Made by a program: the position numbers and the translations under genes | Assembly: GCA_900314635.1 (NCBI GenBank) | Contig: OMVY01000004.1 | Location: 128,878-192,877, forward strand | Origin: an uncultured Methanobrevibacter sp. | GTDB taxonomy: Archaea; Methanobacteriota; Methanobacteria; Methanobacteriales; Methanobacteriaceae | DNA: 64,000 nt | Direction: 5' to 3' | Shown: one piece after another, positions 1 through 64,000 of the stretch | Layout: every line of letters starts with the position of its first letter | Numbering within the stretch: position 1 is the stretch's first letter | The notes under the pieces: generated by a model | Databases searched by the model: none | What the model was told of the DNA's origin: nothing | The model's input: only the letters and a program-made list of their open reading frames with translations

Positions 1-1
1 G

Positions 2-115
2 GTTATATTAAGCAAGGAAGAAGGATCTATTCCAACCAATGTATCCAATGCTTTAGTGGACCTGGTTAGAAAATCCCAGAAAGAATTAAATGAAGTAGGC
101 TCTCAAGCCAAATAA
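2..115 (+). CDS. 3' end of an unidentified gene (partial)
   Basis: An open frame enters from the left edge and ends at TAA 113-115, giving 37 C-terminal residues ending NEVGSQAK. The composition (charged, amphipathic helix-like) is that of a genuine coding sequence and the reading frame is uninterrupted. Too little is visible to name a family. It is followed by a very T-rich stretch (about 118-320) that could act as its terminator. Confidence 0.6.
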   Translation, partial: VILSKEEGSIPTNVSNALVDLVRKSQKELNEVGSQAK

Positions 116-362
116 TTCTTTTAATTTTTCTTATTTTTTTCACTGTTTTTGTTTTTCTATTTATTTTGCCGTTTTTACTTTTTTTCTTTATCTGATTATT
201 GTCGGTTAATTTGCTGTTTTTTGGCTTTTTTTTTAAGAATATTTTTTTCAACTATTTTTTGATTTTTAGGATTTTTTAAAATAGGTTTTAAAATGTTTCT
301 TATTCTTTTTTTTTAAAAAAAATAGATTTTTCCCATTTAATATGGTATTTTTATAATTAAAA

Positions 363-387
363 ATGCTTTAATTCCTTTTTAAAGCAT
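363..387 (-). terminator. Hairpin terminator of the MFS gene
   Basis: Inverted repeat ATGCTTTAA / TTAAAGCAT (9-bp arms, 7-nt loop) straddles the stop codon of the minus-strand MFS gene and is followed on that strand by a T-run (TTTTTAATT). This is the usual stem plus U-tract arrangement. Confidence 0.6.
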
Positions 388-1528
388 AAATGCAAATTGG
401 AAGGGCGAGCAGAGTAATCAGGGATGAAATAAAGTAAACAGGAGCATATCCGCTGCTTAGAGATACGAAGCTGCCTAGTATGGCAGGTCCTATTCCCATT
501 GTCCCGTCGCAGAATATGAAAAATGTTGAAATGGCATAAGACCTGCGGTTGGCAGGAGTGTTTCTTGTAACGATTGTTGTGCAGGCTGAATTCAATGTTC
601 CAAATCCAAGAGCCGCGCAGACCGCGCAAATCAAAACAGTAATTGTGGATGGGGCAATGGCTATTAAAAACAGTCCGATGGTCTGAGCGATAATGCCTGC
701 AACACAGATTATCATGTCCCCATGCTTGTCCTGGATTCTGCCTGCAACAGGTCTTGATACAACCAATATGATGGAGTATAGGATGAAAAACCAGGAAAAT
801 GCAGCAGTCAAGTCTGTTTCAACGGCATATAACCTGTAAAATGACAGAATGGAAACATATCCAAGGCTGGTAAGCGCAGTAAAAAGTGAAACAGGAATTG
901 CATCAATTTCAAAAATCTTCTCAAGAATGCTGTAATCATTTTCTTCGCTTTGAGTCTTTGGAGGCTCATCAACTTCAAGCAGGATCATTGCCATCAAGGC
1001 TATTGCTGAGAATATGGCTGCAAGTGCGAATGAAGCTTGATGTCCGAAATAATCACAAGCCAGACCGCTGATGAATGGTCCGATTCCAACAGCAATTGTG
1101 GTTCCCAGCATGAAATATCCAAATGCCTCTCCATAGCGTTTTTTAGGAAGCACCTGGGAGGCTATGGTTACAATTGCATTTGCTGAAGCTCCAAATCCTA
1201 TTCCGTGGATGAATCTGACTATCAAAAGCAGATTCACATCCCTTGCGAGGAAATACAGGAGGCATGCAAGGAAATGGATTGTCATGAATGCCAATGCTGT
1301 TTTCTTCCATCCATTTCTCTCCAATGCGTTTCCAGAGTATATTCTTGAGCAAAGCCCTCCGAATATGTATATTCCAGATACAAGTCCTGCAATTGCGGCG
1401 CTTGTTCCAAGGGAGCTGGCATACTCTGTAACTGTTGACATCAGTGCATACATTACAAGAGCAGTGAAAAGGAGGGCTGTGAAAATCAGAATGAATGATT
1501 TTGTGAATATCTTGTCTTCAGCTTTCAT
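368..1528 (-). CDS. MFS transporter (drug/solute efflux type)
   Basis: A 386-residue integral membrane protein whose hydrophobic segments fit the 12-TM major facilitator fold. The family couples solute transport to an ion gradient across the cytoplasmic membrane. Small-residue-rich helices (e.g. residues 45-60, 95-115, 130-150) and a charged central loop (about residues 190-205) separating two six-helix halves are visible. The loop-2 region carries the SGNALERNGWKK segment, a loose version of the MFS motif A. Substrate cannot be predicted from sequence alone. The gene stands alone, transcribed away from the NYN-domain gene, with a 45-bp tandem repeat in the divergent spacer. Confidence 0.85.
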   Translation of the reverse strand: MKAEDKIFTKSFILIFTALLFTALVMYALMSTVTEYASSLGTSAAIAGLVSGIYIFGGLCSRIYSGNALERNGWKKTALAFMTIHFLACLLYFLARDVNLLLIVRFIHGIGFGASANAIVTIASQVLPKKRYGEAFGYFMLGTTIAVGIGPFISGLACDYFGHQASFALAAIFSAIALMAMILLEVDEPPKTQSEENDYSILEKIFEIDAIPVSLFTALTSLGYVSILSFYRLYAVETDLTAAFSWFFILYSIILVVSRPVAGRIQDKHGDMIICVAGIIAQTIGLFLIAIAPSTITVLICAVCAALGFGTLNSACTTIVTRNTPANRRSYAISTFFIFCDGTMGIGPAILGSFVSLSSGYAPVYFISSLITLLALPICIYALKRN

Positions 1529-1874
1529 TGTTTAGTAGTTTTCTTGCTTTATATATAAAATATTTGTTTAATTTTTTTCATTATTCTTCAAAAATTTTCA
1601 AAATTGTGGGGTTTTAGTTTTTTATTTATTCTTCTAAGATTTTCAAAATTGTGGGGTTTTAGTTTTTTATTTATTCTTCTAAGATTTTCAAAAACAGGGG
1701 ATTGACTTTTTTCAAGATATTAAAGTGCCTTTATTAACAACACTTAAATATTTTATTAACATAAATAGTATTATAATCATTAAGATTGTATTATGGATGA
1801 ATTTCCAAATCAATTAATATTCAGATTTAAAACTTATACTTGCTAGATACTATAAAAATTTAAATGGTGATAAC
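1529..1874. other. Divergent intergenic region between MFS and NYN genes
   Basis: 346 bp without a credible gene. It holds the 45-bp tandem repeat at 1581-1698 and an A/T-rich stretch (1740-1865) that should contain the rightward promoter. An SD-like GGTGAT lies at 1866-1871. Confidence 0.5.
1581..1698. repeat. 45-bp tandem repeat, about 2.6 copies
   Basis: Units begin at 1581, 1626 and 1671, each starting TTATTCTTC and containing TTTTCAAAATTGTGGGG; the third is cut short and diverges after TTTTCAAAA. The period is exactly 45 bp. Confidence 0.9.
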
Positions 1875-2945
1875 TTGAATGTTATTATAGATGCAGCGAA
1901 TGTTGCTTTTTATCACAAGGGTGAAAACTCCAAGGCAAAACTCAACAACATAATCCTGGCTGTGAGAGCTTTGGAGAAGGAGAATCACAATTTTCTCATT
2001 ATAGCTGATGCGTCACTGCGTCACAGCATAGATGACAAGGAGACATACCTCAAGCTTGTCAATGATGACATAATCGACGAAGTTCCTGTAGGCACAATTG
2101 CGGATCATTACATACTGACTCTTGCAGAAGAGGAGAATGCAAAGATATTATCCAATGACAAATTCAGAGATTTCTCATCAGAATTCCCTGATATTCAAAG
2201 CATGAGGATATCCTTTTCAATAGAGAATAACAATTTTATTCTAGGCAAGGCCAAGAAGCCTAAAAAGGTGAAAAACCTGCTGCAGAATATCTGTGATGAA
2301 ACTTTGAATGAACTTGAGAGGAAGCGCTGGTCAGTTTACAAAGGCAAGGAAACCACCAAATTCACACCTTTGAATGTTGCAAAGCAGGCAATTCTGGTTC
2401 TTGACCAATCAGAGCAGGACAGCATGTCAAACAAGATTGAAGGCATCTTTTCCAAGCTCCCTATGTTTGATAAGGTCATGGAAATGGTTGATGATGTTGA
2501 GACATCAGTTCCATATGTTATCTTCGTGCTTGTTCACCCAAAGGACTATAAGGCAGCTGTCAAGGATGCAGGTAACATTTCAGTTACAATTGCCGACAGA
2601 TTGAGGCTGGTTCACAAGCCTTTGATTGCAGTTAGAAATGACTTGTTTATCAAACCAGGTTACTTCGGCTTGAACATAGTGCTTACCGATGAAGTTGTGG
2701 ATTTTGCTCCATATGATGTCATGATTCAGACCAATACATATGACGAGAGCTTCATCAAGAAGAATTCAAGAAATATTGCAAGCACAATCGCAGGACGTCT
2801 GGGCTCCTGGAAGTTCCCATTTGTTTCTGTCAGGCCTAATATGGTTTTAGAAAAGCCTGGTGAATTCGAGATTTATCTTGAAAAGAGTTCAAGAAAGGAC
2901 AAGGACAAGAAGGACAAAGGCAAAAACAAAAGCAAGGATGATTAA
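1875..2945 (+). CDS. Zc3h12a-like NYN-domain ribonuclease
   Basis: A 356-residue protein whose first 120-130 residues match the NYN/PIN-like RNase fold: a first strand with the acidic metal ligand and Asn (IIDAANVAF), a central IIADAS strand, then VGTIADHYIL and ILSNDKFRDF carrying the remaining acidic residues. This is the arrangement of Zc3h12a-type single-strand endoribonucleases. Residues 130-340 are an unassigned C-terminal region, followed by a Lys/Asp-rich low-complexity tail of about 20 residues that may contact RNA. The start is TTG at 1875, three bases after GGTGAT; no ATG is well placed. RNA substrate is unknown; a role in RNA turnover is inferred from the fold. Confidence 0.75.
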   Translation: MNVIIDAANVAFYHKGENSKAKLNNIILAVRALEKENHNFLIIADASLRHSIDDKETYLKLVNDDIIDEVPVGTIADHYILTLAEEENAKILSNDKFRDFSSEFPDIQSMRISFSIENNNFILGKAKKPKKVKNLLQNICDETLNELERKRWSVYKGKETTKFTPLNVAKQAILVLDQSEQDSMSNKIEGIFSKLPMFDKVMEMVDDVETSVPYVIFVLVHPKDYKAAVKDAGNISVTIADRLRLVHKPLIAVRNDLFIKPGYFGLNIVLTDEVVDFAPYDVMIQTNTYDESFIKKNSRNIASTIAGRLGSWKFPFVSVRPNMVLEKPGEFEIYLEKSSRKDKDKKDKGKNKSKDD

Positions 2946-3089
2946 ATTTTTTCATCTGCAAGTGAGCTTTTAGTTTATAAATAGGAAAGATGATTTTTTA
3001 TTAAAGAAAAATATAGAAGATTTTTTATTAAAGGAAAATACATGATTTTTATTAACTTATTATTTGATAAATTTTACAGGGGGTTTTAA

Positions 3090-4292
3090 ATGGCAAACCA
3101 TAGTTTTGTAAGACGCATTATTTCCATGATCACAAAACATGAAATCATCAGCATCGGAACAAAGTATTTCCCTACAACTCCGATAGAAACAGAGTATGTG
3201 GACATGTTCAATTATACTGAAACAATGCTTATGGAAGTCGATAAAGCTCATATCACTACAGAAAGCATTTTCACTAATCTGGTCAGGGATGTGGGACGTG
3301 AAAATATTCCGGACCACCACAGCTTCTATGAATTGCTTCCTGCTGAAGACAAGGTCGAGGAATATGCTCTTGTCAGCAACATCATAATGGGTAGTGACCG
3401 TTATATGTATGTGGAGCTCTCAGAACCTTCTTATATTATAGATTTATTTACAGATATCATTATCTCAGAAAAAGGAGAAATCATAGAGCGTAGCGAAAGC
3501 GAAATCGTAGCTAGAATGGCTTCAAAGAATGATGCCATCCGTGTGGCGATACGCCTTGTCGGAATCGGCCTGGATAATAATATACGTGTCAGAGCGGCTG
3601 CTGGAATGACCGGTGCTGCAGCTATCGAGCGTTCAATCAAGTTCAACAAGGAAGTAGGAGATTCTCCAGGTGTTGCTTTCACCAAGCTTGGAGGTGAATA
3701 TGCTCTTGTACTGGATCAGCCTTTCAAGCTCGGCTCATCCGAACGCTATGATTTTGACAGATACCTCTTTATTGATATAATCGATTCTACTGGATTCATA
3801 TCCAAATATGGAAGAACCAAGCTAGTTGAGCTCATGACAAGCGTCAAGGAGTTCATGGAGGACTGCGGAGGTACTATTGAAGGATACCGTGAAGGTGGAG
3901 ACGACCTCATAGCACAGTTCCCGAGCAAGGATACTGCAATTCGCGCAGGCCTTGATGTGGCATGGTTCATCATGAACAATGGAGCCAATGTGAAGATAGG
4001 TATTGGAAAAAGCAGAAGAGAAGCAGGGGAGCGTGCAAATATTGCAGAAGGAATCAAGGGATTCGGTCCTTTGTCTCTGGTTGTATTCGACCTTGCTAAT
4101 GGATTATATGCATATTATATTCCATCAGATTTTACAAGAACTGTTCTGGACCTCTTGTTTAATAAGAAGGGCCAGCTGATAACAGTATTTGCTGTGGTAT
4201 TCATTTTAGCATATTTCCTGGCTATCTGCGGATTTGGAATCTATGCGATTCTGATTCTCTTGATTGTAGTGGCTTATGCTTCTTTGAAGTAG
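3090..4292 (+). CDS. Membrane-anchored class III cyclase / GGDEF-superfamily-like protein
   Basis: 400 residues. Residues about 222-330 look like a nucleotidyl-cyclase palm domain: YLFIDIIDSTGF (strand with Asp about 228), roughly 40 residues, then EGYREGGDDLIAQF (Asp about 270), then a late VKIGIGKSRREA strand/helix. Two metal-binding Asp at this spacing is the class III cyclase pattern; GGDD is also the hairpin of GGDEF and Cas10 palm domains. Residues 1-215 are an unassigned N-terminal region; about 365-400 form one or two hydrophobic segments, so the catalytic part should be cytoplasmic and tail-anchored. SD GGGGG at 3078-3082 fits ATG 3090. Activity, product and partner are unknown; it may also be a degenerate, signal-binding member. 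Confidence 0.55.
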   Translation: MANHSFVRRIISMITKHEIISIGTKYFPTTPIETEYVDMFNYTETMLMEVDKAHITTESIFTNLVRDVGRENIPDHHSFYELLPAEDKVEEYALVSNIIMGSDRYMYVELSEPSYIIDLFTDIIISEKGEIIERSESEIVARMASKNDAIRVAIRLVGIGLDNNIRVRAAAGMTGAAAIERSIKFNKEVGDSPGVAFTKLGGEYALVLDQPFKLGSSERYDFDRYLFIDIIDSTGFISKYGRTKLVELMTSVKEFMEDCGGTIEGYREGGDDLIAQFPSKDTAIRAGLDVAWFIMNNGANVKIGIGKSRREAGERANIAEGIKGFGPLSLVVFDLANGLYAYYIPSDFTRTVLDLLFNKKGQLITVFAVVFILAYFLAICGFGIYAILILLIVVAYASLK

Positions 4293-4435
4293 ATTAAAAC
4301 TTTTTTGAAGTAATTATACTTTTTGAAGTAGATTAAAACTTTTTTGAAGTAATTATACTTTTTGAAGTAGATTAAAGCTTTTTTGAAGTAATTATACTTT
4401 TTGAAGTAGATTAAAGCTTTTAAAGTAGATTAAAT
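4283..4435. repeat. 39-bp tandem repeat seeded in the stop codon region
   Basis: Units starting TTTGAAGTAGATTAAA lie at 4283, 4322, 4361 and 4400, exactly 39 bp apart. The first unit contains the last codons and the TAG of the preceding gene (Leu-Lys-stop), so later copies repeat the gene's own 3' end. It fills most of the gap to the next gene. Confidence 0.9.
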
Positions 4436-4500
4436 TAATATTATATTTTTATATTATTAGAAGGGTGGTATAATACTGCTTTTTTAATTAGGTGAATTTA

Positions 4501-4950
4501 ATGAGTAGAAGAAAACAAGATAAATTGCGAGATCAACGGCTGAATAGTGGCCCATCCACTAAGCTCGTTTCCAAAGGGGGAAGATCCAAATCTAGGAAGT
4601 CCCACTCAAGGAAGCGCTCCAGTTCAAATGGAGGCCTTTATACAGGTAATGGACAGAGCCAGAAACCCCGCAATCCTTATAGTAGAAAACAGATAGCCAT
4701 TATGGCACTGATATTGATTGCATTCATATGCGGTATTTTAATGGGTGCGGCTTACATTTTCGGTGACGTTGAGGAACAGGTCACCAATCCCGAACCACAA
4801 TATCAGAATGTAACCAAAAACATATCCCAGTATCATGAAAATGAGAATGTAACTTACGAAATCAATGAGACTGAGGTTAATAACACTACTATAAAGAACA
4901 ATACTCATATTCGAAATAGGACAAATATGCAGGAGAATTCATCAAATTAA
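4501..4950 (+). CDS. Small single-TM protein, basic N-terminus and Asn/Thr-rich outer part
   Basis: 149 residues from ATG 4501, preferred over GTG 4492 because AGGTGA at 4490-4495 sits at proper spacing only for the ATG. Residues 1-70 are Arg/Lys/Ser-rich with no predicted fold, about 72-97 form one TM helix (IMALILIAFICGILMGAAYI), and the remaining 50 residues are Asn/Thr/Glu-rich with many N-x-T/S sequons (NVT, NTT, NRT), suggesting a glycosylated exterior. Orientation inside-basic, outside-sequon follows the positive-inside rule. I do not recognise a family; an envelope-associated role is inferred. Confidence 0.65.
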   Translation: MSRRKQDKLRDQRLNSGPSTKLVSKGGRSKSRKSHSRKRSSSNGGLYTGNGQSQKPRNPYSRKQIAIMALILIAFICGILMGAAYIFGDVEEQVTNPEPQYQNVTKNISQYHENENVTYEINETEVNNTTIKNNTHIRNRTNMQENSSN

Positions 4951-5092
4951 GATTTAGGATTTGAATGGATTGTGATTTGAAATACTGTTGAATTATTATT
5001 TAAGCTTTTAAAGCTTAATTTTTTCTTTTTTTATTTATAATCATGTTTATTAAAATATTATTTTTTGTTAAAATTTATTTTCAGGTGATTAG

Positions 5093-6322
5093 GTGTCTGA
5101 TTTGGAAAATATAAAAGTCATTGATGGCGGAATTTGTGCTGTAGAAGGTGTGGGTGCAGCGGGAACTCGTGAAGGAAAATACGGACTTGCTGTTATTGAA
5201 GCAAAAGACAGTGCCGCAGCTGCGGTTTTTACAAAAAACAAGGTTGTAGCTGCTCCTGTAATGCACACAAAGGAAATGATGAAAGGCGGAAAGCTTTCCC
5301 TGATTGTTGTAAACAGCGGAAATGCAAATTGCTTTACAGGGCAGGATGGAATCGACGACTGCAACAGGATAGTTGAATTTGCATCCGGCTTGACAGGAAT
5401 TCCATCAAATGAAATTGTCACAGCTTCCACTGGAGTCATTGGAAGGAGAATGCCGATGGACATAATCCTGCCTCTCATTGAGGAGGCTGTGCCTAAGGTG
5501 GAGCACAGCGCAGAGGCATCAACAGATGCTGCTAAATCCATAATGACTACAGACACATATCATAAGGAGTTTGCCGTTGAAGTTGACATCGATGGTGAGA
5601 AGGTAACTGTTGGAGGAATTACCAAAGGAGTTGGCATGATTGCTCCAAATATGGGAACCATGCTCGGTTTCATTGCAACAGATGCGGTAATCGAATCAGA
5701 CATGCTTGATGTGGCTTTAAGAAAAGCTGTTGACAAAAGCTTCAACATGATTGTCGTTGATGGCGATACGAGCACTAATGATACAGCTATTTTAATGGCT
5801 AATGGAAAGTCAGGAGTCGATGTAGTAAAGGATGGGGAAATAGATTCCAGATTCCAAGAAGCCCTTGAATATGTGGCTGTCAGTTTGGCTAAGATGATGG
5901 CTCATGACGGCGAGGGAGCTACTAAATTCATTGAATGCAAGGTGATTGGCGCTTTGAATGATGAGGATGCCATCAAGGCTTCAAAATCTGTAATCAGTTC
6001 CTCATTGGTTAAATCAGCTATTTTTGGCGGAGATCCAAACTGGGGAAGAATAGCCGCTGCTGTAGGCTATGCCGATGTTGAGATGGATCAGGATATGATT
6101 TCAATTTCCGTATCAGATGATGAAATATCTGTTGATTTGGTAAAAGAAGGGGAGATTTTGGCATTCGATGGAACAGAAAATCTCTCACAGGCTGAAAAGG
6201 TAATGCAGAATGAGAATGTGAATATTCTTGTAAATCTTTATCAAGGCGATGGTGAGGCTACAGCCTGGGGTTGCGACCTGACCTATGATTATGTTAAGAT
6301 AAATGCGGAGTATACCACTTAG
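5093..6322 (+). CDS. argJ: Bifunctional ornithine acetyltransferase / N-acetylglutamate synthase
   Basis: 409 residues, full length for ArgJ. The enzyme moves the acetyl group from N-acetylornithine to glutamate (and can use acetyl-CoA for the first step) in cytoplasmic arginine synthesis. Characteristic stretches are VNSGNANCFTG, STGVIGRRMPM, the self-cleavage/nucleophile region KGVGMIAPNMGTMLGF with catalytic Thr189, and FGGDPNWGRIAAAVGY. The residue before Thr189 is Gly, where the family most often has Ala. Start GTG 5093 has AGGTGATT at 5083-5090. The gene is monocistronic; argB lies about 6 kb downstream, so the pathway is dispersed. Confidence 0.95.
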   Translation: MSDLENIKVIDGGICAVEGVGAAGTREGKYGLAVIEAKDSAAAAVFTKNKVVAAPVMHTKEMMKGGKLSLIVVNSGNANCFTGQDGIDDCNRIVEFASGLTGIPSNEIVTASTGVIGRRMPMDIILPLIEEAVPKVEHSAEASTDAAKSIMTTDTYHKEFAVEVDIDGEKVTVGGITKGVGMIAPNMGTMLGFIATDAVIESDMLDVALRKAVDKSFNMIVVDGDTSTNDTAILMANGKSGVDVVKDGEIDSRFQEALEYVAVSLAKMMAHDGEGATKFIECKVIGALNDEDAIKASKSVISSSLVKSAIFGGDPNWGRIAAAVGYADVEMDQDMISISVSDDEISVDLVKEGEILAFDGTENLSQAEKVMQNENVNILVNLYQGDGEATAWGCDLTYDYVKINAEYTT

Positions 6323-6447
6323 GTATCTCCACTTTTATATTTTTTTATCTAAAGACTATTTTTTTATTGTTTTTCTTATAGGCTGTTTTTTTATTGTTTT
6401 TTATTTTATGGACTTTTTTTTACCCTATTTTTTGTTTTAACTTGTAT

Positions 6448-7674
6448 TTACCAGTAAAATCCTCGTTTGTTTTCGGTTGTTCTTGTATTTTCCTCAATTA
6501 AGTCGTATAGGTAATCTTCTGATTCCTCATCATATTCCTGAATGTAGTTATCACGAGCCCTTTCTAATTTTCCATAAAACAAATCATTGCTATCATTCGG
6601 CTTCGGAGTGTGCTTGATCATCTCCTCCACATCTGAAGTCAGTTTAGTTTCATTATATGAAATGCAGTAGATTGAGTCTCCGGTTTGGAAGTAAACTTCT
6701 ACGACATCATAAGTTTTGTATCCTGTGCCGTCCATTTGATTAATTGAGACTTCCTGGTAGATTATGGCTGCAGGATGGCCTGAAATTGTTTTGTTTTCAT
6801 CATAAATTGTATATTTGCTTGATGAGTCATCTCCATAGGAGTCCTTCAGGAATTCATAGCTGTCAATGTCTCTTATTGCAAATGTGTATACGTTGTCTAT
6901 TACAAGATATGTGTCGCTTTCCAATGTGGCATTATCGTATTTTGGAGGTATTCTGAATTGAGTGTCCCCTACGCTTACCTGTCTCCAGGTGGAGCTGTCA
7001 CTCGCATCTCTTTCAACATTTCCATTATCTGTATTGTGTTTGGTCTTTACAAGGTTCTGATAGCTCTTATAACCATTTCCTCCACCGGTGGCCTCTTTTA
7101 CAGAAGTGTCCATCTTCTTGAAAAATGTTTTATTGTCTATTGATGAGTCAGGAGAAGTCTCGATAATTTTTTCAATGGCTTTTATCTTTTTTTGATCGAA
7201 TTTATTGTGGTAATAGCGGTATTCTATCATGTAAACATTGTTTTTATCGCTTGTTTGGAAATAGTAATCTCTCCTATCCTTTAAAAACAGTATTGAAACG
7301 GGATGATTTCCAATCATCCTGTTTTCAACGTCCTGGATTTCATTCCCTGATGCATCATCGCCATAGTAATACTCTAAAATGGAATTGCTATATGGCCAGA
7401 TATCTATGTAGTTATATGATGAAAAATCACATATGGTTAGGTAACTATTGCTTGAATTGATTATGAATGTGTTGTTGATCAAGCTCAATGGGATTTTAAA
7501 GTTTATGTTTTCAACCTTGTAGATGGTGTAGTCTTCATTCTTTGGAATGTTTAATTTAAATCCGTCATCGCTTGTGAATTTGACTCCATTTGAATCCGCT
7601 GCTGAAATGGCGCCAAGGCACAGTGTTGCCATTAGTAAAATCAGTAGAATGGAAAGTGTTTTCTTCTTGTTCAT
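6448..7674 (-). CDS. Secreted protein with signal peptide, two similar halves
   Basis: 408 residues. A signal peptide is clear: MNKKK, a hydrophobic core, then AISAAD cleavage region near residue 25. The mature part appears to contain two related modules: both have a strand-rich segment such as FKLNIPKNEDY / FRIPPKYDN near the start, then TYLVI/SYLTICDFSSY, a SGHPAAIIYQEV / IGNHPVSILFLKD segment, a YYFQTSDKNNVYMIEY / VYFQTGDSIYCISY segment and a VEEMIKHTP / IEKIIETSP end. The duplication is my reading by eye. No catalytic motif is seen. SD AAGGTGGG precedes the ATG. It is likely exported or wall-associated; function unknown. Confidence 0.7.
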   Translation of the reverse strand: MNKKKTLSILLILLMATLCLGAISAADSNGVKFTSDDGFKLNIPKNEDYTIYKVENINFKIPLSLINNTFIINSSNSYLTICDFSSYNYIDIWPYSNSILEYYYGDDASGNEIQDVENRMIGNHPVSILFLKDRRDYYFQTSDKNNVYMIEYRYYHNKFDQKKIKAIEKIIETSPDSSIDNKTFFKKMDTSVKEATGGGNGYKSYQNLVKTKHNTDNGNVERDASDSSTWRQVSVGDTQFRIPPKYDNATLESDTYLVIDNVYTFAIRDIDSYEFLKDSYGDDSSSKYTIYDENKTISGHPAAIIYQEVSINQMDGTGYKTYDVVEVYFQTGDSIYCISYNETKLTSDVEEMIKHTPKPNDSNDLFYGKLERARDNYIQEYDEESEDYLYDLIEENTRTTENKRGFYW

Positions 7675-8110
7675 ATACCCACCTTTTATATTGCTGATTA
7701 ATTTTTTATTTATTATCTGTTATAATTGTTATGATTTGATTTTTAAATGCCATAATATTCGTTTTTAGTATCGATTTATTTTTAATATTCATTTTTTTCT
7801 TAAACTTTTTTCATATTTTTTAAGTTTTTAATCTTATTCTCAATCACTTGGTTTTAATGAATCCTTAGTATTTTTCACTGATTTTTTTAAAATTTATCCA
7901 CAACATTTATAAACCTTGAAAATCAAAATATAATTAAGTTTTTTTATAGGCTAATATTTTAAAGCCGAATTAATCTAAAAAAAGCTTTTTTTATTAAGAC
8001 TTCAAGTCTTAAATTATTTGATTATTAAAACGATGTTTTATGAATAATTTTAAATTTAAAATTATTTAATCTAATCAATTTATTTATTATTAATTATAGG
8101 AGGACATATA
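7675..8110. promoter_or_regulatory. Palindrome-rich leader upstream of the 34-residue gene
   Basis: This 436-bp gap holds the leftward promoter of the secreted protein and, rightwards, a TATA-like CATTTATAAACC (about 7904-7915), predicting transcription from about 7935. The resulting leader of about 175 nt contains four perfect inverted repeats in a row: 7976-7993 (seven A, GC, seven T), 7994-8012 (TTAAGACTT-C-AAGTCTTAA), 8026-8040 (TAAAAC-GAT-GTTTTA) and a 24-bp palindrome 8043-8066. SD GGAGG is at 8100-8104 (AGGAGGACAT region). The promoter position is inferred; the palindromes are direct observation. Confidence 0.6.
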
Positions 8111-8215
8111 ATGGCTAAAGTTAAAGGTACTAACAGAAGAACCAGACCTAAAAGACATTACAAAAAACCAGGTAGTAAAAGAGGCAGAGGAGTCAAACAA
8201 ACCTGGAAAAAATAG
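8111..8215 (+). CDS. 34-residue hyperbasic protein
   Basis: ATG 8111 follows an excellent SD (AGGAGGA). The product has 34 residues: nine Lys, six Arg, one His and no acidic residue, with a single Trp near the C-terminus (KQTWKK) and a Gly/Arg-rich middle (GSKRGRG). Such a composition is typical of rRNA- or DNA-binding miniproteins, e.g. small ribosomal proteins of the Thx kind, but I see no defined family signature. The strong SD, dedicated leader and terminator-like hairpin over the stop codon (TAGTT-TTAATT-AACTA, 8213-8228) argue that it is a real, well-expressed gene. Nucleic-acid binding is inferred from charge only. Confidence 0.75.
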   Translation: MAKVKGTNRRTRPKRHYKKPGSKRGRGVKQTWKK

Positions 8216-8336
8216 TTTTAATTAACTATCCCAATCTTTTATCTAGTTTTTAATAATTTAATACATATTGTATATTTTAATTAAAATTAAGATAACTAAT
8301 TTTAGAATTAGTTTATTTATTTCTTAAGGTAATAAT

Positions 8337-9191
8337 ATGACAGATAAGAAAAGAAAAACTAAAAATCGTTCTAAATTGGTTATTCTTATTATAATTCTAT
8401 TTCTCATTTTAGCGGAAGGATTGATTCTCTACTATGACCACATCGCAGATGATTCAAGCATCCTTGGTTCGACAGAAGACAGCATTACCAATACGACCGA
8501 CAGCTATTTGGAAGTTGCTTTCAATTCAGTTCCTGTTTTAAACGATACTTTAGGAGAGTATTTGCCATCAAATGATGTCAACATATCCGAAATCCAATTG
8601 GAGCGAAGTTTAATCGGCGAGGATGAGACAGGCAGGGTAACTGTCGAGGGACCTTATGGAAATCCAAACTCACAAGTCCGAGTTGCTTATATTCTGGGCC
8701 AGCACCCGCGTGAATCAAATGCTCATGATGCTCTCTATGAGTCTCTTTTGAAGTCATCAGACAGTTTGAATTACTCATATTATGTTTACTGGATCAATGT
8801 GACTGGTGAAAGCGATGATTTTGAACAAAGCAGAATGAATGGGCAATTGCTTGCTTTGAATATTGCAACACCTCACATAATCAATGAAAGTTATGATCTT
8901 GTTGTTGATATTCACGCTTCCAATGGAGGATATGTGCAGGATCCATATATTTTCGCTCCTGTTGACAATGACACAGTTGCTAATCAGTCTGCGAATAATC
9001 TAACTAAGGTCCTTACCGACTTGATTTATTATGAGCCTGCAAGCTATTCAAGCCCTCAGTATTCAACTATTCCTATTGGGGAAGCAGGAACACCTGCTCT
9101 TGTATTCGAGCTTAGAGGCTCACCTGATTACAGCCTTGAAAAGCAAGCCAGCGAATTTGTTCGTGCTGTTGATGGGTTATTATTAAATTAA
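8337..9191 (+). CDS. Membrane-anchored zinc carboxypeptidase-like (M14 / succinylglutamate desuccinylase-like) protein
   Basis: 284 residues. A basic N-terminus and one TM helix (about residues 13-31) leave the rest outside the membrane. The domain carries the M14-type zinc signature: GQHPRES (H-x-x-E, about residues 121-126), a later single His in LVVDIHASNGG (about 188-193) and a catalytic-type Glu in ALVFELRGSPDY near residue 260. The spacing and short length fit a compact carboxypeptidase/AstE-like fold. Substrate is unknown; trimming of pseudomurein peptide or surface protein is possible given its extracytoplasmic place. Many N-x-S/T sequons are present. ATG 8337 follows AAGGT. Confidence 0.65.
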   Translation: MTDKKRKTKNRSKLVILIIILFLILAEGLILYYDHIADDSSILGSTEDSITNTTDSYLEVAFNSVPVLNDTLGEYLPSNDVNISEIQLERSLIGEDETGRVTVEGPYGNPNSQVRVAYILGQHPRESNAHDALYESLLKSSDSLNYSYYVYWINVTGESDDFEQSRMNGQLLALNIATPHIINESYDLVVDIHASNGGYVQDPYIFAPVDNDTVANQSANNLTKVLTDLIYYEPASYSSPQYSTIPIGEAGTPALVFELRGSPDYSLEKQASEFVRAVDGLLLN

Positions 9192-9340
9192 ACATTAATA
9201 ACTCTTTTTTTCTAATTTTTATTCTTTTAACTCTTATTAATTTTTTTCTAATTTTTATTTTTTTAACTCTTTTTAATTTTTTTCTAATTTTTATTCTTTT
9301 AACTCTTTTTAACTCTTTTTTCTATTTTTAACTATCTTTT
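9192..9340. repeat. 36-bp T-rich tandem repeat, 3 copies
   Basis: AACTCTT marks occur at 9200, 9229, 9265 and 9301; the last three are 36 bp apart, with TTTTTCTAATTTTTATT between them. It immediately follows the stop codon of the preceding gene and probably also serves as its U-rich terminator. Confidence 0.8.
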
Positions 9341-9476
9341 AAGTTTAATTTTTCATTATGTTTTCGTTATGAAAATAATTATATAACACTTAAATCAGAT
9401 ATTTTATTGTATAGAATAATTTAACTTTATTCATATATTGTAAATTATTAAATTAATCATTATTGGAGATTTTTAA

Positions 9477-10082
9477 ATGAAAAATAATATGATGCCTTCA
9501 AACGGTCACAGGATTCATGGTTTTTCCAGTGAAACTTTCATAGATGCCCGAGAAATAATCAAAAGCTTGGGTCTTAAGGGAAATGAAGTCTTTATGGATG
9601 CAGGATGTGGTGACGGCCATGTGGCAATGATTGCCCATGATCTATTGGATGAAGATGCCATTATATATGCTGTTGATATATATGATGCTTCAATAGAGGA
9701 TATGCAGAATGAAGTGGATGAAAAAGGCATAAAAAACATTATTCCTATTTGCGCCGATGCGACTGAGCATATCGATGTTGAAGACGATTTCGTCGATGTG
9801 ATTTTGCTTATAAATGTATGGCATCACTTCAATGTTGCAAGAAAGATGGATGAAGCCACCCTTGAGCTTAAGAGGATTTTAAAGCCTGGTGGAAGAATAG
9901 CAGTGATGGAATACAAGAAGGAAGAGGCAAGACATGGTCCTCGCTATCCAATGAGGGTGTCTCATGAGGTTATTGGTGAATTATTCAAGAAACATGATAT
10001 GAAATTTGTTTCACTTGACTGCGATGTAGGCGAGGATTTGGGAGACCATATGTCTCATTATTTGATTGTTTTTGAAAAATAG
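9477..10082 (+). CDS. Class I SAM-dependent methyltransferase
   Basis: 201 residues. Motif I is EVFMDAGCGDGHVAMIA (about residues 36-52), motif II the acidic strand-end IIYAVDIYDASI (about 64-75), then IICADATEHI and motif IV VDVILLINVWHHF, with the post-IV KPGGRIAVMEYKKEE. This matches the Methyltransf_11/25 group of the UbiE type. Residues 140-195 (GPRYPMRVSHEVI) are a C-terminal cap likely to define the substrate, which I cannot name. SD TTGGAGAT at 9463-9470 fits ATG 9477. It stands alone and ends towards a convergent secreted-protein gene, with a shared terminator between them. Confidence 0.85.
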   Translation: MKNNMMPSNGHRIHGFSSETFIDAREIIKSLGLKGNEVFMDAGCGDGHVAMIAHDLLDEDAIIYAVDIYDASIEDMQNEVDEKGIKNIIPICADATEHIDVEDDFVDVILLINVWHHFNVARKMDEATLELKRILKPGGRIAVMEYKKEEARHGPRYPMRVSHEVIGELFKKHDMKFVSLDCDVGEDLGDHMSHYLIVFEK

Positions 10083-10177
10083 CTGTTTTTTTTAAAAACG
10101 AGTGTTTTATTAAAAAAAAGAATATTATAAACTAAAAATTTATTTTTAAAAAATTTTTTAAAGCAAAAATAGAAAAT

Positions 10178-10210
10178 GAATAACTATTAAATAGTTATTC
10201 AATTTTTTTT
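10178..10210. terminator. Bidirectional terminator between convergent genes
   Basis: A near-continuous inverted repeat, GAATAACTATT / AATAGTTATTC (11-bp arms, one-base centre, 10178-10200), is followed by TTTTTTTT on the plus strand. It lies between the methyltransferase and the convergent minus-strand gene. Confidence 0.65.
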
Positions 10211-10214
10211 AATT

Positions 10215-10601
10215 TTAAAGCTCGGTGGCACTTGTCACATTGTAATAGAACTGATCAGGTTCTTCATCTAATTTTTTATTGAAATCAATTTCAAAAGATC
10301 CGCCTTTTGTTTGATTGATGTCAACTGTTTCTGTGTCAAGTAGTTTTCCATTTTTGTAAAATAGAATATCCAAGCTTATGTCTTTAAATTCCTTTTTATC
10401 AAAGGTTTTCACTTTCTGATTGAATTTGTATTCCTGTGTGTTCGCATCCCATGAAGTGACAGGTTCGCTTGAAAAATCAAAGCGTCCAGTAATGTCGCTT
10501 ATTTGAGATTCAACAGAGTTTGAGCTACTTATTACATATCCCCCAATCATTATTGCTATGAGAGCAATGAGGGCAATAAAGGCAATTATTCTTTTATCCA
10601 T
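10215..10601 (-). CDS. Small membrane-anchored or secreted protein
   Basis: 128 residues from ATG 10601 (MDKRIIAF), chosen over an upstream ATG at 10634 because AGAGGTGA lies just before it. The N-terminus is one hydrophobic helix (about residues 5-22, rich in Ile/Ala) that is either an anchor or an uncleaved signal. The remaining 100 residues have alternating strand-like segments (TGRFDFSSEPVTSWD, DISLDILFYKNGKLLD, GGSFEIDFNKKL) consistent with a small Ig-like beta sandwich of the FxLYD sort. No enzyme motif. It is next to, and 56 bp from, the C39-like gene on the same strand; co-transcription is possible. Confidence 0.65.
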   Translation of the reverse strand: MDKRIIAFIALIALIAIMIGGYVISSSNSVESQISDITGRFDFSSEPVTSWDANTQEYKFNQKVKTFDKKEFKDISLDILFYKNGKLLDTETVDINQTKGGSFEIDFNKKLDEEPDQFYYNVTSATEL

Positions 10602-10657
10602 TATTTCACCTCTTGATAAATATTGATTTATCATTAGTAGTTAATTAATATATCTGT

Positions 10658-11869
10658 TCATTTTTTTATCTTTTTTGTTTTCTTGGTGTTATTTGATGTT
10701 TTCTTAGTGGTTTTCTTCGCTTTTTTAGAAGCTTGAATTTTTTTGGCATTGCTGCTTTTCTTCAAGGTTTTTGCAGTTTTCTTCACATTTTTCAAAGGAG
10801 CACTGGTCAATGCTTCATCGGATATGTAATAAACTTTATAAATAGGTTCTTTTACACTATACCATCCAACTGTGTAGTAAACTCCCTTAACATATTTCCA
10901 TTGTGAAAAATGAACTTCTCCTTTTGAAACCACTGGCATTAGCTTCCATCCGTAATGGGGTATGAAACCATATTTTTTAACAGTTTTATAACCAACTACT
11001 TTTTTAACCATCCTTTTTCCAAATATTTCCAAGCTTTCATCATCGCTTAATATTGAAATGTTTTTGGATTTCAATTCCTCTTGGAGGATGTTGTCTGCCT
11101 CATTGAATATTATGATAGCGTTTCCAGTGAAATAGCTATTGAATTCATCCAATGTGAAATTCACATGTCCTTCATTAGGATCCATCAGGAACACATGTTC
11201 ACCATCAATGCTTTCAATGACGGACCAGTGTTCGTTTCCTTCAATATTCATGTGGACAATGTAGTTTTCCTTCAAGTCAAGAGCATCAAGCCTGGCTCCT
11301 GCAGCATCAAATCCGAAATGTTTTGAAGCATTGATCAATGAGAGCATGCTTGTTCCCTTTTCTTCTGTGGTGTCTGTATATTGGGATACCTCTTTCAAGG
11401 TGAGTTCCATTCCTAGTCTGTTCAGCACGGTTGCAAGGGAGGCAGGTCCGCAGCTGTAACTGTCATCTGAGATTACAATTCCATCAAAGTTTTTTATTTC
11501 ATCATTTTCACATTCCTCTTTTAGGGAAGTATTGATTCCTTTATTATTATCTATAGAGTTATGCTCATTTGGTTCTGTAGCTTGCATTTCATTATTTTCT
11601 TTGGTGTAATGCTCATTATGTTCTATGGCTTCTATTTCATTATTTTCTATGATTTTTTCATTACTCTCTAGGGAAGCGGATATCCCATTTGCATTTTCAT
11701 TTATTGAATCATCAGATGCTGTCTCTAAGATGGTGCTATTGACTGTGCAGTCTTCTAGAATTATTTGGTTGCTATCTAGAGTATCAACATCAAAAGCTGT
11801 GGAGCTGCTCATGAATGTCAATAATAAAACCATGCTTAAAACTAGCATTATCTTGCCGTTTATTTTCAT
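10658..11869 (-). CDS. Secreted C39-like cysteine peptidase with Lys-rich tail
   Basis: 403 residues. A signal peptide is followed by an Asn/Glu/His-rich repetitive linker to about residue 125 (motifs such as EHNEHYTKENNE). Residues about 128-260 form a C39-type papain-like domain: Cys in YSCGPASLATVLNRLG, His in EGNEHWSVIESIDGE and Asp in VFLMDPNEGHVNFT, i.e. all three catalytic residues. A region of about 80 residues rich in aromatic strands follows (YGFIPHYGWKLMP, QWKYVKGVYYTVGWY), ending in a tail of Lys/Thr/Ser (about 40 residues) that resembles the tail of the giant ALP ending at 52191 and may hold it to the acidic wall. C39 enzymes cut at double-Gly sites or trim peptides; the target here is unknown. 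Confidence 0.7.
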   Translation of the reverse strand: MKINGKIMLVLSMVLLLTFMSSSTAFDVDTLDSNQIILEDCTVNSTILETASDDSINENANGISASLESNEKIIENNEIEAIEHNEHYTKENNEMQATEPNEHNSIDNNKGINTSLKEECENDEIKNFDGIVISDDSYSCGPASLATVLNRLGMELTLKEVSQYTDTTEEKGTSMLSLINASKHFGFDAAGARLDALDLKENYIVHMNIEGNEHWSVIESIDGEHVFLMDPNEGHVNFTLDEFNSYFTGNAIIIFNEADNILQEELKSKNISILSDDESLEIFGKRMVKKVVGYKTVKKYGFIPHYGWKLMPVVSKGEVHFSQWKYVKGVYYTVGWYSVKEPIYKVYYISDEALTSAPLKNVKKTAKTLKKSSNAKKIQASKKAKKTTKKTSNNTKKTKKIKK

Positions 11870-12417
11870 ATTTTTCTCTCCAATTTTTTCTAAATTAATG
11901 ATTTTACCACCATTAATTTGGTAACAATTGGTTTGTTTTCATAATATTTAAATTTAAAGGATTTTTAACCTTTATTTTTTAAATTAAAGGTAATTTAATA
12001 ATTTTAAACTAATTTAACAACTAAATATTTAAATTTTAAACAAATAATAAAATTTTAATAATCTATTAATGAATTAAAGATTAACTAATAATTTTTATAT
12101 ATGTAAAAATGTGGGGTTTACTAAATCTAAAAAAAATAAAAATTTTTTATTTTAGAAAAATTAGAAATGGTTCACTATTCATAAAAAAAGGAAAAAACAA
12201 AAAATTAAATTTTTGTTCGAGTTAATTGAAATGAATTAAAAAAATCAAAATCGTCAATGAAAAAATCATTTAAAAATTATTTTTACTTGCTGTCGAAAAC
12301 CATAATTTAAAAATCAGTATTCATAATTAGATATTTATATAAGTATAAACATATTTTAATGTGTTATATTTTTAAAGTACTATTTATTATTTATATTTAT
12401 TTTTATTATGTGATAAA
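11870..12417. promoter_or_regulatory. Divergent promoter region, C39-like gene and argB
   Basis: 548 bp without a gene. Upstream of argB, a TATA-like ATATTTATATAAG lies around 12328-12340, about 80 bp before the ATG, with a GTGATA SD-like site at 12411-12416. The leftward gene has SD GGAGAG before its ATG. The rest is A/T homopolymer-rich with no clear repeat. Confidence 0.45.
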
Positions 12418-13296
12418 ATGGAGAAAGTTAATATTCTGGTAGAAGCTCTACCTTACATCAAGCAGTTTCATGATGAGAAAATCATGATTAAATACGGAGG
12501 CCATGCAATGATAGATGATGGAGCCATGGCTTCAACAGCAAGAGATACTGTTCTTTTGAAATATGTGGGTATGAAACCTATGGTCGTTCATGGAGGAGGG
12601 CCTGAAATTACCCGTTCCATGGAAAAACTGGGAAAAGACCCTAAATTCATCAAAGGATTGCGAGTAACTGATGAGGAGACAATTTCAATCGTTAAAATGG
12701 TTCTTGTTGGAAATATAAATACCGATATCGTGTCTCAAATCTGCTATCATGATGGAAAAGGCGTTGGAATTTCTGGAAAAGACAATGACCTTCTCAGAGC
12801 TTGCAAGAAGATTCATAAGATAAAAGACGAGGAAACCGGTGAAATCGAAGAGATTGACCTGGGTCTTGTTGGAGAAGTTAAAAAAATCAATCCGGAAATA
12901 CTGGAACTGTTTACTGAAAACGATTACATCCCTGTCATATCCCCTATAGGTGTGGCAGATGATGGAACTACCTTGAATTTGAATGCTGATACAGTGGCAG
13001 GCGCAATAGCCGGCGAGATGGATGCTGAGAAACTGATCATTCTAACTGATGTTCCAGGGGTATTGAGAGATCCTAACGACCCTACATCCTTAATTCAAAA
13101 AATCCGCATTGAAGAGATTCCTCAATTGATTGAAGATGGAGTCATTACCGGTGGAATGATTCCTAAAATAGAAACATGTGTTGATGCTATTAAAAATGGT
13201 GTAAAATCAGCGCATATCATTGATGGAAGAATAAAACATTCATTGCTCCTTGAAATCTTTACAAAAGATGGTATAGGAACAATGATTTTTGAATAA
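12418..13296 (+). CDS. argB: Acetylglutamate kinase
   Basis: 292 residues, usual length for ArgB. It phosphorylates N-acetylglutamate in the second step of arginine synthesis (cytoplasm). The amino-acid kinase fold is shown by [11 protein letters not shown] (ATP phosphate Lys), [16 protein letters not shown] (substrate Gly-rich loop), [61 protein letters not shown] and [27 protein letters not shown]. It lacks the extra N-terminal helix seen in some arginine-inhibited enzymes, starting at [19 protein letters not shown]. It is monocistronic, followed by a strong terminator. Confidence 0.96.
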
Positions 13297-13309
13297 ATGT
13301 TTTTCTCTT

Positions 13310-13339
13310 AAAATAGCTTTTCAGCTATTTTCTTTTTTT
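13310..13339 (+). terminator. argB terminator
   Basis: Stem AAAATAGCT / AGCTATTTT (9 bp, TTTC loop, 13310-13331) followed by C and seven T. The gene on the far side is on the minus strand and ends at 13480. Confidence 0.75.
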
Positions 13340-13479
13340 ATTTTTGAAAACTATTTTTTTCTTATTTAAAGATTATTTTAAAATTATAAATTCAAAAATT
13401 TTTTTAAAAAGCTTATTTTTAAATTTCAAATTCAAAATTTTCTTTTTAAATGATAATTTTAATTTTTTATAATTTTCAA

Positions 13480-14976
13480 CTATTTCTTCTCAATATCAGA
13501 GTACATCTCCCTTAATTCCCTTCTTAGAAGCTTCCATCCGTTTACTCTTGGAAGCTCGTCCATGGAGAATATTTTTCTTGGAACCTTGTATCTTGCCAGA
13601 TACTCTTTGGCATAGGCAATCAATCCATCAGGATCCTCCTTATCCTTCCATACGACTGCTGCAACAGGAAGCTCTCCCCTATGGCAATCGCCGATGCTGA
13701 AAACAGCTATTTCATCAACTTCAGGGTATTGAATAAGGATTTCCTCAACCTCGGTTGGATAGATCTTCCATCCGCTCATTACAATCATGTCCTTCTTTCT
13801 GTCTGTAATGAACAATCGATTGTCATCGTCAATGTATCCTATGTCTCCAGTTAAAAACCAGCCATCTTCAAGAAATGCTGCTTTTGTAGCTTCTTCCATT
13901 TTCCAATATCCTTTGGCTATTGCAGGGCCTCTTAAAGCTATTTCTCCCTGTTTGTATTTTTCAATTTCAATATTTGGGTCGTCTTCATCAACGATTTTTA
14001 CTTCAGAGAAGCATACAGGGTGTCCCACGCTTTCAAATCTATCGGCTTCGGCATAGTCTTCAGGACGTATGACTGTTCCGGTTCCTATTACTATGGTTTC
14101 GGAAAGTCCGTATGCGTTTATGATTGGAATTCCATACTGTCTGTGGAATTTCTTCCAGATGTCCTTGTGCAATGGTCCTCCACCGCTAATTATCTCCCTA
14201 ACGGTATCAAGATTGCCTGTTTTCTCCTCTTCAAGGTTTGTAAGAGTATGGATTACAGGTGGCATTCCGCTTAGGACGGTTACCTTTTCATCCTTGCATA
14301 ATTTAAGGTATTCATTTATTTCAAAGAATTCCTCCATGATGTATAATGCTGCAGAGCGGAGGGCTGCGATTCCCCATAAAAGACCTACATGAGCCATTGG
14401 ATATATTCCAAGGTAGACATCATCCTGCTTTAATGTCAAAACATCGCAGGCGTTGTGTATTGCAGTAAACCAGTTTCCATGGGTCAGCATTGAGCCTTTC
14501 TGCCTTCCTGTTGTTCCTGAAGTGTATTGGAGCTGGCAGAGGTCGTCCCATTCGGTCTCTTCTGCAGGCAGCACTTCGCAATCCTTGAAATCATCATAGT
14601 TTTCAGGAATATAGTATTCTGCAGGAAGTTTTTCAGCTATTTTTTCAGCTTCTCTATCTGTTATCACAAGCTTGGCTCCGCTGTCGGTGATCATGTATTC
14701 AAGTTCTGAGGCGGTCAATATTCTGTTGGTTGGAATTGCAACAGCTCCGATTCTCCAAATAGCAAACAAGGAGAAAAGGTATTCCGGAGAGTTGTTCAAG
14801 TAGATTAAAACCCTGTCTCCCTTAGCAATTCCTTTGGATTTCAATATTCTTCCAACTTCAGAGACTATGGATAATATGTCCTGTGATGAGTATTTGGTTT
14901 TTCTGCTTGGACAATAGAATACATCCTTGTCCAGTCTGCGTGAGTTTGCATCTAGAAATGTAGTGATATTAAGCAT
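13480..14976 (-). CDS. AMP-forming acyl-CoA synthetase
   Basis: 498 residues, full length for the ANL superfamily. It should activate a carboxylate to acyl-AMP and then acyl-CoA. The P-loop-like LQYTSGTTGRQKGSMLTHGNW (about residues 152-172), NAYGLSETIVIGTG, ALRGPAIAKGYW, FLTGDIGYIDDDNRLFITDRKKDMIVMSGWKIYPTEVEEIL and the C-terminal catalytic-Lys region near VNGWKLLRRELRE are all present (the last in place of the usual GK.L.R..R). The acyl substrate cannot be told from sequence; in methanogens such enzymes serve salvage of fatty acids or other carboxylates. SD AAAGAGGA precedes the ATG. No partner gene is adjacent. Confidence 0.88.
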   Translation of the reverse strand: MLNITTFLDANSRRLDKDVFYCPSRKTKYSSQDILSIVSEVGRILKSKGIAKGDRVLIYLNNSPEYLFSLFAIWRIGAVAIPTNRILTASELEYMITDSGAKLVITDREAEKIAEKLPAEYYIPENYDDFKDCEVLPAEETEWDDLCQLQYTSGTTGRQKGSMLTHGNWFTAIHNACDVLTLKQDDVYLGIYPMAHVGLLWGIAALRSAALYIMEEFFEINEYLKLCKDEKVTVLSGMPPVIHTLTNLEEEKTGNLDTVREIISGGGPLHKDIWKKFHRQYGIPIINAYGLSETIVIGTGTVIRPEDYAEADRFESVGHPVCFSEVKIVDEDDPNIEIEKYKQGEIALRGPAIAKGYWKMEEATKAAFLEDGWFLTGDIGYIDDDNRLFITDRKKDMIVMSGWKIYPTEVEEILIQYPEVDEIAVFSIGDCHRGELPVAAVVWKDKEDPDGLIAYAKEYLARYKVPRKIFSMDELPRVNGWKLLRRELREMYSDIEKK

Positions 14977-15072
14977 GTTTTTTCCTCTTTTTGTTTTAAT
15001 AGTATTTTTAAATAGTTTTATGAAATAGTTTTTTAATTGCTTGAATTAAGTATGTATTTTGAATTAATTTTT

Positions 15073-16077
15073 TTATTCTAGACTATTGATTTCCTTGATG
15101 ACTTCGTTTGCAACATCCATTGTTTTGCTGCTTCCTCCAAGGTCGGGAGTTAAAACCTTTCCCTTCCTTAACACATTTTCGCATGCGGTTCTGACCTGTC
15201 CTGCAAGATAATCCTCATTGAGATAATCAAGCATCATGGAGACAGACAATATCATGGCAATTGGATTTGAGATGTTTTTCCCTGCAATATCCGGAGCTGA
15301 ACCATGCACCGGTTCGAACAATCCGTGCTCGTCGCCGATGTTTCCTGACGGCGCAAGTCCAAGTCCTCCTACAAGCCCTGCTGAAGCATCTGAAAGTATG
15401 TCTCCGAAGAGGTTGCTTGTGACTATGACATCGAATTCCTGAGGCTTGGTAAGCAGGTACATTGCAGTAGCATCCACATAGTAGTCCCTTGTCTTGATTT
15501 GAGGGTACTCTTCAGCAACTTTGTAGAAGCATTCCTTGAATACTCCATCGGTCTTTTTCAATACATTTGATTTATGAACGCAGGTTACTGACTCCTTTTC
15601 AAGTTTGACGGCCTGGTTGAATGCAAGGCGGATGATTCTCTCGCTTGCTTTTCGTGTGATTACTCTTTTAGCTATGGCTTTTTCACTGTCTCCCTCTTCA
15701 AGTCCTGAGTACAGTCCTTCAGTGTTCTCCCTCACAATAAGAAAATCCAAATCATCAAAAAGACAGTCTACTCCTGCATAGGACTTTATCGGCCTTAAGT
15801 TTCCATAAACGTCCAATTCCTTTCTAAGTGTTACTATAGGGCTTTTTTGTCCAGGAGTTGATGTGATGGCCCCGAACAAGGTGGCTTTTGACTTTTTAGC
15901 TATTTCGATTGTTTCATCAGGCAGTGTAGTTCCATTCTTTTCAAAGCAGGCCCTTCCTGCTTCGGCATCAACATAATCCAGATTCAAATCCAGTGAGTCA
16001 AGAACTGCCACTCCGGCTTCCATGACTTCGCGGCCGATTCCATCTCCTTCAATTCTAGCAATTTTAATCATTATCAC
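15073..16077 (-). CDS. 3-isopropylmalate / homoisocitrate dehydrogenase family (LeuB/AksF)
   Basis: 334 residues. NAD-dependent beta-decarboxylating dehydrogenase: IARIEGDGIGREV start, FGAITSTPGQKSPIVTLRKE, YGNLRPIKSY, IVRENTEGLYSG, Lys/Asn active region HKSNVLKKTDG, VDATAMYLL, TSNLFGDILSDASAGLVGGLGLAPSGNIG and FEPVHGSAPDIAGK. Isopropylmalate dehydrogenase makes leucine; homoisocitrate/threo-isocitrate enzymes extend 2-oxo acids for coenzyme B. The TPGQKSPIVTLRKE loop looks more like archaeal AksF, but I cannot settle it by eye. The GTG start 16077 or ATG 16071 are both possible; GTGAT before the ATG is too close to be an ideal SD. Faces divergently from the HEAT gene. Confidence 0.85.
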   Translation of the reverse strand: MIMIKIARIEGDGIGREVMEAGVAVLDSLDLNLDYVDAEAGRACFEKNGTTLPDETIEIAKKSKATLFGAITSTPGQKSPIVTLRKELDVYGNLRPIKSYAGVDCLFDDLDFLIVRENTEGLYSGLEEGDSEKAIAKRVITRKASERIIRLAFNQAVKLEKESVTCVHKSNVLKKTDGVFKECFYKVAEEYPQIKTRDYYVDATAMYLLTKPQEFDVIVTSNLFGDILSDASAGLVGGLGLAPSGNIGDEHGLFEPVHGSAPDIAGKNISNPIAMILSVSMMLDYLNEDYLAGQVRTACENVLRKGKVLTPDLGGSSKTMDVANEVIKEINSLE

Positions 16078-16306
16078 ATTTTCCTTTTAATTTTAAAAAT
16101 TATTTTATAATATAATTTATTGCTTATGATATAAAAGTTTAATTTTTTATTCATTCCTTAATAATTTTGTAGTTTAATGTATATATTTATACATTATTTT
16201 ATATTATACAAATGTTCGTATTATATGGAAAGATATATATACATTAAATGCAATAAAGAATATTAATTAAATATGAGTAATAAAAATCACTATTGAGGGA
16301 ATGAAA

Positions 16307-16768
16307 ATGGAAAGAACTATTGAAGATTTAATTGCTGATTTAAAAAGCACTGATGATTTTACAAGAGAAGAAGCAATAGGCGAACTTGAAATGAAGGGCG
16401 ACGAAGTTGTCGATCCTCTTATTGATGCTTTAAGCGACAGAAACAAGAATGTTAAAATCGCTGCAATTCAAATTCTTGCAAATATCGGGGATGAAAAAGC
16501 TATCGAACCTATCATTGGCACATTGAAAGACCCAAACAAGCTTGTAAGACGTGAAGCTTCTACCGCTTTAACCAATATGGGTGATGCTGCAGTCGAGCCT
16601 TTAATCGGTGTATTGGATGACCCTAATTGGAGAGTAAGAGGTGCAGCTTGCTGGGCTCTTGGAGGCCTTAATGCTGCAGAAGCAGTTCCAAAGCTTGAAG
16701 AATTACTTGATGATGAGAAATCATTTGTAAGAGCTGGAGCTGAATTCGCTATTAAAAAACTTAAATAA
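16307..16768 (+). CDS. HEAT-repeat (PBS lyase-like) protein
   Basis: 153 residues from ATG 16307, chosen over ATG 16301 because GAGGGA ends directly at the latter. The chain is four to five HEAT-like helical repeats: EEAIGELEMKGDEVVDPLIDALSD, AIQILANIGDEKAIEPIIGTLKD, ASTALTNMGDAAVEPLIGVLDD, ACWALGGLNAAEAVPKLEELLDD and a half repeat AGAEFAIKKL. Each ends with PN/RN.. (V/L)R.. typical of PBS-lyase HEAT units. These are protein-interaction scaffolds; no enzyme residues are expected. Promoter: TATA-like GATATATATACA near 16232-16243. The partner is unknown. It is monocistronic, followed by a 300-bp T-rich gap. Confidence 0.8.
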   Translation: MERTIEDLIADLKSTDDFTREEAIGELEMKGDEVVDPLIDALSDRNKNVKIAAIQILANIGDEKAIEPIIGTLKDPNKLVRREASTALTNMGDAAVEPLIGVLDDPNWRVRGAACWALGGLNAAEAVPKLEELLDDEKSFVRAGAEFAIKKLK

Positions 16769-17069
16769 TTATTTTTAGTTAATTTTCGATTAATTTTTTA
16801 AAATTAACCATATCATTTTTTATTTTTTATATAATTTTATCTTCTTTTTAATGATTTGATGAATAATACTTTTTTTAATAATATTTTTAAAAATTAAGCT
16901 ATTAAATTCTCTTTTTTCTTATTTTCAGTTAATTTCATCAAGACTTTTTTTAAGATTTCATGATTCTATAACTTTATTTATAATGTGTGATATAATATTT
17001 AATAGATTAAAAAGAATCATTTTAAGAAATTTTTTCAAAAATTTTAAAATTTTCAAGTAAGGTTTATCT
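16769..17069. other. Intergenic, T-rich then promoter-like
   Basis: 301 bp. The first part is T-run rich and may terminate the HEAT gene; the part at 16970-17000 (TTTATTTATAATG) resembles a TATA box for the following gene. SD TAAGGTTT at 17057-17064. No ORF or repeat of note. Confidence 0.4.
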
Positions 17070-17537
17070 ATGAAAACAATAACAATAAAAGAAAATGAAG
17101 TTTTAAATCAAATCAAGGTTTTTTCAGGAGATTCAAAGGAAGCAGTTGCTTTTTCATCCCTAAAGGATGCTCTTGGAATCTATGAGCATAATCTGCATGA
17201 CTTGTTGAACAGTCTGGATGAAAAGGGAATAATCAAATATGACGGATCCAATATTCAACTGCTTGAATTGGATGGGGAAATAAGAACCGTCAACTCAAAT
17301 GCCGATGTTCTATCAGCAGAACTCAACAAAATGGAAAGGGATTCCTTTGAAATATTAAAAAGTCTTGTGGATGAGAACAACATGGTTTCAAGGTATATTC
17401 TAGAGGGTGCTCTTTTATATGGCGATTTGGGCATATCAGATTTTAGAATGTATCATATAATCCTGTCCTTGGAGAACAAGGGTCTTATCAAGAGTATTCC
17501 AAAGGAAAATGGAGATTATTACCGATTGTTGGTATAA
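17070..17537 (+). CDS. Predicted tandem winged-helix protein
   Basis: 155 residues of unknown family. Two segments read as winged-helix units: residues about 25-65 (SSLKDALGIYEHNLHDLLNSLDEKGIIKYDGSNIQLLEL) and about 90-155 (EILKSLVDENNMVS... ISDFRMYHIILSLENKGLIKSIPKENGDYYRLLV), each a helix-turn-helix followed by a strand pair and a GLI(K) turn. A DNA-binding or regulatory role is inferred. No enzyme signature, no TM. It lies just upstream of nikR with its own spacing (185 bp), so co-regulation is uncertain. Confidence 0.6.
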   Translation: MKTITIKENEVLNQIKVFSGDSKEAVAFSSLKDALGIYEHNLHDLLNSLDEKGIIKYDGSNIQLLELDGEIRTVNSNADVLSAELNKMERDSFEILKSLVDENNMVSRYILEGALLYGDLGISDFRMYHIILSLENKGLIKSIPKENGDYYRLLV

Positions 17538-17722
17538 TCAAATTATTTTTTTTTTAATTCTTTGACTATTTTTTTTTTAAAAATTTACTTTGTTTTTCTT
17601 ATTTCCATCGCTTTTTTTGTGCTTTTTTTAGCTTATTTTTGAAAACAATTTTAGTAATATTTATATTCTATAAAGTATTAATATTATAACATAGTATTAA
17701 AAATTATTTTTAAGGTGTTTAA

Positions 17723-18175
17723 ATGATTAGAATCAGCATGTCATTACCAAATAAATTACTTGCCGATTTCGACGAGGTTTTAAAGGACAGGGGCTATCAA
17801 TCACGTTCAAAAGGTATACGTGATGCTTTACAGGACTATATTTTAAGGTATCAATGGATGAATGAGATGGAAGGTCAGAGAGTAGGTGTCGTCACTGTTA
17901 TATACGACCATCATTTCTCAGGAGTTATGGAGAAACTGGCTGACATCCAGCACGATTACAGGCAGGAAATCAGTGCAAGCATGCACATCCACATGACCAG
18001 GAAGTACTGCATGGAGGTCATCATTGTCAATGGTGAAGTCACCCACATCAGAGACCTCACAGAAAGAATGATGAGACTCAAAGGCGTTGAGCATGTAAAA
18101 TTAACAAGTACCGCAAACGGGGAGAAGCTCGACCCTACCGATACTTTAGAGCACGACCATGACCACAGTCATTAA
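17723..18175 (+). CDS. nikR: Nickel-responsive regulator NikR
   Basis: 150 residues. The ribbon-helix-helix DNA-binding domain is residues 1-45 (MIRISMSLPNKLLADFDEV...YQSRSKGIRDALQDYI); the rest is an ACT-like Ni-sensing domain. The four Ni ligands of the family are present: His in DIQHDYRQ, His-x-His in MHIHM and Cys in RKYCMEV. A His/Asp-rich tail (EHDHDHSH) may bind extra metal. It represses nickel uptake or related genes when Ni is plentiful. SD AAGGTG precedes ATG 17723. HycI two genes downstream suits a Ni/hydrogenase neighbourhood. Confidence 0.95.
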   Translation: MIRISMSLPNKLLADFDEVLKDRGYQSRSKGIRDALQDYILRYQWMNEMEGQRVGVVTVIYDHHFSGVMEKLADIQHDYRQEISASMHIHMTRKYCMEVIIVNGEVTHIRDLTERMMRLKGVEHVKLTSTANGEKLDPTDTLEHDHDHSH

Positions 18176-18198
18176 TGGTTTTCTTTTTTTATTTTTTT

Positions 18199-18226
18199 AA
18201 ATAGCTTTTTGCTATTTCTTTTTTTA
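18199..18226 (+). terminator. nikR terminator
   Basis: AAATAGC / GCTATTT stem (7 bp, five-T loop, 18199-18217) followed by C and eight T. It lies between nikR and the next gene, so some uncoupling is expected. Confidence 0.7.
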
Positions 18227-18242
18227 TTTTTTTGGTGTTTTT

Positions 18243-19100
18243 GTGAAATTCAAGGTAAATTCCTATCATTACAATCTTTTAAAGGATCATGAAAGACTTT
18301 CCGCATTCAAGGAAGCCATTTTCGATTTTATGGAAAATCATGAAGGAGACAGTCTGGATAAGACTGCTTTTGATTTAGGATGTGGAAGCGGTGTGATGAG
18401 CTATTTTGCCTCCAGCTATTTTGATAAGGTCATATCCATTGAAAAAGAATCCAGAATTGCTCATTTTGCAATGGAGAATCTAAAAGATTTTCAAAACATT
18501 GAAGTCTTCAATGAGGATGCTCTGGATTTTGATTTTGAATCAAAGGCAGACCTCATAATCTGTGAAATGCTTGATACCGCTTTGATTGATGAGGAGGAAG
18601 TTCCCGTACTGAACCGTGTAAGAAGCTTTTTGAAAGAAGACGGAAAGATTATCCCGCAGTCCATCATAAATGTGGCAGAGCCTGTTTTCATGAAAAACCA
18701 CTATATCCAGTATGAAGACCTGGACTCCCATCCTAAATATGAGGTTTTAGGAAAATTTGTTGTCTACAGCGATATTGATTTTCTAGAGAAAATCGATGAG
18801 AGCTTCCAGAAAGATATAAATCTATCCTTATTTGATGGTGAGTTTTTCAATTCAGAGGAATATGAGGCTAAAGATTTAATCGATGAAGATAAATATATTA
18901 AAGTAAATGGTATTAAAATCACCAGTTTCACAAGGCTTGGTGAAAATATTATCTGCGGTCCGACTCCAATGTTAAATCCTTCTCTTCTGGTTCCAATTGA
19001 AGAAATCAAGTTAAAAGCAGGTGAGAGCTTTGAAATATCTCTGAGCTATGTTATGGGCGGAGGAATAGAAACAATTGAAACAGACGTTATAAGCAGATAG
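18243..19100 (+). CDS. SAM-dependent methyltransferase, PRMT-like core
   Basis: 285 residues starting at GTG 18243 with GGTG seven bases upstream. The Rossmann core is at residues 40-115: TAFDLGCGSGVMSYFAS (motif I), KVISIEKESRIAHFA (acidic strand end), NIEVFNEDALDF and DLIICEMLDTALIDEE, which resembles the double-E loop of protein arginine methyltransferases. Residues 120-285 form a beta-rich C-terminal part with SLSYVMGGGIETI. Substrate is unknown; protein methylation is possible. It is followed by hycI 83 bp later and preceded by the nikR terminator. Confidence 0.75.
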   Translation: MKFKVNSYHYNLLKDHERLSAFKEAIFDFMENHEGDSLDKTAFDLGCGSGVMSYFASSYFDKVISIEKESRIAHFAMENLKDFQNIEVFNEDALDFDFESKADLIICEMLDTALIDEEEVPVLNRVRSFLKEDGKIIPQSIINVAEPVFMKNHYIQYEDLDSHPKYEVLGKFVVYSDIDFLEKIDESFQKDINLSLFDGEFFNSEEYEAKDLIDEDKYIKVNGIKITSFTRLGENIICGPTPMLNPSLLVPIEEIKLKAGESFEISLSYVMGGGIETIETDVISR

Positions 19101-19182
19101 CTATTGAAACCATTGTCGTGATTTTTTAAAAAACGAGTGCTATGTGCATGATGATTTGAATATTTTTTGAATAGGTGCTAAT

Positions 19183-19722
19183 ATGGATGATGATTTGGAA
19201 AACATTAAAATTCAATTGAAGGATTTCTTAAAAGGAGCTTCTTCTTTAGTTATTTTGGGAATAGGCAATGATATCCGTGGAGACGACGGCCTTGGCCCTT
19301 ATATCATTGAGGAATTATCCAATAAAAAGGAAGCGTTGGAAGATAATTCTGATATTGACTCAATTTTTGATTTGAAAGACTTGTTTTTAATCAATGGAGG
19401 TTCTGTCCCTGAGAACTTCACATCAAAAATCAAATCATATGACCCTTCCCATATCATTCTCATTGACGCTTCACTGATGAACAAGGAGCCTGGAGATATT
19501 GAAATTGTTAATAAGGAAAATATATCCAATGTAAGCATTTCAACTCATTCCATGTCTCTTGCTTATTTAATCAAGTTTTTAGAGCTTGAAAAGCCATTTG
19601 AAATATTGTTTATTGGAATAGAGCCGGAGATAATGGATCTTTCCTTTGAATTGTCTGATAAGATACAAAAAGCCTCCGATGATTTAGTTGAAATACTGTT
19701 TTCAGTCATTTTGGATAAATAG
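19183..19722 (+). CDS. hycI: Hydrogenase maturation protease HycI
   Basis: 179 residues, usual for this family. These peptidases cut the C-terminal tail of the [NiFe]-hydrogenase large subunit once Ni is inserted. Ni-sensing acids are present: GIGNDIRGDDGLGPYI (Glu/Asp near residues 30-35), HIILIDASLMNKEPGDIEIV (second Asp) and the late His in ISTHSMSLAYLIKFLE. The IGIEPEIMDLSFELSD segment is also characteristic. The protein acts in the cytoplasm on hydrogenases that feed methanogenesis. SD AGGTGC sits ahead of ATG 19183. The link to NikR is by neighbourhood. Confidence 0.88.
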   Translation: MDDDLENIKIQLKDFLKGASSLVILGIGNDIRGDDGLGPYIIEELSNKKEALEDNSDIDSIFDLKDLFLINGGSVPENFTSKIKSYDPSHIILIDASLMNKEPGDIEIVNKENISNVSISTHSMSLAYLIKFLELEKPFEILFIGIEPEIMDLSFELSDKIQKASDDLVEILFSVILDK

Positions 19723-20075
19723 TATTTATCAGTATTTTAAGGGATATTTTCAGTATTAATGGATATTTTTATCAGTATTTTAGGGGATATTTTCAGTATT
19801 AATGGATATTTTTATCAGTATTTTAGGGGATATTTTCAGTTTATCAGTATTTTAGGGGTATGGTTTTTTATCACTTATTTTCCTTTTTAATGGGAGCAAT
19901 CATTTTTCCTAAAAAATTGAATTTTCATCTATTTTCTTAAATTCTATTTTTATTCTAATCTTTTTTTAAATAGTCCTTTTCTTATTTTAAGTAAATTTTA
20001 TTAAATATTATTCCAAATATATTATTAATCGATTGAAACATATTATTCAATCTTAAAAATTATTTTTGTGATTTT
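19723..20075. other. Intergenic region hycI to ATP-grasp gene
   Basis: 353 bp with no gene. After the 43-bp repeat, A/T-rich DNA leads to the downstream promoter area; GTGATT at 20067-20072 is the SD for the next gene. No RNA structure recognised. Confidence 0.4.
19728..19860. repeat. 43-bp tandem repeat after hycI
   Basis: ATCAGTATTTTA(A/G)GGGATATT begins at 19728, 19771 and 19814 (43-bp spacing), with a truncated copy at 19843. It starts six bases after the hycI stop codon. Confidence 0.85.
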
Positions 20076-21221
20076 ATGAAAGTATTGTTTATCGGATCTC
20101 GCTTGTATGATGATGTGGCATATCATGTAGATAAATTGGATATTGAATCCATAATTACAGAATCTAATGAGAACGCTCCTAACCTGGATTTGCCTGGAAA
20201 ATATTTTATCGTTCCTCGTGGAATGGATGAGCCTGCAAGAATTGCGGTTCAAGAGGAAGTCGACGGCATCGTTCCACTTCTGGGAATAGATCCTCCTTTA
20301 ATGAATGTTGCTGTCATGAAAGAGGAAATAGAGGCAAGCCATGGCATTCCGGTAATCTCATCAAATGTCAATGCAGTGGCAATAGCATCAGACAAGATCA
20401 AAACCAAGGAGTTCTTCAAGTCAATTGGCATCGATGTTCCTGAGGCCAAAGTAGTAAAAAAGGAAGACTTTTCAAATGAAGAGGAGTTCCTTGACATATT
20501 GGGATTCTCCTATCCGATTGTTTTAAAGCAGGGTGAAGGCCAGGGCGGAAAGGATATCTGCATAACAAGCGATTATGGCGATGTGGTAAGCTACTTCGAG
20601 AATTTCAACCAGTCTCTGGTTGAAAATTTCATAGAAGGCGCAGAGGTTTCTATTGAAGTTGTAGGATGGAATGGGGAATACCTGCCTCTAGTTCCGGTAT
20701 ACAAGGGAGATACAAGCCTTGAGGGAATTCATCCAATCAAAAGGCTCCGATACGGCCCATGTGATTTTGAAGGCATTTCCAATGAGCAGTTCCGCCAGCT
20801 TGCTAAGAAGATCGCCGTCAATTTGAAATCTGAAGGCACAATTGATATGGATTTGATTTATTCAAGAGAGGAAAACAAGGTTTATGCAATTGAGATAAAC
20901 ACACGTCCAAGCGGAACCAGATATCTTTCTTATGCCTGCAGTGATTTGAATCCATTAAATCTCCTGGTGGATATTGCAATAGGGGATTTTGATGTGGAAG
21001 CCCTTGAAGAGAAGATGAAACATTACTGCTGCCTGGAGATTCCTATAGGAAATTATGAGGGTCCTGCTCCACAAGAGCCTTTGAAGGAGTATGTAAACGG
21101 CAATTTCATTGTTCATGGTCCTGAAGGCTATCAAAGAATCACAATCCGAGGAAAAACCCGTGAGGAAACCTTAAAAATAGCCAAGGAATTAACTGGCAAT
21201 GATTATAGTATTGGTGAATAG
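20076..21221 (+). CDS. ATP-grasp (CarB-like) ligase of the pseudomurein cluster
   Basis: 381 residues. The ATP-grasp fold is shown by the N-terminal nucleotide-sensing part (VLFIGSRLYDD), DKIKTKEFFKSIGIDVPEA, YPIVLKQGEGQGGKDI (ATP lysine/Gly-loop), VENFIEGAEVSIEVV and GTIDMDLIYSREENKVYAIEINTRPSGTRYLSY with the metal-binding E-x-N. The nearest known class is carbamoyl-phosphate-synthase-large-subunit-like proteins. Such genes lie with the MraY-like and Mur ligase genes in Methanobacteriales pseudomurein clusters; the reaction there is not clear to me, probably ligation of an amino acid or activation of a peptide. SD GTGATT, ATG 20076. Confidence 0.75.
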   Translation: MKVLFIGSRLYDDVAYHVDKLDIESIITESNENAPNLDLPGKYFIVPRGMDEPARIAVQEEVDGIVPLLGIDPPLMNVAVMKEEIEASHGIPVISSNVNAVAIASDKIKTKEFFKSIGIDVPEAKVVKKEDFSNEEEFLDILGFSYPIVLKQGEGQGGKDICITSDYGDVVSYFENFNQSLVENFIEGAEVSIEVVGWNGEYLPLVPVYKGDTSLEGIHPIKRLRYGPCDFEGISNEQFRQLAKKIAVNLKSEGTIDMDLIYSREENKVYAIEINTRPSGTRYLSYACSDLNPLNLLVDIAIGDFDVEALEEKMKHYCCLEIPIGNYEGPAPQEPLKEYVNGNFIVHGPEGYQRITIRGKTREETLKIAKELTGNDYSIGE

Positions 21222-21724
21222 CGGATTCCAAGATTTAAAATCTTTTTTTTAATATTAAATCTTGATTATTTCTTATTTTTTTAATTTTTCAACTTTTATT
21301 CTTTTTAAATCTTCATGCTTATTTCTTATTTTTTTTTCAATTTGTTAACTTATTTATTTTTCTTTAAATCTTCAAAATTTTAGTTTTAAATAACTTAAAA
21401 TTTTTCTTTTAAAATTTCGAATTTTTTTAATTTTTCCAATTTTTAATAAAAATATTAAAACTTGATTTTTTTTCTTCTTTAATTTTAATTTAATCTAATA
21501 AAACTAATTATTTTTATAAATATTTGATTTTAAATAAGTTTAATATTTTTTTACACTCAAATAATTTTTTAATTTGATTTTTAAGCATTTTAATAAATCT
21601 AATTTTTAAATGATAATATCATTGTAATATCATTTTATTTTAGAATTTAATTAATAAAACAAACTTTAAATAATATTAAAATCAAAGATTTAATAGATTA
21701 AAATTTAATTTGTATGTGATTAAG
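21222..21724. promoter_or_regulatory. Long A/T-rich gap in front of the MraY-like gene
   Basis: About 500 bp without a convincing ORF, made of T- and A-rich tracts with weak repeats of TCTTTTTTTAAT and TAAATCTT. No hairpin stands out. A likely TATA lies in 21600-21690 but cannot be pinned down. SD GTGATT is at 21716-21721. Confidence 0.4.
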
Positions 21725-22798
21725 ATGAACATGATTGAAATGGTAATATTATTTTTCCTAACCTTTTTTGCCACAGTCCTATTTACATATTTTGTTAGGA
21801 TGACATTAAGGGATGCGGATATTTCTGATAGTCCTATTGTTAGCGAACACAGACATAAAGCAGGCACACCTACCATGGGTGGAATCGCTTTTCTTTTTGC
21901 TGTATTATTTGTGGTCTGCTTATATTACCGAAACACACATGTTCTTGTCTTGTCATTAATTATGATTACAGGCGGAGTAATGGGAATGCTTGATGATCTC
22001 CTTGGCCTTAGGGTAAAAGAGTATCAAAAAGTAGTTAAAAACATTACAGATGACATCGTGCCTATCGGCCTGCTTGACCTCGGCCCAAATGAAGAGGCAA
22101 GAATTACTACAGACAAGGCTAAACAGCAAGTCACAGGTCTAATTGAAGAGAAAAAGCTCGAGCTTGTAGCTGAAATTCCAATCAAGTACGAACCTGGAGA
22201 GAAGGTGAAGATTCTAGTTCAATTGCTTCCTGGTTTATTCCTAGGTCTGACTGGAGTCGTCACTGTCTGCGGAGGATTCACTCTGGGCATTCTGGCGATA
22301 CCATTCTGCATAATTGCTGTTTTAGGGGCTATAAATGCAGTCAACCTCATTGATGGAATGGATGGTCTTGCTGCAGGAATCATAGCTATTGCTTCATTTG
22401 CATGCTGCATTTACGGATATCTCTTTGGAAGACCGGACATTATTCCAATGTTTGCCATTTTAACAGCAATCTGTCTCGGTTTCTTGGTATTCAATCGTTA
22501 TCCTGCTTCAATCTTCATGGGAGACACTGGATCATTCATCCTGGGTACAGGATATGCGGCAGCTGTCATTTTAGGTGATGTGCCATACTTTGGAGTGCTG
22601 GCTCTTGCTGTTCCAATAGTATCCGTTATCATAAGCTTATTATACAGGGCAGGTATTGTCCATCTGGCTGTTGAACCGCTGCACCACGATTTGAACTACA
22701 GGGGAATCTCTGAAGTGAAAATCGTTTTAAGCTACTGGCTGCTTACAGCAGTTGTCTGCATAATTGGAATACTGGCTAAAATGTATTTATTCAGCTAA
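21725..22798 (+). CDS. MraY-like phospho-sugar-peptide lipid transferase (pseudomurein)
   Basis: 357 residues from ATG 21725; TTG 21710 and GTG 21716 would precede or overlap the GTGATT SD. It is a polytopic membrane protein of the UDP-N-acetylmuramoyl-peptide transferase superfamily. Landmarks: GTPTMGGIAF, MGMLDDLLG (first Asp pair), NLIDGMDGLAAG (catalytic Asp), FMGDTGSFILG and HHDLNYRG near the end. A long insert (about residues 100-165, with DDIVPIGLLDLGPNEEA) parts two TM helices, a feature of the archaeal version. It should move the UDP-linked pseudomurein precursor to undecaprenyl phosphate on the inner membrane face. Neighbours are the ATP-grasp and Mur ligase genes. Confidence 0.85.
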   Translation: MNMIEMVILFFLTFFATVLFTYFVRMTLRDADISDSPIVSEHRHKAGTPTMGGIAFLFAVLFVVCLYYRNTHVLVLSLIMITGGVMGMLDDLLGLRVKEYQKVVKNITDDIVPIGLLDLGPNEEARITTDKAKQQVTGLIEEKKLELVAEIPIKYEPGEKVKILVQLLPGLFLGLTGVVTVCGGFTLGILAIPFCIIAVLGAINAVNLIDGMDGLAAGIIAIASFACCIYGYLFGRPDIIPMFAILTAICLGFLVFNRYPASIFMGDTGSFILGTGYAAAVILGDVPYFGVLALAVPIVSVIISLLYRAGIVHLAVEPLHHDLNYRGISEVKIVLSYWLLTAVVCIIGILAKMYLFS

Positions 22799-22851
22799 AA
22801 ACATTTATTTTTATTTTTTTCTTTTTATTATCAAACTATCAGGGGATTATC

Positions 22852-24468
22852 ATGACCACTACTTATTTTTTAAATGAATTTGCAGATTCCATCAGTTCAA
22901 ACAAGACTTTCACAATAGAGGAGCTTGCTCAAGCCATTGGAGGTGAAATCCACGGCTCTTGCGAATATAAGTCTCCTAAAGGATTCACAGGGATTTTTGA
23001 AACATTGAACGAGGCTGTAGAAGGGGATATAGTTATAAGGCACTGGATCAATGGAAAAGGTGTTGAAATAGCAAACGACAAGAATGTTGCATGCTTGATA
23101 ACACTCACACCAAAGGAAGACGCTTTGGAAGTGGCTAATAATCTTAAATTTCCTGTAATAGTGGTAGACAGGATTGAATTTGCAAATGCCTTCGCCCTTA
23201 AATGGGTGATAAGCAATCTCCTTCCAAATTCTAAAAGGGTGGTTATCAGCGGAACCAACGGAAAATCAACTAGTTCCCATTTGATTTATCACATATTATC
23301 CCATGCAGGATACAAGGTATTCACAAATACTGATGCTAAATCCGAATTCAATACTTTAATCGACCCTATGGTTGCCAAATTAATCAGCGAACATGCAATA
23401 GCCTGCCAGCCTGTTGATGCGCGAAGCCTTGACTGCATTGCAGACATTCCAGACAAGGAGTTCTTTGACTATCTTGTCATTGAGGTATCAGAAGTCCAGG
23501 GCTGGGGCGAGGACTTGATGGTGGACCATGCATTCATCATGTCTAGTGCTATCGAGCCTGACGTGGCTGTTGCAACAAATGTGGCAATGGATCATATAGG
23601 GCTTGTGAATTCAATCGAGGAAGTATTCCGTGAGACATCTGGAATTGTAAGGGCAACTGAAAAAGGAGGCGTCGTGCTGAATCTTGATGATGAGAATGTC
23701 CTGAAAATGGGAGATATGGTGAATCCTGGGGTTCAGACCTATTACACTTCAATGGACAAGGATTCTATCGAAAGCTACGATGCCGATGAAAAGTCAAAGG
23801 TATACTTTGATGATGACAGGAAAGCAATAATATATGATGGTGAGGCTATTCTCAAATACGAAGAGCTGCCTTTTACCAGCACCCACTTCATACGAAACAT
23901 ACTCTCTGCAATATCAGCATGCATATCCCTCGCCGTGCCGATTGAAGATATAGCAAGTGGAGTCAAGACATATAAGCCTCTTAGCCGCAGATTCACAAGA
24001 CTGCAGGATGACCCTATAATCATAGATGATTTCGCACATAATCCTGACGGCATCAAGAACACTGTAAGAGCAGCATCAGCATTGGTGGACGAGCAGGATA
24101 AGGATAATCTGCATGTGGTATGTGCAATCAGAGGCTCCAGAGGCAAGACTTTGAATGGATTGAATGCTAAGGCTCTAACTGAGGTCATCCATGATTTGAA
24201 ACATGAAACTGGCCGCAAGCTCAACTTGATTCTATCATCTTCTGCAGATGTTGTGGACCATTTGAATTTTGTCAATGAATGCGAGCGAAAGGTCTTCATG
24301 CATCATCTTGATGAGGGAAGGATAAAATACACACACTATGAGTATTTGTTCGATGCTTTAAGCGCTGTTCTGGAATCAGCTTGCGAAAATGATGTCATAT
24401 TGCTTATCGGAGCTCAGGGAATGGATCCTGCTGAAGAAGTTCTAAATGACATTCGCGGTTCAAATTAA
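22852..24468 (+). CDS. Pseudomurein peptide ligase (Mur ligase family)
   Basis: 538 residues. Mur-ligase three-domain layout: N-terminal part to about 120 (substrate binding), central ATPase with P-loop RVVISGTNGKSTSSHL (Gly at about 134), NTDAKSEFNTL, EVSEVQGWGEDLMVDHAF and a Mg-binding TNVAMDHIGLV, then the C-terminal domain with RRFTRLQDDPIIIDDFAHNPDGIKNTV. In Methanobacteriales, homologues of bacterial MurE/MurF build the pseudomurein peptide. The added amino acid (Glu, Ala, Lys) is not visible in the sequence. It lies 53 bp after the MraY-like gene, so likely one operon; SD GGGGATTA precedes ATG 22852. Good reference for a wall-synthesis locus. Confidence 0.88.
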   Translation: MTTTYFLNEFADSISSNKTFTIEELAQAIGGEIHGSCEYKSPKGFTGIFETLNEAVEGDIVIRHWINGKGVEIANDKNVACLITLTPKEDALEVANNLKFPVIVVDRIEFANAFALKWVISNLLPNSKRVVISGTNGKSTSSHLIYHILSHAGYKVFTNTDAKSEFNTLIDPMVAKLISEHAIACQPVDARSLDCIADIPDKEFFDYLVIEVSEVQGWGEDLMVDHAFIMSSAIEPDVAVATNVAMDHIGLVNSIEEVFRETSGIVRATEKGGVVLNLDDENVLKMGDMVNPGVQTYYTSMDKDSIESYDADEKSKVYFDDDRKAIIYDGEAILKYEELPFTSTHFIRNILSAISACISLAVPIEDIASGVKTYKPLSRRFTRLQDDPIIIDDFAHNPDGIKNTVRAASALVDEQDKDNLHVVCAIRGSRGKTLNGLNAKALTEVIHDLKHETGRKLNLILSSSADVVDHLNFVNECERKVFMHHLDEGRIKYTHYEYLFDALSAVLESACENDVILLIGAQGMDPAEEVLNDIRGSN

Positions 24469-24529
24469 GTTTTTTTTAAGTTTTTTTTTTAAAAACCCAT
24501 TATTTTTATTTTTTAATTTCGGTGTTAGA

Positions 24530-26308
24530 ATGAGTGATTTTTGTTTTAGTTTTTTAGAGATGCAGTACAGGGATATCTACCTCGACTGCGCCAGGATGGA
24601 TAAGAACCTTATCGAAGGTGACGGCGTGGAGTCAATTCTCATTGCAGGTAGAATCGCCGAGAAGGTCACCAAGGCTATTTTTGAATATGAGGGCTTCAAG
24701 GAATCCAATGAAAGCCAGTACAAGCGTCTTGAAAAATTGAAAAATGTTAACATACTGCCAAAAAATATCTACAATGACTTTCGAGAGCTTAGAAGACTTA
24801 GAAATGATGTCTATCACAATACCTTGACAAGCAGGACTCTTGGATTGAACAGCAATCATGACAAAGGATACAATAAATATTCTAAGATCACTCATCAGGG
24901 CTCTTCAAGCGGATTGAAAGATTATAAATCCTCCTCAGGAGGCTTGAGGGACTATAAGACAGGATTCAGTGTGGAAAAGAAGGAAAAAATCAACAGGTCA
25001 TCCAGAACTAAGACTCCGAATCATATCAAGTTTCAAAAATCCAGGCCTAATTCAAAGTATGACCACTCTTCAAAATCTGATTCTCAGGATGGAAGCTCCT
25101 CCAAAACCAATTCAGATATTGAAAAGTCTTTTGAATATGATGGAAATTCAAACAGTCAATATTCCACTTCTTCAAGCTCTGCTTCAATGGATTTCAGTGC
25201 TGAAATGGTGGCTGCCCGTGAGGCACACAAGCTCACATTCAATATATGTGTCTGGTTTTATGTAAATTATTCCGGAGACAAGGATTTCATTCGCCCTCAA
25301 TACAAGCTCAATAAGAGAACACAGGACAGTGATTTTCTCATAAGGCTCAAATCAGCAGTAAATGATGGTGATGCATTCATCAAGCTTGCAAAGTCCAATC
25401 CGAATAATGAAATAATAAGCATACTTAGAGAGCTTCATGTTCCAAATGAAGAGGATGAAAAGGATGATGACCTTGTTTACGGACTGGATTCAAGCTTTAA
25501 GATAAGACAGCCCAACGGTCCTTATTCAAAGGAAGTGGGAATCCATTATGATGATAATGTCTTCATGTGGGAAGCCCGCCATGGCGGAAAGAGTCTGGGA
25601 TATTTCCAGTCATCCAAAGAAGCCTTTGAAGCAAGGGAAGTCTATATTCATTCACTGCCAATTCCTCCAAAGGTGGATGGAGGATATTCCAAGGAGAATG
25701 GAATATCATTCAGCAGGATTCAGAAGCTTTGGACAGCAAGTGTGAAAGGCCGTTTGATTGCATATTATCCTAGTGAAAAGGCTGCTGTTAAGGGAAGGAA
25801 AAAATATCTGAAGGCCCATGACCTTGTAGATATTGAAGTTGAGAATGGATATCGAACTGTGAGCAAAAAAGAATATGAAAACCTCAAATCAAAATCTCTC
25901 TCAGATTCAAAATCTAAAAAAGAATCTCTTGAAAGTTCCAATTCAAGGAAAGCTTCATCTAAAAGTTCCAGTTATCAAGATGGTTTCAAATCAAAATCAA
26001 ATGAGAATTTGAAACAAAAATCCTCTAAAAACTCTAAAAAATCCAAAGTTAAGGTTGAAAAAGGTTCCAAGGTCTCAAAAAATACTTCTAAAAAAGTCAA
26101 GGTTTCAGGAGGACAAAGAGTATCCAAGAAGAAGAAATCAAAGTCAAAAACCATTTCCAAAAGGAAATCATCAAAATATGAGGGGGTTTATTATGAAGAG
26201 GGCCTCTTTATGTGGAGTGCCGAGGTTGACGGCAAGCATCTGGGATTGTTCTCATCCGAGAAGGAAGCTCATCAAAAAAGAGAGGAATACTTGAACAGCA
26301 GGTCTTAG
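24530..26308 (+). CDS. HEPN-domain protein with three AP2-like repeats
   Basis: 592 residues from ATG 24530 (after GGTGTTAGA), not from the upstream in-frame ATG at 24446, which overlaps the previous gene. Residues about 1-110 are an all-helical HEPN-like domain with the R-x4-H motif R91-N-D-V-Y-H96 and an earlier acidic helix (AGRIAEKVTKAIFEYE). Then a Ser/Lys/Asp-rich linker; a helix region about 225-320. AP2/ERF-like motifs occur at about 329-375 (YSKEVGIHYDDNVFMWEAR, LGYFQSSKEAFEAREVY), 384-432 (YSKENGISF, LWTASVKGRLIAYY) and 547-592 (SKYEGVYYEE, WSAEVDGKHLGLF). A Lys/Ser tract of over 100 residues parts the last two. HEPN domains are often RNases; AP2-like units bind DNA or RNA. Function unknown. 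Coupled to the next gene. Confidence 0.6.
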   Translation: MSDFCFSFLEMQYRDIYLDCARMDKNLIEGDGVESILIAGRIAEKVTKAIFEYEGFKESNESQYKRLEKLKNVNILPKNIYNDFRELRRLRNDVYHNTLTSRTLGLNSNHDKGYNKYSKITHQGSSSGLKDYKSSSGGLRDYKTGFSVEKKEKINRSSRTKTPNHIKFQKSRPNSKYDHSSKSDSQDGSSSKTNSDIEKSFEYDGNSNSQYSTSSSSASMDFSAEMVAAREAHKLTFNICVWFYVNYSGDKDFIRPQYKLNKRTQDSDFLIRLKSAVNDGDAFIKLAKSNPNNEIISILRELHVPNEEDEKDDDLVYGLDSSFKIRQPNGPYSKEVGIHYDDNVFMWEARHGGKSLGYFQSSKEAFEAREVYIHSLPIPPKVDGGYSKENGISFSRIQKLWTASVKGRLIAYYPSEKAAVKGRKKYLKAHDLVDIEVENGYRTVSKKEYENLKSKSLSDSKSKKESLESSNSRKASSKSSSYQDGFKSKSNENLKQKSSKNSKKSKVKVEKGSKVSKNTSKKVKVSGGQRVSKKKKSKSKTISKRKSSKYEGVYYEEGLFMWSAEVDGKHLGLFSSEKEAHQKREEYLNSRS

Positions 26309-26320
26309 GTGATTAATATG

Positions 26321-27073
26321 ATGTCTGAATTTAAGTTTTGTCCGATGTGCGGTGTGGAAAGGAAAAGCAGTGAGCAGTTCTGCCACAGCTGCGATTTCGA
26401 ATACTTGACTGGCAGATATGTCAAGTCAGAAGATGGTGCTCAAAATTTATCTTATTCAATTGATGATGATCAAAATTTAGCCTATTCAGGTGATGGTGCT
26501 CAAGATATCATCAAGTCTGAAGTGAATAATTCTGAGAAGAAAATTGATGTTCAATTGGTATCCCAGGAAGAGTTCGCTGCAGCTAATGATTTAATTAAAT
26601 CATTGAGTGCTGAAATTAATGAGTCAATTGACAAGTGCTTGAATAAATTAGCCTTCGACTTGGAAAATGATGTGGATTTAAAAAAAGCCAATTCCGATTT
26701 CGATGCATGCATATTCATTAGTGAAAATTTGAATATTTCAACCATTAGTGATGTAGACAGTAATGAAAATTCGAATATTTTAGCCATTAATAGTGATATA
26801 GAATTTTCAGATTTGATTGAAGGGATTGATTATTCCAATGAAGAGCTTTTAAATGCTCAAAATACATTTTCTAATTGGATAGTATACAACCAGAGTCATT
26901 TGCCTGGTTTTATTATAAACAAGTACAAGGAGCCTGTAATTGCAAATATAAACAGGCTGAATTTGATTATAGAATCTTTGGGATCTATTGAAAATTATGA
27001 GGGTCTTGACAGGTTCTTGGATATTTTAAAGGATTATCTGAATAATCAGGAATCATTTTTGAATAGTTTTTAA
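26321..27073 (+). CDS. Zinc-ribbon protein coupled to the HEPN-AP2 gene
   Basis: About 250 residues. ATG 26321 is favoured: AGGTGATT at 26307-26314 overlaps the stop codon of the HEPN-AP2 gene, giving a six-base spacing (ATG 26318 would be too close). The start is a zinc ribbon, FKFCPMCGVERKSSEQFCHSCDF (C-x2-C, ten residues, C-x2-C). Residues 30-90 contain imperfect repeats around SYSIDDDQNLAYSGDGAQ. The rest (about 90-250) is helical, Asn/Asp/Ser-rich, with no known motif. Overlapping SD/stop means the two genes are translated as a unit, so the proteins may work together. No family recognised. Confidence 0.65.
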   Translation: MSEFKFCPMCGVERKSSEQFCHSCDFEYLTGRYVKSEDGAQNLSYSIDDDQNLAYSGDGAQDIIKSEVNNSEKKIDVQLVSQEEFAAANDLIKSLSAEINESIDKCLNKLAFDLENDVDLKKANSDFDACIFISENLNISTISDVDSNENSNILAINSDIEFSDLIEGIDYSNEELLNAQNTFSNWIVYNQSHLPGFIINKYKEPVIANINRLNLIIESLGSIENYEGLDRFLDILKDYLNNQESFLNSF

Positions 27074-27335
27074 TATTTGAAAATCCTTTTAATTTTTTTC
27101 TTGTTTTTTTCTAAACACTTTTTTTTCTATTCTAAAACTTTTTTTAGCTATCTATTTTAATTAAATTAAAACCCAATATTTATATTAGATTTTCTATGAA
27201 AGAAGCAGAATTAGCTTTAAGAAATCGTGTTTTTAATGAGGTCATTTATGAATAAAAAAGAGAATGAATTTATTGATGCAATGGAGACAATATGTTCCTG
27301 CTCAATAAAATAAATTAAAATTGAAATTATTTTTT
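27074..27335. other. Gap with possible 19- and 21-codon ORFs
   Basis: T-rich at the start, then two mini-ORFs in chain: 27196-27255 (MKEAELALRNRVFNEV...) and 27248-27313 (MNKKENEFIDAMETICSCSIK), overlapping by ATGAATAA, with GAGGT five bases before the second. Neither can be assigned; either may be a remnant of a decayed gene or a short peptide. Confidence 0.3.
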
Positions 27336-27524
27336 TTATTTTTTATCGATTAATAGTTCTCCTGCGACTCCTATGTTTTCAGGAGGGTACTCTTGAACTA
27401 GAACGGTTATGGCCTCAATAGGCAGTCCGTAGCTTTCAGCTACGATTTTACTTACTTCATGCACCATTTTTCGTCTTTCATCGTCACTTATATTCGGATT
27501 TCCAGCTATTGTTACAACAGGCAT
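27336..27524 (-). CDS. 4-oxalocrotonate tautomerase family protein
   Basis: 62 residues, the standard length of the 4-OT subunit. Pro2, exposed after loss of Met, is the catalytic base (MPVVTIAGNPNISDDERRKMVHEVSKIVAES...). The hydrophobic strand ITVLVQEYPPENIGVAG is the family core with the second strand. These hexameric enzymes tautomerise enol/keto acids; in archaea the physiological substrate is unknown. SD AGGAAGTGA precedes the ATG. It is single and convergent to the preceding gene; nothing nearby suggests an aromatic pathway, so a housekeeping or promiscuous role is likely. Confidence 0.9.
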   Translation of the reverse strand: MPVVTIAGNPNISDDERRKMVHEVSKIVAESYGLPIEAITVLVQEYPPENIGVAGELLIDKK

Positions 27525-27803
27525 TTCATCACTTCCTAATTTTTAAGACTAGTCTGTTTTTCATGATAAATTAAGTTTTCTTTTAAGATTAGTTCATCTA
27601 GCATTAGATTTAATGCTTGATTTATTACTAGTTTAAAAAAAGGATTATTGTCTTTGTTTTATTTTTATCACTTATCTTAAAAAGAGGATTATTGTCTTAT
27701 CTTTTAATTTTATAATATAATCTTAAAATATAATAATCTTAAATGGCATATAAATTATTATCTATCAACATATCACATAAATTATGAATTTGAGGTTTTT
27801 AAA

Positions 27804-29024
27804 ATGGGAAAAAGGAACCCTCCAAGTTTGAGAAAAAATAATAATAACCACAGTGCAAGAAGGCCTGCAAGCTTAAAAAGGCAGAATCCATATGCTTCCA
27901 GAGGTGGAAGACCTCGAAGACGATCCAGAATCAGGAATAAGAAATTAATTTCATTACTTATGGTCCTGTTGTTGTGTCTCGTTGCAGTTGCCGCTTTTTT
28001 AACAATATCCTCTGTGACCCTTGGAAATAATGTGGACCTTGGAAGCGACAATGTGTCTATTGCCGTAACAGGAGATGTCATGTTTGGACGCAAGATGCCG
28101 GGAGTGCTTTCTTCAGGGGAAAGCCCATTCAGATATGTTGAAAATGTAACTAAAGCAGCTGATGTCCTGCTTGTAAACTTTGAAAACCCCGCTACAACCA
28201 CATCAAATGCTGTCAAAGGAGATGTTCCACTCAAAGCGGATCCTTCATATCTGCCTCTTCTAGCTGGCGCCAACAAGATAGTTGTCGCATCACAGGCAAA
28301 CAACCATGCGCTGGACTACGGCGAAGAGGGAATGAACGACAGCTTGAAGAATTTAAATGATGCCGGAATCACCGCAATAGGAGCTGGAGCAAACCAGGAG
28401 TCTGCAAGCAAGCCAGCAGTGGTTGATGTTGGAGACCGCCACATAACAATTTTGAATTACATGGATGCGGATAATTTTGCGGAATATGCTTCAATAATGC
28501 CTCCTGCAACTGCAAATTCATCAGGATTTTCAGCTTATGATGAGGAATATGCAAAGGAGCAGATTCAAGAGGCACGTGACAACGGTTCTAGCATAATCAT
28601 AGCTTATCTACATTATGGAAACGAGTACAGCCGCTCTCCAAACGAATACCAGGTCAACATTTCTCATGAACTGATTGACAATGGTGCAGACATAGTAATT
28701 GGAGCCCATGCCCATGTGACCCAGGGAGTGGAGATGTATAATGGAAAGCCTATTTTCTATAATCTTGGAAACTTCATATTCGACCAGTCAAATCCTGCCA
28801 CACACAGGGCTTATTTCCTGAATCTTGATTTGGTCGAGGACAATTGTACAGTTACTCTCTATCCTGTCAATATTATCAATTACCTGCCTCAGTTCATGTC
28901 TGCCGAAGATGGAAAGGCATTGATTGCAGAGCTGAATCCTCAATGCGACGAGCTGCAGGTTACTGATGATGGTACTGGAAAGCTGACCTTTAAGCTGGGA
29001 AATCTAACTGAAGATGCTAATTAA
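27804..29024 (+). CDS. CapA-family protein (poly-gamma-glutamate synthesis-like metallophosphatase fold)
   Basis: 406 residues. Arg/Lys-rich cytoplasmic start, one TM (about residues 50-72), then an extracellular CapA domain: VSIAVTGDVMFGRKMPG (first metal site), VLLVNFENPATT (Glu), VASQANNHALDYGEEGMNDS (Asn-His), IAYLHYGNEY and VIGAHAHVTQGVEMYNGKPIFYNLGNFIFDQ (His cluster). This is the calcineurin-like set of ligands, used in bacteria with capsule poly-glutamate genes. No other cap genes are near, so a general envelope hydrolase or synthase role is guessed. SD GAGGTTTT precedes ATG 27804. Confidence 0.85.
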   Translation: MGKRNPPSLRKNNNNHSARRPASLKRQNPYASRGGRPRRRSRIRNKKLISLLMVLLLCLVAVAAFLTISSVTLGNNVDLGSDNVSIAVTGDVMFGRKMPGVLSSGESPFRYVENVTKAADVLLVNFENPATTTSNAVKGDVPLKADPSYLPLLAGANKIVVASQANNHALDYGEEGMNDSLKNLNDAGITAIGAGANQESASKPAVVDVGDRHITILNYMDADNFAEYASIMPPATANSSGFSAYDEEYAKEQIQEARDNGSSIIIAYLHYGNEYSRSPNEYQVNISHELIDNGADIVIGAHAHVTQGVEMYNGKPIFYNLGNFIFDQSNPATHRAYFLNLDLVEDNCTVTLYPVNIINYLPQFMSAEDGKALIAELNPQCDELQVTDDGTGKLTFKLGNLTEDAN

Positions 29025-29081
29025 ATCAGTTTTTTATTTTATAAGATAAAGTTTATTATATATATGAATTAATGTGATACA

Positions 29082-29537
29082 ATGCTTGGTGAAAAAGAAC
29101 TTATAAAACTCTTTCCGGATTTTGCCGACTTGGTACAGCCTTCTGGAATAGACCTCGAGCTTGATGAACTCTTTGAACAGAAGTCATCAGGCTCCCTGAT
29201 TGACAATGAGAAAAACCTGCCTGAAATAGAGGCAATGGAAGGTCCGGTTTACACATTGAAACCACATACCGCTTATCTTGCTTCAATCAAGCGCAAAGTA
29301 AAGATTCCAAAAGGATACACAATGCTCTATCTTCCACGTTCAACTCTGCTTCGCTCATTTGTTTCAGTTCAGACTGCAGTGGGGGATCCTGGCTTTTATG
29401 GAACATTGATGTTCATGGTTTATAATCATGGAGACTTTGAGTATAAGCTTAAATCAGGAGACAGGATAGCTCAGGCTGTGGTTTTTCCTGTTGAAGGTTC
29501 TGGAGAGTATGACGGATCCTACCAGGAAGAAGAGTGA
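29082..29537 (+). CDS. dut: dUTP diphosphatase / dCTP deaminase-like
   Basis: 151 residues of the trimeric dUTPase/DCD fold. Visible: LVQPSGIDLELDELFE, YTLKPHTAYLASIKRKVKIPKGYTMLYLPRSTLLRSFVSVQTAVGDPGFYGTLMFMVYNHG and KLKSGDRIAQAVVFPV. The S-T-L-x-R motif and the D-P-G-F-Y-G nucleotide site are present. It would remove dUTP to keep uracil out of DNA; whether it also deaminates dCTP cannot be judged by eye. The C-terminus (GSGEYDGSYQEEE) is the flexible tail that closes over the site in this family. It is downstream of capA with a 57-bp gap and its own GTGATA SD. Confidence 0.85.
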   Translation: MLGEKELIKLFPDFADLVQPSGIDLELDELFEQKSSGSLIDNEKNLPEIEAMEGPVYTLKPHTAYLASIKRKVKIPKGYTMLYLPRSTLLRSFVSVQTAVGDPGFYGTLMFMVYNHGDFEYKLKSGDRIAQAVVFPVEGSGEYDGSYQEEE

Positions 29538-29685
29538 TTTTATAAATTTGACATTTTGGCTAATATTTTTAGTTTAACAGATATTTTTTCATTATGTGAT
29601 ATTGTTGATTAATATTTTTCATTATTTATTGTTTAACAGATATTGAATTGTTTAATAATATTTTCCATTTGATATGGTGATAATT

Positions 29686-30882
29686 ATGTATGAATATAAG
29701 ATTAGCGTTATTCTAGTGACTTCAAATGCTTCAAAAAGCATTGCAGGTTTGATAAATTCAATAACGCTTCAGGATTTCAAGGATTTCGAACTGATTGTAA
29801 TCGATGATGCATCCCAAGATGATACATTAAATATTGTTCGTGAGAATCTTAAAGGTTCATCCATTAATTATCGAATATATCTAAACAAGGAATCAAAAGG
29901 ACTGGAGGCTTCACGAAATTATGCTATTGGCCTTTCCAAGGGAAGATATATAGTTTTTGTTGAAGATGATGGCATGTTGTATTTCTATCATCTCTCACGT
30001 CTGTGGGGGCCATTGAATCCTGATAGAAACAGTGAAAGCTTTAAGAATACCCGAATAGATCTCTCCGCTTTGGATGGAGAGGTGGATTTTGAGAAGCTGG
30101 ATGATGAGTTCGATTTGAATTCAAAGGAAAATTCTATATCTCCTGATGATGTAGACTCTGTTTTCATCAAGGGTCTGACATTGGATTCACAAGATGAGTT
30201 TGTTGGATTTGATTCCTATGATTTTGATTCAATTTTGAATCTGGCAAGAAGAAACAATCATAATGTGAATTCTCTCTCATTGATCAATCTGATTTCATTG
30301 CATGAGCTGCCTTTTTCCATCAATTACATGATTTATGACAGGGAAATCCTGGACAGGCATGATATTAGATTCAGAGAGGATTACAGCTGTTTTTCAGATT
30401 TGGATTTTGCAGTGAGATACCTGCTTTACTGCAACAGGATAAGGTTCATCAACACCTATACTTATTATGAATATCTTGATCTGGAAAATATGACTTTCCA
30501 GGATGTTTTGAATCCTTTGTACCATTTGGATGAGCTGGATGGCATAGCATCATATCTTGATGGTTTGTCTTCCAAAAACACTGATTTTGGTGTCATATCC
30601 AGTCAATTTGAAACTCGCCATATTCCAAAATTGGTTTTTGACAGAATCAATTCATTAATCGACTATAATTATCCAAAGGAAGAGATAATGAAAATTATGA
30701 AGTCTCTGGATTTGAGCTCAAGGCTTCAGAAATTTAAGCCTAAAAGCAGGTCTGATTACAAGTTCAAGGTTCAGCTGGACTTGATTGTTCGAAATTTCAG
30801 TCTTTATCACTCTATGAGAAAAAGATTTAAGAGAGATAATACAAAAACAAATAAAGAATATCTGGATTTATTGAAAATCTAA
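29686..30882 (+). CDS. Family 2 glycosyltransferase
   Basis: 398 residues from ATG 29686 (MYEYKISV); the upstream ATG 29674 overlaps the GGTGAT SD. The GT-A fold is visible at residues 5-110: ISVILVTSNASKSIAGLINSI, ELIVIDDASQDDTLNIVRE, SKGLEASRNYAIGLSKGRYIVFVEDDG (the DXD-like EDD). Residues 115-200 are an acidic, low-complexity insert (DGEVDFEKLDDEFDLNSKEN) that interrupts the usual fold, followed by a helical domain 200-398. The donor and acceptor are unknown; wall or surface glycan assembly is likely as elsewhere in the window. Unusual is the large Asp/Ser-rich insert. Confidence 0.75.
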   Translation: MYEYKISVILVTSNASKSIAGLINSITLQDFKDFELIVIDDASQDDTLNIVRENLKGSSINYRIYLNKESKGLEASRNYAIGLSKGRYIVFVEDDGMLYFYHLSRLWGPLNPDRNSESFKNTRIDLSALDGEVDFEKLDDEFDLNSKENSISPDDVDSVFIKGLTLDSQDEFVGFDSYDFDSILNLARRNNHNVNSLSLINLISLHELPFSINYMIYDREILDRHDIRFREDYSCFSDLDFAVRYLLYCNRIRFINTYTYYEYLDLENMTFQDVLNPLYHLDELDGIASYLDGLSSKNTDFGVISSQFETRHIPKLVFDRINSLIDYNYPKEEIMKIMKSLDLSSRLQKFKPKSRSDYKFKVQLDLIVRNFSLYHSMRKRFKRDNTKTNKEYLDLLKI

Positions 30883-31063
30883 TCATTTGATTAATTTTTT
30901 TTAAATTTATGGTGAAATTATTATTTGACTGTCTTTATCATTTAAAGTATAATGTACTTTGATTAGTTTGAGATGGATTGAATTAAATCATTTGATTATT
31001 TTTTTTTAAATGATTTATTTTTAAAAAGACTTAATATTATTTAATTTTATAAAGAGGATTAGC

Positions 31064-32050
31064 ATGGTGGAAATTGTTTTAGGGCTTCCAAAGGGAAGCT
31101 TGAATAATGTGAAAAGAGGAAATACCTATCAATTGTTTATAGATGCAGGTTATGAGGTTCAAGGCTATGAGCCTGGAGATGAATCCTATGAAATCGAAAT
31201 TTTAAACGATGATGAAATCAAGGCTTATCTTACCCGTCCGCAGAGTTCTCCTGTTGAACTTAATCGTGGAATGGTAGATATTTCTATCGTTGGAGAAGAC
31301 TGGGTCAAGGAAGAGTCCGTATTAAGTGAAAACGATATTGTGAAAATCGGCGATTTGAATTATGGCGAAACCCGTCTTGTGGTTGCTGTTCCAAAGGATT
31401 CTCCATATGAAACATTGACTGACTTCTTCAGAGCCAACAAGGATAGGGACACTCCGATCTTATGCTTTACAGAATATCCTAATTTAACCAGGCAGTTCTT
31501 CATGGAAAATGAGGCTTATAAGGAAATCTACGGGGATTCAATTCCATATTGCCAGGTAAGAGGTCTCAGAGATGGAGACAATGAAAAAGTTCAGGTGATC
31601 AACTCAGACGGTGCTACTGAAGTTTATATCGCAAAAGGCGCAGATTTAATTGTTGACAACACCCAGACAGGAAGCAGCCTTAGAAAGGCAGGTTTGAAAG
31701 AGCTTGAAACCATATTGCACTCTTCTGCAGGTTTGTATGCCGGAGTCAGCTGCAAGGGCGAGAAGATGGAGAAGGCTCAAAAGATCTATCAGCAGTTGTT
31801 AGGCGCCATCACAGCTAGAAAATACTTTGATGTCAAATTCAATATTTCAAACGACTCCCTTGATGATGTCTGCAATTATCTCATTGACAATAAGTTCTGC
31901 AGTAACGAGCCTACTGTAAACAAGGGCAGCAGCTTTTCACAAGTCAATGTCATGATTCCTAAAAACCACTTCCCTGAGATGCTTGAAGGAATCAAGTCAT
32001 TTGGAGCTTCTTCTGTGATTAGAAGCGGTGTAAAGCAGTATGTTTTATAA
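31064..32050 (+). CDS. hisG: ATP phosphoribosyltransferase (HisG, long form)
   Basis: 328 residues. First enzyme of histidine synthesis, joining ATP and PRPP. Landmarks: [47 protein letters not shown], a PRPP-loop-like [34 protein letters not shown], and a C-terminal ferredoxin-like regulatory domain ([37 protein letters not shown]) that binds His and AMP in the long form. The sequence looks unlike the more usual Methanobacteriales HisG that starts RIAVPSKGRISEPA; it may be a second or transferred version (recall-based). SD GAGGATTA ahead of ATG 31064; twin terminators follow. Confidence 0.85.
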
Positions 32051-32053
32051 ATC

Positions 32054-32077
32054 AGCTATTTTTTTATAGCTTTTTTA
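32054..32077 (+). terminator. hisG terminator 1
   Basis: AGCTAT / ATAGCT (6-bp stem, six-T loop) then a T-run, four bases after the hisG stop codon. Confidence 0.65.
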
Positions 32078-32124
32078 TTATTTTTTCAGGTTTTTTTTTA
32101 AAACTTTTTTAATTATTTTTAGCG

Positions 32125-32147
32125 AGCTATTTTTTAATAGCTTTTTA
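32125..32147 (+). terminator. hisG terminator 2
   Basis: A second AGCTAT / ATAGCT hairpin (32125-32142) followed by TTTTT. It repeats the first stem about 71 bp downstream. Confidence 0.55.
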
Positions 32148-32477
32148 TATTTTTTTTAGAGTTATTTTTTCTTTAAATCCATTGCCTATTTTTGTATAAC
32201 TTTCAAATTAATAAAAAGTAATAAAAACAATATCTTTTTATATCTAAACATATAAATTATATATAAAATTATGATAAATCGTTATAATTTTTATGAGGAA
32301 TCATTATAATTTTTTGTATATTTTTTAATTAATCATGATAGTTTTTAAAAATTTTTATACAGTTGATGAAAAAATAAAGGTAATGTTGTGAATTGTATAA
32401 ACGATTTGTCATTTGGGCATTTAATCAATTTTGATTAAAAATAATTTTGTTGACTTTATTTTCATGAAGGTGTTCAT

Positions 32478-33401
32478 ATGCTAACATCTGTGCAAAAGGA
32501 AATCTTACAAACATTAATAAACTTATATCAGAATTCCGATAGCAAATCCATCAAAGGGGAAGGGATTGCAGAGGTCATGAACCGCAATCCGGGAACTATT
32601 CGGAATCAGATGCAGTCTCTTAGAAGTCTGGGACTTGTAAAAGGAGTTCCGGGTCCTCGCGGAGGCTACAAGCCGACCATAGAGGCATATCATACATTGA
32701 ATATTTCATTTACTGACAATAGTGCGAATGTTCCCATTTTTAAAAATGATAAGAAACTTGAGGATGCTTCAGTGGCAAAGATAGAATTTACAAGCATCAC
32801 ACATCCTGGTGAATGCGAGGCGGCAATAAAGGTATTGGGAAACATTAAAAGCCTGAATATAGGGGATACAGTTCGTGTAGGCCCTACTCCGGTAAACAAT
32901 CTGGGATTGATAGGCACAATTGTCGGAAGGGATGACATGGACAATATCCTTCTTCTGGATATCAGCACTATCAGAAGCATTCCTAAAAACAGCGTTTATG
33001 AAATCGCCTCACTTGATCTGATCTACCTGGAACCTGGAGATTCAATCAAATATGCTGCAAATCTCCTTTCATCCAAACACATCGATGGAGCTCCTGTAAT
33101 TACCGAAGGGGTTGCCATAGGCATGATTTCACTAACAGACATAGTGAATGCGCTGGCTAACGGAAGGGAAAACGAGGAAGTCAGAGACATAATGACCAAG
33201 AGGCTGTTCTTCATCAACAAGGATACAAGAATAGCAACAGCTGTTTACAAGATGTACAAGTTTGGAATCAGCAGGCTGATTGTCGTGGATGACGAGCACT
33301 CTCCTATTGGTGTTGTTACACGTACTGATTTGATTGAAACTATTACAAACTTGAAGAATTTCCCTGTTTTAGGCGAATCTGACCTGGAAGATGATATTTA
33401 A
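32478..33401 (+). CDS. HTH plus CBS-pair regulator
   Basis: 307 residues. A winged-helix DNA-binding domain is at residues 1-75: MLTSVQKEILQTLINLYQ, EGIAEVMNRNPGTIRNQMQSLRSLGLVKGVPGPRGGYKPT. The middle (about 75-170) is a beta-rich TRAM/OB-like part (GDTVRVGPTPVNNLGLIGTIVGRDDMDNILLLDIS). Two CBS units follow (about 190-235: HIDGAPVITEGVAIGMISLTDIVNAL; 245-300: ITKRLFFIN...GISRLIVVDDEHSPIGVVTRTDLI) that likely sense adenine nucleotides. A transcription regulator answering energy state is the best guess; targets unknown. SD AAGGTG precedes ATG 32478. Confidence 0.8.
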   Translation: MLTSVQKEILQTLINLYQNSDSKSIKGEGIAEVMNRNPGTIRNQMQSLRSLGLVKGVPGPRGGYKPTIEAYHTLNISFTDNSANVPIFKNDKKLEDASVAKIEFTSITHPGECEAAIKVLGNIKSLNIGDTVRVGPTPVNNLGLIGTIVGRDDMDNILLLDISTIRSIPKNSVYEIASLDLIYLEPGDSIKYAANLLSSKHIDGAPVITEGVAIGMISLTDIVNALANGRENEEVRDIMTKRLFFINKDTRIATAVYKMYKFGISRLIVVDDEHSPIGVVTRTDLIETITNLKNFPVLGESDLEDDI

Positions 33402-33520
33402 TTTAATTATTATTTTTTTTCACTTTGAAATGATTTGAAAATTTTTTCTAGTTTAACTAGAGACTGATTTAACAAATTGCTTCTTTTATTTATTTTATTA
33501 TTTTATGACTTGTGATTTTT

Positions 33521-34456
33521 ATGAAAGTTAATCAATTGAGAATTAAAAAGGACATGAAGGTAAGCGAGCTAATGGAACAATTTGATGGCTCTGGTGTACT
33601 GGGTTCAGGAAGAGTAGCAAGAGCCGGCAACCTGATTGTGAAAATGATCGAGGATGAAGATATGGGAATCTTCATGAGCGTGGCAGGACCAATGGTTCCC
33701 GGCGGAATGAGAAATATAATCTCAGACATGATTAAAGCGGGCTATATAGATGTCCTGATGACAAGTGGAGCCAATATCACACATGATCTTCTGGAAGCTT
33801 TTGGAGGACGTCATTACAGGGACCTTGGCAATAATGACGAGGAGTTGAATGATGCGGGAATTGGTAGAATAGCTGATGTCTATACAAAATCAGATGATTT
33901 CGAGCTCTTTGAAAGCGAAATTACCAAAATATTCGAAATAATTGACAAGAAGCTGGACAATGACAAGGACAAGCATATCATAAGCATCCAGGCCTTATTA
34001 AGGGAAGTCGGTCTTTTAATCGATGATGAGAACTCAATTTTAAGACAGGCTGCCTTGAATGATGTGGACATTTATGCTCCGGGACTGATTGACAGCATGT
34101 TCGGACTTCAACTGTGGATTTTCTCACAGGATCATGACATTGTGGTGAGTGCTGCAGGAGATATGCCTAAATTGTCCGACAAGGTTTTCGAGTATGAAAA
34201 AATAGGTGCCATCATGCTTGGAGGAGGTCTTCCAAAGCATTACACTCTTGCATGCAATCTTTTAAAAGGCGGAATCGATGCTGGAGTTCAGATTGTGATG
34301 GACAGGCCTGAGACAGGCAGCCTGAGCGGTGCTCCTCTTGAAGAGGCGAAATCATGGTCCAAGGCCAAGCACGGCTCAAATCTGGTTACTGTCATAGGTG
34401 ATGTGACTATAATATTCCCATTGATAATGGCATCTGTTTTAGACAAGCTGGAATGA
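33521..34456 (+). CDS. dys: Deoxyhypusine synthase
   Basis: 311 residues. The enzyme transfers the aminobutyl group of spermidine to a Lys of aIF5A. Landmarks: GSGRVARAGNLIVKMIED, FMSVAGPMVPGGMRNIISDMI, VLMTSGANITHDLLEAFGGRHY, DVDIYAPGLIDSMFGLQLWIF, IMLGGGLPKHYTLACNLL and ETGSLSGAPLEEAKSWSKAKHG, then VTVIGDVTIIFPLIMASVL. Start ATG 33521 follows TGTGATTT; the GTG at 33512 is part of that SD. At the place aligned by eye to the human catalytic Lys329 there is Thr. A terminator overlaps the stop codon. Confidence 0.93.
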   Translation: MKVNQLRIKKDMKVSELMEQFDGSGVLGSGRVARAGNLIVKMIEDEDMGIFMSVAGPMVPGGMRNIISDMIKAGYIDVLMTSGANITHDLLEAFGGRHYRDLGNNDEELNDAGIGRIADVYTKSDDFELFESEITKIFEIIDKKLDNDKDKHIISIQALLREVGLLIDDENSILRQAALNDVDIYAPGLIDSMFGLQLWIFSQDHDIVVSAAGDMPKLSDKVFEYEKIGAIMLGGGLPKHYTLACNLLKGGIDAGVQIVMDRPETGSLSGAPLEEAKSWSKAKHGSNLVTVIGDVTIIFPLIMASVLDKLE

Positions 34457-34482
34457 TGTTCCAGTTTAATTTTTTTTTACAT
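34448..34482 (+). terminator. Deoxyhypusine synthase terminator
   Basis: CTGGAA / TTCCAG stem (6 bp, TGATG loop containing the TGA stop; 34448-34464) followed by a run of T. Confidence 0.65.
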
Positions 34483-34583
34483 ATTTGGTGCTATCTGGGA
34501 TTATTTATTTTTCTTATAACTTTTTTTATTAATTTATAAATTCTATTTACCATGTTCCAACTCATTTTAAGTTTTTTTATAGA

Positions 34584-35126
34584 TTATTTTAACAAGTATT
34601 TTTCAAAGGTTATTCTAGCTATTTCATAAGCTATTTCAAAGCATAAGAAGTAAATAAAAGACCAGCCTTCTAATAATCCCGCTATAACAAGCAGTAAAAT
34701 AACCACTTTAAGAGCAAATCTGTAATCAAAGAAGTATTCAAGGAATCTACTTTTTGCATAAATAGCTTCATTGTCATTACCTATCTCGTCTATGATTGCT
34801 CCAATCATGCATATTAGGATTATCAGGATGCTTGTCATTGTGAAATGTGGAAGTCCTAAGATAAAAAACAGGATTAGAAATGATGCCATTGTGGCTATGT
34901 GGTGTATTCCATCCACCTTCAATGCGAGAATGTTGCCGATTAGAATGGCTATGAATATGCAAGCGGCATCCGTATTGATTGATGAGGCATATGCTGTAAA
35001 CGCTCCGCATATAATTCCGAGCAGGACAGCACTAAAAATGCTTGACTTTTCATCATATTCATCGTCTGAAAGTTTCATGAAAAAGCCGCTCATCATATAT
35101 GATGCTGCAAGAATGATATTAAACAA
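34584..35126 (-). CDS. Hypothetical polytopic membrane protein
   Basis: 180 residues, start TTG 35126 with GGAG eight bases upstream (the ATG in that SD is in another frame). Five or six hydrophobic segments are visible (about residues 30-55, 58-75, 80-97, 98-113, 135-155, 150-170) with short acidic loops (SDDEYDEKSS, EIGNDNEA). It looks like a small integral membrane protein of the DUF-type found in methanogens. No ligand or transport motif is recognised. It lies alone between a 60-bp repeat region and dys. Confidence 0.6.
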   Translation of the reverse strand: MFNIILAASYMMSGFFMKLSDDEYDEKSSIFSAVLLGIICGAFTAYASSINTDAACIFIAILIGNILALKVDGIHHIATMASFLILFFILGLPHFTMTSILIILICMIGAIIDEIGNDNEAIYAKSRFLEYFFDYRFALKVVILLLVIAGLLEGWSFIYFLCFEIAYEIARITFEKYLLK

Positions 35127-35480
35127 GATATCTTCTCCATTATTTTAAATTATTGCTTTATGATTTTATAGTTTTGATTTTATTTTTGTTATTCTTTGTT
35201 GTTAAATGGTTTATTTTATGTTCTTTTTTATTTGAAAAATTGCTATTTATTTAATTCAATTTTTATTTTTTAAACTTTTTGTTTATGTCTTTTGTTTTGA
35301 AAAATTAACTTTCTTTTCAATATTATTTTTAAGTTAACATTATATATTTTTTTGTTTTGAAAAATTAACTTTCTTTTCAATATTATTTTTAAGTTAACAT
35401 TATATATTTTTTTGTTTTGAAAAATTAACTATTTTCTCTTTCATTTATTGGAGCTTAGGCTTCATTAATTTTTAAATGAT
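35127..35480. other. Intergenic region with a 60-bp tandem repeat
   Basis: 354 bp with no gene. It holds the 60-bp repeat at 35291-35430 and T-rich DNA on both sides; the leftward promoter of the membrane-protein gene should lie near 35150-35200. Confidence 0.4.
35291..35430. repeat. 60-bp perfect tandem repeat
   Basis: Two identical units of 60 bp (35291-35350 and 35351-35410) plus 20 bp of a third, beginning TTTGTTTTGAAAAATTAACT. The two full units differ at no base. Confidence 0.95.
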
Positions 35481-36929
35481 TTATAAAAATGTGAATGTTT
35501 TTACTGGAACAAATAGAATATCCCCTTTTTTCTCAATCGCATCGGTTTTATTTGAAATTATGATTCCATAATCAGAATTGTAACTGTTGATGGCGTATTT
35601 CATTTGTCTGATTTTTTTGCTGCCTCTTCCAACTTCAATAGGTATCGGCGCTCTGAAATTTTCTTGAATAAGAAAATCAACATTATTGCGGGAATTAGGG
35701 TCATAATATGTTGATATCTGGGAGAATTCCTTATTGGATAAATTGAAAAGATTGGATGCGATTTGATTTTCTATCAAGATTCCTTCATATTCAGCCAGAT
35801 TATTTATAGTATTACCAATGCTTGTTGATAATGCATTTTTAATGCTGCTTGTTGCAAAATAGTATTTCCATGGTTTTTTAGCACGTGCAGAAGGGGATCC
35901 GTAGGGTTCGCAATGGAAAATCAAATGTGTTTTTTCTAAAATATTCAAAATGGTATTTATGTTTCCAATTGCAGTATCAAAATAGTTGGCCAGGTTGTTT
36001 TGACTTACAGTGCCTGCTTGCTGTGTTGCTAAAAATCTCAAGATCCTGTTTGCAAGGGTCTGATTATTGAGGCTCATGTTTTTGATTGTCATCATGTCAT
36101 GGTTTATGATTTTCTCGGTTACATTAATCAGCTCTTCAATAGTCTCCTGAGGATCCTTTTTATCAAGCAATATTGGAAATCCCCCATATTTCAAATATAA
36201 ATCCCAGTCATTGAAATAATATTCTGGAATATTGCTTAGTTTGGCATATGTCCTTGATTCGCTTTCCATAGCATTTTCATATTTTCCTGTGAAAATCAAT
36301 TCCTTGATTGATTCGGACATCTCTGTGCAGTCTAGATTATACTTCAATTTAATATGTTCGGCATAATTGAGAGGAGTAAGCGGTCTTTTTTTTATTCTCC
36401 TTGCAGCATCTGCATTATATTCAAGATGCAGTGCCGAGGAACCTGAAAAAATCATGAATATCTTTTTTGTCTTGTCGTAAATGATTTTTCCGGATTCCGC
36501 CCAGTTATGGTCGTACTGGCATTCATCTATGAATATGAAAACATTTTGGCTTAATGTTCTCAGACTTGCATTGAATTTGCTTTCCAAATAGATTTCAACG
36601 GTCTCCTTGATGTTGGTTTCAACCATATTGTTTATTTCATCAAATGATATGTATAGTATGTTGCTTAGGGGAATGTTTTTTTCTTTTAAAAGGTATTCGT
36701 ATATTTGGTAAATCAATGTGGTTTTTCCAACTCCCCTAAGACCAGGCATCACTATGAATCTCTTTGATGCATATCCTTCAAGGAAATCGTCGATGTTGCT
36801 TTTGATTTCTCCGAATTCCTTTCTGATGTTTAATTTTTGATTGTTTTTTGTTAATTCGTTGTTAATTGAATTCGGGACTTCAATCAATTCCCTGTTTATG
36901 AAGTTTATTAGTATTTCATTTTTTTCCAT
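35481..36929 (-). CDS. AAA ATPase with DUF4143-type C-terminus
   Basis: 482 residues. Walker A is MPGLRGVGKTTLIYQ (about residues 60-75), Walker B NVFIFIDECQY (about 128-138), sensor IFMIFSGSSALHLEY. The C-terminal half has the winged-helix-like stretch AGTVSQNNLANYFDTAIGNINTILNILEKTHLI and a nuclease-like fold with IENQIASNLF...STYYDPNSRNNVDFLIQENFRAPIPIEVG: D, E and K of a PD-(D/E)xK-type site. Proteins of this group occur in many archaea as mobile accessory genes, often linked to stress or defence; function is unproven. Upstream lies a 34-bp-period array of palindromes. SD AGGAAAG precedes ATG 36929. No partner gene. Confidence 0.8.
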   Translation of the reverse strand: MEKNEILINFINRELIEVPNSINNELTKNNQKLNIRKEFGEIKSNIDDFLEGYASKRFIVMPGLRGVGKTTLIYQIYEYLLKEKNIPLSNILYISFDEINNMVETNIKETVEIYLESKFNASLRTLSQNVFIFIDECQYDHNWAESGKIIYDKTKKIFMIFSGSSALHLEYNADAARRIKKRPLTPLNYAEHIKLKYNLDCTEMSESIKELIFTGKYENAMESESRTYAKLSNIPEYYFNDWDLYLKYGGFPILLDKKDPQETIEELINVTEKIINHDMMTIKNMSLNNQTLANRILRFLATQQAGTVSQNNLANYFDTAIGNINTILNILEKTHLIFHCEPYGSPSARAKKPWKYYFATSSIKNALSTSIGNTINNLAEYEGILIENQIASNLFNLSNKEFSQISTYYDPNSRNNVDFLIQENFRAPIPIEVGRGSKKIRQMKYAINSYNSDYGIIISNKTDAIEKKGDILFVPVKTFTFL

Positions 36930-37018
36930 AACAATCTTTCCTGTTTTTTGCTATCAATTATTTTGAATATTCCTTATCCATTTTTAATCTAAATTTTTAA
37001 ATATTAATTTAAAAAGTT

Positions 37019-37138
37019 ATCTAAATTTTTAGATAATAGTTTATAAATAGTTATCTAAATTTTTAGACAACTATATATAAATACTTATCTAAATTTTTAG
37101 ATAGTTGTTTATAAAGAGTTGTCTAAATTTTTAGATAG
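37019..37138. promoter_or_regulatory. Array of four palindromes, 34-bp period
   Basis: CTAAATTTTTAG cores lie at 37021, 37055, 37089 and 37123, each 34 bp apart, with a degenerate fifth core at 36989. Each core is inside an inverted repeat (the first is TTATCTAAA-TT-TTTAGATAA, perfect, 20 bp). The array is 90-190 bp upstream of the minus-strand ATPase start and just after pyrF (whose stop is at 37176). An operator array for the ATPase promoter is inferred. Confidence 0.6.
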
Positions 37139-37175
37139 AAAATTTTCTTTAAAAAAATTAAAAGTTTAGAGTTTA

Positions 37176-37823
37176 TTATCTGATTGACTCTAAAATGTCT
37201 TCAGTGGCCTTTTTCGGATCTTGGGCATTGTATATGGATCTTCCAATGATAAGGGCGCTTGAGTACTTCAAGGTTTCCTTCGGATCTCCTCCCTGGGTTC
37301 CAACTCCCGGAGATATTATGAAAGCATCTTTTCCAACGATATCCCTGATTTCTGCAAGCCTGTTGATTCTAGTTGAAGGAGCCACATAGTTTTTGATTCC
37401 CATTTCAACACCCATTCTTGCAATCTCATCTGCATCGCTCTGAAGGAACTTGACAGCTCCTGGATGTGACATTTCAGTCAAAAGGAAAACATCTTTTCCA
37501 TGGTCTTCAGCAGACTCCTTGCATGCTTCAACGGAGTCCGGACCTACGAATCCGTGGCAGATTATGGCATCCGCTCCGGCATCGAATGTCTGGTCTGCTA
37601 TCTTTTCATTTGTAGCTGGAATATCTGCCACCTTGTAGTCGCATATGACTTTGTAGCCGAGGTCTTCCTTGAAGTAGGTCACAACCTCCAGCCCTTCGGC
37701 GAGTGTGAGGGGATAGCCTATTTTGATAGTGTTTATATAATCGCTTACAGAATTGCATACCTCTTCTGCAGCATTTAAATCCATTAAATCCATTGCAAGT
37801 ATGATGTTATTTTTTACTTTCAT
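37176..37823 (-). CDS. pyrF: Orotidine 5'-phosphate decarboxylase
   Basis: 215 residues of the archaeal class. Last step of UMP synthesis. Active-site features: IILAMDLMDL (Asp), TIKIGYPLTL (Lys), VICDYKVADIPAT (the D-x-K-x-x-D catalytic Asp-Lys-Asp), GFVGPDSVEACKE, FLLTEMSHPG, ISPGVGTQGGDPKETLKYSSALIIGRSIYNAQDPKKA (phosphate loop). SD AAAGGGAA precedes the ATG. It is monocistronic. Nothing odd. Confidence 0.96.
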   Translation of the reverse strand: MKVKNNIILAMDLMDLNAAEEVCNSVSDYINTIKIGYPLTLAEGLEVVTYFKEDLGYKVICDYKVADIPATNEKIADQTFDAGADAIICHGFVGPDSVEACKESAEDHGKDVFLLTEMSHPGAVKFLQSDADEIARMGVEMGIKNYVAPSTRINRLAEIRDIVGKDAFIISPGVGTQGGDPKETLKYSSALIIGRSIYNAQDPKKATEDILESIR

Positions 37824-37926
37824 AAAATTCCCTTTTCCTTTTTTTTAAAATTGTATTGGCTTTTTTAAAAGCTATTAATTATACTAATATTTGTTTTTAT
37901 TTAATTTATAGTTATTTTTTAAAAAT

Positions 37927-38053
37927 AGGATTTGGTTATGGTATTTATTTAAAATAGTGATTTGAGTTATGGTTATTTATTTAAAATAGTGATTGGGGTT
38001 ATGGTTATTTATTTAAATAGTGATTTGGGTTATGGTTATTTTATAAAAATAGT
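37927..38053. repeat. 31-32 bp tandem repeat, 4 copies
   Basis: GTTATGG marks lie at 37935, 37966, 37998 and 38029 (spacing 31, 32, 31), with TTATTTAAAATAGTGATTTG between them. Copies differ by one- to few-base changes. Confidence 0.85.
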
Positions 38054-38095
38054 CGATTTGTTTTGTATTAAAAAAGTTTTAAAAAAAATAAGGAG

Positions 38096-38118
38096 GCTTA
38101 GTTAATGAATAACTAAGC
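38096..38118 (-). terminator. lemA terminator
   Basis: GCTTAGTTA / TAACTAAGC stem (9 bp, ATGAA loop), followed on the minus strand by TTATTTTTTTT. It lies 16 bp beyond the lemA stop. Confidence 0.75.
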
Positions 38119-38134
38119 AATTGATTGTAAATAA

Positions 38135-38689
38135 TTAAAATTCAACTCTAGGGGCTTGTGCAGCGCCTTCTGGAGCATTGAAGAAGTCAGCTGTCTTAAA
38201 GCCGAACATTCCCGCAAAGATATTGCCTGGGAAGGTCTCGCATTTGTTGTTATACATTAAAACAGTATCATTGTAGAATTGTCTTGAATAAGCGATCTTG
38301 TCTTCAGTGTCTGAGAGCTGATTCTGCAGGTTCTGGAAGTTTTCGCTAGCTTTAAGTTCAGGATACGCCTCAGCCACTGCAAACAATGATTTCAATGACT
38401 GTGTCAGCTGGTTGTTGGCATCTGCCATATCGCTTACGGTATTTGCGTTCATTAATCCGGCTCTTGCTTCTGTGACTTTTGCAAAGACGCCTTCTTCGTG
38501 GCTTGCATAACCCTTTACAGTTTCAACAAGATTAGGTATCAAATCAGCACGTCTGTTGAGTTGCACTTCAATTTGAGCCCAGCTGTTTTTGACTCTGTTT
38601 CTAGAGGAAACAAGGCCGTTGTAAAGGAGAATAACAGCCGCTACAATTATTATTATGATTACAAGTAATATGATTAGAATTATGCTCAT
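38135..38689 (-). CDS. LemA family protein
   Basis: 184 residues. One N-terminal TM (about 3-25, [12 protein letters not shown]) then the long helical bundle of Lem[110 protein letters not shown]. The motif N-S-W-A-Q-I-x-V-Q-L and L-S-x-T-E-D-K-I-A are the hallmark. Family members are widespread, function uncertain (sometimes linked to lactic-acid bacteria adhesion or phage). SD AAAGGTGA precedes ATG 38689. Confidence 0.92.
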
Positions 38690-38860
38690 ATTTTCACCTT
38701 TAAAAAATTTAATTGATAATATTTATCTTTTCCTATAAAATATAGTTTTCTTTTGTTTGCTTCATTTTATTAAAAGAGGGTTTGAAAAAATTTAATATAT
38801 GATAAAAAATAATTTATTATTAAGATTATTCATTTTTATACAATTCCAAGGAGACTTATT

Positions 38861-39340
38861 ATGAAAAAAGAAGCCAATATTCAAAAAGTACCTATTTTAA
38901 ACATGATTGTAACCTGCCGAAAGGATGGCAGAGACAACGGTCTCGTTGTTGGTTTTGGAGGAAACGCAAGTTTCGATCCTCAAATGATTGCTGTCGGCAT
39001 TGTTCCAACCCGTTTTTCATATGACATGGTAAAGGATACAGGAGTATTTGTTGTCAACTTCCCTGCTAAAGGATATGAAGAGGAATACAAGGTATTCGGA
39101 TTCGAATCCGGCCGCGATGTAGACAAGTTTGAAAAATGCGACATCAAATTCACCGACGGTGAAGTTGTGGATGCTCCGGTTCTCACAGACTGTCCTGTCA
39201 ATTTTGAATGCACAGTAGTGGATTCCATCAAGCCTGGAAGCCATGAAATGTTCTTCGGAAAAATCGAGAAGGTGCATTGCGACGAGGAATATCTCGACGA
39301 CGATGGAAACATCATGTGGGATAAGATAGACTTGTTATAA
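38861..39340 (+). CDS. Flavin reductase / flavoredoxin-like
   Basis: 159 residues of the FMN-binding split-barrel (flavin reductase) family. NMIVTCRKDGRDNGLVVGFGGNASFDPQMIAVGIVPTRFSYDMVKDTGVFVVNFP (FMN phosphate/isoalloxazine contact region) and CPVNFECTVVDSIKPGSHEMFFGKIEKVHCDEEYLDDDG are characteristic. In methanogens these proteins carry electrons between flavin and other partners. Cys at residues 25, about 91, 112 and 118 and 140 do not form a cluster motif. SD AAGGAGA, ATG 38861. Confidence 0.85.
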   Translation: MKKEANIQKVPILNMIVTCRKDGRDNGLVVGFGGNASFDPQMIAVGIVPTRFSYDMVKDTGVFVVNFPAKGYEEEYKVFGFESGRDVDKFEKCDIKFTDGEVVDAPVLTDCPVNFECTVVDSIKPGSHEMFFGKIEKVHCDEEYLDDDGNIMWDKIDLL

Positions 39341-39396
39341 TCTTTACTTTTATTTTTTTTTAAATAACTTTTTTTTATTATTTCGGAGTGGTTTAT

Positions 39397-40518
39397 TTGT
39401 TTTTAAAGCATAAGATTTATGGTTTGATATTCAATCTATTCAGGGCTTTTCCTGTTAATGACAATAAGATAAGCCTGATTACAAATAAATCAGCCTCCTT
39501 TGAAAGCAACTTGCGGGAGATTGCTCTTGAACTGGACAATAGGAATGATATTGGCAGAAACTATGAATATCATTACGTTCGCAAGGACCAGATATCTTTT
39601 AAGAATTTTTATCATTTGGCTACTAGCAGGTACATTTTCCTTTCAGATAATTTCTTCGCCCTTGCATTTATGAATTTCTCTCCAAAACAGAAAATAATAC
39701 AGCTATGGCATGCTCCAGGGGAATTCAAGAACTTCGGATATGATTTTGAGTCAAGGGAGTCACAGGAAGTCATTAGAAAGTTTGCAGCAAAGACCACAAA
39801 TCTCTTTATCAGCTCTAAAAACTTCATTGAAAGCCTTTCCCATAGATTTGCATTGGATGAGTCCAAGACTATTCCAACAGGAATTCCAAGAACAGACTAC
39901 TATTTCAGATGTGATGATGAGTTCAAGGAAAGCTTGAGGGCGAATTTTGATGAGAAGTATCCTTTTGCAAGAGGCAAGAAGATAGTTCTTTATGCTCCTA
40001 CATTCCGTCAGAATCCAGTAAACAACATGATTTTTGATAATTTTGACATTGATGCCTTCAATGAATCACTAGGAGATGATTATGTCCTATTCATCAGACT
40101 GCATCCAAACTATAACCGATTTGCAGACAAGGAGCATTTCATAGACTTGGAATCTGTTGAAAATGAGCATGAATTCGTCAATTGCACTCATTACAGCAAT
40201 GAACAGGAGCTTTTACTACTCTCAGATGTCTTGATAACAGACTATTCATCCGTCATGGTCGAATATTCCATTTTAAACAAGCCAATTGTCCTTTTTGCCT
40301 ATGACCTGGATGATTATCTCTCAAAAGAGAGAGGATTCTACTTCGACTACAGGGAGAATGTTCCTGGAAGAATCGCCTATGACATGGACGAGCTCATAAG
40401 AGTCTTTAAGGAAAAGGACTTCGACTTGGAGCGTTTAAATGATTTCGCACATTATCAGTTTGATTATTTCGATGGAAACTCCAGCAAGCGCATACTGGAC
40501 ATAGTTTTAGACGATTAA
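39397..40518 (+). CDS. CDP-glycerol glycerophosphotransferase-like (TagF type)
   Basis: About 373 residues. Start TTG 39397 is preferred: GGAG at 39385-39388 sits eight bases upstream, whereas the GTG at 39388 overlaps it. The TagB/TagF fold is shown by NKSASFESNLREIALEL, LSDNFFALAFMNFSPKQKIIQLWHAPGEFKNFG (catalytic His), PTGIPRTDYYF, KIVLYAPTFRQNP, YVLFIRLHPNYN and LLSDVLITDYSSVMVEYSILNKPIVLFAYD. In bacteria this makes teichoic acid poly-glycerol phosphate; in Methanobrevibacter such genes probably make surface phospho-polyols. Acceptor unknown. It is single. Confidence 0.85.
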   Translation: MFLKHKIYGLIFNLFRAFPVNDNKISLITNKSASFESNLREIALELDNRNDIGRNYEYHYVRKDQISFKNFYHLATSRYIFLSDNFFALAFMNFSPKQKIIQLWHAPGEFKNFGYDFESRESQEVIRKFAAKTTNLFISSKNFIESLSHRFALDESKTIPTGIPRTDYYFRCDDEFKESLRANFDEKYPFARGKKIVLYAPTFRQNPVNNMIFDNFDIDAFNESLGDDYVLFIRLHPNYNRFADKEHFIDLESVENEHEFVNCTHYSNEQELLLLSDVLITDYSSVMVEYSILNKPIVLFAYDLDDYLSKERGFYFDYRENVPGRIAYDMDELIRVFKEKDFDLERLNDFAHYQFDYFDGNSSKRILDIVLDD

Positions 40519-40770
40519 TCTTATCTTATTTCTTTTTGTCTTTTTTCATCTTTTAAAGAATACTTTTTAATCTTTTTCATGAGTACTTTTTTGCAGCTAT
40601 TCATTTTAAATTCCATTTGACTTTTTATAAACTTAGTTAAATTTATAAATGTCTATTTAAAAAATATATTATATTAATAAAGTCTTAGGATTTTATTTTA
40701 TTTTTATCAATTTTATTCTTTGCAGGAAAATTCCTTTTGGGGATTTTTTTGCGGATTCACGAGGTTTAAT

Positions 40771-41103
40771 ATGGTAAGAAAGAAAGCACGACGTAAACCT
40801 AGGCAGGAAGAAGATCCGATGGCAGGTACTACAAACCTTACAGATGCAATGCTTGTGCTTGCGCTCGGCTTTTTAATTTTTGCGGTTGTCGGTTGGAACC
40901 TGCAAAGTGTTGTTTTCAGTGACATGACTCAAGAGCAAAAACAGGATGTCATGGAGTCAATCACCAATATCACTAAGGTGACACAGGGCGAGAAATTAAA
41001 CAGCACTCCAGATACTTCCGACCAGTCTGGCGAAGGTTATGTTGAACAAGGAAAGGTCTACAAGGATTCTAAAACCGGTGATTTGATCATGGTTGAAAGC
41101 TGA
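40771..41103 (+). CDS. DUF2149 protein, ExbD/TolR-like
   Basis: 110 residues from ATG 40771 after ACGAGGTT. Basic N-terminus (MVRKKARRKPR), then one TM helix starting TDAMLVLALGFLIFAVVGW. The Asp25-x-Met-Leu-Val-Leu pattern is very close to the proton-binding Asp of ExbD/TolR (in those, D-V-M-L-V-L). The exterior 60 residues are short and charged, without the usual periplasmic domain. DUF2149 is known next to DUF2162 and MotA/ExbB genes in methanogens. It likely forms the second subunit of a proton-driven stator. See the gene at 42091. Confidence 0.8.
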   Translation: MVRKKARRKPRQEEDPMAGTTNLTDAMLVLALGFLIFAVVGWNLQSVVFSDMTQEQKQDVMESITNITKVTQGEKLNSTPDTSDQSGEGYVEQGKVYKDSKTGDLIMVES

Positions 41104-41235
41104 TGGCGCTTTGTATTAAAATTTTAAAATTATTAAAATCAAAATATCTCTTTCGAGATTTCAAACTTACTTGGCTTATAGTTTCTCATTTGGGATTGAA
41201 AAATCCTTTTTGAGATGTAAAAAAGTGATGATAAT

Positions 41236-41967
41236 ATGGATGTCTTAACTACTGCAACTTACTTCATGATTCTGCTTGCTCTTCTTCTCCTGGGAGGAGA
41301 AGTGGGATTATTGTCCAGATATTACAAAAATGCCCCAAAAGAGCATTTGATGATAACAGCTGTTTTTGCAGTTTGCTTGATGGCTGTGGTTGCAATATTT
41401 TCAAACTCATATGAATCAATACTCAATCTGGCTTCTACAAGCTTTTTCTTCTATCTGGGCATAGCGATATTAAGTTTAATCATAGGAGCTGCAGTATTAT
41501 ATTTCTGGGACAAGGATGAGACCTATGATAGAAAGATGAAGATTCTTCTGTATCTTGGTTTTATTCCGGTATCTTTCGCTGTCATTCTGATTTGCATATC
41601 TTCTCTTGCGCCGGTTATCTCACTGCCTATTGCAGGAAAGCCAATGAATTTTTCAATGCTTGAAGCTGGAGTCATTGTTGGTGTGGTACTTGCAGTAATA
41701 ACTCTATTTGTTTATTTTACCGCAGATTTTATAGAGGACTATCTCAATATGGAATACAGCGTGATATTCGGAGGTGTGATGGTTGTATTTGCATTTGTCT
41801 TCCTTACAATTGCGTTTTTCCTTCCAACTCTTGCAACAACTTTGAATGCCCCTGTTTCAGAGCTTGAATTGATTTCAATATCAAAAATAGTTGTTTTGCT
41901 TCTGGGAGCATTGGTTCTAGCAGGAATCGGAGTGGTACTCAAGAAGAGAAATAACAGGCTGGTTTAA
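41236..41967 (+). CDS. DUF2162 putative transporter
   Basis: 243 residues with seven or so TM helices (about residues 5-27, 37-55, 65-85, 105-127, 140-160, 175-195, 215-235) and a basic C-terminus (LKKRNNRLV). Family DUF2162 (predicted transporter) is methanogen-typical and sits between DUF2149 and ExbB/MotA-like genes as here. No ligand motif is seen. GTGATG six bases before ATG 41236 is the SD. It is probably a third membrane part of the complex or its cargo transporter. Confidence 0.8.
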   Translation: MDVLTTATYFMILLALLLLGGEVGLLSRYYKNAPKEHLMITAVFAVCLMAVVAIFSNSYESILNLASTSFFFYLGIAILSLIIGAAVLYFWDKDETYDRKMKILLYLGFIPVSFAVILICISSLAPVISLPIAGKPMNFSMLEAGVIVGVVLAVITLFVYFTADFIEDYLNMEYSVIFGGVMVVFAFVFLTIAFFLPTLATTLNAPVSELELISISKIVVLLLGALVLAGIGVVLKKRNNRLV

Positions 41968-42090
41968 TTTGGAAAAATGAAGTATGATCTTAATTGATGC
42001 TTGCTAAGAAAAGTTAGATTTTAAATGAAGTTTTTATTGATGCTTACTAAAAATTAATTAATATATAAAATACGATTATAGGTGATTGTT

Positions 42091-42741
42091 TTGGCAATAG
42101 CGATTCCAGGCGGTGCGTTTTTAACAGCTGCCTTAAATTTGATTTCACAAAGTCTTTTGATACCTGTTGTGATTATTCTATTGATTTTTGTTATATTTGT
42201 AATCATTTCTCTTGGAGGATTGATTTTTGAATACTCCTCCAGAACAAAGGTTTCAGTAAACGATGTCTCCAATTTGATTCTTGACATTTCAAATTGCGAT
42301 TCAATTGAATCTGTAAAATCCACTATTCAAAACGCGAATATAACAAACACACAAAAGGGAATTCTACTCAAGATAACTGATACCGGACACATGTCCAGCG
42401 CTTCAAGAGAGGCTTATGCCCGAAAGCTTGTTGAAAACGAGGAAGAGGTAACCGACAAGTCCTTGAGAATTACAGACATCATTACCCGTATCGGACCTAC
42501 TCTTGGTTTGATGGGTACTTTGATTCCTCTTGGAACAGGTCTGGCGGCTCTGGGGTCCGGAGACATCAATACATTGTCCACAGCTCTTATTGTTGCATTC
42601 GACACAACAGTAGTGGGTATTGGATGCGGTGCTCTTGCATATGTTATCTCTAAAATCAGATACGGATGGTATGACGAGTATTTATCCAATTTGGATGTCT
42701 TATCCGATGCTGTCCTTGATTTCATGAATATTAACTGTTGA
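42091..42741 (+). CDS. MotA/TolQ/ExbB proton-channel family protein
   Basis: 216 residues from TTG 42091, three bases after AGGTGATT (the GTG 42082 lies within it). Three TM helices: about residues 10-42, 125-150 and 160-185. The signature region is IGPTLGLMGTLIPLGTGLAALGSGDINTLSTALIVAFDTTVVGIGCGALAYVI, with the conserved P, G-L-x-G-T and the TM3 Thr (FDTT) as in TolQ/ExbB; a cytoplasmic helical loop precedes it. It would conduct protons with the DUF2149 partner to drive a machine at the surface. No outer membrane, flagellum or TonB is present, so the target is unknown. Confidence 0.88.
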   Translation: MAIAIPGGAFLTAALNLISQSLLIPVVIILLIFVIFVIISLGGLIFEYSSRTKVSVNDVSNLILDISNCDSIESVKSTIQNANITNTQKGILLKITDTGHMSSASREAYARKLVENEEEVTDKSLRITDIITRIGPTLGLMGTLIPLGTGLAALGSGDINTLSTALIVAFDTTVVGIGCGALAYVISKIRYGWYDEYLSNLDVLSDAVLDFMNINC

Positions 42742-43112
42742 TTTTTCTTTTTTTATCTTTTTTTATTTTTTTTTCATTTGCTAGATGATTTTTTTAAAAG
42801 GTTTTTTAACTGAATTTCAGATTTCTCTTTGAATATTATTTTTAATGTTATTCCTTCTGTTTGAATGGTTGTTTATAAATGGTTGTTCATTCTGTTTGAA
42901 TAATATATATTTCTTTTACAAAGATCTTCTTAATTTTTTATTTAAAAAATTTTTAACTTTTTTTATTTTTTTTAATCAATTTAACTGTCTATTATTCAAT
43001 ATTTTTTTTAAAATTCTTTTAATTACGCCTTAATTTTTATCAAATGCTTTGAATAATTTTATATATATTGAAAAATAAAAATTAAGTCAATAATTATTGA
43101 TGGAGGTGAAAA
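42742..43112. promoter_or_regulatory. Promoter region of the first giant ALP
   Basis: 371 bp; T-rich, no gene. TATA-like TTTATATATA at 43058-43067 predicts a start about 43088, giving a short 5' leader before SD GGAGGTGA (43102-43109). Confidence 0.5.
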
Positions 43113-46100
43113 ATGAAGGAGATTAAGATATCTTATTTGATTATCTTAATCGTTCTTGTCTTTTTATCTTTAAGCGTAGTTAGTGCGGCAAATAATGGTT
43201 TGAATGAAGATTTGAACGAATCCGATGTCTTATTGGCTTCAAGTGCGAGCAATGAGATTCCAATATCCTCTGAATTGGATTCGTCCCATTTGGATGATGC
43301 ATCCAATGACTTGAATGAAAGTGAGGGGGAAATTCAATCAGATGATGCTTCAAAAGCCGATGTGGATTCATCAAAGTCTGGTGGAGATTCTTCAAAATCC
43401 GATTTGAAACTAGGATCTGCTGATAATAGTAAACCGAATTATGAAAGTTCCCTGATCGTCATAAACCAATCAACTTATGCAAACTACTTCAACAGCTCCA
43501 ATGGGGCTATTTTAGATGGCAGCATTAAAGACGGAGACACTATCAAAATAGAAAGCATTTCAGATGCCCTATTTGTCATAGACAAGCAGGTAACCATCAT
43601 TTCAGATTCAGATGCTGTTTTGACTGATTGTCTGATTCGCCTTGTAAAGGGAAGTTCCAATTCGCAAATAAAGGGTCTTACAATAATAAATACTAAAGAA
43701 AAGCTTTCCGGATTTTATCTAAGCGGCATACATCTGATTGATTCCTGGAACAATACTATTGCCAATAACAAGATATCTGTAAGTGGAAAAAACTCCTTTG
43801 CAATAGCTTTGGAGAATTCCAGCTATGATGAAATTAGCAATAACGTATTTGAGTCCAAATCAAGCTATGTTATTCCGATAACAGGTTCCAGCCACAATCT
43901 AATAGCTGGAAACAATCTCACATCCGGCGGTTTAAATTTAATATATTATTGTCCTTATACAGTTGGAAACCTTTTCAGCCGATCTCAATACATCAAGTCA
44001 ACAGATAATGTTATTGTTAACAATACATTCACAAGCACTGATTCAAGCAGGAATCATGCTGTTTATCTGGATGGAGAAGTGGCGGGTTCTGGAAATCTCA
44101 TTGCAAATAATACCATCTCCAATGTTTTCTGTGGAATAAGGACTTCAGTCAAAGGTGCGGTTATTGAAAACAACACAATCCGTGATGTTTCAAAAGGAAT
44201 AATTGTTGAAAGCGATGATGTCACAGTGGACGGCAACCAGATTGAGATTGATTCTGGAATCGCTGCAATTGAATCAGCAGGAGATGATGTGAAAATCATA
44301 AACAACATCATTACCCTCGCCGGTGAGACTGCAGTAAACTTCACAGGTTCACGCAACATAATAGAAAACAACACTATAAATACTCAATCCGGAAGCGGAA
44401 TTTACTATTACAACTTCAACAGCAATGCTGGCTACAACAACATAAGCGGAAACCATATAAATTCCACAAATGCTATTGTAATGTCAGCATCACGTGACAG
44501 CACAAAAGACAGGATAGAAAATAATGATATCTTAACAGATGCTAATGCTATTTGTCTTGCAGGTCATTTAAATCGTCCAACAGTAATTAACAACAATATA
44601 ACATGTGCTATTAGCGGAGATTCCATAAAGATTTCCAGCTACAGCGACAAGGATCCAAGCTCTCCTCAAAACTACAGCGTTTACAACAATACAATCAATG
44701 GAGTCCAGTCAAATCTTACAGACGGACCTTGGATTAATCCAAACATGGAAAATCTTACAGTCTCATTGGAAAGAACAGTATTGGAAAGCGGAGAGTCTTT
44801 GATAATTTATTTGAAAGATAAAAATTCAAATCCTGTAATTGGTGCAGGCTTGTCAATCGAACTGAGAGGCAAGGTTTATAATCTAAGCACTGATGATTTA
44901 GGAAGCGTTTCACTTAAAATCAATGAGCCTGTTGGAAATTACGGATTGTCCGTTGCTTATGATGGCTTGGAAGATGTCTATAATTCATTGAACCAGTCAT
45001 TCAACATCAAAGTGACCCTTCCGACAGTATTTGATATTGGAAACACATATGTCTCAAAGGGAGGCTATTTCGAATTTAGATTGAAGGATTCAAATGGAAA
45101 TCTTCTAAAAAACAAGAAGGTCTCCATCACTTTAAATGGAAAGAAATACACAGTCTCCACATATTCCAATGGAAAAGCGAAAATTCAGGTAAATCTGTCT
45201 CCAAAACAGTATGATTTGTCTTTAAGCTACAGCGGAGAGTCAAATTACCTCTCCACAAGCAAGACTGTGAAAATCACTGTTGTAAACAAGGAAGCAGGAA
45301 CTCTTGATCCATCAAAGACCTATGTTGTAACTGAAAAGAACTTCAACACCTTCTTCAATAGCGAAGGAGAGTTGAAAAAGGCATTTGCAAATGCGAATCT
45401 GGTGTTTGTCGGAAGCTTCAGCAAAAAGTCAATAACCATTGGCCATCCGGTGAAGATCATTGGCTCTGGAGCCAAATTATACGATTCAACTGTGCATGTT
45501 TTATCTGATGGTGTTGTCGTCGATGGATTGAACATTGTCAACGAGAATGATGTGACTACCGCAACCCAGTCCGATTTAGCTAAAAACAATAGGAAATTCG
45601 GCATTCTGCTTGAGGGAGTAAAAAATGTTCAAGTAACCAATAACAACATCAATGTGGACAGTTATGACAATGCCTATGGCATTTATCTATACGAATCAAA
45701 CAACAATGTAATCAAGAACAATGTTGTAAAGGCAAAGGCTCGGAAGTTCACATCAGGAATCTTCCTTTATGACAGCGATTCAAATAAGATAGGAAGCAAC
45801 AAGGTGAGCGTCAATGGTACAGGCAAGGTTCACAAATACGAATCTTCAATAAAAATCGATGATGCGGCAAGCCTCATAGACTATGACTCTTCCGGCATGA
45901 TTGTTCCCGAGGTTTTCAAAACCTACGGCATAATATTGTTTGAATCATCAAAAAACGATATTTCATACAACAATGTAAGCGGAACAAGTGGCCTTGCAAA
46001 ATATTACACTGCTGTTGACGTATCCACAAATGCGGTTGTCGGAATAGACATATACTACGACAGCCATAACAACAAGGTACACCACAACAATGTGAAGATT

Positions 46101-47027
46101 GTTTCAAAGGATCCATACCTATATGGTCTTGGAGTGCTTGGAGATGAAACAGGACAAAGCGACACTGCGGCTCGAAACAATAATTTCTCCTACAATTACG
46201 TATATTTGAGGGGAACATACGACGCCACAGGAATAATCGTCGGTTTCAATTCAATAGGCACTGTGATTTACAAGAACAAGCTGGACATCCAGGCTACAAA
46301 TGTAACCTATGGAATTGTTCTGGAAGGTTCCAAGAAGTCTGTTGTAAGCGGAAACGACATAAAGGCCAAGGCAAGAATCAATTATCTTCTTGAAGGCTAT
46401 CACAGCGATGACAATCTGATTTCCCAGAACGTTCTGGATGCAAGAGGCGATTTTATTGCAAACGTGGTATTGGATAATTCCAACAACAATAGAATCATCA
46501 ACAACAGGCTGAGCTATTATACAAATGAGAACCTGTTTGATCTGGCTGCTTTAGGACTTTCCTCACACCCTGATGTGATTCTGCCGAGAAATACAGACTT
46601 CTACCAGCAGGGAAAGTCTACAGGAAATGTCTTTGAGGGAAACACCATAAGCGGTCCTCCTGGAAGCGGCGGATCCAATGGCAATGGAAGCTCAAATGGA
46701 GGCTCCAGCAATAATGGAAACTCCAATTCAAACGGAGACTCCTATCAGATTGATACAAATGGAACTGGCGATTTAGAAGGTTCCCAAAGCTCTGTTAGCG
46801 GAAACGGATTTTCATCCACTTCCGAAAACACTGAAGGAAACACCGTCGGTACTTCATCATCCGCTCCGGTTTCTGAAGCGGCAGCTTACAAGCTGGACGT
46901 CGATGAGATCGCTGCGGCTTCAAGGTCCTTGACTTCAATCAACCTATTGTTCCTCTGCATGATAGTTCTTCTTATCATAGCAGGTGCTTATGAGCTTTAC
47001 AAACAGTCCAGACGCGATATAAGGTAA
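43113..47027 (+). CDS. Adhesin-like protein, right-handed beta-helix, C-terminal anchor
   Basis: 1304 residues. Signal peptide (to about residue 26, VVSAAN), an acidic Ser/Asp/Asn-rich stretch to about 110, then long parallel beta-helix repeats of the pectate-lyase type with NNTI/NNxI motifs (e.g. IANNKISVSG, IENNTIRDVS, VTNNNINVD). Two Ig-like (invasin/Big) modules at about 545-640 and 645-740 (SVSLKINEPVGNYGLSVAYDG; SITLNGKKYTVSTYSNGKAKIQVNLSPKQYDLSLSYSG) part two beta-helix blocks. The end has a Gly/Ser/Asn linker (about 1185-1215), an Ser/Thr-rich stretch and a TM helix (LFLCMIVLLIIAGAYELY) with a positive tail (KQSRRDIR) that anchors it. Such ALPs are the dominant surface proteins of gut Methanobrevibacter; ligand unknown. 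The strong SD suggests high expression. Confidence 0.9.
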   Translation: MKEIKISYLIILIVLVFLSLSVVSAANNGLNEDLNESDVLLASSASNEIPISSELDSSHLDDASNDLNESEGEIQSDDASKADVDSSKSGGDSSKSDLKLGSADNSKPNYESSLIVINQSTYANYFNSSNGAILDGSIKDGDTIKIESISDALFVIDKQVTIISDSDAVLTDCLIRLVKGSSNSQIKGLTIINTKEKLSGFYLSGIHLIDSWNNTIANNKISVSGKNSFAIALENSSYDEISNNVFESKSSYVIPITGSSHNLIAGNNLTSGGLNLIYYCPYTVGNLFSRSQYIKSTDNVIVNNTFTSTDSSRNHAVYLDGEVAGSGNLIANNTISNVFCGIRTSVKGAVIENNTIRDVSKGIIVESDDVTVDGNQIEIDSGIAAIESAGDDVKIINNIITLAGETAVNFTGSRNIIENNTINTQSGSGIYYYNFNSNAGYNNISGNHINSTNAIVMSASRDSTKDRIENNDILTDANAICLAGHLNRPTVINNNITCAISGDSIKISSYSDKDPSSPQNYSVYNNTINGVQSNLTDGPWINPNMENLTVSLERTVLESGESLIIYLKDKNSNPVIGAGLSIELRGKVYNLSTDDLGSVSLKINEPVGNYGLSVAYDGLEDVYNSLNQSFNIKVTLPTVFDIGNTYVSKGGYFEFRLKDSNGNLLKNKKVSITLNGKKYTVSTYSNGKAKIQVNLSPKQYDLSLSYSGESNYLSTSKTVKITVVNKEAGTLDPSKTYVVTEKNFNTFFNSEGELKKAFANANLVFVGSFSKKSITIGHPVKIIGSGAKLYDSTVHVLSDGVVVDGLNIVNENDVTTATQSDLAKNNRKFGILLEGVKNVQVTNNNINVDSYDNAYGIYLYESNNNVIKNNVVKAKARKFTSGIFLYDSDSNKIGSNKVSVNGTGKVHKYESSIKIDDAASLIDYDSSGMIVPEVFKTYGIILFESSKNDISYNNVSGTSGLAKYYTAVDVSTNAVVGIDIYYDSHNNKVHHNNVKIVSKDPYLYGLGVLGDETGQSDTAARNNNFSYNYVYLRGTYDATGIIVGFNSIGTVIYKNKLDIQATNVTYGIVLEGSKKSVVSGNDIKAKARINYLLEGYHSDDNLISQNVLDARGDFIANVVLDNSNNNRIINNRLSYYTNENLFDLAALGLSSHPDVILPRNTDFYQQGKSTGNVFEGNTISGPPGSGGSNGNGSSNGGSSNNGNSNSNGDSYQIDTNGTGDLEGSQSSVSGNGFSSTSENTEGNTVGTSSSAPVSEAAAYKLDVDEIAAASRSLTSINLLFLCMIVLLIIAGAYELYKQSRRDIR

Positions 47028-47568
47028 TGAATGACAAGATGATGAATAGCATTCAAAATCGATATTTGAGGTGCTAAATATTAAATATTAGAAATGACAA
47101 AAAGGTACTTACTGCTTATGAAAATATAACATGCTCATGTTCCCTATTTTAATGGGCGGTGTTTGCGAACAATATTTTTGATTATGGGCTTAAATATTGT
47201 TCCAACGACTTTTTTAATTTTTTAAATTTAATTTTTAGCTATTTTACTATTTTTCTATTTTCAACGATTTTTATTAATTGCACTTTGACTAATTTTTGTT
47301 ATTTAGCTATTTTTTGATTATTTGCTGGTTTTTAACTTATTCATTGTTTTTACTTTTTTAGGCTATTTTTGCTGGTTTTTAACTTATTTTCTGAATTTAA
47401 TGATTTTTAACTATCTTCTTTTTTTAAAAACTTTTATTAATTACTTTAAATAAAAATAATTACATATTCAATTAAATTTTATTAATTATAAAATAAAATT
47501 TTAAATGATTTTAAATCTTAGTACAAATTAATAAAATTCTTTTTGAGAAAAATTATGGAGGATTGCTT
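47028..47568. other. Gap between the two giant ALPs with a hairpin
   Basis: 541 bp. The first 190 bp are less A/T-extreme and end in the hairpin 47167-47202; the rest consists of T-rich and A-rich tracts with GCTATTTTT and TTTTTAACTTAT words repeated loosely. No gene; a promoter for the second ALP must lie near 47400-47540. Confidence 0.4.
47167..47217 (+). terminator. Hairpin plus T-run downstream of ALP 1
   Basis: GAACAATATTT / AAATATTGTTC, perfect 11-bp stem with a 14-nt loop (TTGATTATGGGCTT), then CAACGAC and TTTTTTAATTTTTT. It is 140 bp after the ALP stop, so either a distal terminator or the end of a separate small RNA. Confidence 0.55.
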
Positions 47569-50500
47569 TTGAAATTGAAAAAAATAAGTATAATACTGAT
47601 TATTTTTATTGCATTCATGTCTATTGCTACTGCTAGCGCTATGGATGATAGCTCTTCAGTTTCACTAGATGATTCTTCTAATTATAATGCATCTGATCTT
47701 GACTTGAATAGTGCTGATGCTGGTTCAAATCTTCTTTCCAATCCGGATTCAATATCCTCAGCTGATTATGAGGATTCAGCTTCCACATCTCTTGAAGAAC
47801 TGGAGGTTTCTGATTTGGATTCAGAGTCAGGAGTTATTTCCAGTCATAATGAGGAAAGCGGCAATTCCAATAGTGCGGGTTCAGATTCAAATATCTTGTC
47901 CAGTTCAGGTTCTGATGTATTGTCCAGTTCAGGTTCTGATGTATTGTCCAGTTCAGGTTCTGATGTATTGTCAAGCAGCGGTTCAAATGTGCTGAGTGCA
48001 AGCGAGTTTGTAATATATGAAAAGGACTACAACACCTACTTCGGCTCAGATGGAAAGGCAAAGGCTTCAATAAACAAGGCTGGAAACATCATCAAGCTTG
48101 CTGGAACCTTTAAAAACAAGACTTTCATCTTCACAGTTCCTTTGACTGTGACAAGCTACAACAGCAACACACGTCTTTATGACTGTATTGTAAGCTTTGC
48201 AGGTGGAAGCGGCACAAGCTCAAATTATGCCAAGGTCTATGGCCTCAACATATACAGCAATGCAAGCAATGCCTTTCAGCGTCCTTGCATATACATAAAC
48301 GAGTTCGATTATGCCTATGTCTACAACAATACGGTTTTCAACACAGGCCAGTCAAGCTATGGAATCTATGTATACTATTCTAACCACTGCAATGTCACAA
48401 GAAACAATGTTCAAACTCGTGTGGGAATTGGAGGATGCTGGCAGCATGCTGGAATCTGCCTTACAGGATCTCATTACAACTACATAGCCAGTAATAACGT
48501 GAAAGTTGAGGATTCAAATGCAATCTACCTTTCCAGCTACAATGGTGCCGATTCAAACAACAACATAATCTTCAACAATACTGTCCGCTGCACCTTAAGC
48601 AGCTCAACTCCTTCTGTAACAGGACTCACTCAGCCTTCAGCATGGTGTTATCTCATCCATACAATGGGTGACAACAATACCATAATGAACAACACAATCC
48701 TCGACGGATTTGTTGGAATCTATGCCGAAGGCGCTTATAACAGGATAACCGGAAACCATATCTCAGGCCTTCACGGCGCATATATGGAAGGTACAGAAGG
48801 CAATGAAGGAGGAGAGACAGCTATTTACAGCAAAACCTATTCCTATGTTGCAAACAACACTATAAGAAACTGCAGCATACATACCGAACGCCTTGCAGGA
48901 GGTATTCAGGTATACCAGAACTCAATAGTCATTGACAATTATGTTGAAATAGTGAATAACGGCTATGCCATGTATGTCACTTCAAACTGCACAATCAAGA
49001 ACAATACCTTAATCAGCCTGGGCGGAGGCATAGATGTTGCAAGACTGGATAATTACAACAATACAATCACAGGCAACAACATCACCTGCCAGAATGGCTA
49101 CAACATCAAGATTACAGCATCAGGCAACCTTATTGAAAACAACACCCTGGTGAATACAAACAGTGCAAGCGGAACCAAGATATCTGTTGTCTATATTTAT
49201 GGAAAACAGGCAATGGACAACAACAGGATAATATCCAACACCATTATAACAAATACTGCTTATGTGGCATATCTTCAGGGAAATGCAACCAACACATTAA
49301 TAGCATATAATCATATAACAACCAATAATTCAAATCCGTTTTATGAGAGAAATTATGGTAGTGGTGCAAGCAATGCCCAGTATCCAGTAAACACAACAAT
49401 AATAAATGATGATATCACACTTCCAATCATGGAAGTGAACATTACCGATGAAAGCTATTCCATCTATTTCGAGGATAACGGCTATTTAATAAATGGAGCT
49501 CTTCCTGAAAAGCCTGGACTTCAAACTGTCTTGATAATTCATAACATTACAAACAAGAGCATGATCTTTAACAGCAGGGTGTCTATCGACGGCCAGTCAC
49601 TGGGAAATATCACTAATTGCACAATAAGTTTTGAACCAGGCTCATCAGGCTCAAAGCTTGAAAATCTTATCATGAATTATGTTCATGATGGTGAAAACAG
49701 TTTGAATCTGATTTCAATAGGTCGTGATGTTTCCAATCTGACCATTTCCAACAACAATCTCTTCATTCGGTCTCTTAGCGAATCACTATCCAATATCAAA
49801 GCAATTGACATGGAAAAGGGAGGAAATTCAAACATCGACATTCTAAACAATATGATAAATGTTGAAGCAATGGATTCCAATATCTACGGCATTTACATAT
49901 CCTCTTTCGACAGGCAGATGGATGATGTTTATGTTTTGAATAACGAGATAGATGTTTCTGGATTTAACAAAGTTGTGGGAATAAGCTTGAATGGAGTAAA
50001 CGACTCAAAAATCGAGTCCAATGCAATATCTTCAAAATCATCAGGCGATCTCCCATCTTCCAATGCTTATGGAATCGAAGGATATGACTTGAATGGAATT
50101 GAAATCCTGGGAAACTCATTCGATATTGAAAGCGGGCTTTTATCCTACTGCATCTCTTTGAATAATCCCCAAAACACAGCTATTCATAACAACAGCCTCG
50201 ATGCCAAAGGCAGCGGAGCTATTGGAATAGATTTGACAGGTTCCAGCAACAGAGCTAATAAAATATATGAAAACACTGTCAGAATCATCGGCGGAGACTT
50301 TTCAGATATTGATGCCATTACTACTGTTGGAAACTATCTTGTTTCAATTGGTGATGATGTTGATGCAAGTGTTTATAATAATACTTTCATTGTCTTGAAC
50401 AGCACTCCTTTGAAGGCTTCACAATCCAAATTGAATGGAAACTCATTCCTTGTCAATGATGAGACAATCAATGTCCTCTTTGACAGTGTTGATGGAGTTA

Positions 50501-52191
50501 TGACCATCCGTCCGGATTCAAGTGTAAAATCAGGGGACATACTCGTATTTGATTCCCTTGATAATGAAGGTTTAATCAGATTCGTCTTGGATATTCCATT
50601 GACCGTGAAAAGCTCAAATGACGAGCTTGTCTTGAGCAACATGGAATTTGAATTGAATAATGTTAAAGGATTCACATTCGACCATATCGTATTGAACAAC
50701 ACATTAGGAGATTCAGCTATTGTCTTGAAGGGATGTTTTGATGTTCTTCTTGATGGAATCATCATCGAAGCGAATGCTGGAGATTACACAGGTGTTGGCA
50801 TAATCGATTCAGGCAACGTATCAATGATCTACAGCACATTCAATGTCACAAGCTCCAATATTGCATGTCTTGTCAAATCTTCAAGTTCATCCAATCTGGA
50901 CATTTCCAATAATCGTCTGGAAGCCCTTTCAAAATCTGCTTACGCTTTTATAGGCAGTGATGTTGTAGGTGCAGTATTCAAATCCAATATAATGAGCATT
51001 CGTGGAAGCGGAAATGCTGTGGAAAATGGATTTAATGTTCTTCAAGCTGGAATCTACTTGAACGGCACTTCATCAGACATTTCCATTGCAGATAATGAAA
51101 TCAAGTCTTCTTATGAACCTGGAGGAGATTATGCAATTGTTCTGGATTTAAATGGACAATCCTCAAACATATCTCTTTCAGGCAATGATCTTGCTTCAAA
51201 TAATTCCTCTTCTTTAGGAATATGGGCAATCTGTTTAGGCGATGATGTTGATGAGATTTCAAACAAGATAAGCATATCTTCAACAGCTCCAGTTGACAAG
51301 ACGGTCACAGAATTTGAATTTGCCAACATAAGTTCAATTTTCACTGTTGTCTTAAACAATGGAACCAAGACATTAGGCGGATTTTTCAAATTCAGACTAG
51401 CTACTGTCGACGGCGATGCACTTGCCAATAGAAATGTCTCTTTAAGATTCAAAGGCGTCGATTATCACCTTATAACAGATGATGAGGGATATGCGAATGT
51501 AACACTTGCCTACGACTATGGATACAATGGTCCTATCAGCTTGAAATATGATGGTGAATATCCTTTATATGCAGCAAGCACCAATGCTTATGTCAATGCT
51601 CCGAAATTCCAAACCAAGATTGTCGCATCCAATATGAATACACAGACACTTGTGAATGAGGCATACAATACAGATTCCTACTACAAGTTCTACTTAAGAG
51701 ATATAAACAACAAGGCTCTTGTAGGAAAAACAGTCAAAGTCACTTTAAATGGCAGGACTTACAATGTGAAAACAGACTCAAAGGGCATGGCAAAGTTGCA
51801 GGTAAATCTTAAAACTGCAAAGAATTATGATATCAAGTTCTATTTTGCAGGAGACAATTATTATGCTGCTTCTCAGGCATCTGCCAAAATCAAGGCTGTT
51901 AAAAACAAAGTTGTGATAAAGGCTCCGACCGTCAAGGTCAAAAGGTCCAAGGCAGGCAGGTTCTATGTCAAGGTTACTCTCAAGAGCAAGTCCGGAAAGG
52001 CTTTAATCAAGAAGACAGTCAAGCTCACTATAAACAGTAAGACCTACAAGGTAAAAACCAGCAAGAAGGGAGTTGCCAAGTTCAAGGTCAAGCTGCCTAA
52101 GAAGCGCAAGACCTACAAATACAAGGTCAAGTTCTCAGGTGACAAGCAGAACTATGCCAAATCAAAGAAAGGCAAGGTCAAGGTATTATAA
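47569..52191 (+). CDS. Giant adhesin-like protein with Ser-Gly repeats and Lys-rich end
   Basis: About 1540 residues. Start TTG 47569 suits GGAGGATT at 47557-47564; TTG 47563 would lie inside it. After a signal peptide (ATASAM) and an acidic Ser/Asp stretch, an eight-residue LSSSGSDV repeat occurs about four times (24-bp DNA repeat). Long beta-helix blocks with NNTI/N-x-S/T motifs follow (about 150-1250), then two Ig-like modules near 1250-1450 (FKFRLATVDGDALANRNVSLRFKGVDY; YKFYLRDINNKALVGKTVKVTLNGRTYNVKTDSKG). The last 100 residues are an Ig-like Lys-rich module (KTVKLTINSKTYKVKTSKKGVAKFKVKLP). There is no TM at the end; the basic tail probably binds the acidic wall. Confidence 0.9.
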   Translation: MKLKKISIILIIFIAFMSIATASAMDDSSSVSLDDSSNYNASDLDLNSADAGSNLLSNPDSISSADYEDSASTSLEELEVSDLDSESGVISSHNEESGNSNSAGSDSNILSSSGSDVLSSSGSDVLSSSGSDVLSSSGSNVLSASEFVIYEKDYNTYFGSDGKAKASINKAGNIIKLAGTFKNKTFIFTVPLTVTSYNSNTRLYDCIVSFAGGSGTSSNYAKVYGLNIYSNASNAFQRPCIYINEFDYAYVYNNTVFNTGQSSYGIYVYYSNHCNVTRNNVQTRVGIGGCWQHAGICLTGSHYNYIASNNVKVEDSNAIYLSSYNGADSNNNIIFNNTVRCTLSSSTPSVTGLTQPSAWCYLIHTMGDNNTIMNNTILDGFVGIYAEGAYNRITGNHISGLHGAYMEGTEGNEGGETAIYSKTYSYVANNTIRNCSIHTERLAGGIQVYQNSIVIDNYVEIVNNGYAMYVTSNCTIKNNTLISLGGGIDVARLDNYNNTITGNNITCQNGYNIKITASGNLIENNTLVNTNSASGTKISVVYIYGKQAMDNNRIISNTIITNTAYVAYLQGNATNTLIAYNHITTNNSNPFYERNYGSGASNAQYPVNTTIINDDITLPIMEVNITDESYSIYFEDNGYLINGALPEKPGLQTVLIIHNITNKSMIFNSRVSIDGQSLGNITNCTISFEPGSSGSKLENLIMNYVHDGENSLNLISIGRDVSNLTISNNNLFIRSLSESLSNIKAIDMEKGGNSNIDILNNMINVEAMDSNIYGIYISSFDRQMDDVYVLNNEIDVSGFNKVVGISLNGVNDSKIESNAISSKSSGDLPSSNAYGIEGYDLNGIEILGNSFDIESGLLSYCISLNNPQNTAIHNNSLDAKGSGAIGIDLTGSSNRANKIYENTVRIIGGDFSDIDAITTVGNYLVSIGDDVDASVYNNTFIVLNSTPLKASQSKLNGNSFLVNDETINVLFDSVDGVMTIRPDSSVKSGDILVFDSLDNEGLIRFVLDIPLTVKSSNDELVLSNMEFELNNVKGFTFDHIVLNNTLGDSAIVLKGCFDVLLDGIIIEANAGDYTGVGIIDSGNVSMIYSTFNVTSSNIACLVKSSSSSNLDISNNRLEALSKSAYAFIGSDVVGAVFKSNIMSIRGSGNAVENGFNVLQAGIYLNGTSSDISIADNEIKSSYEPGGDYAIVLDLNGQSSNISLSGNDLASNNSSSLGIWAICLGDDVDEISNKISISSTAPVDKTVTEFEFANISSIFTVVLNNGTKTLGGFFKFRLATVDGDALANRNVSLRFKGVDYHLITDDEGYANVTLAYDYGYNGPISLKYDGEYPLYAASTNAYVNAPKFQTKIVASNMNTQTLVNEAYNTDSYYKFYLRDINNKALVGKTVKVTLNGRTYNVKTDSKGMAKLQVNLKTAKNYDIKFYFAGDNYYAASQASAKIKAVKNKVVIKAPTVKVKRSKAGRFYVKVTLKSKSGKALIKKTVKLTINSKTYKVKTSKKGVAKFKVKLPKKRKTYKYKVKFSGDKQNYAKSKKGKVKVL
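47895..47992 (+). repeat. 24-bp coding repeat in the second ALP
   Basis: Three almost identical 24-bp units (TTGTCCAGTTCAGGTTCTGATGTA) and one divergent fourth, encoding LSSSGSDV. The last unit uses different codons (AGCAGCGGTTCA), i.e. older than the others. Confidence 0.85.
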
Positions 52192-52785
52192 TTGCTTAAA
52201 TTCATATTTCAATTCAAGATTTTTATCTTGATTTTTTCTTTTTTATATTTTTCATTGTATCTATTTTTTCTATTTTTAAATTTTTAGGGTTTATTTTATT
52301 ATTTTTCTTCTAAAAAATCAAATTATTCGTGTTCAAATTTGTTTAAAAACTAGAAAATAATGAAAACTTTTATAAGGGATAAAGACATATAATTAAATAA
52401 TCAAATTTATTTTAATTTTAATAAAGTAAATTTTAAATCATTTCATATTTGTAAAACATTGATGAATAAATCCCTTCGTTAATTCTCATTAATTCATTAA
52501 AAATGTATTAATGTATTTTGGGATGCTAAATTTGTCATTTATTTAAATTTGTTAGATTGTTAAATAAATTGATGAATTCCTGACTAGTATCCCAAATTAG
52601 TTTGATACATGAAATTTTCCTCTAGATTATTAAATCCAAATGGTCCTCCTTTATTAACATAATAAATTTGATTACTTTTCTTTTTTTAACTATATTTTTC
52701 TTCAAATCAGTCTTATATTTTTTAAAGAAATCTTTATATATCTTACAAATTATATATTATTTTAATTATAGGGTAGGGAGATATA
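52192..52785. ncRNA. Candidate structured RNA region upstream of the ECF/CbiZ locus
   Basis: 594 bp without a gene. At 52517-52528 TTTGGGATGCTA can pair with TAGTATCCCAAA at 52585-52596 (12 bp with one G-U); between them ATTTATTTAA (52538-52547) pairs with TTAAATAAAT (52560-52569). A third stem CATTAAT / ATTAATG precedes. A TATA-like TTTATAAG lies at 52371-52378, and the ECF-T gene has its own TATA-like CTTTATATATC at 52732-52742. So the structured part could be a separate small RNA or lie in a long leader. A proposal only; no known riboswitch class was recognised. Confidence 0.3.
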
Positions 52786-53901
52786 ATGGAGCTTACAGAA
52801 ATTCATCCTGGCATTTTGATTGTTTATTATCTGATTCTGGCCCTATCCGCTTTTTTATTCAGCAATCCATATTATATGATCACATTCATTGTTTTAATGC
52901 TGTTTTTGATTTATCTTCAGGGAGTAAGATCAGAGCTTGTAAATGTAATGAAGATATTCATTCCTCTTGGAGTCTTGATCATAATCATAAATCCCTTATT
53001 CATCTACGAGGGAGCTCACAGGATATATCTCTGGGGAAGCTATTTCATAACATTGGAAGCTCTTGTCTATGGATTCCTGATGGCTGGAACATTTTTAATA
53101 GTTCTTCTCGCACTGTCAAGCTACAACAAGACTGTGTCTTATCAGGAAATGCTTTACATCCTATCAAAAAAGCTTCTGGTAATTTCCATGGTTCTTGTCA
53201 TGGCGTTGAGGTTCATTCCTCTTTTAAATTCCCGCGCTGTCGAGATTGAAAAGCTTTTCAAACTGGAAAACAGGGAATATTTGAATTCAGAAGATGCTCT
53301 TGAATCAAGTTCTGAAAATGAAAATCTTATTCAAGGTGTTGAAGGTTCAAATCTTATTCAAGGGGATGAAGGCTCAAATCTTATTCAAGGTGTTGAAGGC
53401 TCAAATGTTTTCCGTGAGGATGAAGACTCAAATCCAGATTTGAAAAATGGAGAAGAAATAGAATCCGTGCCTGTGGGGATAAAAACAGATTCAAAGATTA
53501 TCAACAAGGTGGCTTCAAGCAAGAGAGGTCGTAAATTAATTGAAAAAGCTCGAAATGTTGGAAACATCATGGGGGTTACCGTATCATGGTCCCTTGAAGA
53601 GGCAATGTTTACAGCTAAATCAATGAAAGCAAGGGGGTACAATGCCACTCAAAGAAGCAGTTATCTTTCATTCCATCTCAAGAAGGCGGATTATTGCTTC
53701 ATAGCATTTCTAATCATTGTTCTCGCTATTCTAGCTGTCGGACTGACTCAGGGCTATGGTTATATCAATGTATATCCCTCCCTTGACTTTTCATTCCATG
53801 ACCTGCCTTTGAATATTTATTATCTGGCTTTTGTACTGCTTTTGATGCCTTTGATATATTTGGAACTCAAGGAGGTGTGGATTTGGCGAAATCACTCTTG
53901 A
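52786..53901 (+). CDS. ECF transporter T component (CbiQ-like)
   Basis: 371 residues, longer than most T components because of a soluble insert. N-terminal TM helices at residues 10-60, 60-105 and 108-125, then ALRFIPLLNSRAVEIEKLF, an acidic, repetitive insert (about 170-240), and the coupling helix region RKLIEKARNVGNIMGVTVSWSLEEAMFTAKSMKARGYN with the typical A-x-G (ARG) signature, then two more TM helices. It joins the ABC subunits to the S component in the membrane. Next to CbiZ this suggests cobamide or cobinamide uptake. SD AGGGAGA, ATG 52786. The insert carries a 27-bp tandem DNA repeat. Confidence 0.85.
   Translation: MELTEIHPGILIVYYLILALSAFLFSNPYYMITFIVLMLFLIYLQGVRSELVNVMKIFIPLGVLIIIINPLFIYEGAHRIYLWGSYFITLEALVYGFLMAGTFLIVLLALSSYNKTVSYQEMLYILSKKLLVISMVLVMALRFIPLLNSRAVEIEKLFKLENREYLNSEDALESSSENENLIQGVEGSNLIQGDEGSNLIQGVEGSNVFREDEDSNPDLKNGEEIESVPVGIKTDSKIINKVASSKRGRKLIEKARNVGNIMGVTVSWSLEEAMFTAKSMKARGYNATQRSSYLSFHLKKADYCFIAFLIIVLAILAVGLTQGYGYINVYPSLDFSFHDLPLNIYYLAFVLLLMPLIYLELKEVWIWRNHS
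53323..53430 (+). repeat. 27-bp coding repeat in the T component
   Basis: Units such as AATCTTATTCAAGGTGTTGAAGGC (with 3 bp more) occur three times, then a divergent one. They encode NLIQG(V/D)EGS. The insert is acidic and probably a flexible loop. Confidence 0.8.
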
Positions 53902-54125
53902 ACCGTTCCTATTCGATTTCAAATTTCAAACTTTTAAAACTTCAAGATTATTCTTATAATTTATTTAAACTTCAAAATTACTATTATAATTTTTTTAATC
54001 TTCAAAATTATTCTTATAATTTATTTAAACAAAAAAATTACTATTATAATTTCTTTAAACTTCAAAATTATTCTTATAACTTATTTAAATTAATAAACAG
54101 GGAGGTCTTAAATGCCACTAATTGA
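53883..54125 (+). CDS. 80-residue peptide made of 10-residue repeats
   Basis: Start TTG 53883 is five bases after a near-perfect SD AAGGAGGTG (53869-53877) that lies inside the T-component gene. The ORF overlaps that gene's end (to 53901) and runs through five exact 30-bp repeats (53941-54090), without a stop, to 54125, where it overlaps the start of the ABC gene (ATG 54112) by 14 nt. The repeats translate as LQDYSYNLFK, LQNYYYNFFN, LQNYSYNLFK, QKNYYYNFFK, LQNYSYNLFK, i.e. Tyr/Asn/Phe-rich amphipathic decapeptides. It may be a real protein, or a means of translational coupling from T to A. No homologue known to me. Confidence 0.45.
   Translation: MAKSLLNRSYSISNFKLLKLQDYSYNLFKLQNYYYNFFNLQNYSYNLFKQKNYYYNFFKLQNYSYNLFKLINREVLNATN
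53941..54090. repeat. 30-bp tandem repeat, five units, alternating
   Basis: Units begin at 53941, 53971, 54001, 54031 and 54061, each exactly 30 bp, alternating between two types (A: TTATTCTTATAATTTATTT; B: TTACTATTATAATTT), giving a 60-bp higher-order unit A-B-A-B-A. Confidence 0.95.
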
Positions 54126-55908
54126 ACTGAAGGATTTTAATTTTTCATATGCCAGCACTGACGGCAGCGATAAAACATTCGAATGCCTGCATGATATAAA
54201 CCTTGAAATCAACTATGGCGATTTTGTTCTTCTATGCGGACCTTCAGGATGCGGAAAAACCACTCTTTTAAGCAATCTTAAAAAAGAACTGATTCCAAAC
54301 GGCCTGAGATCAGGCATAGCCAGATACAACGGCATTGGAATCTCCCAGCTTGATGATGAAACATCAGCATGCGACATCGGATACCTCTTTCAAAATCCAG
54401 ACAGCCAGATTGTCACAGATACTGTTATCCAGGAGATTGCATTTCCACTTGAAAACATAGGAGTTTCAAGTGAGGAGATTAGAAACAGAATAAGCGAGCT
54501 TGCAGCATTCTTCGGCTTGAACGACATACTGCACAAAAACGTCAACGAGCTTTCAGGGGGACAGAAACAGCTGGTTAATCTTTGTTCCCTGCTGGTATTG
54601 AGGCCGAAGGTATTGCTGCTTGACGAGCCTATGTCACAGCTGGATCCTATTGCATCATATGACTTTTTATCAATTCTTCGCCGTTTGAATGAGGAGTTCT
54701 CCATCACAATACTCATCAGCGAACACAAGTCAGACAATATATTCTCATTCGTCGACAAGGTTGTCTTCATGGAGAATGGAAGGATAAAATATGACAAGAA
54801 TCCAAGAGAGGTGTCCAAGACAGCTTTCGAGGATGATGTTTTCAAGCATTACCTTCCACAGGTGGCAAAAATACACAACCTTCTTGGAGCAAGGCATTCT
54901 CAATTAAGTAAAATGGAAATGCCTTTAAGCATTCGAGAGGCAAGACGATCTCTCAATACAATTCATGATGATTTAATCAAAATAAGCGAAGATGGTGAAA
55001 AAAATCAAAATCCTGATTTGGCTCATGTAGATAGTGATAACAATTCCCATAAAAAATCAATATTTTCAAGAAAGGCCAATGATTCCATCATTCGAATGAA
55101 TGGAATTTACTTTGCATATATCAAGGGCCATCTTGTTTTGAAGAATCTTGATTTCGATTTGAAGAAGGGAGACTTCATTGGAATAATCGGTGGAAACGGA
55201 GTGGGCAAATCCACATTCCTTCAATTGATGTGCGGATTGTTAAAGCCGATTAAAGGAAAAGTAAAATATCAAAAGAACTTGAATATCGCCTATGTGCACC
55301 AGAACCCTATGATTCATTTCTCAAGGGACAATGTAAAGGCAGAGCTTGTAAAGAATCTGGATATCGATTCCGATGTAAAATCAAAGCTTGTTGAGATGGA
55401 TGATGGGGATTTCATCAATTCAAAGACTTTGAATGGCTTGAATTTCAATAATCTGAATTTCAAATTCAAGGATTTGATTGAGTTCTTTGGAATCTCACAC
55501 CTTTTAAGCCAGCATCCTTATGACTGCAGCGGAGGAGAGCAGCAGAAAATCGTAATCATCCAAGCACTGCTCAAGGATGCAGATGTTCTGGTTCTGGACG
55601 AGCCAACCAAGGGGCTTGACCCGATATCAAGCCTTAACCTATCAAAAGAGCTTAATGAGCTTAATGGAAATGGTCTTACCATAGTGATGACAAGCCATGA
55701 CCTTGATTTCGTTGCAAACAACTGCAGGAGATGTCTGATGTTCTTTGACATGAACATTCAAATTGATTCCCCTCCAAAGGAGATATTCAGGGAGAACAAT
55801 TTCTATACGACTTTTGTGAACCGTATGGTCAAGGATTACATTCCGCAGGCTGTTACTATTGATGATGTCTGCAGTTTGTGGGATTTGGATGGTTCTTCTC
55901 TTGAGTGA
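54112..55908 (+). CDS. ECF transporter, two ATPase domains fused
   Basis: 598 residues. Two ABC units in one chain: the first has Walker A LLCGPSGCGKTTLLS (about residues 40-53), Q-loop LFQNPDSQIVTD, signature ELSGGQKQL and Walker B VLLLDEPMSQLDP; the second has IIGGNGVGKSTFLQL (about 360), YVHQNPMIHFS, signature DCSGGEQQK and VLVLDEPTKGLDP, with switch His in both. A linker of about 60 residues, charged, parts them. It powers the T/S complex. SD GGGAGG sits seven bases before ATG 54112. Family members normally are two genes (EcfA1/A2); the fusion is seen in some archaea. Confidence 0.92.
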   Translation: MPLIELKDFNFSYASTDGSDKTFECLHDINLEINYGDFVLLCGPSGCGKTTLLSNLKKELIPNGLRSGIARYNGIGISQLDDETSACDIGYLFQNPDSQIVTDTVIQEIAFPLENIGVSSEEIRNRISELAAFFGLNDILHKNVNELSGGQKQLVNLCSLLVLRPKVLLLDEPMSQLDPIASYDFLSILRRLNEEFSITILISEHKSDNIFSFVDKVVFMENGRIKYDKNPREVSKTAFEDDVFKHYLPQVAKIHNLLGARHSQLSKMEMPLSIREARRSLNTIHDDLIKISEDGEKNQNPDLAHVDSDNNSHKKSIFSRKANDSIIRMNGIYFAYIKGHLVLKNLDFDLKKGDFIGIIGGNGVGKSTFLQLMCGLLKPIKGKVKYQKNLNIAYVHQNPMIHFSRDNVKAELVKNLDIDSDVKSKLVEMDDGDFINSKTLNGLNFNNLNFKFKDLIEFFGISHLLSQHPYDCSGGEQQKIVIIQALLKDADVLVLDEPTKGLDPISSLNLSKELNELNGNGLTIVMTSHDLDFVANNCRRCLMFFDMNIQIDSPPKEIFRENNFYTTFVNRMVKDYIPQAVTIDDVCSLWDLDGSSLE

Positions 55909-55963
55909 AAGTGAGATTCTGCAGTTTGTGGGATTTTGGATGGTTCTTCTCTTGATGAGTGAA
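55868..55963. repeat. 50-bp direct duplication including the 3' end of the ABC gene
   Basis: CTGCAGTTTGTGGGAT starts at 55869 and again at 55919. The first copy encodes the last 13 residues and the TGA of the ABC gene; the second, outside the gene, differs by an added T and an extra ATGA. Confidence 0.9.
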
Positions 55964-56177
55964 GTTTTTTTACAATTTTTCCTTTGAAGGATTTAAAATT
56001 ATTTTAAGATAATTTATTTTAAGATAATTATTTTGAGAAATTTATTGAGAGTTATTGCTATTCAAACATGATGGAGATATTTTAAATCTTTCAATAGTTT
56101 TTTTAATGATTAAATTTAATATTATTATATTGAGATTAAAATGAAAAGTTAGATTTTATTTTAGGAAGTGTAGATCA

Positions 56178-56825
56178 ATGGATGTATTTATGATTACAAT
56201 GCTTATCACATCAATCCTGCTCATCTTGGGATTTGTGTACATGGCATTCAAAATGTTCGAGAATTCTAAGCCTACTGTCGAATCAATTGTTCTTCTGGCT
56301 ATTCTTGTAGCCATAGCAGTTCTAGGACGACTGCTTCTTTTGTCCATTCCAGGTATCCAGGCGGGTTCCTTCATTATCATAATGGTTGGAGTCGTATACG
56401 GCCGTGAAGAAGGATTCCTTGTCGGAGCCCTTGCAGCCCTTGTAGGCGACCTCTTTGTTGGAATAGGATACTGGGCTGTATTCCAGATGCTTGGATGGGG
56501 TCTCATGGGCGCCACAGCTGGAATGCTTGCAGAACGTTTTGAAAATCCATGGTTCAGAGTTGTTTTCGGTTTTGCATGGGGTTACCTTTACGGATGGATT
56601 ACAGATATCTCAGCAATCTTTTATACAGGAATAAGACTGGAATTGGGACCTATACTTGCTTTATACGCCAACGGTATAGCATACGACTTCGCACACGGTA
56701 TGGCAAATGCAGTTCTCTTATTCGTCTTCTATGACTGGTTCAAGAAGATCTTCCTTCGTGCTAAAACCAAGTATCTTGATGGAGCTGAACAGGTTCCGGT
56801 GGAATCTGATTCCATTGATTTATAG
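56178..56825 (+). CDS. ECF transporter S component
   Basis: 215 residues, six TM helices. Central motifs ILVAIAVLGRLLLLSIPGIQAGSFIIIMVGVVYGREEGFLVGALAALVGDLFVGIGYWAVFQMLGWGLMGATAGML are the S-component hallmark (helix-1 A-x-x-x-A region that contacts T). The C-terminal part holds DISAIFYTG and a hydrophilic tail. Substrate is set by this subunit; I cannot identify a riboflavin, biotin or B12 class by eye, but the neighbouring CbiZ gene favours a cobamide. A 270-bp gap separates it from the ABC gene. SD AGGAAGTG, ATG 56178. Confidence 0.85.
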   Translation: MDVFMITMLITSILLILGFVYMAFKMFENSKPTVESIVLLAILVAIAVLGRLLLLSIPGIQAGSFIIIMVGVVYGREEGFLVGALAALVGDLFVGIGYWAVFQMLGWGLMGATAGMLAERFENPWFRVVFGFAWGYLYGWITDISAIFYTGIRLELGPILALYANGIAYDFAHGMANAVLLFVFYDWFKKIFLRAKTKYLDGAEQVPVESDSIDL

Positions 56826-56897
56826 ATTTTAAATTTTATAATTTTTTCTTTTTTTTTAATTTTTATTTTTCTTTCAATTCAATTCTGGAGCAATATT

Positions 56898-58076
56898 ATG
56901 ACTAAAGATGGAGATTTCGAACTGATATTTGAAACCTGTGACGGTGATAAAGTATTGAGGGATGAAAGTAACGTCCTTGTCAGATTTGCTCAAAAAAGAA
57001 ATGGAATAGTTACTTCCTGGATAAATGCAGGCTACAGGGAAGATTTAGAAGCTGTTTTCAATCATCAATTGTCCCAGGATACTCTTGACGAAGAGGAATC
57101 CGAAGAGATAGAAATATCCGATTATTTGAAGGGTTTATCTCATGAAATGGCTTCTTCTCTTGATTTGGATGAAAATAGGATAAGCGGACTTGTCACATCA
57201 GCTAAAATGACAAATGTCGGCATATCAACTGAGAGATTTAGAAAACTTGAAGTCACAGCTATTTCCACTGCAGGCACTAATGTCAATGCAGGTTCTGCAG
57301 GCGATCCTGCAAGTTATTACGAGGAAAACGGCCATTTTGATTTGGATATCAATCAAAGTGCTGGTGATTGTAGTGAAAGTCTTGATGATGAGGTAGCTGG
57401 TGGCGAGGATAATAGAACTGTTAATGATGATGGTGTTTTTCCTGAAAAGCCAGGTACCATAAACTCAATAATTCTCATAAATGCCTGTTTGGATGAAAGT
57501 TCAATTCTTCTAGCTGAAATGACAGCTGTAGAGGCTAAAACAGTAGCTCTGCGTGATTTGATGATTCCAAGCTGCTATTCAAATGAAGTAGCTACTGGAA
57601 CAGGAACCGATGGAATAGCTATTTTTTCTAATATGGAAAGCGAAAACCATGTTGAAATTGCTGGAAAACATTCCAAACTTGGTGAGATGATTGCAAAAAC
57701 AGTAATAGATTCAATCAAGACAGCTCTTGAAAAGCAGATCTGGCTGACTCCTTCATACCAGTCCAATGCACTTGTGAGATTGGAAAGGTATAGGACAGAC
57801 CTTGATGCTTTTTATAATGATTATCTTGGTTTGGATGAGTGTCAAAAGCAGGAATTCATCAAGTCCTTGATTGAAGTCGACAAGAATCCGGAGCTTATAG
57901 GCTATGTTTCCCTGGTTTTATCAATTCTCGATCAGTTCCGTTCAGGATTGATAAGCAAAAATGCCGCATCTGTTGTTATAGGATCTCTTTTTGATAATCA
58001 ATTCAATAAAGAACAATGGCATAATATGAGGATGCTTGTTGAATATATTGTTAAAATCAATTTAGGGGATATTTAA
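56898..58076 (+). CDS. cbiZ: Adenosylcobinamide amidohydrolase CbiZ
   Basis: 392 residues. CbiZ cuts the aminopropanol side chain of adenosylcobinamide (or complete cobamides) to give adenosylcobyrate for remodelling. Motifs seen: KMTNVGISTERFRKLEVTAISTAGTNVNAGSAGDPASYYE and, after an acidic insert (about 160-190), GTINSIILINACLDESSILLAEMTAVEAKTVALRDLMIPSCYSNEVATGTGTDGIAIFS. The C-terminal 110 residues (TALEKQIWLTP...) are extra to the core. This links the preceding ECF genes to corrinoid salvage. SD CTGGAGC, ATG 56898. It may be co-transcribed with the S component (72-bp gap). Confidence 0.85.
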   Translation: MTKDGDFELIFETCDGDKVLRDESNVLVRFAQKRNGIVTSWINAGYREDLEAVFNHQLSQDTLDEEESEEIEISDYLKGLSHEMASSLDLDENRISGLVTSAKMTNVGISTERFRKLEVTAISTAGTNVNAGSAGDPASYYEENGHFDLDINQSAGDCSESLDDEVAGGEDNRTVNDDGVFPEKPGTINSIILINACLDESSILLAEMTAVEAKTVALRDLMIPSCYSNEVATGTGTDGIAIFSNMESENHVEIAGKHSKLGEMIAKTVIDSIKTALEKQIWLTPSYQSNALVRLERYRTDLDAFYNDYLGLDECQKQEFIKSLIEVDKNPELIGYVSLVLSILDQFRSGLISKNAASVVIGSLFDNQFNKEQWHNMRMLVEYIVKINLGDI

Positions 58077-58298
58077 CTATTTTTAATTTTGCTTTTAATT
58101 TCATTTATTAGATGTGATTTTTTAATTTAGACAATTTTCACTAGGAATTTTTAATTATTTTTTAAAAATCAACTTAGTTTATATAGTTTTAAAAACATAT
58201 TTAATAACATATTTTTTATTAACAAATAATTAAAAAATATTATTAATTAATTATCTAATCAACTTAACTATGCTAATAACTATTATAAAGGTGAGTAA

Positions 58299-58757
<459 letters not shown>

Positions 58758-58784
58758 AATAAATTTATAAGCGAATCGGGTTTG

Positions 58785-59552
58785 ATGGATGGATTAAATT
58801 CGGTTCATTGGATGAAATCCCTTAGAATTATTTTTGATAACATGTCTGATTTAGAAAACAAAATTGATTTTGATGAAGTTTTTCTGGTTATTCCGGCTTA
58901 TAATGAAGAGAAAACAGTTTCTGCCATTATTGAGGAAATAGCCAGCCAGGGATATAATGTCGTTTTAGTAAACGACGGCTCCAAAGACAATACCCTTGAA
59001 CTTGCCATGCAATCCCAGGAAAAATTTCCGAATAAGATATTCATAGTCTCCCATATGATAAACAGGGGACTGGGAGCTGCTTTAAAAACAGGAATGTCTG
59101 TTGCACTCAAGCATGGAGCCAGATACATCTTGACATTTGATGCTGACGGACAGCACGAAATAAGCGACATTCCAAAGGTTGTCGAGCCATTGCAAGCTGG
59201 AAGAGCCGATGTTGTAATAGGTTCCAGGCCCTTTGAGGACATGCCTATTTCCAAAAGCTTTGCAAATTACATAATGAATTTCCTCACACTTGTTTTCTAT
59301 GGATGCAAGGTGAAGGATTCCCAATCAGGTTTGAGAGGCTTTACCGCCGATGCCGCTAGCAAGATGGATATTGTATCTGCAGGTTATGGAGTTTCATCAG
59401 AGTTCATCAAGAAAATCAAGGATAATGATTTGAGAATGGAAGAGGTTATAATCACAACCATTTATACTACTGAAACTCAAAACAAGGGAACTGATGCTAT
59501 TGTAGGGCTTAAGATATTATTTAAAATGACTATTGACCTTTTCAGGCTTTGA
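58785..59552 (+). CDS. Family 2 glycosyltransferase, polyprenol-phosphate type
   Basis: 255 residues from ATG 58785; ATG 58842 (MSDLENKI) is also possible and neither has a clear SD. TATA-like TTTATAA at 58764-58770 lies close. GT-A motifs: VFLVIPAYNEEKTVSAIIEEI, VVLVNDGSKDNTLELA, NRGLGAALKTGMSVALKHGARYILTFDADGQHEISDI, RADVVIGSRPFE and the GT2 C-part FYGCKVKDSQSGLRGFTADAASKM. This is the dolichol-phosphate mannose synthase-like set. It should load a sugar on polyprenyl phosphate for surface glycans. The next gene (DUF2304) is its usual companion. Confidence 0.85.
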   Translation: MDGLNSVHWMKSLRIIFDNMSDLENKIDFDEVFLVIPAYNEEKTVSAIIEEIASQGYNVVLVNDGSKDNTLELAMQSQEKFPNKIFIVSHMINRGLGAALKTGMSVALKHGARYILTFDADGQHEISDIPKVVEPLQAGRADVVIGSRPFEDMPISKSFANYIMNFLTLVFYGCKVKDSQSGLRGFTADAASKMDIVSAGYGVSSEFIKKIKDNDLRMEEVIITTIYTTETQNKGTDAIVGLKILFKMTIDLFRL

Positions 59553-59698
59553 GTATTTTGGTGATTATAGGTTTATTCGGACTTTGTGATTAATGATTAT
59601 ATGTTTATTTGGACTTTGAGATTAGTGAGTATAGATTTATCAAGCTAAGATAAGGAAGTGTTAATATTATTTTCGGAATACGCATTTATCAATTCATA

Positions 59699-60052
59699 AT
59701 GATTCTGCTTGCTATTGCTTTTATAGCTTTTGTAGTGAATAGGGTCAGATACAATAAATCCACCATTCCTACTTTGATTTTAAGCATTCTCATGTGGGTG
59801 GTCATCATATTCTTTGCATTCGCACCTAGGATGTCTGATCCATTAGCAGGGTATTTCGGATTGAGCAGAGGATTGGATTTGCTGCTTATCATTGGCTTGT
59901 TCATATGCTTGTATGCCATATTCAGACTGTATATGCATATTGAAAGCCTGGACAATAAACTGACTGATCTGGTCAGGGAACTGGCTATTGCAAATGAGAT
60001 CATTGCAAAATATGAAGAAGATAAGGAATCAGAGAATGAAGATGATTCCTGA
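59699..60052 (+). CDS. DUF2304 membrane protein
   Basis: 117 residues from ATG 59699. Three TM helices (about residues 1-13, 24-44, 57-78) and a coiled-coil-like C-terminus (LDNKLTDLVRELAIANEIIAKYEEDKE). DUF2304 proteins occur with polyprenol-phosphate glycosyltransferases, as here. No SD precedes this ATG, but AAGGAAGTG at 59652-59660 is followed by ATT codons in the same frame (59666, 59669) that would add IIFGIRIYQF and complete the first TM helix; the true start may be ATT. See findings. Confidence 0.75.
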   Translation: MILLAIAFIAFVVNRVRYNKSTIPTLILSILMWVVIIFFAFAPRMSDPLAGYFGLSRGLDLLLIIGLFICLYAIFRLYMHIESLDNKLTDLVRELAIANEIIAKYEEDKESENEDDS

Positions 60053-60246
60053 TTTATTTATTTATAATTTTTTTACAGATTAAGATTATTTCATCGAATT
60101 TTTATAATTCATTATGCTTTGTTGACTTTTTACAAATTAAGGTTATTTTATTGAATTTTTATAAATTCATTATAAATTGTTGACTTTTTACAAATTAATG
60201 GTTATTAAAGATTGCATTGAGTTAGTATTTTTATAGAAGGCGAATA

Positions 60247-60254
60247 TTATAAAG
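60247..60254 (+). promoter_or_regulatory. TATA box of a probable leaderless transcript
   Basis: TTATAAAG at 60247-60254 lies about 25 bases before ATG 60276, the distance expected between a TATA box and the transcription start in archaea, and there is no SD before the ATG. So the mRNA probably begins at the start codon. Confidence 0.5.
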
Positions 60255-60275
60255 ATATTATATTGCGGTTTTATT

Positions 60276-61022
60276 ATGTTATTGTATTTTAGAGGTTGTA
60301 CTGCGAGGGAGAGGTTGAATTCAATTGCGGAATCAACTGAAGCTATTTTAAAGGCTGCAGATATTGAATATGAAACTTTGGATGATGAGAAATGCTGCGG
60401 CTCTGTTCTGCTTAGAACTGGTTTTCGTGAGGATGCAATCAGCCAGATGAGGCTGAATGCTCGTGATTTGGAAGGCAGAACCATTGTTACATCCTGTGCA
60501 GGCTGTTATAAGACACTAAAAGAAGATTACAAAGATCTTGTTGGATGCGAATTGGATGTCATGCATATTTCCCAATTGCTTGATAAGTTGATTGAAGATG
60601 GCAGATTGAAGCTTAAAGCTAATGATTTGAAGGTCACATACCATGACCCATGTCATTTAGGCCGTCATGCCGGAGAGTTTGAAGCTCCTAGAAATGTAAT
60701 TTCCTCCATTTCCGATTTGGTCGAGATGGAAAACATTAGAAACAAGTCCCGATGCTGCGGCTCAGGGGGAGGAGTGAAATCCGCTTATGGAGACCTTTCA
60801 AATTCAATAGCAAGGCTTAGAATAAGCGAAGCCGAGGATACTGGCGCTGATTTGTTGGTATCTGCATGTCCTTTTTGTAAATTGAACTTGTCAGAAAACT
60901 CCAATGATTTGGAAGTGCTTGACTTGTGCGAATTTGTTTTGAACAATCTGGACTGTGATGATAGTAATGATAACAAATCTTCTAATGAGAATGAGGAATC
61001 CTTGAAGGAGGCAGATTTATGA
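60276..61022 (+). CDS. (Fe-S)-binding CCG-domain protein, LutA/HdrB-like
   Basis: 248 residues. Two cysteine-rich CCG domains: YFRGCTARERLN...DDEKCCGSVLL and SCAGCYKTL (first), then YHDPCHLGRHAGEFEAPRNVI...SRCCGSGGGVKSAYG and SACPFCKLNLS (second). Each C-x(30-40)-CCG-x(30-40)-C-x2-C set can bind a non-cubane 4Fe-4S cluster as in HdrB, LldE/LutA and succinate:quinone subunits. It ends ATGA-overlapping with the following LutB-like gene. Together they resemble a lactate-utilisation electron complex; the substrate in a methanogen is unknown. Possibly leaderless mRNA. Confidence 0.85.
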   Translation: MLLYFRGCTARERLNSIAESTEAILKAADIEYETLDDEKCCGSVLLRTGFREDAISQMRLNARDLEGRTIVTSCAGCYKTLKEDYKDLVGCELDVMHISQLLDKLIEDGRLKLKANDLKVTYHDPCHLGRHAGEFEAPRNVISSISDLVEMENIRNKSRCCGSGGGVKSAYGDLSNSIARLRISEAEDTGADLLVSACPFCKLNLSENSNDLEVLDLCEFVLNNLDCDDSNDNKSSNENEESLKEADL

Positions 61023-62248
61023 ACGAGCATGAGCTTGAATCAATGAGAAAGGTTTTCAATAACCTGAGAAAGAATATAGAGCCTTTGTCCGAGTCTCCTA
61101 AAATACTGAAGCTAAGGGAAAGAGTCACTAAGATAAGAAAAGACTCAATAGATAATAATGAGGAACTTCTTCAAACTGCAAGGCAATCATTCAAGGAGAA
61201 TGATATTGATTTGTTTTATGCAGAAGATGACAAGCAGGCCCGAGACATTCTTTTAAATTTAATCAATGAGGAAATTGCTTCAAATGATAATATAAATCCT
61301 GATGAGGTATTCATAGCAAAATCCAAATCAAATACCCTGAGGGAAATAAATGCAAGCGAGTTTTTAGAAGAGAATGGCATGGTGATTGTGGATACTGACC
61401 TTGGAGACAGAATACTTCAGCTTAAAAAAGGAGACAATTCTCCAGTTCATCCTACAGGCCCCGCATCTCATCTGACCGTTCAGGATATTGCAGACATTAT
61501 CAATGAAAGCATGGGCCTTGACCTTCCAGCTGTTCCAAGGCCGATTATGGAAGCTGTTAGAGAGGATGTGTTATCCCTTTTAAGCAAATCATACATAGGC
61601 ATAAGCGGAACCAATGCAATAGCTGCTGAAGACGGCGCCTTTGTCATGGTTCACAATGAGGGAAACATCAGCATTGTTCAATCTAAAAAGCTCCATATTG
61701 TAGTTGCCGGTATTGAAAAGTTAGTTCCTACAATTGAGGATTGCGTTTCAATAGCCAAGCTTGAAACAGCTTATGCAACTGGAAAGACCACTACTTCATA
61801 TATGAATATAGTGTCTGGACCTTCAAAGACTGCGGATATTGAAAAGAAGCTTTTAAAGAATATGTATGGTGCAGAGAAAGTTGCCCTTATACTTCTAGAC
61901 AACGGCCGGAAGGAAGCTATTGATGAAGCCTTGTGGTGCATCGGATGTGGAAACTGCATTGTGAGCTGTCCTGTTTATAATATCGTAGGAAATACCTATG
62001 GCTATTCCAGTTATCTGGGTGGACGTGGAATAGCACTTGCAAAATATCTTAAAGGAGATGAGGCAAGCGTGGATTCAGGTCTTTACATGTGTACCTTATG
62101 TGGAATCTGCACGGAAAACTGTCCTGTTGCTACTCCTACCAATGAAATGATAGAAAACTTGAGGGACACTACTCAAAAGGACGGTTTCGCACGAGAAGAG
62201 CACAAAAAGATCCGTGATAACATAAATGAAAGTGGATCTCCTTATTAG
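61019..62248 (+). CDS. LutB/LldF-like LUD-domain iron-sulfur protein
   Basis: 409 residues. N-terminal helical part, then a LUD domain (about 75-290; VFIAKSKSNTLREINASEFLEENGMVIVDTDLGDRILQLKKGDNSPVHPTGPASHLTVQDI and YIGISGTNAIAAEDGAFVMVHNEGNIS), then two 4Fe-4S sites: CIGCGNCIVSCPVYN (about 308-322) and CTLCGICTENCPVATP (about 359-374). The ATG shares ATGA with the preceding stop. SD AAGGAGG lies inside the upstream gene (61006-61012). It would take electrons from an organic acid or a flavoprotein partner that is not in this window. Confidence 0.88.
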   Translation: MNEHELESMRKVFNNLRKNIEPLSESPKILKLRERVTKIRKDSIDNNEELLQTARQSFKENDIDLFYAEDDKQARDILLNLINEEIASNDNINPDEVFIAKSKSNTLREINASEFLEENGMVIVDTDLGDRILQLKKGDNSPVHPTGPASHLTVQDIADIINESMGLDLPAVPRPIMEAVREDVLSLLSKSYIGISGTNAIAAEDGAFVMVHNEGNISIVQSKKLHIVVAGIEKLVPTIEDCVSIAKLETAYATGKTTTSYMNIVSGPSKTADIEKKLLKNMYGAEKVALILLDNGRKEAIDEALWCIGCGNCIVSCPVYNIVGNTYGYSSYLGGRGIALAKYLKGDEASVDSGLYMCTLCGICTENCPVATPTNEMIENLRDTTQKDGFAREEHKKIRDNINESGSPY

Positions 62249-62953
62249 CGAATCATTTCCTTTTTTTTATTTTTTTTAATTAATTAAATCTTTTTTTTAA
62301 ATAAGAATCTCATTACTTTTTTAAATAATTATAATCTTTTTTTTTAAATAATAATCTCATTACTTTTTTAAATAATTATAATCTTTTTTTATAAATAATC
62401 ATCTCATTATCTTTTGTTGAAAAATTTTTCAGGTTTGAAATTACTCTATTTTCTTAAAATTTATTCTTGTTTTGTAAAAAATTTTAAATTAAGAATTTTA
62501 TTTTAATTTTGAAAATTTTTTTTAATTTGTAGAAAAATTCAATTTTATCATTTTATTTTATGTTTAAACTAATATAATAACTTTAAATCAATTTTACAAG
62601 TCTATAAACTGCTTATTTTATAAATTATGACTTACTATTTAGTATTGGAGAAAAATCTCTTTGAAATTCAAATTTTTAATAGTGAATCGAAGCAAGAATT
62701 TTGTTTTTTGATAGGTCTTGATTGGAAGCAATAATCTTGTATTTTTGCTTATTGATTGTCTTGATTTGGATGCAATAACATTATTTTTAGCTTTAGATTC
62801 GAATTTTAAATTAAAATCAAGTAGAAATTGTTTCTATTAAATATTATTCATAAATAAAGGTTATTTAAAATTTTTAGATTAAATTTTTTTCTGATTTGAA
62901 GTAATCGGCATTTCTTAGAGATTTTCTCTTTAATTTATTGAGGTGTTATATAC
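62249..62953. other. 705-bp region before the third ALP with repeats
   Basis: No gene. It holds the 47-bp tandem repeat 62290-62420 and a pair of similar words TCTTGATTGGAAGCAATAA (62717) and TCTTGATTTGGATGCAATAA (62759), about 43 bp apart. A/T-rich stretches with possible TATA boxes (e.g. TTTTATAAATT near 62616-62626) make a promoter likely but not placed. Confidence 0.4.
62290..62420. repeat. 47-bp tandem repeat, 3 copies
   Basis: ATCTCATTA marks lie at 62307, 62354 and 62401 (47-bp period), with CTTTTTTAAATAATTATAATC between the first ones. Confidence 0.85.
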
Positions 62954-64000
62954 ATGAAATTTAAATCAATTTTTATTATTTCATTGATTTTCTGTGTATT
63001 TTTAACATTTTCAACTGTTAATGCGATAGATTTGGATAATTCATTAGATGATGCAGATTTAACTACTTCACCGTCTGAATCTATTAAGTTAAATGTAAGT
63101 GAATTGAAGACTGATGAGAGTGTTAAAAATCTGGACGATGTAGTGCCGGGGATTGAGTTGCAGAACTGCGATGAAAACACAAATGAATTTGATAAATTTT
63201 CTGATGACATGCAATATTCACAGCAGGATATGAATTCTAATGGTTTAGAATCTGACATGGATTCAAAAGGTTCAAAGTCAAGTGTGAATATTCAAAATTC
63301 CAATTCAAACAGGAATATCTTATCCAGTTCTGTTGACTCCAATGGTGGCACTCTTCAAGCAACTTATACTGTAAGCGGAAATACATTTGATGATATTCAA
63401 ACTATAATAAACAAAGCTAAATCTGGTGATGTCATAAATCTTGCCGGAAAAACCTATTCAAGCAAGGGCAATCACATCAAGATTACAAAATCAATCACAA
63501 TCAATGGAGGCAGTTCAACTGCCACTTTGGATGCGAAAAAATTGTCCAAGATCTTTGATGTGAACAACAATACAATTTCATTCACCATAATGAACTGCAA
63601 TCTTATCAATGGAAATGGAAGGGCAATAACAGCATTGGCCAGCTACTGCAAGATTTCCAACTGTACTTTTAAAAACTGCAATGATACTTTCTGCGGTGCG
63701 ATTTATATAAAAAACGGTACAAACACATGTATTTTGGAAAATTCCAATTTTCTGGACATGAGATGCATCAACGGAAGCAATGCAGGAATAACTTCTGCCC
63801 ATACCTATGTCAGCAATTGCATCTTCCTCAACAACAAGGTTGGTGGAACTGGTGCAATGGAAGGATATGGTGCGGCTCTTCAAGTCGGTCAGAATCCTCT
63901 GACTCTTAATGACGGCTATGTGAAGAACTGCATATTCATGAACAATTCTATAAATATTCCGGACTATGCCTGTCATGGCGGTGCATTATGCTTCCGTCCT
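62954..64000 (+). CDS. Third adhesin-like protein (5' part; runs off the window)
   Basis: 349 residues are visible and the frame is open at the right edge. ATG 62954 follows GAGGTG (62939-62944). A signal peptide (MKFKSIFIISLIFCVFLTF... NAIDL, about 24 residues) leads into an acidic Ser/Asp/Asn stretch (to about 135), then the beta-helix start TYTVSGNTFDDIQTIINKAKSGDVINLAGKTY and strands such as ISNCTFKNC, LENSNFLDM and VSNCIFLNNKVGG with Asn ladders. This is the same family as the two giants upstream, with a different variety of beta-helix (C-x-F-x-N type). Confidence 0.88.
   Translation, partial: MKFKSIFIISLIFCVFLTFSTVNAIDLDNSLDDADLTTSPSESIKLNVSELKTDESVKNLDDVVPGIELQNCDENTNEFDKFSDDMQYSQQDMNSNGLESDMDSKGSKSSVNIQNSNSNRNILSSSVDSNGGTLQATYTVSGNTFDDIQTIINKAKSGDVINLAGKTYSSKGNHIKITKSITINGGSSTATLDAKKLSKIFDVNNNTISFTIMNCNLINGNGRAITALASYCKISNCTFKNCNDTFCGAIYIKNGTNTCILENSNFLDMRCINGSNAGITSAHTYVSNCIFLNNKVGGTGAMEGYGAALQVGQNPLTLNDGYVKNCIFMNNSINIPDYACHGGALCFRP

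Follow-up and report, generated by a model that had tools for sequence, protein, structure and literature searches.

DUF4145 is a family of the HEPN superfamily in which the HEPN motif is retained in about 80% of members, and its surveyed fusions carry restriction, helicase, zinc-ribbon and TM modules (PMC3710099). In phosphorothioate restriction, a HEPN domain on DndF has been described as a co-effector (PMC10853773). The gene analysed here, ORF1, lies in a window of 64,000 nt from an uncultured Methanobrevibacter sp. and carries a HEPN domain at the N-terminus, followed by three AP2-like units; a second gene, ORF2, encodes a zinc-ribbon protein (Table 1). The HEPN/AP2-like fusion was unfamiliar to the earlier note, and no published text naming both a HEPN domain and an AP2 domain was found in the literature searched. 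The architecture, HEPN plus AP2-like repeats with the HEPN bundle interrupted by a long disordered insert, is apparently undescribed. A longer ORF1 frame with an ATG at 24446 exists; this start is probably unused, because an M(S/G)-F start is common to the inner-clade orthologs.

Table 1. Features of the locus and of the large related proteins. Positions are those of the window unless a locus is named.
Feature	Position	Strand	Basis
ORF1, HEPN (DUF4145-like) domain and three AP2-like units, 592 aa	24530..26308	+	
HEPN part 1, residues 1-100, R-N-D-V-Y-H at 91-96	24530..24829	+	
Disordered insert within HEPN, residues 103-221	24836..25192	+	pLDDT <50
HEPN part 2, last helix, residues 222-250, including H233	25193..25279	+	
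AP2-like unit 1, residues 331-379, acidic	25520..25666	+	unit HMM, model
AP2-like unit 2, residues 384-432, basic	25679..25825	+	model
Lys/Ser-rich linker, residues 466-545	25925..26164	+	pLDDT <50 at 466-542
AP2-like unit 3, residues 546-592, acidic, nearly invariant	26165..26305	+	unit HMM, model
ORF2, 251 aa, ATG 26318, Cys4 zinc ribbon and helical domain	26318..27073	+	
Very large HEPN-AP2 protein	L063:1389-6077	-	
Very large HEPN-AP2 protein	L065:2074-6231	-	
Very large HEPN-AP2 protein	L066:751-3345	+	

The RNDVYH sequence reported earlier was found at residues 91-96 of ORF1, as claimed. It was calculated that R-x4-H arises by chance in 49% of ORF1 shuffles and R-x4-6-H in 87%, so the motif alone was rejected as evidence of a HEPN domain, and conservation and fold were examined. 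Residues R88, R91, N92, H96 and H233 were invariant in 16/16 aligned ORF1 orthologs, and R91-N92-x3-H96 has the R-x4-6-H form with a polar residue after the Arg that characterizes HEPN domains. The ORF1 protein (P0001) matched DUF4145 at E 0.018, under the Pfam cut-off; across the subfamily, DUF4145 (PF13643) was matched by 13/13 HEPN domains at E <= 1 (best 2.5e-7), and weak HepT matches were obtained for 4/13. NCBIfam PRK11448 (HsdR N-terminus) matched residues 5-101 of ORF1 with an E of 2.4e-9. The AlphaFold (AF2) model exhibited a confident helical bundle, with helices at 14-28, 32-54, 63-72 and 78-95 and a final helix at 224-247 after the insert, all with pLDDT of about 90-95. The top PDB matches of the model in Foldseek were HepT/HEPN proteins (prob 0.98-0.92, E 0.5-0.8); the Foldseek E values were weak, 0.5-1, probably because the query was long and partly disordered. 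Because the residues are invariant in orthologs, relatives match DUF4145 and the model is a helical bundle, the R-x4-H of ORF1 is counted as a HEPN site. Thus the HEPN fold, for which structure prediction and HMM searches had been proposed, was found, but it is not limited to residues 1-110 as supposed: the last helix lies beyond an insert of ~120 residues, and the two HEPN parts are contiguous in relatives.

The three segments said to follow the AP2/ERF plan are real. Each was modelled as strand-strand-strand-helix with pLDDT of about 90, the order of a three-stranded sheet packed on one helix (unit 1: strands 338-341, 346-351 and 354-359, helix 362-375; unit 2: strands 392-395, 400-405 and 408-413, helix 416-429; unit 3: strands 553-556, 561-566 and 569-574, helix 577-591). 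The best PDB match of the unit profile was the AP2 domain of plant WRI1 (E 0.0033), and a further match of the profile was to AP2IX-6, an AP2 protein from the mitochondrial ribosome of Toxoplasma. By iterated profile search, three units were detected in every full-length ortholog; in G014 a premature stop, which may be a MAG error, truncates the third unit (L083:5918-7492). PF00847 was matched by 2/23 units (best E 5.9e-4), and units of related proteins matched it at E values from 9.1e-7 to 4.9e-5, the best related unit scoring 29.5 bits against a curated cut-off of 33.3. None of ORF1's own units reached Pfam AP2. The search of its own genome with PF00847 gave no match; the assignment to AP2 is therefore based on the fold and on intermediate sequences. 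From these matches, "AP2-like" is the correct term, and "AP2 family member" would go beyond what matches below the cut-off allow.

DNA-binding AP2 domains are expected to be basic, and units 1 and 3 are without that character. Viewed by net charge only, which is how the basic sheet was assessed, units 1 and 3 are both -2 and unit 2 is +8; the linker is +23. The charge signs were kept in the aligned orthologous units. Two KVKV-x2-G-x-(K/R)-V repeats were recognized in the linker in the ortholog alignment. The earlier idea of a nucleic-acid-targeting RNase is still the best reading of the sequence, with the qualification that only unit 2 and the linker are basic.

The insert contains a clade-conserved motif, GGLRDYKTGF, at residues 137-146. 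It is present in orthologs of the partner-bearing clade and absent from L078, L079 and L080; this co-occurrence with the partner fits a docking site, as judged from one phylogenetic split. The reading of the second gene as encoding a zinc-ribbon protein was supported: the Cys4 set of ORF2 (C8, C11, C22 and C25) is invariant. For its helical domain, Foldseek gave no convincing match to a known fold. Full-length relatives of ORF2 were found only beside ORF1. The conservation of the partner next to ORF1 was seen in part: ORF2 is intact in 11 genomes (in one of them truncated by the contig end), but it is a pseudogene in G001 and broken in G017, and a search of G009 and G010 did not find it, with ORF1 intact in these last four genomes. 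In the remaining genomes ORF2 was lost to contig ends. The Shine-Dalgarno sequence overlapping the ORF1 stop codon is present in this genome, where GGTGA overlaps the stop, the ORF2 ATG follows within a few nt and the genes are 9 nt apart. However, it is not general, as the spacing is 9-17 nt in 5/12 pairs and 70-275 nt in 7/12. Translational coupling was therefore rejected as a defining feature. ORF2 evolves faster than ORF1, has degenerated or is missing in genomes with an intact ORF1, and lies close behind it in only 5/12 pairs; for these reasons it is regarded as an accessory and not an antitoxin.

ORF1 orthologs were found in 18/19 genomes of its GTDB genus; the genome without one, G018, is 62% complete and has a large paralog. 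Outside the genus no ortholog was found, either in the family (120 other genomes) or in the phylum (133 other genomes searched). Named records with ORF1 include M. olleyae as well as Methanobrevibacter or archaeal MAGs from rumen, goat, reindeer and horse. Searches of phage, plasmid and viral-contig collections for ORF1 returned none, and an origin from such elements was discarded; a scan of the viral collection with a sister protein carrying AP2-like units also gave no match. The locus shows conserved synteny, with pseudomurein genes next to it, in nearly all of the 19 genus genomes. In the main clade, genes for an ATP-grasp protein, a MraY-like transferase and a Mur-like ligase lie upstream, and 4-OT, CapA-like, dCTP deaminase and HisG genes lie downstream, names that were assigned by reading of the neighbour sequences; in G009 and G010, which are divergent, ORF1 adjoins the CapA-like gene only. 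In some species an Rpn/PD-(D/E)XK-type nuclease-like gene is inserted between the 4-OT and CapA-like genes (L072:7436-8272, L074:8269-9099 and L084:2993-3862); this insertion is absent from the window. Elsewhere in the window, positions 43113-52191 encode two putative surface/adhesin-like proteins that are very large and rich in repeats.

The pairwise dN/dS was 0.00-0.08 for HEPN residues 1-100 and 0.00-0.14 for the AP2-like units; it reached 0.38 in the insert and was 0.09-0.30 for ORF2. The folded parts of ORF1 are under very strong purifying selection. By these genome comparisons, ORF1 is a genus-wide core gene, best read as chromosomal and vertically inherited.

The same HEPN subfamily was found fused N-terminally to DndF/DptF in Methanobacteriaceae (L064, L067, L069 and L091-L095), with L064 matching DndF at E 3.4e-154. 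In the DndF-fused L067, L094 and L095 the catalytic Arg is replaced by C, A or G. The fold thus persists in several of these proteins without the Arg, so that conservation of this residue in ORF1 cannot be put down to the fold. Subfamily members were also found fused to a TM protein (L068) and, in degenerate form, to a DinG-like helicase (L090). The L068 protein (1792-2781) combines HEPN with a TM segment and, at the C-terminus, a Cys motif resembling an Ada-type metal-binding domain. Large HEPN-AP2 paralogs with six to eight units occur in G003, G013 and G018; those of L063 and L065 adjoin a conserved gene of unknown function (L063:541-1284 and L065:863-1990). In the HEPN tree, the core gene, the large paralogs, the TM protein and one DndF clade grouped together, without a branching order among them. 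AP2-like units without HEPN were found in restriction/Dnd-like loci, where the proteins (L147:738-2120, L148:2223-5042 and L149:2482-3216) lie between DNA methylases, helicases and DndD/DndE-like genes; they are candidate unnamed components of restriction/Dnd islands. Zinc ribbons accompany the AP2-like units in the L147 and L148 proteins. We infer that the HEPN domain of ORF1 descends from DndF-type co-effectors, a direction that goes beyond the branching order of the tree.

Taken together, we give an even chance to ORF1 being a HEPN endoRNase of restriction ancestry that has become a core gene of the genus and is tethered to nucleic acid. The HEPN domain would dimerise, as in HEPN RNases generally, and R91 and H96 would cut RNA. 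Basic unit 2 and the Lys-rich linker may tether the enzyme on nucleic acid, and the acidic units 1 and 3 would more likely bind protein or maintain autoinhibition. In species that have the zinc-ribbon partner, this protein might tune activity through the disordered insert, which lies beside the active site and carries GGLRDYKTGF. The gene would have passed from HEPN co-effector domains of Dnd/restriction systems to a housekeeping or standing innate-immunity RNase of the genus. A fuller proposal is tentative, and we think it probably not right in every part: that a restriction HEPN co-effector was domesticated once at the Methanobrevibacter genus root, fused to AP2-like modules, and is now an indispensable RNase for RNA turnover or standing antiviral sensing, gated by the disordered loop that adjoins the active site and additionally, in one clade, by the zinc-ribbon partner. 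An RNase domain apparently from a conflict system seems to have become fixed as a core gene in this genus of methanogens from rumen and gut. Two point mutations would suffice to test the hypothesis, given how exactly the active site is conserved.

A housekeeping RNase in RNA processing or associated with the ribosome, its AP2-like units docking on rRNA or the ribosome, seems unlikely. The strong constraint on a core gene would suit such a role, as would the match of the unit profile to AP2IX-6, and HEPN proteins with comparable roles are covered in PMC3710099; but unlike most ribosome-biogenesis factors ORF1 is absent from the other genera of the family, and it has no conserved translation-gene neighbours.

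We consider it improbable that ORF1 and ORF2 form a toxin-antitoxin or abortive-infection pair, in which the zinc-ribbon protein restrains a HEPN-AP2 toxin. HEPN toxins are common in such pairs, both modules have relatives in defence loci, the two genes are close here with the Shine-Dalgarno sequence in the stop codon, and the partner was found nowhere but beside ORF1. The supposed antitoxin is nevertheless dispensable, which makes the pair unlikely: where the partner has decayed or was not found, the ORF1 active site is intact. The wide spacing of most pairs, the fixed syntenic position with dN/dS near 0 in folded parts and the PADLOC-DB search, in which neither ORF1 nor ORF2 gave a match at E <= 0.01, also argue against it. 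Thus, of the defence pair suggested in the earlier note, what survives is a defence link as ancestry, because the same HEPN subfamily sits on DndF and AP2-like units occur in restriction/Dnd islands; the pair itself is made less likely by ORF1 being a syntenic core gene under strong purifying selection with a dispensable partner.

A HEPN domain with an intact motif could be a mere scaffold, and ORF1 would then be a non-catalytic regulator in which HEPN serves dimerisation and the AP2-like units and Lys-rich linker bind DNA. The basic charge of unit 2 and the linker would agree with this, and the Arg-less DndF-fused HEPN relatives show that the fold outlasts catalysis; such a regulator is as improbable as the toxin-antitoxin pair, since R91, N92 and H96, none of which a scaffold needs, are invariant in all aligned core orthologs, down to 46% overall identity. 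A mobile defence pair was ruled out by the synteny within the genus and the absence from phage and plasmid collections.

In comparison with known systems, the units of ORF1 share with AP2/ERF domains (PF00847) the G-(I/V) start, the W on strand 2, the L-G-x-(F/Y) of strand 3, the A-x3-R helix and the predicted fold, and differ in scoring under the cut-off, in the acidic character of units 1 and 3 and in a shorter loop between strands 2 and 3. HepT of the MntA-HepT pair was the best fold match. ORF1 differs from that system in lacking the tyrosine of R-x4-H-x-Y (RNDVYHNT) and a nucleotidyltransferase partner, ORF2 being a Cys4 zinc ribbon with a helical domain, and the antitoxin is not kept with the toxin as in MntA-HepT, since G001, G017, G009 and G010 keep ORF1 and not an intact partner. 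The HEPN-DndF/DptF proteins of phosphorothioate restriction (PMC10853773) have the closest HEPN sequences found outside HEPN-AP2 proteins and likewise carry HEPN at the N-terminus; in contrast, ORF1 is fixed as a core gene, lacks an ATPase core and is not flanked by DndG/H. With the DUF4145 family (PF13643; PMC3710099), ORF1 shares the HEPN helical bundle, R-N-x3-H and the N-terminal placement in a multidomain protein. The survey of that family makes no mention of AP2, and ORF1 differs from the surveyed proteins in having no ATPase or DNase, in its three AP2-like units and in a bundle split by a disordered insert.
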